From the NCBI GenBank assembly GCA_026397175.1, contig JAPLVK010000018.1:7413-52799 (forward strand): 45,387 nucleotides of DNA, written 5' to 3'. This DNA comes from Candidatus Berkelbacteria bacterium (GTDB lineage: Bacteria > Patescibacteriota > UBA1384 > DTJR01). The first letter of the stretch is position 1. Each line of letters opens with the position of its first letter. The notes under the pieces are model-generated. The model was not told the DNA's origin, did not search any database, and was given only the letters and a program-made list of their open reading frames with translations. Of the stretch, positions 1 to 45,387 are shown in pieces. The position numbers and the translations under genes were made by a program.

Positions 1-151
1 CTTCAAAATGTATTAGCTCTAATGGTCGTCTAAATTTTGTTGATTTAACTTTTCCGTAATTATGGTCTTTTACTCTTCTTCCAATATCCGAAGTTGAGCC
101 GATATACCACCCATGATCTTTCGGACTTTGTAAAACATAAACACAGTGCAT
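1..151 (-). CDS. GIY-YIG nuclease domain protein (3' part truncated by window edge)
   Basis: Minus-strand translation from ATG at 151: MHCVYVLQSPKDHGWYIGSTSDIGRRVKDHNYGKVKSTKFRRPLELIHFE; typical YVLQS...WYIGST motif of GIY-YIG proteins. Confidence 0.85.
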   Translation of the reverse strand, partial: MHCVYVLQSPKDHGWYIGSTSDIGRRVKDHNYGKVKSTKFRRPLELIHFE

Positions 152-173
152 ATACTTATTATACAAAAAGTGC

Positions 174-299
174 CGCGTATATTCTCTTCTCGACAAACTC
201 GAAGTAAAAAACGCGGCTATCGCTGATCCTTCGTTCGATGACACACTGTGCCACAAATCGCGTTTTCAAGACGAACGAAGTGAGTCCTGAATATACGCG
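174..299. repeat. MITE-like nested inverted-repeat element
   Basis: Terminal CGCGTATATTC (174-184) and GAATATACGCG (289-299) are perfect reverse complements; internal CTTCGTTCG/CGAACGAAG and AAAACGCG/CGCGTTTT pairs nest inside. Confidence 0.55.
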
Positions 300-300
300 A

Positions 301-319
301 TGGTGACCCCGCGGAGAGT
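301..319 (-). repeat. Duplicated 3' end of tRNA-Glu (att-like direct repeat)
   Basis: TGGTGACCCCGCGGAGAGT at 301-319 repeats the tRNA 3' end at 342-360 exactly. Confidence 0.7.
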
Positions 320-341
320 ATAAGGACTGTTGAAAATTAGT

Positions 342-416
342 TGGTGACCCCGCGGAGAGTCGAACTCCGGTTTTCAGGATGAGAACCTGATGTCCTGACC
401 ACTAGACGATGGGGCC
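342..416 (-). tRNA. tRNA-Glu (anticodon CUC), CCA encoded
   Basis: Reverse complement GGCCCCATCGTCTAGTGGTCAGGACATCAGGTTCTCATCCTGAAAACCGGAGTTCGACTCTCCGCGGGGTCACCA; anticodon stem TCAGG/CCTGA with loop TTCTCAT, T-loop TTCGACT. Confidence 0.92.
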
Positions 417-443
417 TTCAACTAAATTTCAATTTATTATTTA

Positions 444-519
444 CTTGCGGGCTCCACTCCCGCAAGCCCTCGGTTGCCAGGATGAGAACCTGGTGTCCTA
501 ACCACTAGACGATAAGGCC
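444..519 (-). pseudogene. Degenerate tRNA-Glu copy: intact 5' half, 3' half replaced by a hairpin
   Basis: GGCCTTATCGTCTAGTGGTTAGGACACCAGGTTCTCATCCTGGCAACCGAGGG then CTTGCGGGAGTGGAGCCCGCAAG (8-bp stem) instead of a T-arm and 3' acceptor strand. Confidence 0.75.
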
Positions 520-641
520 TTCAATTGAATTTATCAAATCAATCTATCCGATCCGCAATTATTTTAGCAGAAAACAGGAGAAAATAAAGGTTATTAATTA
601 TATGATACAATAAATATAATACAATAATATAAAGGGGAATT

Positions 642-857
642 ATGAGCAATAAAGTTAATGCCGGGGTTGTTAGTTTCGCATTGGGAGCGATAATTTTTTA
701 TGGCAGTTTGCAGGTTCCGCCGAGCGCTTCTGCCGATAGTTTAGGAGTCAATAACAATGTTCTAGTTTTATTTAAGTACTCTTTTCTTTTTGGGATTTTG
801 CTGATAGCGCTTTCTTTCGCTCTCTTTATTTGGGCGATTGTCGAATCGGGAAAATAA
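642..857 (+). CDS. Small two-TM membrane protein, hypothetical
   Basis: 71-aa ORF with RBS-like AAAGGGGAATT, two hydrophobic segments. Confidence 0.7.
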   Translation: MSNKVNAGVVSFALGAIIFYGSLQVPPSASADSLGVNNNVLVLFKYSFLFGILLIALSFALFIWAIVESGK

Positions 858-895
858 TCAAAACCCCTCCGACCCGGAGATTGAGAATATCCTGT

Positions 896-2206
896 TTATT
901 TTGGGAGGTCAAATATATAAAGCCAGAAGCTTGATTTGGCCGGAATTTCGGGAGTTTTATTAAGATCAATTTTATTGAGGGCCACACCGTGTTCTGTCTG
1001 TTTTAAAATATACACCTCGTTTGACGCATTTTTATCATTTACTAAAGTGGCAAGATTATAGCTTTTTGCGGATGACATCTTGCCGTTTTTGGCAATTTGA
1101 TAATTTAATTCGGAAATGTTTTTGGCCGAGTCGGAATCGTTATAAAAAATATTCCACTTTTTCCCTGCGGCATTGTCTGAAGCTTTCGTTTGTGATTGAG
1201 CTGTGATCTCAATTTCGCTAGAGGTGGGATTGTAAATATAAACCCCCGCACTTTCGTTCAAAATAAACGATTCCTTGCTCTTTGCCTTTTGCGAAATCCA
1301 CTTGTTATTAAGCATCTGATAAGCATAAAGATTTTTGTTAGTGAAGTCGGCGGTCGAAAGGGCACTTGAAAAACCGACTATGTTCCAACCCGGTTTGAAT
1401 GTGATGTCTGTTTCATCTTGGGCTGTTTTTGAACTTATAGCTTCGGGGGTTGCAGAGCTGATTGGTGTTGGCGAGGAAGTTGCCGTTAGAGAAGGCACCG
1501 AGGTTGGAATAGCCGATGGGGTTTCGGAAATAATCGGTGTTGAAGTTATGGCCGGAGTTTCAGAGGCGACCACAGAGGTTGTGGAGACAGCCGAAGGAGA
1601 TTTGGTCGCTTCATTATCGGATAAATTAGTGCCAGACGGTAAGGCCTCCATCTCGTAAATCGAGATATTTTTGATCTGAAGAGTGCCTTTATCGGCCGAG
1701 ACCTTAATAAAAAATTGAGCACTCGGATAATCAATTACAGGCGAAAAATAGTTTTTAAAATTTACATCCTTGTTTTGCAATGCAAGAGAGCGTACAGTAA
1801 TTATTTCTCCGGCTGGACCCAAAATAAACCCGGCTTCGGCCTTGAAATTCGATCCGTTATCAGTGACTTTATAGTTGATGCTTGCTTCATATATTTTGCC
1901 TTGTTTGAAATCAATTTTTTGTGAAATTTGATTATAGACGCTCGCCCCGGATTTTTGAGTAGCCAAATTAAGATAACCGTTTAAAACATCCGGTTGATTT
2001 CCATTGCCATCCGAAATTTTGTTCCATAAAACATTGTCAAAAGTGTTTTCTTTGGCAAAATCGCTGCTAAAAATTAAAGCCCGGTTTTGACTTGAGGACT
2101 CGGTGTCGGCATTGACATTTTTTAAAATTATAGGTATTGAAACAAAAGATCCGACAACAAACACAAACACAACTATATAGAGAAGGAGATTCCTCCTTGA
2201 ATTCAT
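896..2206 (-). CDS. Secreted/anchored protein with N-terminal TM, putative carbohydrate-binding-like domain and Ser/Thr/Pro linker
   Basis: 436-aa ORF: N-terminal hydrophobic helix, jelly-roll-like region, STPS-rich linker, C-terminal domain. Confidence 0.75.
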   Translation of the reverse strand: MNSRRNLLLYIVVFVFVVGSFVSIPIILKNVNADTESSSQNRALIFSSDFAKENTFDNVLWNKISDGNGNQPDVLNGYLNLATQKSGASVYNQISQKIDFKQGKIYEASINYKVTDNGSNFKAEAGFILGPAGEIITVRSLALQNKDVNFKNYFSPVIDYPSAQFFIKVSADKGTLQIKNISIYEMEALPSGTNLSDNEATKSPSAVSTTSVVASETPAITSTPIISETPSAIPTSVPSLTATSSPTPISSATPEAISSKTAQDETDITFKPGWNIVGFSSALSTADFTNKNLYAYQMLNNKWISQKAKSKESFILNESAGVYIYNPTSSEIEITAQSQTKASDNAAGKKWNIFYNDSDSAKNISELNYQIAKNGKMSSAKSYNLATLVNDKNASNEVYILKQTEHGVALNKIDLNKTPEIPAKSSFWLYIFDLPK

Positions 2207-2281
2207 ATCAAATCATCCTTTTAATTTGATGCGTCTGTTATTATTATAGCGCGGAGGGCAAAAGAATCAATCCAAACAAAT

Positions 2282-2545
2282 ATGCAAAAAAAGTTGGGCC
2301 GAAATTTTTTTAGACAAAAAACACTCAAAGTAGCCAAAGATCTTTTGGGTAAGATTATTGTTAGAAAAATCGGAAAGGGGATAATTTGTGGCCGAATTAT
2401 GGAAACGGAGGCCTACATTGGCGAAAATGACAAGGCCTGCCATTTACCTAAAAGGATTGCTTGTCACCAAAGAATCGGTGTTTCCTATGCCGCAGAGCAC
2501 GCCAAGAGAAAGTGGAGAGTTGATTTCAACTCTTCCAATTGCTAA
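2282..2545 (+). pseudogene. Truncated 3-methyladenine DNA glycosylase (MPG/AAG-like) fragment
   Basis: FFRQKTLKVAKDLLGKIIVRKI...GRIMETEAYIGENDKACH matches the MPG N-terminus, then homology stops; 87 aa versus about 190-200 expected. Confidence 0.65.
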
Positions 2546-2557
2546 AGTAAAACCATA

Positions 2558-3793
2558 ATGAAATTTTCTAAATTATTTATCAAAACCAAAAAGGACTATC
2601 CAAAAGACGAAGTGGCGGTTTCGAGCCAACTTCTAATTCGGGCGGGATATATAGATAAAGTGGCGGCCGGGGTTTATACACTTTTACCTTTTGGTTTGAA
2701 GGTAGTTTCAAAAATCATCACCCAGATTCGATCCGAAATGGATGCAGCAGACGCTCAAGAGATCTATATGCCCGGCCTGGTCCCGAAAGCCAATTGGGAG
2801 ACAACTGATCGCTGGAAGACCTTTGACGCGCTCTACAAGCTTAAGGGCGCGGACGAGCGGGAGTTTGCGCTTGGTGCCACGCACGAAGAAATTGTTGTGC
2901 CGTTGGCCCGTGAATTCGTCGAGTCCTATAAGGACTTGCCGCTTGCGCTGTATCAGATTCAAAATAAATTTAGAAACGAGATTAGGGCCAAATCGGGGGT
3001 TTTGCGAACCAGAGAATTTTTGATGAAGGATCTTTATTCATTTCATAAAAACGAAGAGGACCTAAATCAATATTATGACAAAATGATCCAATCGTACTGG
3101 AATATTTTTGATAAATGCGGCATTAAGGAAAAAACATATCTGACTTTTGCCTCGGGTGGCACATTTTGCAAGTACTCTCACGAGTTTCAAACGGAAACCG
3201 AGGCGGGGGAGGACGAAATTTATGTTTGCGCGGAGTGCAAGACGGGATTAAATAGTGATATTTTGGCCGATCAAGAAAACGGAAAGTTCAAATGCCCCGA
3301 TTGTGCCAACACCGAATACGAGATCAAAAAAGCGGTTGAGGTTGGCAATATTTTCAAGCTCGGCACCAAATACTCCAAACCGTTTGATTTAAACTTTGTT
3401 GACGAAAAAGGCAAGAAAAATCTGGTCATTATGGGCTGTTATGGCATTGGTATTCAGCGGTTAATGGGCACAATTGTCGAAATAAATCATGACGAAAAAG
3501 GGATTATCTGGCCAAAAGCGGTCGCGCCTTACGATGTTCATCTCATTTCGCTTGAGGGAAGCGAAAAGCGAGGCGAAGAGGTGTATCAGGCGCTATTTAA
3601 AGCGGGAATCTCGGTCTTGTACGACGACAGAGACATTTCTGCCGGCGAAAAATTTGCCGATTGCGATTTAATCGGAATCCCATACCGCCTTGTCGTGAGC
3701 CAAAGAACTCAAGATAAAATTGAAGTGAAAAAGAGAGACGAAGATGAAACTAAGCAGCTTTCCGAAGAGGAGCTGCTGAAGATTTTGGGGTAG
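2558..3793 (+). CDS. proS: Prolyl-tRNA synthetase, short form without large INS editing domain
   Basis: MKFSKLFIKTKKDYPKDEVAVSSQLLIRAGYIDKVAAGVYTLLPFG..., THEE and class II motifs, GCYGIGIQRLMG. Confidence 0.95.
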   Translation: MKFSKLFIKTKKDYPKDEVAVSSQLLIRAGYIDKVAAGVYTLLPFGLKVVSKIITQIRSEMDAADAQEIYMPGLVPKANWETTDRWKTFDALYKLKGADEREFALGATHEEIVVPLAREFVESYKDLPLALYQIQNKFRNEIRAKSGVLRTREFLMKDLYSFHKNEEDLNQYYDKMIQSYWNIFDKCGIKEKTYLTFASGGTFCKYSHEFQTETEAGEDEIYVCAECKTGLNSDILADQENGKFKCPDCANTEYEIKKAVEVGNIFKLGTKYSKPFDLNFVDEKGKKNLVIMGCYGIGIQRLMGTIVEINHDEKGIIWPKAVAPYDVHLISLEGSEKRGEEVYQALFKAGISVLYDDRDISAGEKFADCDLIGIPYRLVVSQRTQDKIEVKKRDEDETKQLSEEELLKILG

Positions 3794-3811
3794 ATTTTTT
3801 AAGTACTAGAA

Positions 3812-5278
3812 TTACATACTTTTTTGTCCCGTCATTGATTCCCATAGAGAAAGAACAAATGGGGTGGAATTTGAATTTGATGATGAACCTTGGGGCGAGG
3901 ATGAATCACTCGATGTCGGAGTTGAGAATGATTCTGGGACACTAAGCATTTCCAGATCGTCTTCTGAAAACCCAAAGTCCTCTATTTCTTGATTTTCTAC
4001 GGACTCTTTTTGTACCAATGCCTTGGCATGGCGCGGCTTAGCGACCATATCTTTTCCTCGGTCTGAAAAAGCTTGTTTAAATTTATTAAACCATAATGTG
4101 TTGGCTTTAAAAATTGATTTGAATTCAGGATATTTTGAAAGCGCCCCGATTATTTCAGAAGGTTTTGTCTGCGCTGTTATACCATAATAGTCGGCGAATT
4201 CACTTTCTGATTTTCCGGATAATTTTATTAAATATCCAATCCGTTCTTTGGGGTCTAAAAATTGAAACCTTTGTTCAAGAAATGTTTCGGGAGATACACT
4301 ACCTTCAAGAAAGCATCCGACAACTTCCGCTGCTATTTCCTGAGCTAATCCGACTCGAGCTTTTTGTTGTTTGTTTGAGGGTAAGGAATGTAGTTTTCCC
4401 AGTCGCGATTTTATGTCGTGGTTCCACATTGCATTTGATGATGGATCTGTCAAAAATATTGCAATCATCAAAAGGTCTGGATCTGTAATTCCGTTAATAT
4501 TTCCGCTTTCAAGCGCATCTAGAAACTGATTGTATTTGGCAATATCCCAAACACATCCGTTCTCGACCAAAATATGGCTAAATTCATGCCGTATCACATG
4601 GGCTTGTGCGCTAGAGTCCGCAGATCCGTTTTCCCGACCTCCGTTGATAAAGTTTTCGTAAATATAAATTGCATTTTTATCAACCCTTGTGTAAGCAAAA
4701 ATATCTTTACTCGCAATCAATCCGGTACCGGATAATTCAGCCCCCGGTGTTTTTAGAAAATGAATACCTCCCGCAATCAGTTCGGTAACTTTTTCGCCTT
4801 TCAGCGTTCCGTTTAGCACCATTCCGTAAAGTGATGCCCTAACCGACTCAATTGCATTGTTGATATTTTCTGACTGATTGGGTTCTGGTTTGGGATAGGC
4901 AGCATGGAAATCAGCTATGAGTTTCTGCATGAGAGAGGACTCAATTTGTAAAATTTCCTTTGCCAGCGTTTGCGGATCGCCGAAGCCATAAATATCTTTT
5001 TTAATTTTAAAATATTCCCGCAGGAGATCATTTGCCTCTTCAGGGGATTTCATCATCGCCATGGTTTTGGCGAGAGATCTTGCTTCTTTATCTGATCGTT
5101 CTAAATTAGTTCTCGTGTCTTCGTTAATTCGGTCTCGATCGGCTTGTACTTCTTGTTTACGAGGGTCAACGGGCTCACTGGGTTGTTCTGCGGACTCTTC
5201 GTTTTTGACAACCTCAACATCTTCGCCTTGCGGCAATTCAGCTGGCGCGACCGGTTCTTTTTCTGTATCATCCGTCAT
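3812..5278 (-). CDS. Hypothetical protein with HExxH (HEFSH) motif, putative metallopeptidase-like
   Basis: 488-aa ORF; AQAHVIRHEFSHILVENG; start overlaps the stop of the upstream operon gene (ATGA). Confidence 0.75.
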   Translation of the reverse strand: MTDDTEKEPVAPAELPQGEDVEVVKNEESAEQPSEPVDPRKQEVQADRDRINEDTRTNLERSDKEARSLAKTMAMMKSPEEANDLLREYFKIKKDIYGFGDPQTLAKEILQIESSLMQKLIADFHAAYPKPEPNQSENINNAIESVRASLYGMVLNGTLKGEKVTELIAGGIHFLKTPGAELSGTGLIASKDIFAYTRVDKNAIYIYENFINGGRENGSADSSAQAHVIRHEFSHILVENGCVWDIAKYNQFLDALESGNINGITDPDLLMIAIFLTDPSSNAMWNHDIKSRLGKLHSLPSNKQQKARVGLAQEIAAEVVGCFLEGSVSPETFLEQRFQFLDPKERIGYLIKLSGKSESEFADYYGITAQTKPSEIIGALSKYPEFKSIFKANTLWFNKFKQAFSDRGKDMVAKPRHAKALVQKESVENQEIEDFGFSEDDLEMLSVPESFSTPTSSDSSSPQGSSSNSNSTPFVLSLWESMTGQKSM

Positions 5279-8223
5279 TTCGCTCCTTGAGCCGCAGCTT
5301 TATTATTTGAGATTGCGCTTTGGGGAGAGTTACCAGTTTTTTCGGGGCCTTTGACGGCAATTTTATTTAGCGAGGCGTCAAAACCGGCGTCGCTTTTCAC
5401 CTCGCCCGAAAGCACTTTTTGAATCGTGGTGTTAACTTGCTCCTCCACTTTTTCCATCGCTTTTTGGGGTTCTTTTGATAGTGTGTCTTGGCTGACGCCC
5501 GATTGTTGCAAGGAATCAATGGTCTCTAAAATGCTTTTGGCTCTTTGCTTAACATTTCCGATATCTTCTTCGGACAAGTTTTCTCCCGCCTTGATCGTGG
5601 CGCCGGGATAAAATTTATCAACTTCCAAACTTAAGTCCTTGGCCTCCTGCGGCGAAACCGGCCCCGACATTTTCTGCACAGCATTTTTTAGCGCGGATTT
5701 GACATTGTCCAGATTTCCTCCTTGTTCTAATTTGGCCGAGTCCGATAATTTCTGCGTGATGCCTTTGCTGATCATTACTTTATTGTCCGAAATTAGTCGA
5801 GCGATATGCGAGGTCATATCGTTTGATAAATCGCGATTTAGAAAACCCTCTCGCAAAAGTCCCAGATTTTCTCCGGTTAAATTTTCGCTTTTGGCGTAAC
5901 TTTTAACATCTTCAAGATTAAGTTGGGGATTTGTAGCAATTGAGGCGGCAGTTTGCGAAGGGACGCCAGATTTCTGCAGAGTTGCGGCAATCGTATCTTT
6001 TGATGAGCGGTTAATTTCTCCGAGGCGCTCCAAAAAAAACATCCCGTTTTTGTCAAAAACATTTCGATCCGAGCTCTTCATAGAATCAACGATATTTCGA
6101 ATCACGGCCGGCGCCGGCGGGGGAATAATGTTTGGATTTGAAACAGTGTCCGAAAACATTTTCGAGAGGTCTTTAAACCCGCTGACATTGTCCTTGCGAT
6201 CCAAGTCCATCAACTCACGAACCTGTTTGGTGTTCAAAAATGATTGTCTGGCAGGGGCCGTATTTTGAAGTTTTTCGAAAACCCGATCGGTTTGATCTTT
6301 AAATGTAGTCATCAAGTCCGCTTTATTGATGATGCCGTCTTGCAATGACTTTTTCAAAATATTTACGGGCAAAGTGTCCAAAATGCCTTTTTGGGCCAAA
6401 AGTTTAATCGCGTCGGGATTGGCGATTTTGTTTTGCTCGACCGCTTGGGCGAGGCGAACGATTTTTCGGGCCGAGTCCGCCCGCAGCGCGGCGCCGGAGT
6501 CATCCAGCGTCTGCCCGCTTTTATTTTTAAGCTCCGATAAAAGATTCTCGTCGCGCCAGAGTTTTAAATCCGAATTCGAAATAATTTTTCTAAAGGCCTC
6601 GGGCGATAAATCGGCGGCCGAGCGGATCATTAAATCGCTTGTGCGATTAAGATTGGCGCGGCTGGCTTGATCAAGAATACCTTCAAGATTGGGAGTGTTT
6701 TTTGAGTCCTGTGGCATTGGTTGAGGCCTTAGAGCGCGAAAATTTTGTTTGAGCGCGGGCAAAATCGATCTGGTGGTTGAGGCGATAATTTTTTTAGCTG
6801 CCTGCGACTCAAGCGCGCTATCGGCAACTTGCGGATTTTGTGTTTTTTGGGCCACTTGCTTTGCAAGTTGCGATAGGCCGATTGAAGCGCCAAAACCGGT
6901 TTTCGAAACAGCGTAAGCAAGTTTTTTATAGTCCGACTCGATTGTGAATGGCAGGCGAATCAAGAAAATAATTACCCCAATTTTCAAAACCCAAGAAACC
7001 AGAAAAACAATTGGATTTGCGCTGGTGTAGGGAATGTTAATTTGATTCAAGATGAAGAAAACAAAGTTGACAATCGGAGTAAATAAAATGGCGATAAATA
7101 AAATGGTCCACCATTTTTTGAAGATGGCCTGGGTTTGCGGTAAGATCATGCAGGCAAAGGCAATTGGTGCGACTGCGGTTAAAAGCCCGACCACGAAAGG
7201 TCTCAAGGCAAGCGTAAATTCGAAAGCATAGACCGTAACCGAAGCAATTAACAGAAGAAGTCCGCCGATAAATCCGCCGATAAATGTTGGGTCGGCGGAG
7301 GCACCGATCAATTTTGAACCGACGCTAAAGACCAAAGCCAAGGTTTGTTGACTTCCCGGGGAGCCGTTGAGCACGAAATGGCTTCCGAAAATATTAAAAA
7401 TCGGATTGAGTGCTTGGTATGGGGAAAAGATGCTGATGCGATAAAGAAAATCAACAATCCGGGAGATAAAAAAGACAATATATATAGAAAGCCAACCGCC
7501 AATGACCGCGATAATGACGGTGGGTAAGGCCTTTTTGATGGCGTAAGTATTGACATCAATGTGCAGGATATTAGCAAAAGCAAAGACAAAAAGAAAAACA
7601 ACAGCCAAAACCGTCATAATGCCGCGGGTAACATTATAGATGTTGTAGATCCATTTTGACTGCTGCGGAATGGTTTGCGATGAACTTGGCGGCAGAAGAT
7701 CTGACGAAAGCTGGCTTGGCTGACTTGCGTAGAATCCGGAGGCCGGCGGCCCGGGGACTCCATAAACATTAATGTCATTGCTGGCGGTGCCTAAGATCGA
7801 GGTTGAACCGGTCGGTTCGTTTCTGGGATTGCATTGAAGATAATTCGCACCAACTTGCGCACCCCAGTGAAATATTATGGATTGGTCATAATTTGTTGAA
7901 GAAAACTTTTGAACGGTGCAGGAAACATTGGTGGCAAAATCGGTAACCGACAAGGCGACAATGCTCATTAAAGAACAAATTGTCTCGCGAAAAATATTGT
8001 CAGGATCGCCTGTAAAAAGTTTGGCGCAGATGGCGTCTTTGGTTAGAGGACTAGAGCTGACATCGGTTGACTCGTTGGTGACGGAGGTGTTCCAGTCCTT
8101 CCCGACACTGGTTGGATTGGCGTGTGCCGGATTTGCAAAAACCCCACCAATTATAACCACCCCCATCAAAACCAAGAATGCCTTGGCGAATAATTTGATG
8201 TGAGTTGATTTCTTGGTTTTCAT
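5275..8223 (-). CDS. VirB6/TrbL-like polytopic membrane protein with N-terminal Cys-containing extracellular domain and long C-terminal soluble extension
   Basis: 982-aa ORF; signal peptide, multiple TMs; shares SKW..IYN..RG...NILHID...YAIKK...ISIFSP with ORF 9988-12567. Confidence 0.75.
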   Translation of the reverse strand: MKTKKSTHIKLFAKAFLVLMGVVIIGGVFANPAHANPTSVGKDWNTSVTNESTDVSSSPLTKDAICAKLFTGDPDNIFRETICSLMSIVALSVTDFATNVSCTVQKFSSTNYDQSIIFHWGAQVGANYLQCNPRNEPTGSTSILGTASNDINVYGVPGPPASGFYASQPSQLSSDLLPPSSSQTIPQQSKWIYNIYNVTRGIMTVLAVVFLFVFAFANILHIDVNTYAIKKALPTVIIAVIGGWLSIYIVFFISRIVDFLYRISIFSPYQALNPIFNIFGSHFVLNGSPGSQQTLALVFSVGSKLIGASADPTFIGGFIGGLLLLIASVTVYAFEFTLALRPFVVGLLTAVAPIAFACMILPQTQAIFKKWWTILFIAILFTPIVNFVFFILNQINIPYTSANPIVFLVSWVLKIGVIIFLIRLPFTIESDYKKLAYAVSKTGFGASIGLSQLAKQVAQKTQNPQVADSALESQAAKKIIASTTRSILPALKQNFRALRPQPMPQDSKNTPNLEGILDQASRANLNRTSDLMIRSAADLSPEAFRKIISNSDLKLWRDENLLSELKNKSGQTLDDSGAALRADSARKIVRLAQAVEQNKIANPDAIKLLAQKGILDTLPVNILKKSLQDGIINKADLMTTFKDQTDRVFEKLQNTAPARQSFLNTKQVRELMDLDRKDNVSGFKDLSKMFSDTVSNPNIIPPPAPAVIRNIVDSMKSSDRNVFDKNGMFFLERLGEINRSSKDTIAATLQKSGVPSQTAASIATNPQLNLEDVKSYAKSENLTGENLGLLREGFLNRDLSNDMTSHIARLISDNKVMISKGITQKLSDSAKLEQGGNLDNVKSALKNAVQKMSGPVSPQEAKDLSLEVDKFYPGATIKAGENLSEEDIGNVKQRAKSILETIDSLQQSGVSQDTLSKEPQKAMEKVEEQVNTTIQKVLSGEVKSDAGFDASLNKIAVKGPEKTGNSPQSAISNNKAAAQGAK

Positions 8224-9578
8224 AAAAATTTTACTTTTAATCCGATTCCGTCATCTGCAGTTGAGGGGATGACGCCTTGGCCTGGTTGATTTTCATAAAC
8301 CTTTTGGATCGTTGACTTTAGCGTATCAATTACACCACTACCTGTTTTTGACAAATTTGTTTTGATGTAAAGGGGATTTAAAACCACATTTGTCGGCAAA
8401 AGATTGTTGTCGCCATTTTTATCAATACCCAGATCATCATTTGCCCCTAAAATCTCGTCGGTAATTTCGGCGGTTTTCTCTTGCGCTGCCATCGGGGCAA
8501 ATTTTTCTAATTCCAAAACAGAAAACTCTCCCGGGCCGTATGTACTTGAAAACTTGCCGGATACAGGTGAATCGATTTTGGGATAATATCCCACCGCACA
8601 TCTAATTTTATCAGAATAATTTGAAAGGACTTTGGACTTCCAATCGAATTTTGTGTTCAGATTGATGGGAAATTCGATTATTTTAGCATTCGTCGAAGTG
8701 TCGGTGCATTTTATATTATCGGCGGCTGTAACATCAAATGCGGACTGATCGTTTTCTTGAGTAATTGTTGCTCCGGGCGCGACAAGTCCCGAAAAATGAA
8801 TTTCTATGGATTCGTGTTTTTGAGATAAATAATCCATCATCTTTAGGGGATTTTCTCCAATGTCCGCATTTTTGATTTTTGCAAGATCGTTTGCTGAATC
8901 AAAAACAATTTTTCCCGAACCGACTGACGATTCGATTGAAGAGACGGCAGAGTTAGCGACGGGGGACGATTTGTCGAAAGAAAAAAATTTTGAGATAAAA
9001 TAATATGCCATTATAAGGCCACCGAGCAACAAACAGATTATCACTGCAATTACCCACCATTTGTATTTCCAACCGGCTTTGGCGCCTTCGATTGCCACCG
9101 GAACCGCGAGAGACGCACCAAGGGATTCCGGAGCGGTAGCTAAAGCTCCCGCCTCTAAACCGGCCTCCGCGCCAAGCAATGCCCCACCTTCAAGCGCAGC
9201 GTCCGCCGCAACATCTGCCCCGGCATCTGCCACCGCATCTTCGGCGACACCCGCCCCTGCTTTTCCCGCGCCCTTGGCGCCTTGATCGGCGACTTTTTCT
9301 GCCGGATTTACTGCGTTTTCTCCGGCAGGCGTTTCGGGGCCTTCCGGTTTGAGACTTGTTTCACCGGAGGCTGGCTGCTCGGCTTGCTCACCGCCTTCTT
9401 GTCCTTCTCCTTCCGGTTCTTCTTTTTTTCTAAGCCCCAACTTTTCACTTATTTCGTGGTGGGTTAGTTCATCTACATCCTTGGCAGTATCAAATGTATC
9501 TTGAGCAACATCTAAAGCATCGGGAGATTGCTCCTGCTGCTGTGCTTCACCTCCTGTATCTTGAGTTGGATCTGCCAT
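8220..9578 (-). CDS. Single-TM hypothetical protein, Ala/Glu-rich N-terminus
   Basis: 452-aa ORF; ATGA overlap with downstream gene; hydrophobic segment WWVIAVIICLLLGGLIMAYYF. Confidence 0.75.
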   Translation of the reverse strand: MADPTQDTGGEAQQQEQSPDALDVAQDTFDTAKDVDELTHHEISEKLGLRKKEEPEGEGQEGGEQAEQPASGETSLKPEGPETPAGENAVNPAEKVADQGAKGAGKAGAGVAEDAVADAGADVAADAALEGGALLGAEAGLEAGALATAPESLGASLAVPVAIEGAKAGWKYKWWVIAVIICLLLGGLIMAYYFISKFFSFDKSSPVANSAVSSIESSVGSGKIVFDSANDLAKIKNADIGENPLKMMDYLSQKHESIEIHFSGLVAPGATITQENDQSAFDVTAADNIKCTDTSTNAKIIEFPINLNTKFDWKSKVLSNYSDKIRCAVGYYPKIDSPVSGKFSSTYGPGEFSVLELEKFAPMAAQEKTAEITDEILGANDDLGIDKNGDNNLLPTNVVLNPLYIKTNLSKTGSGVIDTLKSTIQKVYENQPGQGVIPSTADDGIGLKVKFL

Positions 9579-9589
9579 TTATACTAAAA

Positions 9590-9988
9590 TTATTGACCGT
9601 GTTTTTTTAACACATTGATAAAATTACTTTCGATTAACATGGGGACAAGAGTTCGACTAAATTGAATAAATTCCTCGTCGTTATTCCTTAATTTATCTAT
9701 AATTTGCCGAGTTGTTTCCTGGATGGTTTCATTTTGAATTTCAACAGTTTGCTTTTTCCAGAGATCTCCGGTTTGCAGTTCCAGATGTGGTCTGGAAATG
9801 CTGAATATTTCGTTATACAAAATTTTCGTGTTTGCTTCGTCAAAAGGAGGTTTTTTATTAGCAATATTATTTTTTGCCTTGTCGCGCATTTCTTGCAAGT
9901 GTAATTGAAGGTCGTTTGCGAGATATTCGCGCTCGTTTTGCAAAGCGGCACGGTATCTAATTATTTTCGGATCGTTTATTATTTGCAT
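9590..9988 (-). CDS. Hypothetical protein in T4SS-like operon
   Basis: 132-aa ORF nested between operon genes, overlaps neighbour by one base. Confidence 0.65.
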   Translation of the reverse strand: MQIINDPKIIRYRAALQNEREYLANDLQLHLQEMRDKAKNNIANKKPPFDEANTKILYNEIFSISRPHLELQTGDLWKKQTVEIQNETIQETTRQIIDKLRNNDEEFIQFSRTLVPMLIESNFINVLKKHGQ

Positions 9989-12567
9989 TATTTATAATCC
10001 TTTGGTTCTTTAAATGCCATTGTCTCAAGAGCTCTGGCAACATTTTGCGCGGTTTGAGCGTCAATTGTCTCACCCGAGCCAAGACCCAATTGCGAGCCCA
10101 AGAATGTTTTAGCATTTTGCATTTCCTGCGGCGTTGTTTGGGTTTTGGCGAATGCGGCGCAGGACTGTTGCAGTTTCATTAGTGTTTCCTGATCGGGCTG
10201 TTGTTTGAGGATAATTGACGAAACCTTCTCGACCGTATCTGCCCCTTGAACTTTTCCTAAAAGCGCGAGTTGTCCGCCGCGACTCGTTTGATATTGTTTA
10301 ACCAAATTTTGGAGACGGTCATCATCTCCAATTTTTCCCATAAACTGCGAGACAGGCCCACCGTTACTTTCAATAAGATCTTTAATGAACGATTGGGCCT
10401 GCTCCGGATCTTCTCCTTTGCCTTGCAGGTGTTTCGTGATATCGCCCAGCGTGCCATGACTTTGCGCTGTTAATTTAATAAAGTCATCATTGGTTATATC
10501 TTTTACATCCAAGCTTTGAACATGAAGTCTAGCAATGTCATAGGCGGAAGCAGAACTATCAGCTTTTACTCCTTGATCGATGCGGGTCAAAAGATTGATA
10601 ATTTTTTGCTCCCCTGCGGAAATTTGGGCCATTTGTGGGCCTTGTGGTGTTGGGGAGCCGGAAGGCATTCCCCTCATCCTTTCGTAAGATTCGCCAATTG
10701 CTCTTTTTCTCATATTTTCAACATCATCAGGATTTCTTGATCTAGCATATTGCAGTGCCAAAACCCTTCGTCTCGTAAAGCCCTGCACAACATTAGCCAA
10801 ATCGACTTGGGCTAAGTTCTCATCGGAGTTTCTATGTTTGAAATTCAATGCATCCTCAAAAGCCGATACATATTCGCCAGATGAACCTTGGGAAGAATAT
10901 AGGCGTTGGAGGTCAGCTTGGATAAGCGTATTCGCTGTATCTTCGGAAATTCCTCTTGCTTCTGCTACAGTTCGGAGAAGTTTTTTATAATGTATCGCTT
11001 CATTTGCTTCTAGTTCTGGCAAAGAGTGAATATTGCTCTGATCATCTTTCTGAATCGCTTCCTGATGCTTTTCGTTATAGGTTTTTCCTAATATAATTTC
11101 ATTAATAACAGATTTTCTATAATGTGCTTTCTCGGTATCTTTCTGTAAAAATTCCCATTTTTCCTTAATAGCTGAGGAAATTCCTCCGGGATTGAATCTT
11201 TGAACACCTTCGTAGATTTTATTTAATCTCGAAGTTCGAAAGTCCTCGAATGCTTGATTTCCAGCTTGGCTCGACGCCTCTGCAACGCTTGATCTGAACT
11301 CCTGCTCAAATTCACCATGGACTCTTGTCGCGCGTCCTGGATCAGTTGCAAGGTATGCATCAAGATCAGCACCTGTCATACCATACCTTCTATTTGCGAA
11401 GCGATCCCATTCAACATGCCGATTACCCTCCATCGTTCTGGCAGCTTCCGCTTTAGCTTCCCTTATACTTCTATCTCTTGCACGACCTTGATAGAAGTAC
11501 GCCATCCTACCTCCCGTGGCCGCAGCGCCGATTGAAGCCCCAACAACTTTTTTTCCAGCGCCATAGACCTGTCCTGGCAATTTAGCAATTAATCCGCCAA
11601 TATCTTTTTCCCATAAAAACGGTAGTCGAAACGCCATTAGCAGCAGTCCGAAACGAATTGCAATTGGCAAAACAAACCCAATCATTCTGGAAAGGCCTCC
11701 AGCGCCAGTTGCCCCGGAGAAACTGGGGATTTTTGTTGCGATATAAACTATAGCGTAGAGAATCAGGGGATAAAAAACCCAAAAAGCAACGATCTTAAGC
11801 CATCTTTTAAAGAGTCCTTCGGTTTGAGGTAGTATTGTGCAGGCAATTGCAATCGGCGCTACCGCGGAGCCAATTAACACCACCCAAGGCCTTACATCCA
11901 TTAACAAACTAATTCCCAAAGCAAGTACCCATGGAGCAACTAAGATGATTAGCGAACAGCATGCGAGGGGGACCGATAAAATCAATGTTGCCCCCAGAGT
12001 AAACGCGCTTGCTGCAAAATAAGCGATCACGCCCGCAGCTACCAATCCTAGAATACCCGTCAACGCTGCTGGTCCACCCATCATCATCGAAAGATCAATT
12101 GGTCTCGGAGAAAAAATGCTTATGGCTGATAGTTTATCAACCATCGAGGATAAAAAGGCGATAAGATAAATGGCAATGTTTCCAAAAACCGCGGCTGCTA
12201 ACACTCTCGGTATCAATTTTTTGATTGCATAGTTTTCGATATCAAGATGTAGAATATTTCTAAACGCGATATAAAGGAGACCGACAAGGAGCAGGATATT
12301 CAGAAAGCCCCTGGCCAAATTGTAAATATCCCTGACCCATTTGCTTGAGGGGTGTTGAAACAGTAACATTTTTGTAACAAACGATTCGGAGCCCTTAGAA
12401 TATGCTGCCTGGGCCGTTGTTATTGATACATTCAAGGTAACGGTTGATTGATTTTGCGTCTTTGGATTTGAGAGAGAAAATTGAGTATTAAAAACAAAAA
12501 ATGCGCATAAGACCAATATGCTTATTTTTAATATTTTAAATAAATTTATCTGTCGATGATTCGGCAT
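9988..12567 (-). CDS. VirB6/TrbL-like polytopic membrane protein
   Basis: 859-aa ORF; signal-like N-terminus and multi-TM core paralogous to ORF 5275-8223. Confidence 0.78.
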   Translation of the reverse strand: MPNHRQINLFKILKISILVLCAFFVFNTQFSLSNPKTQNQSTVTLNVSITTAQAAYSKGSESFVTKMLLFQHPSSKWVRDIYNLARGFLNILLLVGLLYIAFRNILHLDIENYAIKKLIPRVLAAAVFGNIAIYLIAFLSSMVDKLSAISIFSPRPIDLSMMMGGPAALTGILGLVAAGVIAYFAASAFTLGATLILSVPLACCSLIILVAPWVLALGISLLMDVRPWVVLIGSAVAPIAIACTILPQTEGLFKRWLKIVAFWVFYPLILYAIVYIATKIPSFSGATGAGGLSRMIGFVLPIAIRFGLLLMAFRLPFLWEKDIGGLIAKLPGQVYGAGKKVVGASIGAAATGGRMAYFYQGRARDRSIREAKAEAARTMEGNRHVEWDRFANRRYGMTGADLDAYLATDPGRATRVHGEFEQEFRSSVAEASSQAGNQAFEDFRTSRLNKIYEGVQRFNPGGISSAIKEKWEFLQKDTEKAHYRKSVINEIILGKTYNEKHQEAIQKDDQSNIHSLPELEANEAIHYKKLLRTVAEARGISEDTANTLIQADLQRLYSSQGSSGEYVSAFEDALNFKHRNSDENLAQVDLANVVQGFTRRRVLALQYARSRNPDDVENMRKRAIGESYERMRGMPSGSPTPQGPQMAQISAGEQKIINLLTRIDQGVKADSSASAYDIARLHVQSLDVKDITNDDFIKLTAQSHGTLGDITKHLQGKGEDPEQAQSFIKDLIESNGGPVSQFMGKIGDDDRLQNLVKQYQTSRGGQLALLGKVQGADTVEKVSSIILKQQPDQETLMKLQQSCAAFAKTQTTPQEMQNAKTFLGSQLGLGSGETIDAQTAQNVARALETMAFKEPKDYK

Positions 12568-13199
12568 TCTGCGTCTTTATACTCCCAATTTATATTTTCG
12601 GCATAATTTTGTTGGATACTAGCAGCCGTGAGGATGCAATTAAGCTGATTTATAGGTTCAAAAACCTTGTCTGTAAAAAAATTCAAACCATCGCAAATAA
12701 ATTTTTCGATCGGACTCGACCAGCTGTCGGATAAATTTGCAAGCTCGCACATTGACTTATTCATCAATGGGCTATTTGACATATCGGCAATCTTGCGGTC
12801 TTGTCTTGTGTAATCCAAATCACCAGAACCCGGATATGGATTGGCAGGTTCGACATATTCTACGATTCCGTTGCCGACATCTGTTCTGATTGGTGTTGCG
12901 GAGGGAGTTGGAAATGAGTTGGCCTGATTGGTTGGGGTTTTGGAGAGTGTAGCTTGGGGTGTCGTTGACTTACCCGTGGTTGGCGAATTTGAAATTCCGC
13001 CGGTTCCCGTGCCGCCAGTGCCTCCGGTGCCGCTGGGCAAAGAGCCGACAGGAACAACTGTTTTTTGGCCGGTAGGGGTTTGAGCAATCTGATTTTCGGA
13101 GTCCTGTTTGTTTTTTGAAACCATTAAAATAATTGCCACAATAATCAATAGCAAAACAACAATACCGAGGATGATTTTGCCATTTCTGGTCCTTAGCAC
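12546..13199 (-). CDS. Membrane-anchored Cys-containing protein resembling the N-terminal domain of the 982-aa paralog
   Basis: 217-aa ORF; TM, Gly/Thr linker, then SPLMNKSMCE...IEKFICDGLNFF...LNCILTAASIQQNYAENINWEYKDAEC. Confidence 0.7.
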   Translation of the reverse strand: MLRTRNGKIILGIVVLLLIIVAIILMVSKNKQDSENQIAQTPTGQKTVVPVGSLPSGTGGTGGTGTGGISNSPTTGKSTTPQATLSKTPTNQANSFPTPSATPIRTDVGNGIVEYVEPANPYPGSGDLDYTRQDRKIADMSNSPLMNKSMCELANLSDSWSSPIEKFICDGLNFFTDKVFEPINQLNCILTAASIQQNYAENINWEYKDAECRIIDR

Positions 13200-13249
13200 T
13201 AACCCTCCTTTTATCTATATTAATGATAACATAATTTCGGAAGAAATTT

Positions 13250-13330
13250 AACAATTTAACAATTGAACAATTATACAATTAAACAATTAGGCAATTTTTC
13301 AATTCAACAATCGGGCAATCTGACAATCAA
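13250..13330. repeat. Degenerate short tandem repeat island, ACAATT-type (period 8-9)
   Basis: aacaatttaacaattgaacaattatacaattaaacaattaggcaattttt... Confidence 0.8.
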
Positions 13331-13347
13331 CAGATAACAGATCATAA

Positions 13348-13385
13348 ATTTGCGCAAATTGTCCGATCGGACAATTTGCGCAAAT
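13348..13385. repeat. 38-bp perfect palindrome
   Basis: ATTTGCGCAAATTGTCCGATCGGACAATTTGCGCAAAT. Confidence 0.97.
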
Positions 13386-13439
13386 AACAATTATGAACAA
13401 ATTTGGGATGATGGGCAACGGGCTAGAAAGAGAATAAAC

Positions 13440-13473
13440 TTGCGCATTTCTGGCGATCGCCAGAAATGCGCAA
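13440..13473. repeat. 34-bp perfect palindrome
   Basis: TTGCGCATTTCTGGCGATCGCCAGAAATGCGCAA. Confidence 0.97.
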
Positions 13474-13627
13474 AAAATAGCCGAAGTAGTTTTCGATATT
13501 TTTTCAAGTTACGATTCCTACCATTTTGTCTGATCGGGGGATATAACGATTTTTTGGTTGGTAGAAAAAAGTCCATTTACAAAAGATGATTTTTCGCTTC
13601 GTAATTAATTCCTTCTCCTTATCTTTT

Positions 13628-13658
13628 ATGCAACTAATCGACGGTCAAGTAGTTGCAT
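13628..13658. repeat. Inverted repeat, 9-bp stem, 13-nt loop
   Basis: ATGCAACTA-atcgacggtcaag-TAGTTGCAT. Confidence 0.85.
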
Positions 13659-13750
13659 ATTTCTCCTTATATTATTATATTATATTAGGTAAAAAATATT
13701 AAGTAAAAATAATTCAGAGAAATTTAAATGTTCAAAGTCCAGAAAAATAT

Positions 13751-13780
13751 GCGCATTTCTGGCGATCGCCAGAAATGCGC
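13751..13780. repeat. 30-bp perfect palindrome, second copy of the 13440 palindrome core
   Basis: GCGCATTTCTGGCGATCGCCAGAAATGCGC. Confidence 0.97.
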
Positions 13781-13867
13781 GCAAAGAAATTTCATATATT
13801 TGTCTCACAAGCACAAAACCTTCCAATTTTCTCTATTCAAGCTATAATTTTACCCAATGAGCTATAA

Positions 13868-15334
13868 ATGAGTTATACGAGAAAAGTTGCATATAATACC
13901 GCGGTGCAGATTGTTGGCAGGGTTTTGGGAGTCGGGATTTCGGTCGTTACGGCCGCAGCCATTTTTCGGTATTTGGGAATCGAAGGTGTTGGTAAATACA
14001 CAACTGCGTTTGCCTTCGTTTCGTTTTTTGCCGTATTTGCCGATTTTGGTTTGGGCTGGACGCTTTTGCGAGAACTCGCGACTTCTAAAGATCAAAACAA
14101 GGCCTTTCAGAATATTTTTACTTTAAGATTATTGCTGGCCATAGCGGTACATCTTATTTCGCTAATAATTTTGATTTTCTTTTCCTACGCGTTTGATGTC
14201 AAAATGGCCATTATCGTCGTAACGGCTGCGTGGTTTTTCCAGACCATGAATTCGACGATTGTCGCGGTATTTTTAAATAATTACCGGCTTGATATTTCTG
14301 TTGCTGCCGAGGTCTTGGGCAAAATTGTAATTTTGGGAGCGATCTTGTATTTATCAAAAATCGGCGTTTCTTTTGTGGTTTTAATGAGCGCGTTTTTGAT
14401 GGGAAATTTTGTCAATTTTGCGATCAATTTAATCTTTGCTAATAAATTTGTAAAAGTCGGCTTCGCGTTCGACAAGGAATATCTGAAAAAAGTAATTTAT
14501 ATCGCGGTCCCGATCGGCGTGGTGATTGTTTTTAGCTTTGTTTATTACAAAATTGATTCGATCATGTTGTCATTGATGAAGGGGATGGTGGATGTCGGTA
14601 TTTACGGCACGGCTTACAAAATCCTTGAGGTTTTGCAGACATTCCCTGTTTTGTTTTTAGGCGCGGCTTTTCCTTTAATTACGAAATATGCCACCCAAAA
14701 AGACGAAAGGGTTGTGCCGGCTTTTCAAAAACAATTTGATTTTTTGGCGCTTTTGGCGCTGCCGATTGTTGTTTCGATATATTTGCTTGCCTCGCCGATT
14801 ATTGCTTTGATTGCCGGCTCTCGTGGCGCGGAATTCATTTCCACTGCCACCGTAACATGGTTTAATACGCCATTAACTTCCGTTACCTGTCTAAAGATTT
14901 TGATTTTTTCGGTCGGTTTAAGTTTTATCACTTCGCTATATAGTTATATGATAATTTCGCTTGGCAAACAGAGAGTTATGATTTGGCCGACAATTGGCTT
15001 TGCTGCCTTTAATCTAGCTTTAAATTTCCTTCTGATCCCGAAATATTCATATTTTGGTGCGGCTTTCGCGACGCTTTTCACCGAAATTGTAGTGCTTTTG
15101 ACCAGCTATTACTATGCCAATAGTTTTATTCGGCTCCCGATCGATTTAAAGGCGTTTTTTAGAGCACTGCTCGCGGCGGTTTTGATGGGCGGGGCGATAT
15201 ATTTTCTGTCACAAATCGGCGTGAATTTATTGGTTAATTTGGCAATTTCGTTTATCTTATATGCCTTGCTGGCGATTTTGTTTAAAGCGGTTCCGATGGA
15301 GTTGATCAGAGCTGTTATTGGAAGAGAGCAGTAA
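13868..15334 (+). CDS. Polysaccharide flippase (Wzx/MATE-like, MVF family)
   Basis: 488-aa polytopic ORF; N-terminal NTAVQIVGRVLGVGISVVTAAAIFRYLGIEGVGKYTTAFAFVSFFAVFADFGL typical of oligosaccharide flippases. Confidence 0.9.
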   Translation: MSYTRKVAYNTAVQIVGRVLGVGISVVTAAAIFRYLGIEGVGKYTTAFAFVSFFAVFADFGLGWTLLRELATSKDQNKAFQNIFTLRLLLAIAVHLISLIILIFFSYAFDVKMAIIVVTAAWFFQTMNSTIVAVFLNNYRLDISVAAEVLGKIVILGAILYLSKIGVSFVVLMSAFLMGNFVNFAINLIFANKFVKVGFAFDKEYLKKVIYIAVPIGVVIVFSFVYYKIDSIMLSLMKGMVDVGIYGTAYKILEVLQTFPVLFLGAAFPLITKYATQKDERVVPAFQKQFDFLALLALPIVVSIYLLASPIIALIAGSRGAEFISTATVTWFNTPLTSVTCLKILIFSVGLSFITSLYSYMIISLGKQRVMIWPTIGFAAFNLALNFLLIPKYSYFGAAFATLFTEIVVLLTSYYYANSFIRLPIDLKAFFRALLAAVLMGGAIYFLSQIGVNLLVNLAISFILYALLAILFKAVPMELIRAVIGREQ

Positions 15335-15345
15335 AAACGAATTAT

Positions 15346-15415
15346 GAATTTAGAATTATGAATTATGAATAAATTAAGAAAACCGTAATTCGTAATTCAT
15401 GATTCGTAATTCAAG
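15346..15415. repeat. AATTATGAATT / AATTCGTAATTC word-repeat island (copy A)
   Basis: gaattatgaatttagaattatgaattatgaat...gtaattcgtaattcatgattcgtaattcaa; the two halves are reverse-complement-like. Confidence 0.85.
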
Positions 15416-15480
15416 AAATACAGCCGAAGGTCATGATCATATAAATGTCACAAATTTGCAAAAGAGGGAAATATTTAGAA

Positions 15481-16577
15481 TGAAAATTGCCATCGACATT
15501 CAAACAACATTAGGGCAGCCGACGGGGTTTGGGTTTTATGTGTCGAATTTGGTTAGATCTCTAAAAGAGGTCAGCCAAGAGGACGAATTTGTTTTAATCG
15601 GGCCGGATACGGAAAGGGACTTTTCGACCCCGCAAAGATTTATTTGGGATCAATTTCAATTTCCGGCCAAGGCCAAAAAAGCGCAGGTTGAGCTTTTACA
15701 TCAACCGTGTTTTTCTGCGCCGATTTTTTATAAAAATCCGGTAGTGGTAACGATTCACGATATCATCAGCTTGATTTTTCCCGAAACCATCCCGTTTGCC
15801 TCCAGAATGTTTTATTCGCGCTGGATGCCGCTTTCTTATAGAAAAGCACAAAAAATAATCGCGAGTTCGCAATCGACAAAAAATGATCTAATGCGCATGC
15901 TCGCTATCCCCGAGGAGAAAATTACAGTTATTTCGTTGGCGGTTGATAGCAAATTTGCCAATGAAACAAGCAAGGACGAAGTGCGGCAGGTCAAACAAAA
16001 ATATAATTTGCGCGGCGATTATTTGCTTCATGTCGGAACGCTCGAGCCCAGAAAAAATCTGGATTTTTTAATTGATGTTTTTGCAAGAACAATTTCGGAC
16101 AAAAAAAATGAGAACCTCTCTTTGGTAATTACCGGCAAAAAGGGCTGGTATTTTGAGGGGCTTTTTGAAAAAGTAAAAAATTTGGGGCTTGAAAACAAAG
16201 TTATTTTTACCGGATATGTTGACGAAAAAGATAAACCGGCCATTTACAAAGGCGCCAAAATTTTTACATTTCCCTCGCTTTATGAGGGATTTGGATTGCC
16301 GCCGCTCGAGGCCGTGGCAAGCCAAATCCCGGTTATTTCTTCGAGTACATCATCGATGCCCGAGGTATTGGGCGACGCCGGAATTTTGTTGTCGCCGCAT
16401 GATCCAAAAGCGTGGGTTAGCGCAATTTCCAAAGTTAACAGCGACTCTGATTTGCGCCAAAAAATGATTGAGAAAAACAAAGAACAGCTCAAAAAATTTT
16501 CTTGGGAAAAAACCGCCCGAAGCACGATTGCTGTTTACACGCAGGCGATCGAGGAGTATAAAAATAAGAAGAAATGA
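15481..16577 (+). CDS. Glycosyltransferase family 4
   Basis: [54 protein letters not shown] at 15481 preferred over upstream in-frame start at 15399. Confidence 0.93.
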
Positions 16578-18013
16578 AAAAAATATTTGATCGTTCATCT
16601 CTGATCGTCTATTTATCAGTCCTTGTTGGGCTGATTGCGGTTTGCGCGGTTATTTTTGCGTTTAAGCCACTCTACGCTCAAGTAGTCATGGTTGTTATAT
16701 TTTCGTTTTTAGTCCTTTTTCCAATTTTAATTAAAAATCCGGAATTCGGCCTCGCGATTGTCGGCTTTTTTCTCCCGTTTGAAAGAGTGCCGTCAATTGA
16801 TATCGGAGGGATGTCGGTTAAGGTAAATTACATTCTGATTTTGCTGGTTCTCATAATGTATATCTCGGTTAAGGGCTTTAGAAAAGAACTCAAACTGCCG
16901 AAAGATCCGATTATTTGGGCCCTCGTAATTTTTCTAATTTCAATATCCTTTTCTCTAACGCAGGCGGTTGATTTTTCGCGCGCTTTGCAGGTTTTTGCAT
17001 TTACGGCGTTAATGGGGATTGTCTATTTTACGGTTTCGATGGTGGCGCAAGACAAAAAATCAATAATTTTAATCGTTAAAGGAATTTTAATCGGCGCCGC
17101 CGCTTCGGTTTTGTTTGGACTTTATCAATTTTTGGGCGACATGGTTGGCCTGCCAAATTCAATTACGCTTTTAAAAGAGGGTTATGACAAATCAACTTTT
17201 GGGTTTGCTCGCGTTCAAGCCGGCGCGCAGGAACCGCTTTATTTTGCAAACTACATTTTTATTCCACTCGCCATTTCTCTTGTTCTTTTGATTCGCGATA
17301 AAGCACGAGAAATTTTTCCAAAATGGTTTGTTGTGCTTTTGACGATTGGGCTTTTGCTGAATTTCATTTTGACGATTTCAAGAGGAGCATTTATAGCGGC
17401 TGGCGTAACTTTTGTTGTTTTGTTGATCGTGCAAGCAAAAAGAATTTTTCGCATCCATATTATTTTGCCGACTGTTTTGATTATTGGAGTGGTTTTGATC
17501 GGTGTTTATCTTGCCCTTTTAAAAAGCGAACCCAGAGCAATTGACGAATATATCGGGCATCTTTTTGTGAATGACCGGCAAGTGGGGGAATCAGTTGTGA
17601 TGCGATTATCCGCTTCGGAGCAAGCCCTTGAAATGTTTTCCAATAATCAATTAGTTGGAGTTGGGCTTGGCAATTTTGGGCCGGCCACTCTCTCTTACCC
17701 CAGTGCAAAACCGGATGACGGCTGGCCGATTGTCAATAACGAATATTTGGAAATGTTGGCCGAAACGGGAATCGTTGGATTCATCGGCTTTTTGATTTTG
17801 TTTGGAGCGGTTTTTATCCGCTCAATCATCGCTTTTTTTAAAAGCAAGGATCAACTTTTAAAAACCTTGATGCTTGGTTTGATTTTGGCGTTTTTAGCAA
17901 TCATGGTGCAATACGCCACTTTTTCCACCATTTACATCTTTCACATTTGGTTTTTGATGGGAATGATGGGAGCAGTAAGTAATTTAACAATTAAACAATT
18001 AAGCAATTCATAA
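16574..18013 (+). CDS. O-antigen ligase/polymerase-like membrane protein
   Basis: Polytopic; SRGAFIAAG and GVGLGNFGPATLSYP...NNEYLEMLAETGIVGFIGF motifs of the WaaL/Wzy family. Confidence 0.9.
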   Translation: MKKIFDRSSLIVYLSVLVGLIAVCAVIFAFKPLYAQVVMVVIFSFLVLFPILIKNPEFGLAIVGFFLPFERVPSIDIGGMSVKVNYILILLVLIMYISVKGFRKELKLPKDPIIWALVIFLISISFSLTQAVDFSRALQVFAFTALMGIVYFTVSMVAQDKKSIILIVKGILIGAAASVLFGLYQFLGDMVGLPNSITLLKEGYDKSTFGFARVQAGAQEPLYFANYIFIPLAISLVLLIRDKAREIFPKWFVVLLTIGLLLNFILTISRGAFIAAGVTFVVLLIVQAKRIFRIHIILPTVLIIGVVLIGVYLALLKSEPRAIDEYIGHLFVNDRQVGESVVMRLSASEQALEMFSNNQLVGVGLGNFGPATLSYPSAKPDDGWPIVNNEYLEMLAETGIVGFIGFLILFGAVFIRSIIAFFKSKDQLLKTLMLGLILAFLAIMVQYATFSTIYIFHIWFLMGMMGAVSNLTIKQLSNS

Positions 18014-18120
18014 ATTAAACAATTGAGCAATTATTCAATTAGACAATTAGAATACAAATTAAGAAATTCATGAATTCATAAATTGTTTAATTGATTAATT
18101 GTCTAATTGATAAATTATTT
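17981..18120. repeat. ACAATT-type word-repeat island with inverted second half
   Basis: aatttaacaattaaacaattaagcaatt...aattgtttaattgattaattgtctaattgat. Confidence 0.8.
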
Positions 18121-18123
18121 AAT

Positions 18124-19257
18124 ATGAAATCGATTACCCGCTATCTAGCATATATCACCATCCTGGCTCTTCCTTTATATATTGTCAGATTTTCGATCGG
18201 GCCGATTCCGACGACGGTTTTGGAAGTTCTAATTTATCTTACATTTTTGTTTTCACTTTTTTCGGGCTCTCTTAAAGGGATTTTTAAAAATAAACTGTTT
18301 TATTTTGGACTAATCTTTGTGGCCGTAACATTTATCGGGGTCTTGGTTGATCCGGATAAAACCCGGGCGCTTGGACTTTATAAGGCCTATTTTGTGGATG
18401 GATTTTTATTATTTACAGCGATAATCAATTGTGAAAAAGAAGAAAAAAAGACAATTTTAAACCTTATAATTCTCGCCGGTTTGATAACTTCGCTAAACGC
18501 GCTTTTGCAATATTATTTTGGTATTCGAGCGCAAGATAACCGACTTTTGGATTTAGACCGATTAAGCCCGAATTATTTGGCCATGTTTATTTCGCCGATT
18601 TTGATTTTGTCGTTGGGGCAGATGATTATCAAAATAAAAGAGAAAATATTTTATTTATATTTGTCTTTGTCTTTGGTTTTTATTTTTGCGCTTTTTTTGA
18701 CCGGGTCTCGCGGGGCAATAATTGGTGTTTTGGGCGGGGCAATAATTTTGATTTCCCAAATTGTGGGGAATAAATATTCAAAAAAAGCGCAAAAAATATT
18801 TATTATTTCATCATTAATTTTGCTAATTTTGGCAACGGCTTATGTTTTTAAACCAAAATGGTCTGACATGGGAAGAGCCGGCAGCTCCTCAAATATCAGA
18901 TATTATATTTGGTCAACCAGCGTTGAGATCATCAAGAAAAATCCGATTTTGGGCGTCGGGCTTTCTAATTTTCAGGACTACTTCAGTAATTTGACAAAAG
19001 ATCGCATTAATTATCCCGAATTTATTTCCCCACAAGCTCTAACGGCGCACAATTTGTATATTCAACTTTATCTTGCCGGCTCGATATTTTCTTTAATTGC
19101 TTTTGTAATTTTTGTCGCAAGTGTTTTGAAAAAAAACAAAAATGCCATTGTCTTAGCCGCGCTTGTGGCGATCTTGGTTTATGGTTTAGTTGACACCCCG
19201 ATTTTCAAAAACGATCTGGCGGTGCTGTTTTGGATAGTGTTGGCGATAGGGATATAA
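18124..19257 (+). CDS. O-antigen ligase/polymerase-like membrane protein
   Basis: TGSRGAIIGVLGG, ILGVGLSNFQDYF...LTAHNLYIQLYLAGSIFSLIAF; ATG 18124 (MKSITRYLAYITILALPLYIV) preferred because upstream ATG lies in repeats. Confidence 0.88.
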   Translation: MKSITRYLAYITILALPLYIVRFSIGPIPTTVLEVLIYLTFLFSLFSGSLKGIFKNKLFYFGLIFVAVTFIGVLVDPDKTRALGLYKAYFVDGFLLFTAIINCEKEEKKTILNLIILAGLITSLNALLQYYFGIRAQDNRLLDLDRLSPNYLAMFISPILILSLGQMIIKIKEKIFYLYLSLSLVFIFALFLTGSRGAIIGVLGGAIILISQIVGNKYSKKAQKIFIISSLILLILATAYVFKPKWSDMGRAGSSSNIRYYIWSTSVEIIKKNPILGVGLSNFQDYFSNLTKDRINYPEFISPQALTAHNLYIQLYLAGSIFSLIAFVIFVASVLKKNKNAIVLAALVAILVYGLVDTPIFKNDLAVLFWIVLAIGI

Positions 19258-19279
19258 AAAATCCATAAGACAATAACTG

Positions 19280-19350
19280 AATAATGAATCTAGAATTATG
19301 AATGGGAATAATAAAACCATAATTCGTAATTCATGATTCGTAATTCAAAA
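19280..19350. repeat. AATTATGAATT / AATTCGTAATTC word-repeat island (copy B)
   Basis: Shares TAATTCGTAATTCATGATTCGTAATTCAA with copy A. Confidence 0.85.
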
Positions 19351-19412
19351 ATCGTGGCCGCAGACAACGAACAGGTACAAATTTACAAGCAGATAGAAGG
19401 GAAGTACTTAAA

Positions 19413-20531
19413 GTGAGAATAGCCATCGACATAACCAGAGCAATTATCGAAAATGCGGGGATTGGCCGGTACTCGTTTGAAATTTCGCAAAAAATGATTG
19501 ATCAAGGCACGGAGGATCATTTTTTAATTTATTCGACGCATTTTCGGGATGACGAAGAAAAACAAAAAAAATTTAACTCGTTTAAAAGAAAAAATGTAGA
19601 GCTCAAACGGCTAAAAATTCCCGGAAAAGTCAAAGAAATTTTGTGGGGATTAAAACTTGATTTTTTAAAAAAATTTCTTGACGACTCCGAAGTGTTATTT
19701 GCGCCAAGTTTTTTTGAGGTGGGGCTTGGTTTTAAAATCCCGCAGGTGGTTGCAATTCACGATATGACCCATTTTTTATTTCCCGATCAGAGGGGCGTGC
19801 GGCTCTCGCGATATTTGTCTAAAAGAACTTTAGATGTTTTAAAGATTGCTAAAAAAGTGATTTGTATTTCAAATTCAACCCGAAAAGATGTGCTAAAGTT
19901 ATCAAAAGTCAATCCGGAAATTGTCGAAATTATTTATCCCGGGCGTAAAATTTTTTCAAAAATAGCGGGAGTTCTCCCGAATAATTTGAAAAAAGATAGC
20001 TATATTTTATCGGTCGGCACGATTGAACCGCGCAAAAATTTGACCGGACTTTTTGAAGCGTATTCTCGTCTTGGCGAAAAACTGCAGCAGCAATATCCGC
20101 TGGTGGTGGCCGGAGGTCGCGGCTGGAATGAAGGCAAAATTTTTGAAAAATTAAAAGAGCTTAATTTACAAAATAAAGTCATTTTCACGGGCTTTGTAGA
20201 AGATGAAATTTTGGCGCGCCTCTATACCGATTGCAAGATTTTTATTTACCCGTCTTTATATGAGGGTTTCGGATTACCGGTTTTGGAGGCGATGAGCTTC
20301 GGCGCGCCAACAATTACCTCAAATATTTCGTCAATGCCGGAAGTAATTGGCGATGCGGGAATTTTGGTTGATCCAAAAAACCCGGAGCAAATTTCAAAAG
20401 CAATCGAAGCCCTGATTAGCCAAGATAAAATACGAAACGATTTATCAAAAAAAGCACTCATTAAATCCCTTAACTTTAGCTGGGATTTTGCGGCGCAGGA
20501 AACTTTGGACTTGATTAAATCAGCCAAGTAA
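19413..20531 (+). CDS. Glycosyltransferase family 4 (GTG start)
   Basis: [58 protein letters not shown]. Confidence 0.93.
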   Translation: MRIAIDITRAIIENAGIGRYSFEISQKMIDQGTEDHFLIYSTHFRDDEEKQKKFNSFKRKNVELKRLKIPGKVKEILWGLKLDFLKKFLDDSEVLFAPSFFEVGLGFKIPQVVAIHDMTHFLFPDQRGVRLSRYLSKRTLDVLKIAKKVICISNSTRKDVLKLSKVNPEIVEIIYPGRKIFSKIAGVLPNNLKKDSYILSVGTIEPRKNLTGLFEAYSRLGEKLQQQYPLVVAGGRGWNEGKIFEKLKELNLQNKVIFTGFVEDEILARLYTDCKIFIYPSLYEGFGLPVLEAMSFGAPTITSNISSMPEVIGDAGILVDPKNPEQISKAIEALISQDKIRNDLSKKALIKSLNFSWDFAAQETLDLIKSAK

Positions 20532-20545
20532 TCTATATTAGGCAA

Positions 20546-21697
20546 ATGAAAATGCCGAGAACATTTCTTCAAAGGAAAAAATATTTAAAGTTGGCTCAAT
20601 GTCTCAAAGTCATTGGGGCGATATTTTTGTTGTTTGTGGGCTGGCGACTCGCTATGATCGCGGTCTTATATATCGCTCATTTTAAAATTCCATTAAATGA
20701 CTTGGCCGCCAAACCAACTCAAGATTTTTGGGATTTTTCTCAAAATTATGACGCGGGAAATTTTATTGATATCGCAAGAGTTGGTTACAATAAAGTGACC
20801 GCCGCATTTTTCCCCGGCTTTCCTCTTTTAATTTTTGCTGCGGCCAAACTTTTTCATACAACCAAGCTGGCGGTTGTTTCTTTGGTTTTGGCTAATATTT
20901 TGACTCTGGGGGCAATGGTTCAAATGTATAGATACGCAAAATTGACTTCAGATGACGAGACGGCGTGGGAATCAATGGTTTTGATGATTGCTTTTCCATT
21001 TTCGATTTTTCTAGCTCTTGGATACAGCGAACCGCTTTTTTTATTTGCCGCAATTTCCAGCTTTTTAATGGTAAAAAAAGGCAAGTTTATCGAGGCGGGA
21101 ATTTTCGGAGCAGTTGCCGGCGCGACGCGGCTTGTTGGCACGGTTTTAATTATTCCGCTTTTGATTGAAGCCATAATTTACGCTGTCAAACATAGAAGTT
21201 ATTTTCGTCCACTTGGAGTATTTTTGGCCTTGGGCGGAATTATCGGTGTCGGACTTTATTATCGGCATGTTTTAGGTGATCCTCTGGCATGGCTTCATAG
21301 CTATGGACCCACAACTTGGAATCGCTCGATTGGTCTTGGCGCTTTTTATAATTTAAAATCCGATCTAATCATAATTTTTCATAAAGTGAATATGAACAAT
21401 GATACATTTATTCTGCCATGGACCGAGGTTTTCGCGGTTTCATTCGCGCTTTTTGGTACAATTGTGTTGGCTTTTCAAAAAAAATGGTCGGAACTTGTTT
21501 TTGTGGTCTTGGGGATGGCGGTGATTTTGTCTTCCGGAAGCTTAGTGAGTATCAACCGATATGTTATTTCTTTTTTCCCGCTTTTTATCGCGACAGCATC
21601 GCTTACCAAAAAAGTTAAATATTTAATCGCATTTCTTTTTCTGCCCTTGGCCGGGCTTTATATGGCGATGTTTTCCAAGGGGTGGTGGGTTGGATAA
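20546..21697 (+). CDS. PIG-V-like mannosyltransferase membrane protein
   Basis: Polytopic; FWDFSQNYDAGNFIDIARVGYN...AAFFPGFPLL resembles the PIG-V/GT76-like region. Confidence 0.75.
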   Translation: MKMPRTFLQRKKYLKLAQCLKVIGAIFLLFVGWRLAMIAVLYIAHFKIPLNDLAAKPTQDFWDFSQNYDAGNFIDIARVGYNKVTAAFFPGFPLLIFAAAKLFHTTKLAVVSLVLANILTLGAMVQMYRYAKLTSDDETAWESMVLMIAFPFSIFLALGYSEPLFLFAAISSFLMVKKGKFIEAGIFGAVAGATRLVGTVLIIPLLIEAIIYAVKHRSYFRPLGVFLALGGIIGVGLYYRHVLGDPLAWLHSYGPTTWNRSIGLGAFYNLKSDLIIIFHKVNMNNDTFILPWTEVFAVSFALFGTIVLAFQKKWSELVFVVLGMAVILSSGSLVSINRYVISFFPLFIATASLTKKVKYLIAFLFLPLAGLYMAMFSKGWWVG

Positions 21698-23529
21698 TGA
21701 AAAATTGGTTTGAGAATTTTAAGAAATTATTGGTTGCACTTTTGCTTGAGGCCTTGGCAATTAAGGTCGTTTTGAGATATAACATTGCCACTCAAATTCA
21801 TAAATTTCACAATATTTGGTTTCTTCTAATTTTTATTTTGATCGTGGTCGGGGTTTGGCTGCTGACAGTAAAAGTCAAATTTTCAAAAAGATCCCTAAAT
21901 TGGCTCATAGCAATTTTGTCCGCCTCGATTTTGTTTCAATATATTTTAAGTGCTTTGCAAATTGAAAAAATCGCGCCGCATCAAATTCCCATAGGGAAAA
22001 TTTTGACCCTTGAACCGTGGTTTTATATTGCCGTTTCGTTTTCTTTGGCTTCAAGTTACCTGATCGTTAAAATCGTCAGTCATCTTTTTAAAAAATTCGA
22101 AAAATTCGATTTTCCAAATTGCTCAAACTGGATAATTTTTGCCTTTTCGGTTCTGCTATACTCCGTTTTGTCGGTACAAAGACATAGTATCTTTCGCTCT
22201 TTTACCATGGATTTAGCGGGGTATGATCAGGCGATTTATTTATTGAGTCGGTTTCAGACCCCTGTTTCGACCATTTATCATTTTAAAAATCTTTTGGGCG
22301 ATCATTTTGAACCGATTTTGGCAATTTTGTCGCCGCTTTATCGGCTGGGTTTTAATGTCAAGAGTGTTTTGGTTGCGCAGGCCGTTTTCTTTTCTTTAAG
22401 TATTTTTCCAATTTACGCAATTGCAAAAAAATATCTAAAAAGCAATCTTTCGGCTGCGCTGATTTCACTTTCTCTCGTCTTTTTTATTGGCGTGCAAGAC
22501 GCGCTTGAGTTTGATTTTCACCCGTTGATTTTGGCAGTGCCGGCTTTGGCATATGCGATTTATTTTATCGAGGAAAACAAGTTATGGGGATTTTTAGCGA
22601 GCGTTTTGGTCGGATTTTTATCCAAAGAGGTCTTTGCCATTTACGCAATATTTTTGGGAATTTATACAATATTCAAGAAAAAATATTGGTGGGGGATTGC
22701 GGCAATTTTTCTTGGCGTTACTTGGTATTTTTTAGCGATTAAGGTTTTTATTCCACGACTTTCCGGTGGTGCGTATTTATACATAGGGGCATATCATGAT
22801 TTGGGCGCTAACGCAGGGCAGATTTTAAAAACCATGATTACCAAGCCGATTTACACTTTGCAAATTTTCTTTTTTCCGGAGGTCAAAATTGTTTCGATGC
22901 TGGCAATATTATCTTCGGCCTGCTTTTTATCTTTTTTCGCCCCGAGCGCTTTAATTTTAATTTTGCCAATGTTCGGCGAAAAATATTTATCAATTGACCG
23001 CTCGAATGCTTGGGTCATGTGGTGGCACTATACCGTTACATTGGCGCCGGTTTTATTTTACAGCGCAATTTTGGGAGTTGCTAAAATAAAAGAAAAATTT
23101 TCAAACAAAAAATTAATTATCTTGTCTTTATCTCTGGCAATATTTTTTTCAACAATTTTAACGGCTACAATTTATTATGGAAAGCCGCCCTACACTACGC
23201 CGCTATTCAAGGTTTTCACCGGAAAATTTTATCGCGTTGGCGACCATTTAAAAAATGTCGAAATCAGTTTGAAAAAAATCCCGCAGGACACTTGTGTGAT
23301 TGCGCAAGATCAAGTTGCTCCCCACATCAGCGCCAGAGAGTGCATTTATCAACTAAAAAATATTGACGATTTAAGCCGCGCTGATTATTTGGTTTTCGAC
23401 TCCGCAATCGGTCACTGGCCGTACGAGGATGATCAATTTGCAGATATCGAAAGACCATATTTTAATAATCCGGCCTATAAAATTTTTGTGCAAGATGAGA
23501 CCTTGGTCATTTTTCAAAGGGTGAAATAA
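21682..23529 (+). CDS. DUF2079-like polytopic membrane protein
   Basis: FTMDLAGYDQAIYLLSRF..., GDHFEPILAILSPLYR, EFDFHPLILAVP motifs. Confidence 0.82.
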   Translation: MVGWIMKNWFENFKKLLVALLLEALAIKVVLRYNIATQIHKFHNIWFLLIFILIVVGVWLLTVKVKFSKRSLNWLIAILSASILFQYILSALQIEKIAPHQIPIGKILTLEPWFYIAVSFSLASSYLIVKIVSHLFKKFEKFDFPNCSNWIIFAFSVLLYSVLSVQRHSIFRSFTMDLAGYDQAIYLLSRFQTPVSTIYHFKNLLGDHFEPILAILSPLYRLGFNVKSVLVAQAVFFSLSIFPIYAIAKKYLKSNLSAALISLSLVFFIGVQDALEFDFHPLILAVPALAYAIYFIEENKLWGFLASVLVGFLSKEVFAIYAIFLGIYTIFKKKYWWGIAAIFLGVTWYFLAIKVFIPRLSGGAYLYIGAYHDLGANAGQILKTMITKPIYTLQIFFFPEVKIVSMLAILSSACFLSFFAPSALILILPMFGEKYLSIDRSNAWVMWWHYTVTLAPVLFYSAILGVAKIKEKFSNKKLIILSLSLAIFFSTILTATIYYGKPPYTTPLFKVFTGKFYRVGDHLKNVEISLKKIPQDTCVIAQDQVAPHISARECIYQLKNIDDLSRADYLVFDSAIGHWPYEDDQFADIERPYFNNPAYKIFVQDETLVIFQRVK

Positions 23530-24776
23530 TGCAGAAAGTAAAATCAAACGACAAAATTTTCTTCTGGATTTTTGTCTTTTTGGTCGCGTTATCTTTTATT
23601 TTTCGATTAATTTTAATCACGCGTCCCGGGCATATGGGCGATTTTCAGACAATTATGGGATGGCTTGGGGATGCTAACAGCCATTTTAGAAATTTTTATG
23701 TGTTGACTAATGCAAATTACGGTCCGCTTTATCCGATTTTGACTCAACCGTTAATTCACGCGGTCAATTTTGTGTCGCGCTTTACGGATTTTCAAACGGC
23801 CGGATGGATTGTGGACAGGGGAATTTTGTATTTTTTCGATGCCGTGCTTGCATATTTAATTTACAAACTTGTTTTGATAAAAGTTAGCAAAAACGCTGCT
23901 TATGCCGCGGTCTTATTTTATCTTTTAAATCCGATAATTTTTGCCGCTTCAAGTTTTTGGGGACAAACTGACAGTTTAATGATGATTTTTATGCTTTTGG
24001 CTTTTTGGTTTTTGCTCGATAAAAAATATCTCGCGGTAATTTTGACAGTCGGAATTTCGCTTTTAATCAAGCCAACACTGATTGCGATTTTGCCATTTTT
24101 TATTATTGTTTTATTACTCGAAAAGAAATTCAAAGAACTTGGAATCGGAATTTTGATTTTAGCGATTATATTTTATTTATTGAGTGCGATTTTCTTCGGA
24201 TTTGCTTTAATGGCGCAAATTAAATTTTATATCTCGACTTTATTTCTTAATAACTTAACGCCGCGCATGTCGGTAGGGGCCAGAAATTTATGGTTCATGT
24301 GGGGAGAGTTTAATTCGGATACCCTGACAGTTGCCGGATTTTCGGCCCATTTGTGGGGAACGCTATTATTGTTTTTGGCCAACTTGTTTGCCGCAATGGC
24401 ATATTTCAAAAAAAAGAACTTCTTATCGTTATCATTTGCATATTTGGTGGTTTTGTTCGGCTTTTATTTTTTGCCAACCCGCTCGCACGAAAGATACCAA
24501 ATTTTTTCGTTTTTGCCACTGATTTTTTTGATTGTATCTTTAAAAAAATGGTGGCTTATGGGGATTTTGTATTTGGTCTCGACAATAACTTTTGCGTATT
24601 TAATTTTGGCGATGGTTCCGCTTTTTAAAGTAAAATTTTTCGAAGATCTTTTAGCAAATAACAATCTCGGCAACATAGTTGTTCTGGTGAATTTGGGCTT
24701 ATATCTTGTTATGATTCTGATGGCGTGTTATTATTCACTTGAAAAAAATGGAAAAATCAAAGACAAAAAAATATAG
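23529..24776 (+). CDS. GT39/GT87-like mannosyltransferase-type membrane protein
   Basis: Polytopic; NPIIFAASSFWGQTDSLMMIFMLLAFW, TRSHERYQIFSFLPLIF. Confidence 0.78.
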   Translation: MQKVKSNDKIFFWIFVFLVALSFIFRLILITRPGHMGDFQTIMGWLGDANSHFRNFYVLTNANYGPLYPILTQPLIHAVNFVSRFTDFQTAGWIVDRGILYFFDAVLAYLIYKLVLIKVSKNAAYAAVLFYLLNPIIFAASSFWGQTDSLMMIFMLLAFWFLLDKKYLAVILTVGISLLIKPTLIAILPFFIIVLLLEKKFKELGIGILILAIIFYLLSAIFFGFALMAQIKFYISTLFLNNLTPRMSVGARNLWFMWGEFNSDTLTVAGFSAHLWGTLLLFLANLFAAMAYFKKKNFLSLSFAYLVVLFGFYFLPTRSHERYQIFSFLPLIFLIVSLKKWWLMGILYLVSTITFAYLILAMVPLFKVKFFEDLLANNNLGNIVVLVNLGLYLVMILMACYYSLEKNGKIKDKKI

Positions 24777-25503
24777 CATTTCAATTTTCTTTCCGGCCTA
24801 TAACGAAGAGGAAAATATCGGGGCTTTGCTTGGTGAAACATTGAGAGAAGCAAAATTAATTACGGACGATTTTGAAATTATTGTTGTTGATGATGGCTCA
24901 AAAGATAAAACCGCCGCGAAGGTTCGCGACTGGGCAAAAAAAGATAAAAGAATCAAATTGGTCTGCCAAAAGAAAAACAGCGGTTACGGCGCGGCGGTTT
25001 GGGCGGGGTTTCAGGCCAGCAAAAAAAACTTGATTTTTTTCTCCGACTCTGACCGACAGTTTAAAATGAAGGAGATAAAAAATTTGATAAGGCACATTGG
25101 CAAACATGACGCGGTGGTGGGCTACAGAAATCCGAGGCGAGATCCGGCAATGCGTCTTTTAAATGCCTGGGGCTGGAAAATGCTGATAAGGCGAATTTTT
25201 AAATTTAAAATCAGAGATGTGGATTGCGCTTTTAAATTATTTAAGGCGGATAAGGTTAAAAACATCAAAGTTAAATCGCGAGGCGCGATGTTTTCGGCGG
25301 AACTGATGATCCGGCTTTTTGCCTCGGGCGCAAAAATAATTCAAGTTCCGGTCGGACATTACCCCAGAAAAGCCGGCAAACCAACCGGAGCCAGCCCAAA
25401 GGTTATCAAAAAAGCGTTTATTGAATTATTTGAAATTAAAGAAGAACTCAAACGAGATCTGGCTCATATCCCGGCCAAAAATCGAGCAATTAAATCTTTA
25501 TAA
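24739..25503 (+). CDS. Glycosyltransferase family 2
   Basis: FFPAYNEEENIGALLGETL...EIIVVDDGSKDKTAA...FFSDSDRQF. Confidence 0.92.
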   Translation: MKKMEKSKTKKYSISIFFPAYNEEENIGALLGETLREAKLITDDFEIIVVDDGSKDKTAAKVRDWAKKDKRIKLVCQKKNSGYGAAVWAGFQASKKNLIFFSDSDRQFKMKEIKNLIRHIGKHDAVVGYRNPRRDPAMRLLNAWGWKMLIRRIFKFKIRDVDCAFKLFKADKVKNIKVKSRGAMFSAELMIRLFASGAKIIQVPVGHYPRKAGKPTGASPKVIKKAFIELFEIKEELKRDLAHIPAKNRAIKSL

Positions 25504-26570
25504 GTGTTGTAGGCCTTTTTCTTTTTCCCCGGCCCCCATATATTTTGGGTCGTTTGAACATTTTGAACCAAACCCCAGGTGTTTGTTGTCGTCTCTTTGC
25601 CGTTATCAAATGCGGTGGTATCAAATAGAGGAAAAATAAAGACGCCGCTTAACCGCCCGCTTTTTTGAGCATTTTGAATTGTTTGCTCAAAAAAACTTGC
25701 TTGATCTGCTTCTTTGTTGCCCATCGTTCCGTCTTGTTTGTTTAACTCCGAAATCCAGAATTTTTTTCCGGAATTTTTAAAATAATCTATAATATTGATT
25801 TGCTTGCTCGGGATAGGTTTAACCGCCGTCATATCCGTCCCCATATCGGAAAACCAGTCCCAACCGATAATTTCAAAATCCACACCATCTTTCATCAACC
25901 GATCAATCATGGCCGTTCCAACCCAGTGAGAATTTACCACTCTTTGGGCGGCCGGATCGGTCTCCTTGATCGCTTTTGATAATCCAAGCAGAAAATTTTT
26001 TACCGCTTGGTATTTGGTTTCATCATAGTCGTCCGGATTAAACCCGGGGTAGTCCTTTTTGATGGCGGTGCCATCCACTTCGTTTAAGAGTTGATAATAT
26101 TTGACTCTTCCTTTGAAATGTCCGGCAATAAATTTTCCCCAATCATATCCGTCTTGCTGCGTTGATTTTTCGATAAATTCACCCGGTATATACGGGCTTT
26201 CAATAACCATATAAGGCGCGATGTTATTTGCAATCATTTTGTTAACGAAATAATCATTTTCCGGCAAAATGATTTTGGGATCTGCGGGGCCAAATTCATA
26301 ATTGAATCTTATCGTGTTGATGCCAAGGTCCTTCCAAATGGGAATTTGTTTGTCAACATTTTCTTTAACAAATCCCTGCTTCGGGATATTAAATACATAA
26401 GGATTGGTAAAAACGCCCCAAGCAAATTGATCCGAGGAAACTTTTTTTGCCGGCGCAACCGTAACTGTAACGGGCTGGACCTTTCCTTTTTCTTTTAAAA
26501 AATAATAGGTGATTGCGAGGCCCACAATGATAATCGCCAAAACACAAAAGAAAGCGGCTATTTTTTTCAT
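25464..26570 (-). CDS. Membrane-anchored glycoside-hydrolase-like TIM-barrel protein
   Basis: N-terminal TM; YYQLLNEVDGT and FWISELNKQDG as candidate acid/base and nucleophile Glu motifs. Confidence 0.75.
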   Translation of the reverse strand: MKKIAAFFCVLAIIIVGLAITYYFLKEKGKVQPVTVTVAPAKKVSSDQFAWGVFTNPYVFNIPKQGFVKENVDKQIPIWKDLGINTIRFNYEFGPADPKIILPENDYFVNKMIANNIAPYMVIESPYIPGEFIEKSTQQDGYDWGKFIAGHFKGRVKYYQLLNEVDGTAIKKDYPGFNPDDYDETKYQAVKNFLLGLSKAIKETDPAAQRVVNSHWVGTAMIDRLMKDGVDFEIIGWDWFSDMGTDMTAVKPIPSKQINIIDYFKNSGKKFWISELNKQDGTMGNKEADQASFFEQTIQNAQKSGRLSGVFIFPLFDTTAFDNGKETTTNTWGLVQNVQTTQNIWGPGKKKKAYNTYKDLIARFLAGI

Positions 26571-26622
26571 TTATTTTTTATTTGTGATAAATTCAGCATA
26601 TCAGCAAATAAATTTTAAGAAA

Positions 26623-26688
26623 ATGCCAAACCATAATTTGATTGTAATTCCGACATTTAACGAAAAAGAGAATATCGAACGGCTGTCG
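26623..26688 (+). pseudogene. 5' fragment of a GT2 (PPM1/DPM1-like) gene
   Basis: MPNHNLIVIPTFNEKENIERL, homologous to the start of the intact gene at 30208 (RNEVLIVIPTFNEKENIAKL); homology ends abruptly. Confidence 0.75.
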
Positions 26689-26696
26689 AAACTGCG

Positions 26697-26917
26697 ATTG
26701 GCGTACCAATTATCAACTGCTATTTGTCATCCCGAGCTTGTCGAGGGATCTCTCGCGAATGCGAGATTAAACCTGAAGCCATTCGACTATGCTCATGGTC
26801 TTCGACAAGTTCAGAGATTCTTCGGCTAAACGCCTCAGAATGACGCCCTATCCTCCTTCTGCAGAGGATACATCAGGTTGACATAAGATAAGAGAATCAG
26901 ACGATTGGTACGCTAAT
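26697..26917. repeat. Repeat block bounded by 14-bp inverted repeats
   Basis: ATTGGCGTACCAAT (26697-26710) versus ATTGGTACGCTAAT (26904-26917), 13/14 complementary; interior has GTCATCCCGAGCTTGTCGAGGGATCT and CAGAATGACG. Confidence 0.55.
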
Positions 26918-26929
26918 AAACTGCGACTA

Positions 26930-26958
26930 TTGATTTCTTGAAAGAGTTTTGCTATACT
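26930..26958 (+). promoter_or_regulatory. Predicted sigma70-like promoter of the DGR target gene
   Basis: TTGATT - 17 bp - TATACT. Confidence 0.6.
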
Positions 26959-26997
26959 TTGCAACTAAATTGCACCTTTAAATATTTAGGATATTCC

Positions 26998-27085
26998 GGG
27001 ATAAGCACAGTGAAGATCAAATTATTGGTCTTTAGCGTGCTTATCCCAGTAGAGGGATGAGTCCGTTACTGCCTAGCAGAACGGA
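26998..27085 (+). promoter_or_regulatory. Structured 5' leader upstream of DGR target gene
   Basis: GGGATAAGCAC/GTGCTTATCCC perfect 11-bp stem (26998-27047) enclosing AAGATCAA/TTGGTCTT; second hairpin TCCGTT-A-CTGC-CTA-GCAG-AACGGA (27062-27085). Confidence 0.7.
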
Positions 27086-27106
27086 TTATCGAGAGGAGAG
27101 TTGGCG

Positions 27107-28003
27107 ATGGAAATCACCGCAACTCAAAAACTGGCGTACCCCGACATCCGTGATGCCCTAGAGCTTTTTGTCGGGGCAGGGTTAGACCCTGACCTTGTGG
27201 ACAAGATGCGCAAATCGAAAGACAATGCGCTTGCCCGCAAGATGATCGGTGTTGGTCGTGTCGGCTATGAGTCGCTTGACGAGCGGTTCGCACGCAGGAT
27301 CATGGGTGGCAACTTCTTTGGACGCGACGAGTGGAGCGACCCCAGTACATACGGCGTCAGCTTCAACTCCAAGCAGTCCAGGGTAGTCGCCAAGTTCCCG
27401 TGGAGCGAAGCCATGCTCGATTCCGAATGCGAAAAGGTTCCCGGCAAGAGTGTTGCCGAGGCCTGCTTCGCTTTCCTCGGACTTGACAAGTATAACGGCG
27501 TCATCATTGGCGCGCAGAGCGAGAAGCTCGACGGCACCGAGGCGCATGGTTCACTGACCATCATGGGGTGGCAGAAAATCCACCCAGCCGGTGGGCAGCC
27601 GTGTTTTTACATCTACGGCACCGACTGCTGGTATCCCAATGAGGATTTCGCGACTAAGCCGACCAGCGTCTGCGAGTTCCGCTGGTATCTGGCACTCAAG
27701 GAGGTCGTGCCCGGTTCGCCCAGCACCAGCTGGGAGAACATGCAGGGCATGGTTCCCGACGAGTACTTCGTACCGTCGCCGGTCATGGAGCTGACCAAGG
27801 ACTTCTTGTATTATCAGAAGTTCAAGGCCTATCCGAACCGCAATGTCTACGCCGCTACCGACACTCTGGATTCCCTCGGCGTCCGTGTCATAGTCGGCGA
27901 CTGCGACGGCGAGACGGTCGATGTCGACTACTGGAGTGGCGACGCCCTCGGCGATGTCGGTCTGCCTCTCTTCCGGAAGTCCCCACGATCCTTGTGCTCT
28001 TGA
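27107..28003 (+). CDS. DGR variable (target) protein
   Basis: RBS GAGGAGAG; C-terminal region 27864-27978 is a near-repeat of TR with A-specific substitutions. Confidence 0.93.
   Translation: MEITATQKLAYPDIRDALELFVGAGLDPDLVDKMRKSKDNALARKMIGVGRVGYESLDERFARRIMGGNFFGRDEWSDPSTYGVSFNSKQSRVVAKFPWSEAMLDSECEKVPGKSVAEACFAFLGLDKYNGVIIGAQSEKLDGTEAHGSLTIMGWQKIHPAGGQPCFYIYGTDCWYPNEDFATKPTSVCEFRWYLALKEVVPGSPSTSWENMQGMVPDEYFVPSPVMELTKDFLYYQKFKAYPNRNVYAATDTLDSLGVRVIVGDCDGETVDVDYWSGDALGDVGLPLFRKSPRSLCS
27864..27978 (+). repeat. DGR variable region (VR)
   Basis: Aligned to TR 28475-28589 (offset 611): in the 114-bp core all 16 mismatches are at TR adenines; one further A-to-C at the first base. Confidence 0.96.
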
Positions 28004-28026
28004 GGACTTGTCTCTTTTGTGAACTG

Positions 28027-28074
28027 GAGCCTCGATTGTGTCCGCCTTTGGCGGACCCGATACGGGGCTCTTTT
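28027..28074 (+). terminator. Terminator downstream of DGR target gene
   Basis: GAGCC...GTCCGCC TTT GGCGGAC...GGGCTC followed by TTTT. Confidence 0.75.
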
Positions 28075-28474
28075 CCTTTTCATAAAAATAGAATATATTA
28101 TTTTTATCTTGCCAATATTGGCTCGGCTACGCCTGCCTGTCGGCAGACAGGGCTTAGCCATGCGAGATATCCTAGCTTGATTCGCCGGAATATTGCCTCT
28201 TCCCGCCTGCCTGCTCCTCGAGTCTGATCCTTGCGGTTTGATCGTCCCGAGCTCACCGTCGAAGGAGAGTCGAAGACCGGTAGGCAGGAAGGGCAGTAGT
28301 GTGCGATTATAGATAGAGATTGAACTTCTTGCTTGCTTTTGGTGGAGATGCTGCTTTGGTAGCTGCTCCCAAATAAAATTCAGGAAAAGAAAGAGAGCAT
28401 ATAGTCCAGCCCTTTACAAAAGAGCTGGAAGTAAAGCTCGATTTCCGGTGATAAAAGATGAAAGTAAGCAAATT

Positions 28475-28589
28475 ATCTGGATTCCAACGGCAACCGTGTC
28501 ATAGTCGGCAACTGCAACGACAAGACGGTCGATGTCAACAACTGGAATGGCAACGCCAACGACAATGTCGGTCTGCCTCTCTTCCGGAA
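28475..28589 (+). repeat. DGR template repeat (TR)
   Basis: TCTGGATTCCAACGGCAACCGTGTCATAGTCGGCAACTGCAACGACAAG...; rich in AAC/AAT codons in the VR frame; no reading frame of its own matching the target. Confidence 0.95.
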
Positions 28590-28606
28590 CTTCCTTCTTT
28601 ATCTCT

Positions 28607-28957
28607 TCAAGCTTCTTTAGTGGATTTTATCCAACCGCCAAGCATGCGGCCAATTTCATCAATGCTTTCTTCAAGTGTTGAGTATTTTTTAATGTCGATT
28701 GCTTTAACATCTTTCATCAGACGAATTAATACTCGCAAAAAATTGAGGTTTAAGCTGACTTTTTCGAGCGTTGGTGATTTCTCGATCTTAGTTTGCTGAC
28801 TGGCCAATAAAATTCCTTCGATAATTTCGAGCATCGAATTCTCGACTCGAAGATAAACGGTATAACGGTCTTGCTTGGAGACAGAACTTCGAATACCGTA
28901 AAACTCCTTGTAAAGCGAGTAAGTTTTCTTAAAAATCGGCATGTCAAATTCTTCCAT
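28607..28957 (-). CDS. avd: DGR accessory variability determinant-like four-helix bundle protein
   Basis: 116 aa; DRYTVYLRVENSMLEIIEGIL...LEKVSLNLNFLRVLIRLMKDVKAIDIKKYSTLEESIDEIGRMLGGWIKS typical of Avd. Confidence 0.88.
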   Translation of the reverse strand: MEEFDMPIFKKTYSLYKEFYGIRSSVSKQDRYTVYLRVENSMLEIIEGILLASQQTKIEKSPTLEKVSLNLNFLRVLIRLMKDVKAIDIKKYSTLEESIDEIGRMLGGWIKSTKEA

Positions 28958-29045
28958 AATTTTCTTTCTTTATATTATTGATTAGGTTTTTTATTGAAGG
29001 CAGATTTGTGTTCCGTCCACAAATCCCCAAAAACCTCCTTTCTTT

Positions 29046-30158
29046 ATGAAAATATATACTGATTTGTTTGAAAAAATTATTTCGCTTGAAAATTTGTTCA
29101 CCGGTTTTGATGAATTTAAGCGCGACAAGCAAAACAAAAAGGATGTTCTCAAATTCGAGTGGAATCTCGAGAGTAATATTGTCGAGCTTCACCGTGAGCT
29201 AAAATACCACAATTATAAACACGGTGTCTATACCAAATTCATAATTTGCGACCCGAAGCCAAGAATCATTCACAAAGCGACTGTTCGCGATCGGGTCCTG
29301 CATCATGCAATTTTCAGCGTTTTGAATCCCTTGTTTGAGCCGTGTTTCATTTCGCATTCATTTTCTTGTCGAGTTGGCAAAGGCACACATAAAGGAGTGG
29401 AGACATTGACAAAAATTCTACGCCAAGTCAGTCAAAATGGCACAAGACCCTGCTTTGCTCTGAAATGTGATGTTAAGAAATTCTTTGCTTCAGTTGATCA
29501 CTCGATTTTGCTTGGAATAATAAAAAGGAAAATAAAAGATGACGAAGCGATTTGGCTTCTTTGGGAAATCATAGAAAGTTTTCCATCGGCGAGCCAAATC
29601 GAGCCTCTCGACAAGCTCGGGATTTACGAGAGAGAGAATACTTTTTGTCCACGGCAGGAATCGCTTTTTGCAAAACACGGTTTACCGATTGGCAATTTAA
29701 CCAGCCAGCTTTTTGCCAACATTTATCTCAATGAATTCGATTATTTTATCAAACATGAACTTCGAATAAAAAATTATTTGCGATATACGGATGATTTTGT
29801 GATCGTGGGCCGGAGTGAAGGGGAGCTGCTCGAATTACTCCCGAAGATTGAGGAATTTTTATCTACAAAGTTAAAACTTTCGCTTCATCCGAATAAAGTT
29901 GAGATCAGAAAATACAGGCGAGGCGTTGATTTCTTGGGTTATGTCGTTTTGCATAAACACATAAAATTGCGAACCAAAACCAGTAGGAGGATATTCAAAA
30001 AACTAAAAAAAAGAATTGAGCAGTATAAATCCGGAATAATTTCTAAAAATACGCTCGTGCAGTCGCTAAATTCTTATCTCGGCGTTTTATCACATGCCGA
30101 TTCGTATAAATTGTGCAATGAGCTTGAAAATAGTTTTTGGTTTTGGCTCAGGGAATAA
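29046..30158 (+). CDS. DGR-type reverse transcriptase
   Basis: KPRIIHKATVRDRVLHHAIF, FALKCDVKKFFASVDH, GLPIGNLTSQLFANIYLNEFD, LRYTDDFVIV, FLGYVV. Confidence 0.95.
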   Translation: MKIYTDLFEKIISLENLFTGFDEFKRDKQNKKDVLKFEWNLESNIVELHRELKYHNYKHGVYTKFIICDPKPRIIHKATVRDRVLHHAIFSVLNPLFEPCFISHSFSCRVGKGTHKGVETLTKILRQVSQNGTRPCFALKCDVKKFFASVDHSILLGIIKRKIKDDEAIWLLWEIIESFPSASQIEPLDKLGIYERENTFCPRQESLFAKHGLPIGNLTSQLFANIYLNEFDYFIKHELRIKNYLRYTDDFVIVGRSEGELLELLPKIEEFLSTKLKLSLHPNKVEIRKYRRGVDFLGYVVLHKHIKLRTKTSRRIFKKLKKRIEQYKSGIISKNTLVQSLNSYLGVLSHADSYKLCNELENSFWFWLRE

Positions 30159-30207
30159 TTCCACGGGAAAATTAATTGTTTACAGATCGGCTTATAGGGT
30201 GTAGATT

Positions 30208-31317
30208 ATGGTCATGAGAAATGAAGTTTTGATCGTGATTCCAACATTTAACGAAAAAGAAAATATCGCGAAATTGATTAAAAAAATTCGGGATTTTAAA
30301 ATTGACGCCGATATTTTGGTAGTGGATGATAATTCGCCGGATGGGACGGGGAAAATTGCCGATCAAATTTCAAAATCAGATAAAGGTGTTTTTATTTTGC
30401 ACAGGAAGGAAAAAACAGGCCTGGGTCGGGCTTATGTTGCCGGATTTAAGTGGGGGATAGAGAATGGCTACAAAAAATTAATCTCGATGGATGCCGATTT
30501 TTCTCATCCCGTCGAAGCGCTCGAAAAATTAATTAATTTATGCAACTCAAAAACGGTTGTGATCGGTTCAAGGTATACAAAAGGCGGGAAAATTACCGGC
30601 TGGAAGTGGCCGAGATATGTAAACAGTTGGGGCGCAAATTTGGTAACTCGGACATTGCTGCAAATTAAAGCGAAGGACGCGACCGCGGGGTTTAAGTGCT
30701 ACCCGGTAGAGTTTTTGAAAGCGATAAATTTAGATAAAATTCAGGCCTCGGGCTACGCTTTTCAGGTTGAAATGCCGCTTTTGGCGCAAGATAACGGTTT
30801 TAGATTGGTTGAAACACCCATTACATTTGCCGATCGGATTTCGGGGGAATCAAAAATTTCTGGCGAGCTTATGAAATCAGCCAAAATTGTTTTTAAATTA
30901 GCCGCCGGCAAAAAATCGTATCGCCAATTTGTTAAATTTGCGATTGTGGGCGCAATCAATACAGTTGTTGACTGGGCGATTTTTTATCCTATCAGCATTG
31001 TTTGGCTTAAATCCCCGGGCACGCTTTCGGCACAATCAATTAAACAAATTAGCAAGGCGATCTCCTTTATTTTCGCGGCGGCTTCGAGTTATTTTATGAA
31101 TCGTGCCTGGACTTTTCGATCTAAAGATAAAGCCATCGCCAAACAGGCGGGGAAGTTTTTTGTGGTTGCGTTGGGGGGGTTGATTATTAATCAGATTGCA
31201 TTTTACGGCGCAACGGCGATTTTAAATTGGCGGAGCATTTTCGGCCTAATTGCCGCTACCGCCGCCGCAACACTGTGGAATTTCTTTTTGAATAAGGTTT
31301 GGACTTTTAAGAATTAA
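30208..31317 (+). CDS. Dolichyl-phosphate mannosyltransferase-like GT2 fused to GtrA-like membrane domain
   Basis: LIVIPTFNEKENIAKLIKKI...VVDDNSPDGTGKIAD plus C-terminal FVKFAIVGAINTVVDWAIFYP...YFMNRAWTF...FFLNKVWTF. Confidence 0.93.
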   Translation: MVMRNEVLIVIPTFNEKENIAKLIKKIRDFKIDADILVVDDNSPDGTGKIADQISKSDKGVFILHRKEKTGLGRAYVAGFKWGIENGYKKLISMDADFSHPVEALEKLINLCNSKTVVIGSRYTKGGKITGWKWPRYVNSWGANLVTRTLLQIKAKDATAGFKCYPVEFLKAINLDKIQASGYAFQVEMPLLAQDNGFRLVETPITFADRISGESKISGELMKSAKIVFKLAAGKKSYRQFVKFAIVGAINTVVDWAIFYPISIVWLKSPGTLSAQSIKQISKAISFIFAAASSYFMNRAWTFRSKDKAIAKQAGKFFVVALGGLIINQIAFYGATAILNWRSIFGLIAATAAATLWNFFLNKVWTFKN

Positions 31318-31396
31318 TGGTCGAATTATGAATCACGAATAATGAATTATGACTAGGATCAAGAATCATAATTCGTAATTCTAAATTCGTAACTCA
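31318..31396. repeat. AATTATGAATT / AATTCGTAATTC word-repeat island (copy C)
   Basis: tcgaattatgaatcacgaataatgaattatgac...cataattcgtaattctaaattcgtaactca. Confidence 0.8.
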
Positions 31397-31482
31397 ACCC
31401 TCATTCGCTTGCATTCTCCTACCATTTTTGCTATATTTTTCTGCTGGAGAAATTACCCTGTAACTTGAAAGGATGATCAGAG

Positions 31483-31833
31483 ATGGATCTGCAAGAACTG
31501 AAGATGTTTGCTGAACACATGAAGTGTGTGATGCAGGAGTATGACCGTATCTTTTTCGTCAGGATTGAAGGGGGTATGACGGGAGGTTATGGGAATGGTG
31601 TGGCAGCCCTAGCGAGACGCGGTGGTCAATCCGGCCAACCTGAATTTCAGGCCACTCTCATCTTTACCGAGCAGTATGGCTATTATTACGAGAGTGGTTG
31701 GAAGAAACGATCGGTGGATGCGATTGACAGGGTACTCGAACTTGTGGGTTTACCTCCCATGCTCGATAAATACCACCCGAGTGATCTGCGCTCAACCTTA
31801 CTTCGCCGCACCAAGGGAATCAACGAACGCTGA
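31483..31833 (+). CDS. Hypothetical protein
   Basis: 116-aa ORF with AAAGGATG RBS; upstream TTGCAT-17-TATATT. Confidence 0.7.
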   Translation: MDLQELKMFAEHMKCVMQEYDRIFFVRIEGGMTGGYGNGVAALARRGGQSGQPEFQATLIFTEQYGYYYESGWKKRSVDAIDRVLELVGLPPMLDKYHPSDLRSTLLRRTKGINER

Positions 31834-31859
31834 TCGTACGATCAGCTCAACCCGAAGAG

Positions 31860-32342
31860 GTGAGAATAATGTTGAGGAAGTTTCAAGACGAAGGAACATG
31901 TCCCGGATGTGAACATAGAACACAGATCTATCTCGTCGAGAGCGACTCTGTTCCAGGGGAACAGCAGACCTGGACCGAGGAAAAATGCACAGGGTGCGGA
32001 TTCGCGATCGAGAGCGACCGAACCTCGACGAATCCCACGACAATGCAATCATGGGCCGTAACGGAGGATCTTCGGAGAGAGCGGGTCCAATCTGCGATGG
32101 GCATCCTTCCATTCCTCCGGGAGCAACAGAAGCTTGAGGAGTTTGACGCCGAGGATGTCCGCCAAGCCGTTACTCGGCCTGCACGAAACGATTTTCCGCT
32201 CACGAAGCAGGAGTTTTCGTATCTCTACATCGCGCTCAAGGAACGCGAGTGCGAAGAAGAAGCAGCCGGCCGAACAAGCCAGTGTGTGCGTATCGCGCAA
32301 ATCCGGGCGGCCTTGATCCAGATCGAAGCGGAGTGGAAGTGA
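31860..32342 (+). CDS. Zinc-ribbon protein, hypothetical
   Basis: CPGCEHRT...TEEKCTGCGFAIESDRTSTNPTTMQSWAVTEDLRRER; shared motif with ORF 33560-34321. Confidence 0.75.
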   Translation: MRIMLRKFQDEGTCPGCEHRTQIYLVESDSVPGEQQTWTEEKCTGCGFAIESDRTSTNPTTMQSWAVTEDLRRERVQSAMGILPFLREQQKLEEFDAEDVRQAVTRPARNDFPLTKQEFSYLYIALKERECEEEAAGRTSQCVRIAQIRAALIQIEAEWK

Positions 32343-32376
32343 ATCGCTCCCGGACCTCCGGACCCAAAGAGATCTC

Positions 32377-32406
32377 AAAGGCCCTCGTCAATTGACGAGG
32401 GCCTTT
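32377..32406. terminator. Bidirectional terminator, 30-bp perfect palindrome
   Basis: AAAGGCCCTCGTCAATTGACGAGGGCCTTT between convergent genes. Confidence 0.88.
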
Positions 32407-32426
32407 AATATTTGCCTAAAAATGAA

Positions 32427-33416
32427 TCAGGCAGCTTCTCCGGCCTGCTTCCATTCCTGGACAAGGGGCTGGATGGTCTCGAGGATCTTTTCGTGGATAT
32501 CGGGTCGGGCAATGACGAGCGGGATAGTGGCATCGAGCTCGTAACCGTTAAGAGAGTTACCCGTCGCGTCAGTGACAGTCAACCCGCAGCCAAGTGCGAT
32601 CGGAAGAACGCCGGCAATGTCATAGACCTCAAGCATTGCCTCTTTTTCAACACCATCGCTGCCTTTTGTTGACCAGAAATGCCGAAGGTCAACATAGGCA
32701 TCATATTCATTACGAATGATGTTGATGACATCCATGCTTGAGGCCCGGCAACCGTCATAAATCCTGAACTTCTGGTCAGCCAGGAGCTGCTCGACATCAC
32801 CCTTCTTGCGACGATGAGTATTGGAGTAGCCGATAACTAGGATGCGGTTGATCGAGTCCCCGTGAGTGTTCACGATACTCTTAGCTGGGAGCTCGGTTCG
32901 GTCTAATGTTACCAAGTACTGATCGTGTTCTATCAGTACTGCAGAATAAACCCTACCTTCACCGGGTGCATGATTGAGTAGGTAAACGGCGCTAGCGACA
33001 AGTGAGCCGAGATTCTTGGCCGAGAGAAGCGCCATCGAAACAGTGGATTGTGGGCGGTGCTTAATCGGTGATGAAAAACAGCGCTTAGCGTTGGTTGTCC
33101 CCTCAAGCTCATCACAGACGAGATACATCGGATTGTGGGTGGTGTTCTCGACCAACACCCTCGTGTAAGGGCGTAGTTCCGTTCGAATCGTTCCCTCAAA
33201 ATTGGGCAGGTAGTGGTCGATTGTCGTTAGCATAGTGTCACGGGCAAAGATGTCGAGAGTTGACGATTCATGACCTTTGTAGATATGGGTATCTACGATT
33301 TCGAAGTCGTGTCGAAGACCCAAAAGAGCATTCCCGACATCTTCGGTGACCGCGCGCAGTGCGGCCACATATTCCTGCCTGTCGCTGAATGACAGATGCC
33401 TCGCCATCTCCATCAT
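32427..33416 (-). CDS. Inositol-monophosphatase-like protein with divergent motifs
   Basis: CDELEGTTNAKR (cf. DPLDGTTN) and VYDIAGVLPIALGCGLTVTDATGNSL (cf. WDxAAG motif). Confidence 0.7.
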   Translation of the reverse strand: MMEMARHLSFSDRQEYVAALRAVTEDVGNALLGLRHDFEIVDTHIYKGHESSTLDIFARDTMLTTIDHYLPNFEGTIRTELRPYTRVLVENTTHNPMYLVCDELEGTTNAKRCFSSPIKHRPQSTVSMALLSAKNLGSLVASAVYLLNHAPGEGRVYSAVLIEHDQYLVTLDRTELPAKSIVNTHGDSINRILVIGYSNTHRRKKGDVEQLLADQKFRIYDGCRASSMDVINIIRNEYDAYVDLRHFWSTKGSDGVEKEAMLEVYDIAGVLPIALGCGLTVTDATGNSLNGYELDATIPLVIARPDIHEKILETIQPLVQEWKQAGEAA

Positions 33417-33487
33417 CTCCTTAGGTGGTGTACCAGCAATGGTGTAAAAGTGCGATTCTTGACTAATATCTACGCTTATATTTTTTT

Positions 33488-33509
33488 AAAGTCAATGGTG
33501 CTTGACTTT
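33488..33509. promoter_or_regulatory. Back-to-back -35 elements of divergent promoters
   Basis: AAAGTCAA-TGGTGC-TTGACTTT; forward TTGACT-17-CATAAT, reverse TTGACT-17-TAGATA. Confidence 0.6.
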
Positions 33510-33559
33510 TTAGGTTGATCGGTACATAATCTGGCCAAATCGTACCTTGAATTAAGGAG

Positions 33560-34321
33560 ATGACCAAGATGCCGGAGAGAACATCGCTTGGGGTTGGCAA
33601 ATGCCCAAGGTGTGGTGGGGAGACCGAAAGAACGCATGTCGCAATTTTTCCGTTTGAAGATGACGAGCAGAGCTGTACAGAGGAAAAATGTAAGTGTGGT
33701 TTCTACATGGAAACCGCCCATAGTTCGTCGAATGCGATGACAACTCACAGTTGGGCCTGCGGAGACGATTTTCGAGAGAGGGCTTTGGCTCCGGTCAAGG
33801 AGTGCCTCTCCGATCTAATCAACCGCAAGGTCCAATATGGTGGGGATGTGCAAGCGCACGAGATTCTGGCAGCGCTTGGTGATCTGCCCAAGTCCAGATT
33901 CCCGTATGTTTATGTCTTTCTGGCACAAAAGTCGGCGCAAATCGAGGTTGACCATGCTTCGTTCATGGAAAACCAGATCGATCTTGCGAGAAGCCATCCG
34001 GAAGTGGGTTCATTTACCGATGATGAAGCCGCCTCGAGTGCTCGGGGCACCGCAGCTTTCGTTTCTGCTATCACCCAAGTTAGGGATCTGCTTCGGGGGA
34101 TCGAAGACGGCCCGCCGAGGTTCAAACTCAAGGTGATGACTAGTTTCGTGGACGACGACGAAAGACACTGCAATGTGCCTACAACCCTATTTTTTCAGGA
34201 CGACAACGAAGCGGGCGCGTATTCGCAGGCATTTGTGTGGATTCAGCAAAACCGTGCGGATATCAAAGCTGGCGCCGGAGAACAGGTTTGGATATCATCG
34301 GTCTTTACAGTGGTTGGTTAA
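33560..34321 (+). CDS. Zinc-ribbon protein paralogous to ORF 31860, with additional C-terminal domain
   Basis: CPRCGGET...TEEKCKCGFYMETAHSSSNAMTTHSWACGDDFRERAL. Confidence 0.75.
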   Translation: MTKMPERTSLGVGKCPRCGGETERTHVAIFPFEDDEQSCTEEKCKCGFYMETAHSSSNAMTTHSWACGDDFRERALAPVKECLSDLINRKVQYGGDVQAHEILAALGDLPKSRFPYVYVFLAQKSAQIEVDHASFMENQIDLARSHPEVGSFTDDEAASSARGTAAFVSAITQVRDLLRGIEDGPPRFKLKVMTSFVDDDERHCNVPTTLFFQDDNEAGAYSQAFVWIQQNRADIKAGAGEQVWISSVFTVVG

Positions 34322-34347
34322 GCCACTTCAGCTCTCACAATTTTTTC

Positions 34348-34394
34348 GGGCCACCCTTAGTCCCGCCAACGGCGGGACGAAGGGTGGCCCTTTT
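34348..34394 (+). terminator. Rho-independent terminator
   Basis: GGGCCACCCTT-ag-TCCCGCC-aac-GGCGGGA-cg-AAGGGTGGCCC then TTTTT. Confidence 0.9.
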
Positions 34395-34445
34395 TCTTCT
34401 TGCAATTTCATCCTAAAATCTATAAATTTATGGTAGTAGGAAAAT

Positions 34446-35591
34446 ATGGCGGACAAAAAAATATTATTCGATGGGCGATTTCTCTCCTTATCTCACGCGG
34501 GGATCGGGCGGTATTCTTGTGAACTTTTAAAAAAACTGCTGCCCCTCGACATAGATCAAAAGTACATTTTGATAATTTTGCCCAGGACAAAGTTCGAAAA
34601 AGAACTGGCGCGAGCCCTAAGCGAGCGCAACAATCCGGTCGAAATTATCGAGATTGACGCCAAACATTATTCGGCTGCGGAGCAGTTTAAAATGCCGAAA
34701 CTGCTTTATGAGCTCAAGCCGGACTTGGTTCATTATCCGCATTTTAATCATCCAATTTTTTATAAAGGTCCGTTTGTCGTTACGATTCACGATTTGACTT
34801 TATCGCAATATGCCGAGCGCGGCAGTTTTCTAATGAGAACGGCTTATAATTTTGTGATAAAACACGCGGCCCAAAATTCCCTGAAAATTCTGACGGTTTC
34901 CGAGTTTGTCCGCAAAGAGCTAATCCGCGAATTTGATTTGGAGCAAAATAAAGTTGTTACGACTCATAACGGCATTGACGCAAAGTTTAAAAAAATCACC
35001 AACCCGAGAACCTTAAAAAAGGTAGAAAAATATGGTTTGACCAAGCCGTATATTTTGTCGGTTGGCCAATGGCGAAGTCACAAAAATTTGCTGCGACTCA
35101 CCGAGGCGTTTTCTCAAATCATCAAAGATCCCAAATTTAAAGATAAACTTGATTTAGTTTTTGCCGGTCGTGTTGATCCAAAATTCCCATATCTTCAACA
35201 AAAAATCGAGTCGCTTAATATCCAAAAATCGGTCAAATTTACGGGATTTATCGAGGATGACGATTTGCCAATTGTTTACAATAACGCACAGTTGTTTGCT
35301 TTTCCGTCGCTTTCGGAGGGGTTTGGGTTGCCGGCTTTGGAGGCGCAGGCCTGCGGCGTGGCGGTGGTTTCGTCAAACAAGACCTGTCTTCCGGAGGTCT
35401 GCGGTCAGGGAGCATATTATTTTAATCCCGAAAGTGTTAAGGATATGACGGCCAAGATTTATAGGACTCTAACAGATCAAAAATTTAAAAGAGATTTGAT
35501 TTTAAAAGGAGAAGAAAACGCCAAAAATTTCACTTGGGAAAAGACGGCGCAAAAAACCCTTGAAGTTTATCGAGGAATAGTGTACAAATAA
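34446..35591 (+). CDS. Glycosyltransferase family 4
   Basis: SVGQWRSHKNLLRLTEAFSQ, FTGFIEDDDLPIVYNNAQLFAFPSLSEGFGLPALEAQACG. Confidence 0.93.
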   Translation: MADKKILFDGRFLSLSHAGIGRYSCELLKKLLPLDIDQKYILIILPRTKFEKELARALSERNNPVEIIEIDAKHYSAAEQFKMPKLLYELKPDLVHYPHFNHPIFYKGPFVVTIHDLTLSQYAERGSFLMRTAYNFVIKHAAQNSLKILTVSEFVRKELIREFDLEQNKVVTTHNGIDAKFKKITNPRTLKKVEKYGLTKPYILSVGQWRSHKNLLRLTEAFSQIIKDPKFKDKLDLVFAGRVDPKFPYLQQKIESLNIQKSVKFTGFIEDDDLPIVYNNAQLFAFPSLSEGFGLPALEAQACGVAVVSSNKTCLPEVCGQGAYYFNPESVKDMTAKIYRTLTDQKFKRDLILKGEENAKNFTWEKTAQKTLEVYRGIVYK

Positions 35592-35666
35592 CTCATTAAA
35601 AGTTCGTAAAGTTTACCCGCCTGCAGAAGCTATGCTTCAAGCATTGCGGGCAGGTAAAGTTTTTAA

Positions 35667-35686
35667 CCTGCCTGCCGGCAGGCAGG
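35667..35686. repeat. 20-bp perfect palindrome CCTGCCTGCCGGCAGGCAGG
   Basis: Direct reading; related GCCTGCCTG/CAGGCAGG words at 28131-28210 and 28290. Confidence 0.95.
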
Positions 35687-35782
35687 AGTTCATAAAGTAA
35701 CAATCCAATTCTTTGAAAATTTAAACATTGAAAATTATTTTTAAATTTTGAAATTTAAATTGTAAATTAATTTGGGGGATAT

Positions 35783-37777
35783 ATGTCCATAGAAAATATC
35801 GCGATATCTTTTGCACTTTTTTCTTCGCTTATTGCCATAATCTACGGGCTCTTAGTCAGCAAGTGGATTTTGTCAAAAAGTCCCGGAAATAAAAAAATGA
35901 TTGAGATCGCCCAGGCGATTCAAGAAGGCGCCTCGGCTTATTTGAATAGACAATACAAAACGGTTGCGATTGTGGCGGTGGTTTTGGCCGTAATTTTGTG
36001 GCTTGCGTTTGGATATGTAATGGCCGTCGGATTCTTAATCGGCGCTGTTTTATCGGCGCTTGCCGGTTATATCGGTATGAACATTTCGGTTCGCGCTAAT
36101 GTCAGAGTAGCGGAGGCGGCGCGCAATGGAATTAAAGAAGCGATGGATATTGCGTTTAAGGGCGGATCGGTAACTGGTCTACTGGTAGTTGGTCTCGGGT
36201 TGCTGGGAGTTGCCGGATTTTATGCCATCACGCGCGATCCGAAGGCCTTGATCGGACTCGGTTTCGGCGGATCTTTAATTTCGGTTTTTGCGCGCCTCGG
36301 TGGCGGAATTTTTACCAAAGCCGCCGATGTTGGCGCCGATTTGGTTGGAAAAGTTGAATCAAATATTCCCGAAGATGACCCGAGAAACCCGGCCGTGATT
36401 GCCGACAATGTCGGCGATAATGTCGGGGATTGTGCCGGAATGGCCGCCGATTTGTTTGAAACATACGCCGTTACTGCCATCGCCGCCATGCTTTTGGGCT
36501 CTTTAATTTTCAGCGGTTCGGGCGAAGCGATTATCTACCCAATTGTCTTGGGTAGTGTCTCGATTTTGGCTTCAATTATCGGAACATTTTTTGTCCGCTT
36601 GAGCGGCGAAAAAATCATGGGCGCCTTGTACAAGGGTTTGGCGGCGGCCGCAATTGTGGCGGCAATCGCGTTTTATTTTGTGACAAATTGGATTATGGTA
36701 GATCACAATCCGATATCTCTTTTCTACTGCGCTTTAATCGGTCTTGCGGTTACCGCGGCCATGTTTGTGATCACCGAGTACTTTACCTCAACCAGCTTCG
36801 CGCCGGTTAAAGGAATCGCCAAGGCCTCGACCACCGGACACGGCACAAATATAATTGCCGGGCTGGCCGTCTCGATGAAATCAACCGTTTGGCCGGTTTT
36901 GGTAATTGCTTTTGGCATCATCGGTGCGTTTGAGCTTTCCGGAATTTACGGCGTTGCCGTAGCGGCGTTTGCGATGCTTTCGATGACCGGAATTGTGGTG
37001 GCCATTGACGCATACGGGCCGATTACCGATAATGCCGGTGGGATTGCGGAGATGGCCGGGATGCCGGAGAAAGTGCGAAATGTGACTGATCCGCTGGATG
37101 CGGTTGGAAACACCACCAAGGCCGTTACAAAGGGCTACGCCATCGCTTCGGCGGGACTCGCGGCCATCGTTTTGTTTTCATCTTACACGGAGGAAATTGC
37201 CAATTTGGGAAAAACAATGGTCTTTTCGCTTTCCGATCCAAAAGTTCTAGTCGGATTATTTATCGGAGGACTTTTGCCTTTCTGGTTTGCGGCTTTATCA
37301 ATGGAAGCGGTTGGAAAAGCGGCCGGCGCGGTTGTCGAGGAAGTTAGGCGCCAGTTTAGAACGATTAAAGGAATTATGGAAGGAACGGCTAAGCCGGATT
37401 ATTCCAGGGCGGTTGATCTTGTTACCAGATCGGCTATCAAGCAGATGATTTACCCAGCGCTTTTGCCGGTTTTGCTCCCAATCGCGGTCGGCTTTATTTT
37501 GGGGCCAGTGGCATTAGGGGGTGTTCTGGTTGGATCAATCGTAACCGGAATTTTCGTGGCGATTTCGATGACCTCGGGCGGAGCGGCGTGGGATAATGCC
37601 AAGAAATTTATTGAATCTGGAAATTACGGCGGTAAGGGAAGCGATGCGCATAAAGCGGCAGTCACCGGCGACACCGTTGGCGACCCCTACAAAGACACGG
37701 CCGGTCCGGCGATCAACCCGATGATCAAGATCCTCAACATCATCGCATTATTGTTAGTTAAATTCATAGTTAAATAA
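35783..37777 (+). CDS. hppA: Membrane-bound ion-translocating pyrophosphatase
   Basis: [76 protein letters not shown]. Confidence 0.97.
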
Positions 37778-37786
37778 AGACAAATA

Positions 37787-37871
37787 GTTCTTAAAGTTTA
37801 TAAAGTTCTTAAAGTTCGTAAAGTTAATGACTTAATACTTTATAAACTTTCTACTTTATGAACTTTATAAC
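37787..37871. repeat. TAAAGTT-type word-repeat island with inverted second half
   Basis: gttcttaaagtttataaagttcttaaagttcgtaaagtt...actttataaactttctactttatgaactttataac. Confidence 0.8.
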
Positions 37872-37879
37872 TATCAATC

Positions 37880-38125
37880 ATGAACCCATCCTTTCTAACT
37901 TCCGAAAAACCCTTGCGGGTTGAGATTGAAAAAATTGAGAACTCTCAAGTAAAACTTGTATTTTCCGATCACCAAAGTGTTTTAATAAGTATCAAATTTA
38001 TTCCAAAAAACGCTAAAGTGGGGGATGTGCTATATTTAAATTTGATGAGTGATAGCGATTTAAAATTGACCAGACAACAGATTGCTGGAGATGTATTGGC
38101 TGAAATTTTGGGGCAAAAAAAATGA
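37880..38125 (+). CDS. DUF3006-like small protein
   Basis: 81 aa; RVEIEKIENSQVKLVFSD...KNAKVGDVLYL pattern. Confidence 0.6.
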   Translation: MNPSFLTSEKPLRVEIEKIENSQVKLVFSDHQSVLISIKFIPKNAKVGDVLYLNLMSDSDLKLTRQQIAGDVLAEILGQKK

Positions 38126-40014
38126 AAGCAACTAAAACAATTCGCGAAAAATTGAGCAAAATCCGCCAGAAGACACGGTTTTTTTTGTATATTTTTGCCG
38201 TTTCTTTGGTTGGGCTCGCTGGCGTTTTTATCGCTTATCAAAAATCATATTCGAACAAAGCCCTCCTGAACACTTATATTTTAGACGAAAAAATTGCCGG
38301 GCAAAATCAAGATCAAATCAAAAGCGCCGTTGCAAAAATTTATGATAAATCAAAGGGCTCTAAAATTAAATTGGTGAACACCGATAAATCGTGGGAGATT
38401 TCTTTTGAGGACTCAAATTGGAAATTAGACGAAGCAAAAACCGCGCAAGAAATTTTTAACTACGGTCATTCCTCAAGTCATCTTAAAAACTTTATCTCCA
38501 CGCTGCAATCGGCTGTTTTAAAAAAACATTTTACGCCGGCATATTCCTTTAACGAGGACTTTGTCCAAATATGGCTTGATTCGGTTAACTCTCAAATCGG
38601 AAAACCCAAAAAAGAAGCCAACATTCAAATCAAAGGCGACGAGATTACAATTATCAATCCGGAGGCGGGCAAGACGATTAACGAAGATCAAATTAAAGAA
38701 AAAATCATCGCCGCATTTTCGCTGAAAGAAAATAATGAAATCAAAATTGAGGTTGTCAACGATGAACCGACCATAACGGCCGATGAGGCCAAAGCCCTGG
38801 CAGATAAAGCCAAGGAATTAACCAAAGATGACTTTGAAATTGTCGGACCAAATTCCTCGGCAAATTTGACAAAAAAAACACTCGGGTTATCAATTGAACT
38901 CAAAAGGAAATCGACTGATAAGAAGGGTTTTCTCGGGAAAAAATCACTGGGTGAGGTTTTTGTTTCTTTTTCGCGCGATAAAATCAGTGGCTTTCTGGAT
39001 CAAAATTTGGATGATTTAAACATAAAAGCGCAAGATGCAAAATTCACAATTTCAAACGGTAATATCACCTTAAAAAGTCCGTCAAAAGATGGCCGGGCGA
39101 TTGAGGTGGATCAATCAATTGATAAAATTATCGGAATTTTAGAGACGGGCCAAGAGAAAAAAATTGAGCTTCCATCCAAAGCGCAAGAGGCCTCGATAAA
39201 AGCGCAAACAGCCGGCGATATTGAGAAAATCGGAATTAAAGAATTGATCGGAACAGCCACGACTGATTTTCGAAAAAGTCCTTCAAATCGTATTCACAAT
39301 ATCGAAACCGGCGTTCAGCTCATTTCCGGATCAACAATCAAACCGGGCGATGAGTTTTCGACACTTTCTCGGCTTGGAAAAATTGATCAAAGCACCGGAT
39401 TTTTGCCCGAGCTTGTGATCAAAGAAGACAAGACCATTCCTGAATTTGGCGGGGGACTTTGTCAGGTTTCAACCACGCTTTTTAGATCCGCCATGAATTC
39501 GGGGCTTAAAATCACGGCGAGGCAAAATCACTCTTATCGGGTCAGCTACTATGAGCCGCCGGTGGGGATGGACGCAACCATTTATTATCCGAGTCCCGAT
39601 TTTAAATTCATCAATACTACCAATTCCTATATTTTGATTAACGGGCATATTGACGGGACTAGAATCACATTTGATTTTTATGGAACCAAAGACGGCCGGG
39701 TTGTCGAGACAACCGATCCGGTGTCGTATGATGTTATTTCCCCGCCAGATCCAATTTATACCGACGATCCATCGCTGGCGCCGGGCGAGGTAAAATTGAC
39801 TGACCACGCGCACGCCGGCGCCAAAGCATATTTTTATTATCGAGTCCGCAAGGATGGTAAACTAATTGAAGATGATAAATTTGTTTCGTCTTATGTCGCC
39901 TGGCCGGCAAAGTATTTGCGAGGGCCGGGAACCCCCGAGCAGCAAGACCCCCAACCGCAAGATCAATCAACGCCACAGCCCGCAGCGGCGCCGGCTGCGA
40001 GTCAAACCCCATGA
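38122..40014 (+). CDS. VanW-family protein with peptidoglycan-binding-4-like repeats
   Basis: STIKPGDEFSTLSRLG...IPEFGGGLCQVSTTLFRSAMNSGLKITARQNHSYRVSYYEPPVGMDATIYYP. Confidence 0.93.
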   Translation: MKATKTIREKLSKIRQKTRFFLYIFAVSLVGLAGVFIAYQKSYSNKALLNTYILDEKIAGQNQDQIKSAVAKIYDKSKGSKIKLVNTDKSWEISFEDSNWKLDEAKTAQEIFNYGHSSSHLKNFISTLQSAVLKKHFTPAYSFNEDFVQIWLDSVNSQIGKPKKEANIQIKGDEITIINPEAGKTINEDQIKEKIIAAFSLKENNEIKIEVVNDEPTITADEAKALADKAKELTKDDFEIVGPNSSANLTKKTLGLSIELKRKSTDKKGFLGKKSLGEVFVSFSRDKISGFLDQNLDDLNIKAQDAKFTISNGNITLKSPSKDGRAIEVDQSIDKIIGILETGQEKKIELPSKAQEASIKAQTAGDIEKIGIKELIGTATTDFRKSPSNRIHNIETGVQLISGSTIKPGDEFSTLSRLGKIDQSTGFLPELVIKEDKTIPEFGGGLCQVSTTLFRSAMNSGLKITARQNHSYRVSYYEPPVGMDATIYYPSPDFKFINTTNSYILINGHIDGTRITFDFYGTKDGRVVETTDPVSYDVISPPDPIYTDDPSLAPGEVKLTDHAHAGAKAYFYYRVRKDGKLIEDDKFVSSYVAWPAKYLRGPGTPEQQDPQPQDQSTPQPAAAPAASQTP

Positions 40015-40865
40015 AAATTAAACAAAAGAAAAACATCTTTTTAATTAAGATCGTCATGATCTTTTTTCTTGTGATTTTTTTGGTTTGGTTTTTTGCAAAC
40101 AGGCAAAAACCGGTTTTAACCGGCGGGATGTCGTTTACAAATATTGAAATTACTACAACGGCAAAAGCCGAACCGACACAGGAAAGCACGCTGTCGCCAA
40201 ACGAGACGATTCAAGCGGCGGTTTTGATGTACCATCATACTGGAGATTTGCCCGAAGGTGCCGATGATATTAGAAAAGGGCTGACGGTTTCCGGAAAAAC
40301 ATTTGATAGTGAAATGAAAAAGTTAAAAGACGGCGGATACAATGTCATGACTTTAAATGAGCTTTACAACAAAATTTCAACCGGCGTACCGGACAAAGCG
40401 GTGGTGCTGACATTTGACGATGGATACGATGATAATTCCACGGTGGCAGAGCCCATTTTGCAAAAATACGGATTCCACGGAACATTTTTTATTATAACCG
40501 GCAAAGTCGGTATGGCGGAATATATGAGCGAGGACCAGATCAAGGACTTGGCGAAAGCGGGAAATGAAATCGGCTCGCACACGGTCCACCACATTGACTT
40601 AAGTACGGTGCAAGGAACGACTTTAAATAATGAAATTAAAGATTCAAAGACATATTTGGAAAAATTGACTGGCCTAACCGTTGAAACTTTTTGCTATCCG
40701 TCAGGCAAATTTTCAGACGAAGCGAAAGCGGATTTATTGCGCGACGGTTACAAAATTGCCGTCACAACCGAAGCGTCAAAGGGTGTTTTCTCAACAGGTG
40801 ATTTGTTCGAAATCCCAAGATATCGAGTAAATCCCGGAAGTTCTCTAAGTTTTTTGGGGAAATGA
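40011..40865 (+). CDS. Polysaccharide deacetylase (NodB-like)
   Basis: VVLTFDDGYDDNSTVAEPILQKYGFHGTFFIITG, GSHTVHHIDLS. Confidence 0.94.
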   Translation: MKIKQKKNIFLIKIVMIFFLVIFLVWFFANRQKPVLTGGMSFTNIEITTTAKAEPTQESTLSPNETIQAAVLMYHHTGDLPEGADDIRKGLTVSGKTFDSEMKKLKDGGYNVMTLNELYNKISTGVPDKAVVLTFDDGYDDNSTVAEPILQKYGFHGTFFIITGKVGMAEYMSEDQIKDLAKAGNEIGSHTVHHIDLSTVQGTTLNNEIKDSKTYLEKLTGLTVETFCYPSGKFSDEAKADLLRDGYKIAVTTEASKGVFSTGDLFEIPRYRVNPGSSLSFLGK

Positions 40866-41002
40866 TACTCATGTCATCCCGCACTTGATGCGGGATCCAT
40901 TGTTTAAAAGACGAAGGCCCGGCCCCGCGCTTCCATGTCTGTCGAGCAGATATGGATATACGCGGGCCGGGCCGGGGAAGACGAGCGTGACAAAGGGTTG
41001 GG

Positions 41003-41533
41003 TCACGGGAAGTTGATGTCCCAGTATGTAGTGGGATTAGGATGTGTCGTGTAGCGTTTGTTGCCTACCGTGATGTAGCAGGGTTGAGGTGCCGGGACAG
41101 TTGTCTTAACAAACTTCTCATTCTCTTTCGCATAGTAGGACAACTTGTCGCCTGGCACAAGGTTTCGAAGGCCGTTGGATACTGCCGGTTCCTCAGGAAC
41201 CAACGTGGCTTGAAAGTTGTCCATACTGAGGCTTTGAGCGTTGACATGGTAGGTGTAGATGACGGGAATGGTGTCCTTCGTCATTTTGCCCTTCGGGTCA
41301 CGCTTGACTTCGTAGGTCACATAGCCCGCGGAGATGGTGCCCCTCTCCAGCACCTCATCGGCTGGCGGAAGAGCGAGCATGGCAGGAGCGTGATCGAGAG
41401 CCCTCTGCTGCGCCTTATCGCGATTCTCCTTGCCCTTACCGTGAAGGAAGTTGACAGTCCCTGCCAGGAATGCGATGGCCGCGACCACAACCAGCAGTTC
41501 AATTAGTGTGAGTCCGTGCCGTCGTCTCAACAT
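41003..41533 (-). CDS. Type IV pilin/pseudopilin-like protein
   Basis: MLRRRHGLTLIELLVVVAAIAFLAG prepilin signal (G/L cleavage, E5); RBS GGAGG upstream; promoter TTGACT-17-TATATT. Confidence 0.85.
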   Translation of the reverse strand: MLRRRHGLTLIELLVVVAAIAFLAGTVNFLHGKGKENRDKAQQRALDHAPAMLALPPADEVLERGTISAGYVTYEVKRDPKGKMTKDTIPVIYTYHVNAQSLSMDNFQATLVPEEPAVSNGLRNLVPGDKLSYYAKENEKFVKTTVPAPQPCYITVGNKRYTTHPNPTTYWDINFP

Positions 41534-41675
41534 GTCAAACACCTCCGGAAGTTTTTCCCTCGCAAGAGGGTTTGTTCTTCAAGTCGATAACGACAATATA
41601 ATCCTAAAAATTTAAAAAGTCAAGTCTGTGGATTGTCCATTGTGAAATTTAGTGATGTTTGGTATAAAATAAACA

Positions 41676-41978
41676 ATGACCGAAAAAACCATCAGTGAAT
41701 TAAAGGCCAAAACAACCCCAATTTTTAAAAAATATGGTGTTATTCGCGCTGGGGTTTTTGGCTCTTATGCTAGGGGTGAAACGACTAAAAACAGCGATAT
41801 TGACTTTTATGTTATCTATCCCAAAGGAATAACGCTCTTTGACATCAGCGGGCTGGCATACGATTTAGAAAAAAATGTTGGCAAGAAAATAGATTTGGCT
41901 GACGGATCGGCATTACGCGAAGAGTTCAAGCCATATATCATGAAAGATTTAAAAATGTTTTATGAAAAAACTAAATAA
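41676..41978 (+). CDS. mntA: MNT-type nucleotidyltransferase antitoxin
   Basis: GVFGSYARGETTKNSDIDFYV (GSx10DxD). Confidence 0.85.
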   Translation: MTEKTISELKAKTTPIFKKYGVIRAGVFGSYARGETTKNSDIDFYVIYPKGITLFDISGLAYDLEKNVGKKIDLADGSALREEFKPYIMKDLKMFYEKTK

Positions 41979-42294
41979 GCCATACCTAAACGACATCGTG
42001 GGATGTATTGAGAAAATCGAGCAATACACATTTGGGATAAATTTCGATTAGTTTACCAAAGATGTAAAAACACAAGATGCGGTTTTCCGGAATATAGAAG
42101 TTATTGGCGAAGCAGCGAACCGACTTTCCGCTGATTTTTTAAAAAAATATCCCGAGCTTGAAATTCACAAAGCTCGAGGTATGAGAAACCGCATAATTCA
42201 CGGTTACGATAAAATCAATCTCAAAACGGTCTGGGATACAATCAAAAAAGACCTACCGGAATTAAAGAAAAAAACCGAAAAGATACTTGAATAA
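41962..42294 (+). pseudogene. hepT: HEPN-domain toxin HepT interrupted by in-frame TAG
   Basis: MKKLNKPYLNDIVGCIEKIEQYTFGINFD*FTKDVKTQDAVFRNIEVIGEAANRL...RGMRNRIIHGYDKINLKTVWDTIKKDLPEL; TAG at 42049-42051. Confidence 0.85.
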
Positions 42295-42353
42295 TTGTAA
42301 ACATGTTAATAGTTCCGGAAGAGGCCATTTGCTAGCGGTCTTTTGATGTTAAA

Positions 42354-42587
42354 TTATTTCTTGAATAGCTCTTGCAGTTTATCCCTATCTAATTGTGCTA
42401 ATTTTAAAATATTATTAAGAGTTCCCGGTCTGATAATTCTGTGGTTTGGGACAACTACTGTTTTAATCGGCGCACTGATTTTTCTTAGTTTAATGTGGCT
42501 GCCTTTTTGGCTGATAATTAAAAACCCTACTTTTTGCAGGGCTTTTATCAGCTCTTTTCCGGATAATTGAGAATATTTTGCTGTCAC
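42354..42587 (-). CDS. hicA: HicA toxin (YcfA-like)
   Basis: SGKELIKALQKVGFLIISQKGSHIKLRK...VVPNHRIIRPGTLNNILKLAQL. Confidence 0.92.
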   Translation of the reverse strand: MTAKYSQLSGKELIKALQKVGFLIISQKGSHIKLRKISAPIKTVVVPNHRIIRPGTLNNILKLAQLDRDKLQELFKK

Positions 42588-42591
42588 GATT

Positions 42592-42807
42592 TTATTGCTT
42601 AAACTCGAGCGGCACAGCGAATTGTCTGATGGGCAAATCCGATAGTTTTACATCTTCAAGGTATAGTTCTGCTGCCTCCTCGATATTTTTAGATGCTTCT
42701 TCGAAAGTATCACCTTGAGAGAAACAACCCGGCAACGATGGCACCGAGACAGAATAACCCCCATCTTTCTCTTGCTCAAAAAAAGCGATAAAATTTTTGT
42801 TCTTCAT
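42592..42807 (-). CDS. hicB: HicB antitoxin
   Basis: FIAFFEQEKDGGYSVSVPSLPGCFSQGDTFEEASKNIEEAAELYLE. Confidence 0.92.
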   Translation of the reverse strand: MKNKNFIAFFEQEKDGGYSVSVPSLPGCFSQGDTFEEASKNIEEAAELYLEDVKLSDLPIRQFAVPLEFKQ

Positions 42808-42873
42808 TTTTCTTGTTTCCTTTGGATACATAATAAGGCAATACGCATAAAAAATCAATTTTTTTGCTTGAGT

Positions 42874-44055
42874 TTAAAAATCTATCGGAAAATTGGGGAG
42901 GGCGTCAATATCTTTCCACGGGATAGTTTGATTTTTAGAAAATTTTAAAGCAGAAGCAATAGCGATGCCGACGGCGTTGTCGGTGGAGAGGGCTACTGGC
43001 GGTATCAGGATAACTGGTGGCTGGGGGCGCCGCCCAGAGGGCTCTGCCCGGCGGGCTGACAGCTGACGAACAAATCTCTCTCTCAAATATCCGTTTGCCG
43101 AGACACCACCTGATAAAATAACGGTTTTTGGATTATATTTTGAAATTGCTTTTTGGGTTTTTAAAATCAACGCGTCAACAACCGCTTTTTGAAAAGAAGC
43201 GGCCAGATCGGCACGGTTATATTTTAGTTTCTTTTGCGTTCTTGGATCTTTTGTCAGATATAGCGCAGCAGTTTTGAGTCCGGAAAAAGAAAAATCAAGA
43301 GAGTTTTTTAGAGCAACCGGCAAATCATAAACATTTTCATTTCCCGTTTTTGCCAGTTTTTCAATAGCCGGCCCGCCCGGATAACCCAAATCCAAAATGC
43401 GAGCGACTTTGTCAAAGGCCTCTCCGGCAGCATCATCAATCGTCTGCCCGACAGTTTTATATTTAAGGTGATCTTCCATCAGAATTAGTGATGTGTGCCC
43501 GCCACTCACTACAAGGGAGAGGACGGGAAAGATTCCACGCTTGGGAATTTCGAATTTCGAATTTTTCACCTTTACCCTTTGGCCTTTACCCTTGTATTCG
43601 GCAAACGCCGAATACACATGCCCCTCTAAATGATTTACCGGCACGATCGGCTTATTATAAATAGCCGAAATCACTTGTGCGGTTTCAATTCCCATCAGAA
43701 GAGAACCGATCAGCCCGGGACCTTGGGTAACGGCAACAGCAGAGATTGAATCTAGAATTTTGAATGGTGAATTATGAATAGATTCCAACCCCATTCGTAA
43801 TTCATTATTCGTTATTCGTAATTCGTTTAGCGGCTCGAGCGCTTCTTCGAGGACCGGAATCATCGCCTCAAGATGTGCTCTCGACGCCAATTCCGGATAC
43901 ACTCCTCCCCATTTCTTGTGGATATCAATCTGGCTGGCGACGACATTTGACAAAATATCGATCTCCCAGCCGTTTTTGTTTTCGACAAATCTAACCAGAG
44001 ACATTGCGGTTTCGTCACAACTGGTTTCGATTGCAAGTATAAATTTGTTTTTCAT
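42874..44055 (-). CDS. tsaD: tRNA N6-adenosine threonylcarbamoyltransferase
   Basis: MKNKFILAIETSCDETAMSLV, KKWGGVYPELASRAHLE, VAVTQGPGLIGSLLMG, LVVSGGHTSLI, DDAAGEAFDKVARIL, DFSFSGLKTAAL, SGGVSANGYLRE. Confidence 0.96.
   Translation of the reverse strand: MKNKFILAIETSCDETAMSLVRFVENKNGWEIDILSNVVASQIDIHKKWGGVYPELASRAHLEAMIPVLEEALEPLNELRITNNELRMGLESIHNSPFKILDSISAVAVTQGPGLIGSLLMGIETAQVISAIYNKPIVPVNHLEGHVYSAFAEYKGKGQRVKVKNSKFEIPKRGIFPVLSLVVSGGHTSLILMEDHLKYKTVGQTIDDAAGEAFDKVARILDLGYPGGPAIEKLAKTGNENVYDLPVALKNSLDFSFSGLKTAALYLTKDPRTQKKLKYNRADLAASFQKAVVDALILKTQKAISKYNPKTVILSGGVSANGYLRERFVRQLSARRAEPSGRRPQPPVILIPPVALSTDNAVGIAIASALKFSKNQTIPWKDIDALPNFPIDF
43752..43830. repeat. AATTATGAATT / AATTCGTAATTC word-repeat (copy D) inserted in-frame in tsaD
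   Basis: gaattttgaatggtgaattatgaat...ttcgtaattcattattcgttattcgtaattcg encodes NELRITNNELRMGLESIHNSPFKI. Confidence 0.8.
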
Positions 44056-44056
44056 A

Positions 44057-44179
44057 TTAGGCAGTTTCGCTTGCCCCGCTACCTTTCGCACTGAAAGTAG
44101 AGGATGAAATCCCTTTTTCAGTAAGAAATGGTGTGGGGTCGCAGCTGGTCTCAATTGCTAAAATAATTTTATTTTTCAT
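44057..44179 (-). pseudogene. Duplicated 5' fragment of tsaD
   Basis: MKNKIILAIETSCDPTPFLTEKGISSSTFSAKGSGASETA*; first 14 codons match the tsaD start MKNKFILAIETSCD. Confidence 0.75.
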
Positions 44180-44255
44180 AACAGGAGAATTCTAGCAAAT
44201 TTTTTACTGGATTTAAAGCAAAAAGCTTGAATTATTTGTAAATCATTGATAAACT

Positions 44256-44285
44256 CGTTTCTTATCGATTTTTCGATAGGAAACG
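44256..44285 (+). promoter_or_regulatory. Leader hairpin upstream of ORF 44317
   Basis: CGTTTCTTATCG-attttt-CGATAGGAAACG, 12-bp stem with one G-U; preceded by TTGAAT-17-TAAACT. Confidence 0.6.
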
Positions 44286-44316
44286 CGATCGTTGAAAACC
44301 AGAACACGAAAGGAAA

Positions 44317-45027
44317 ATGAATATGGATCCGAAACTGGTTCGCAAGATGATTGATACGCTTACATTTGTTGGCGAGAAGTTGCTCGCCGATGTCGAGAAG
44401 CTGCCGCCACATGTGATGATGCGCAGCGTTCAGGGCGATAAAGAAACGGTCATTATCCCGTTAATGCCCGATATCTTTCGGGCCGAAGATCCCTTTGCGA
44501 CCTCTACTGTTCGAACGCCGACCCCTGGTTGTGTCGATTTGTGGGCCTATCGGGTCGGGGATAATCCGGGTTCGCTGTCGAGGCTGACGGTTACTGGTAT
44601 GTTGGATAACTGGATTTATACCAGCATTGACCATTACGAGATCGCTGCGTTTGGTGATTCCGAGATTCATCAGCTTCACTTGCAGTTATCAGGGGTTGTT
44701 CTGCGTGCACTAAGTGATGAAGGCGTTCTGAAGTGGCAAATTTTGCCTCCAACTTTTTTACGCAAGGGCAAGCTAGAGATTCTCGAGGCCTGCCTCAAGT
44801 ATTTTGAGGCGCACAGGCCAGAAGCTACCAAACCGCTTCGCGAAGATGATGAGGATGATCAGCCCGATGCTGCTCAACAGCTTCAGGATGAGATCAACGG
44901 TTTTGGCCAAAACCGCGGCGGCGCGATTGGGCTGAAGTATCTGCGCGACGAAGAGATCAATTTGATGATCATCTCGGCCACGGAGTTGCTCTGCTACGCA
45001 CTCAACGATTTTCTGGATGCGGCCTAA
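44317..45027 (+). CDS. Hypothetical protein
   Basis: 236-aa ORF with upstream RBS-like AAAGGAAAA and promoter. Confidence 0.75.
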   Translation: MNMDPKLVRKMIDTLTFVGEKLLADVEKLPPHVMMRSVQGDKETVIIPLMPDIFRAEDPFATSTVRTPTPGCVDLWAYRVGDNPGSLSRLTVTGMLDNWIYTSIDHYEIAAFGDSEIHQLHLQLSGVVLRALSDEGVLKWQILPPTFLRKGKLEILEACLKYFEAHRPEATKPLREDDEDDQPDAAQQLQDEINGFGQNRGGAIGLKYLRDEEINLMIISATELLCYALNDFLDAA

Positions 45028-45064
45028 TCTGCAAACCTGAACAACACGAGGAGAAAACCCTATT

Positions 45065-45289
45065 ATGGCGAGACAAAAAACGAAAAAAGAAAAACCTGTT
45101 CCGCTCAAGAAAGCGATCGAAGAGCTGATCAGGCAGGGGGGATACCAGAGCAAATTCGTTGTGTTTCAGCGTGACTTGTCCCAAGGTGATGTAAACACTT
45201 TGCCTCACTGGCTGATACAGCAAGCTATTCTCGACCAGCCCCTGGTACTGTCAAGTACCCATTTTTTAGACAAGCTGTCTGCACATTAG
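45065..45289 (+). CDS. Hypothetical small basic protein
   Basis: 74-aa ORF, RBS-like GAGGAGAAAA upstream, follows 44317 gene. Confidence 0.6.
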   Translation: MARQKTKKEKPVPLKKAIEELIRQGGYQSKFVVFQRDLSQGDVNTLPHWLIQQAILDQPLVLSSTHFLDKLSAH

Positions 45290-45387
45290 TTTGTTTTTCA
45301 AATTGTATTGCTCTATGAATTTTTGAGGCGACATTTTTAGTTTTGTGTGAATCCTTTTGTTATTGTAATAATAAATAGTTTGATAAA

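Follow-up and report, generated by a model that had tools for sequence, protein, structure and literature searches.

The window, the 45,387-nt stretch of DNA analysed here, contains a complete and intact diversity-generating retroelement (DGR) of the CPR type, a cassette that randomly rewrites a section of one protein. We consider it very likely that this copy, which belongs to a CPR clade of DGRs, is in the ON state and that DGR activity in the clade is under phase variation, brought about by microsatellites in the genes for the reverse transcriptase (RT) and Avd. Taken alone, the focal DGR adds one member to an already known kind of DGR. The wider reading is built on repeat tracts and their placement, on the three registers in which they are found, on intact flanks under purifying selection, on variable repeats beside out-of-frame genes that are altered almost only at adenines and on the absence of MutS. 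From these observations we infer slippage rates, reversal and benefit. The coordinates of the features are collected in Table 1.

Table 1. Features of the focal DGR in the window, and the other DGRs of the same genome.
Feature	Position	Strand	Remarks
Structured leader	26989-27067	+	Upstream of target; long hairpin and a third strand repeating its 5' arm
Target gene	27107-28003	+	DGR target, 298 aa, VR at C-terminus; relatives in other CPR loci
VR (variable repeat)	27865-27978	+	Ungapped alignment to TR
Terminator-like hairpin	28027-28070	+	3' of VR, predicted from fold; similar hairpins after VR in relatives
TR (template repeat)	28476-28589	+	Differs from VR at 16 positions, each an A
avd	28607-28957	-	Antisense to both TR and RT; its end lies 18 nt away from TR; 5' end without repeat tract
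DGR reverse transcriptase	29046-30158	+	370 aa, intact, GLPIGNLTSQ
Loop, RT residues 188-206	29607-29663	+	Low-confidence, directly before GLPIGNLTSQ; insertion relative to tract-free relatives (alignment)
(GA)5 tract	29628-29637	+	In RT frame, codons 195-198; relatives have (GA)8-22 at this site
L032, L033, L034, L035			Four more complete DGRs of the focal genome

TR and VR align without gaps over a core of 114 nt, and 16/16 mismatches fall on TR adenines (A to G in ten cases, A to T in four and A to C in two). The remaining 15 of the 31 adenines in the TR core are the same in VR, as are all T, C and G positions. If positions were random, the probability that all 16 mismatches hit an A by chance would be 2.3e-11, which bears out the A-only mutagenesis from TR to VR that an earlier note on this DNA had claimed. 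The 13 altered residues that it saw at the C-terminus of the target protein likewise correspond to 13 changed codons in the target gene. Its TR and VR coordinates hold for the core but not for one extra 5' base (28475/27864, A to C), which lies just outside it. The final 25 nt of the core are identical in the two repeats and VR ends close to the target stop at 28003, as expected of an IMH. Across the whole genome, no further strong match to TR was found beyond TR itself and the focal VR; a second VR suggested by a weak match at C20:16558 was rejected, the match being another DGR's own TR. The target protein has no match in Pfam, PHROG or NCBIfam and its AlphaFold model, with a pLDDT of 42, is too poor to be searched for a C-type-lectin or Ig-like fold. 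The phmmer matches of the target to coronavirus spike chains were discarded as short, weak and chance-like. The G+C content of the target gene is 58%, that of the window 42% and that of the neighbouring RT gene 38%.

The two proteins described in the earlier note as lying next to TR, an Avd-like protein and an RT with the motif IGNLTSQ, are both present. The first lies above the curated cut-offs of Pfam bAvd (PF22296; 71 bits, cut-off 40) and NCBIfam NF033474 (87 bits, cut-off 80). The second scores 407 bits with PHROG 1423 and carries the motif as part of GLPIGNLTSQ, in which SQ replaces the SP of QGxxxSP. That this enzyme belongs with the DGR RTs is supported by sequence and by fold: the phage (BPP-1-type) DGR RT 8ub7 is its best solved relative by sequence (2.9e-44) and also the best match in a fold search (E 3.1e-23, TM 0.88 to target), ahead of group II intron RTs. 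The nearest RT relatives that have a named lineage come from CPR/Patescibacteria genomes, which suggests that the host belongs there as well. The model of the RT has a mean pLDDT of 86, and residues 188-206 form the only segment below 50. With RT, Avd and an A-specific TR/VR pair, the set is complete and the identification of the locus as a DGR stands.

The focal locus shares the RT fold and family, Avd, an A-specific TR/VR pair and a C-terminal VR in the target with the DGR of the Bordetella phage BPP-1, and differs from it in layout. In BPP-1, avd precedes TR on the same strand and a spacer lies between TR and RT (PMC12875486), whereas the focal avd is antisense and placed between TR and RT. 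The repeat tracts found in the RT or avd genes of relatives of the focal locus are a further difference from BPP-1. The antisense orientation of avd to RT is found in 4/5 DGRs of the focal genome and in 77/77 avd-bearing loci of a named-genome collection, almost always head to head; TR/VR pairs were detected in 68 of these 77 loci, with TR mostly ending no more than about 70 nt from the avd stop. The cassette order of the clade is TR, antisense avd, RT. Viral DGR RTs mostly have the classical arrangement, with avd on the RT strand in 72/78, and a same-strand avd is also seen in a smaller clade that includes L035, the fifth DGR of the focal genome.

A search with the focal RT returned five DGR RT genes in this genome, which is 1.0 Mb in size and 93% complete and in which the window lies on contig C26. 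Each of the five RTs is accompanied by an avd and a TR of its own, and for each TR there is an A-specific VR. The four further DGRs, as well as the microsatellite in the RT gene, were absent from the earlier note. In L034 one TR serves two VRs in two targets; one of these is 953 aa long and, judged by eye, has a MoxR-like AAA ATPase region. Multiple DGRs per CPR genome have already been described (PMC10907252), and the DGRs known from CPR and DPANN genomes (Paul 2017, Roux 2021 clade 2) resemble those reported here in the CPR host, in the presence of several DGRs per genome and in having domain-less targets and AAA-ATPase targets (PMC8144416, PMC10907252).

In several relatives the RT gene is broken up into two frames that overlap in the loop before GLPIGNLTSQ, a place occupied by a (GA)n tract; such loop tracts, 16-44 nt long, are present in 16 loci. 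Among 61 genomes, 27 sites have at least ten GA units, and 21 of them fall within DGR RT genes or at their 5' ends. Two more lie just upstream of DGR targets that are DUF1566-like, a label given by similarity to the target of L035 and not by family search, and four are elsewhere. The binomial probability of this concentration is ~1e-58, with gene totals that are rough. Within the focal genome, four of the eight sites with at least 9 nt of GA are found in four of the five DGR RTs (P 6e-8). In a separate collection of 80 loci, a tract of poly-G/C, CT or GA is found in half, at the overlap of the avd and RT starts. In 38 loci the tract separates an avd ATG from the avd domain, and in each of these 38 avd genes the frame is open from the upstream ATG as far as the tract. 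Poly-G/C runs of at least 9 nt occur 33 times in the avd-RT segments of the same 80 loci (116 kb) versus once in 507 kb of flanks, a 144-fold higher density, and no excess of poly-A/T over the flanks was found there. A test of poly-G placement in the focal class showed that DGR specificity is lacking in that class. Tracts occur at three places in the cassette, the avd start included, and at each of them can break the frame. Many relatives are tract-free, and the pattern is mostly missing from viral DGR RTs, with tracts in 2/80. The RT tree, which comes from a quick search and has many weakly supported forks, shows at least 17 changes in the presence of a tract, a pattern of repeated gain and loss.

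Some long GA tracts lie outside RT and avd. The tracts of L138 (3017-3046) and L139 (2334-2357), 24-30 nt long, lie upstream of DUF1566-like DGR targets, and target expression might also be phase-variable at these loci. Besides those of its DGRs, the focal genome has a single long GA tract, at about 8453-8480 of L052 (G000:C11:14452-14479); it is located ~80 nt upstream of a gene for a large surface-type protein with fibronectin-like repeats, as judged by eye.

It could be argued that these are ordinary CPR DGRs with constitutive RT and Avd, and that the tracts arise neutrally because mismatch repair is weak and the loop accepts any sequence. MutS (MutS_V over the cut-off) was found in 0/31 genomes, compared with 11/14 controls; with MutS missing and the RT loop disordered, slippage should be frequent anywhere, and the many relatives without a tract agree with such neutrality. 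Yet neutral tracts should then be scattered over the genome, and not gathered in DGR RT genes as the long GA tracts are. Poly-A/T shows no excess, and one tolerant loop cannot explain three frame-breaking places, of which one is the start of avd. We therefore regard neutral tracts as improbable.

The reading frames bear on the preferred reading, phase variation, more directly. Among the tract-bearing genes, those out of frame outnumber those in frame: nine avd genes are in frame and 13 and 16 are in the other two registers, the corresponding RT counts are 5:8:7 with five in frame, and an even split is not rejected for either gene. Two loci that are 87% identical, L123 and L126, differ in having a tract of 13 nt in frame and of 17 nt out of frame, respectively. 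This excess of out-of-frame copies, together with the origin of nearly all of them in draft metagenome assemblies, in which some tract lengths may be wrong, could mean that these genes are dead or that the assemblies are wrong at repeats. That explanation is very improbable. Apart from the tract itself, the tract-bearing RT genes have no lesion, and out-of-frame avd segments have a dN/dS of 0.08-0.09, indicating purifying selection. A-specific TR/VR pairs lie beside 12/14 out-of-frame RT loci, and the VR changes are nearly all at A, which suggests that those DGRs worked recently. The registers are even, and the existence of a tract is independent of its exact length.

Equally even registers are what slippage predicts and a programmed shift does not, and a programmed frameshift, which needs one fixed register, was rejected since all three occur. 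Transcriptional slippage can arise at homopolymer tracts, and it is conceivable that such slippage, or slippage of the ribosome, gives a low steady dose of RT or Avd from any register with no on/off switching, which would be in line with the maintenance of out-of-frame genes; however, RNA polymerase does not slip readily on dinucleotide tracts such as GA and CT, and slippage of the DNA is the property common to all the tracts, so that action at the RNA level is highly unlikely.

We favour phase-variable hypermutation, which would work as follows. By the known DGR mechanism, deduced here from the parts present, RT and Avd would make a cDNA copy of TR RNA that has errors at adenines, and this mutated cDNA would replace VR at the C-terminal end of the target gene. 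The GA tract in the disordered RT loop before GLPIGNLTSQ would gain or lose units by slippage, or, alternatively, a poly-C or CT/GA tract between the avd start codon and the avd domain would slip. RT or Avd would thereby enter or leave its frame, and hypermutation would be turned on or off in a heritable and reversible manner. In line with such a switch, the reconstituted BPP-1 DGR cannot retrohome without Avd (PMC12875486). We think it likely that the whole clade of bacterial DGRs is phase-variable in this bet-hedged, heritable and reversible way, with several independently switched DGRs per genome.

Contingency loci of Neisseria, Campylobacter and Haemophilus are similar in having a homopolymer or dinucleotide tract in the frame, three registers and a gene that is otherwise intact. 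Known contingency loci mostly switch surface structures or methyltransferases, whereas the gene switched here is the mutation machine itself. Frameshifts, homopolymers, microsatellites and truncated RTs are not mentioned in PMC8144416 or PMC10907252, and no report of phase-variable DGRs was found in the literature searched, which did not extend to Paul 2017 or Wu 2018; within that literature, and as far as shown there, phase-variable control of a DGR is unreported. If the reading holds for the clade, CPR bacteria, which have no MutS in the genomes tested, control hypermutation by a second and faster layer of mutation, and the microsatellite switch sits on the mutating enzyme or its helper. Surveys that rely on intact RT frames would then overlook many live DGRs, as most copies with a tract look broken in assemblies.

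The focal RT groups with those of L016 and L017, both of which have long, out-of-frame tracts (support 99), and at the shared RT-loop site its tract of 10 nt is in frame versus one of 27 nt in G039:C18 that is out of frame. Gain or loss of one GA unit in the focal RT ends the protein at residue 219 or 229. At (GA)5 the focal tract is too short to slip frequently, and its slippage is probably rare. With a tract of only 10 nt, we read the focal DGR as ON and probably close to fixed in that state. Within the same genome the DGR of L035, whose tract of 21 nt is in frame, is more promising as a live switch.

Further elements surround the cassette genes. The structured leader has a fold z-score of -6 and shows two-sided changes at 12/24 consensus pairs in seven relatives. 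Its covariance model matches CPR loci left out of its building, upstream of targets, with E down to 4e-9, and the leader occurs once in the focal genome. Judging from the sequences, three segments may form either of two pairings, as would befit an RNA switch. In most relatives (L053-L103) a strong hairpin with an A-rich and a T-rich side, which is missing in the focal locus, lies between TR and avd and is probably a terminator that acts in both directions. The idea that the antisense avd serves as an RNA scaffold 3' of TR was dropped, since this terminator-like hairpin separates TR from avd in the relatives; it is also countered by the saturation of synonymous sites in avd, seen in the closest focal-clade pair examined. 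A REP-like palindromic repeat is located at 26727-26880, and 17 nt of it match the RT-loop insert at 29607-29623 exactly, as if a REP-like element had been inserted in frame. On its left the cassette is bordered by a fragment (26622-26700) similar to the 5'-terminal part of the glycosyltransferase gene to its right (30208-30280).
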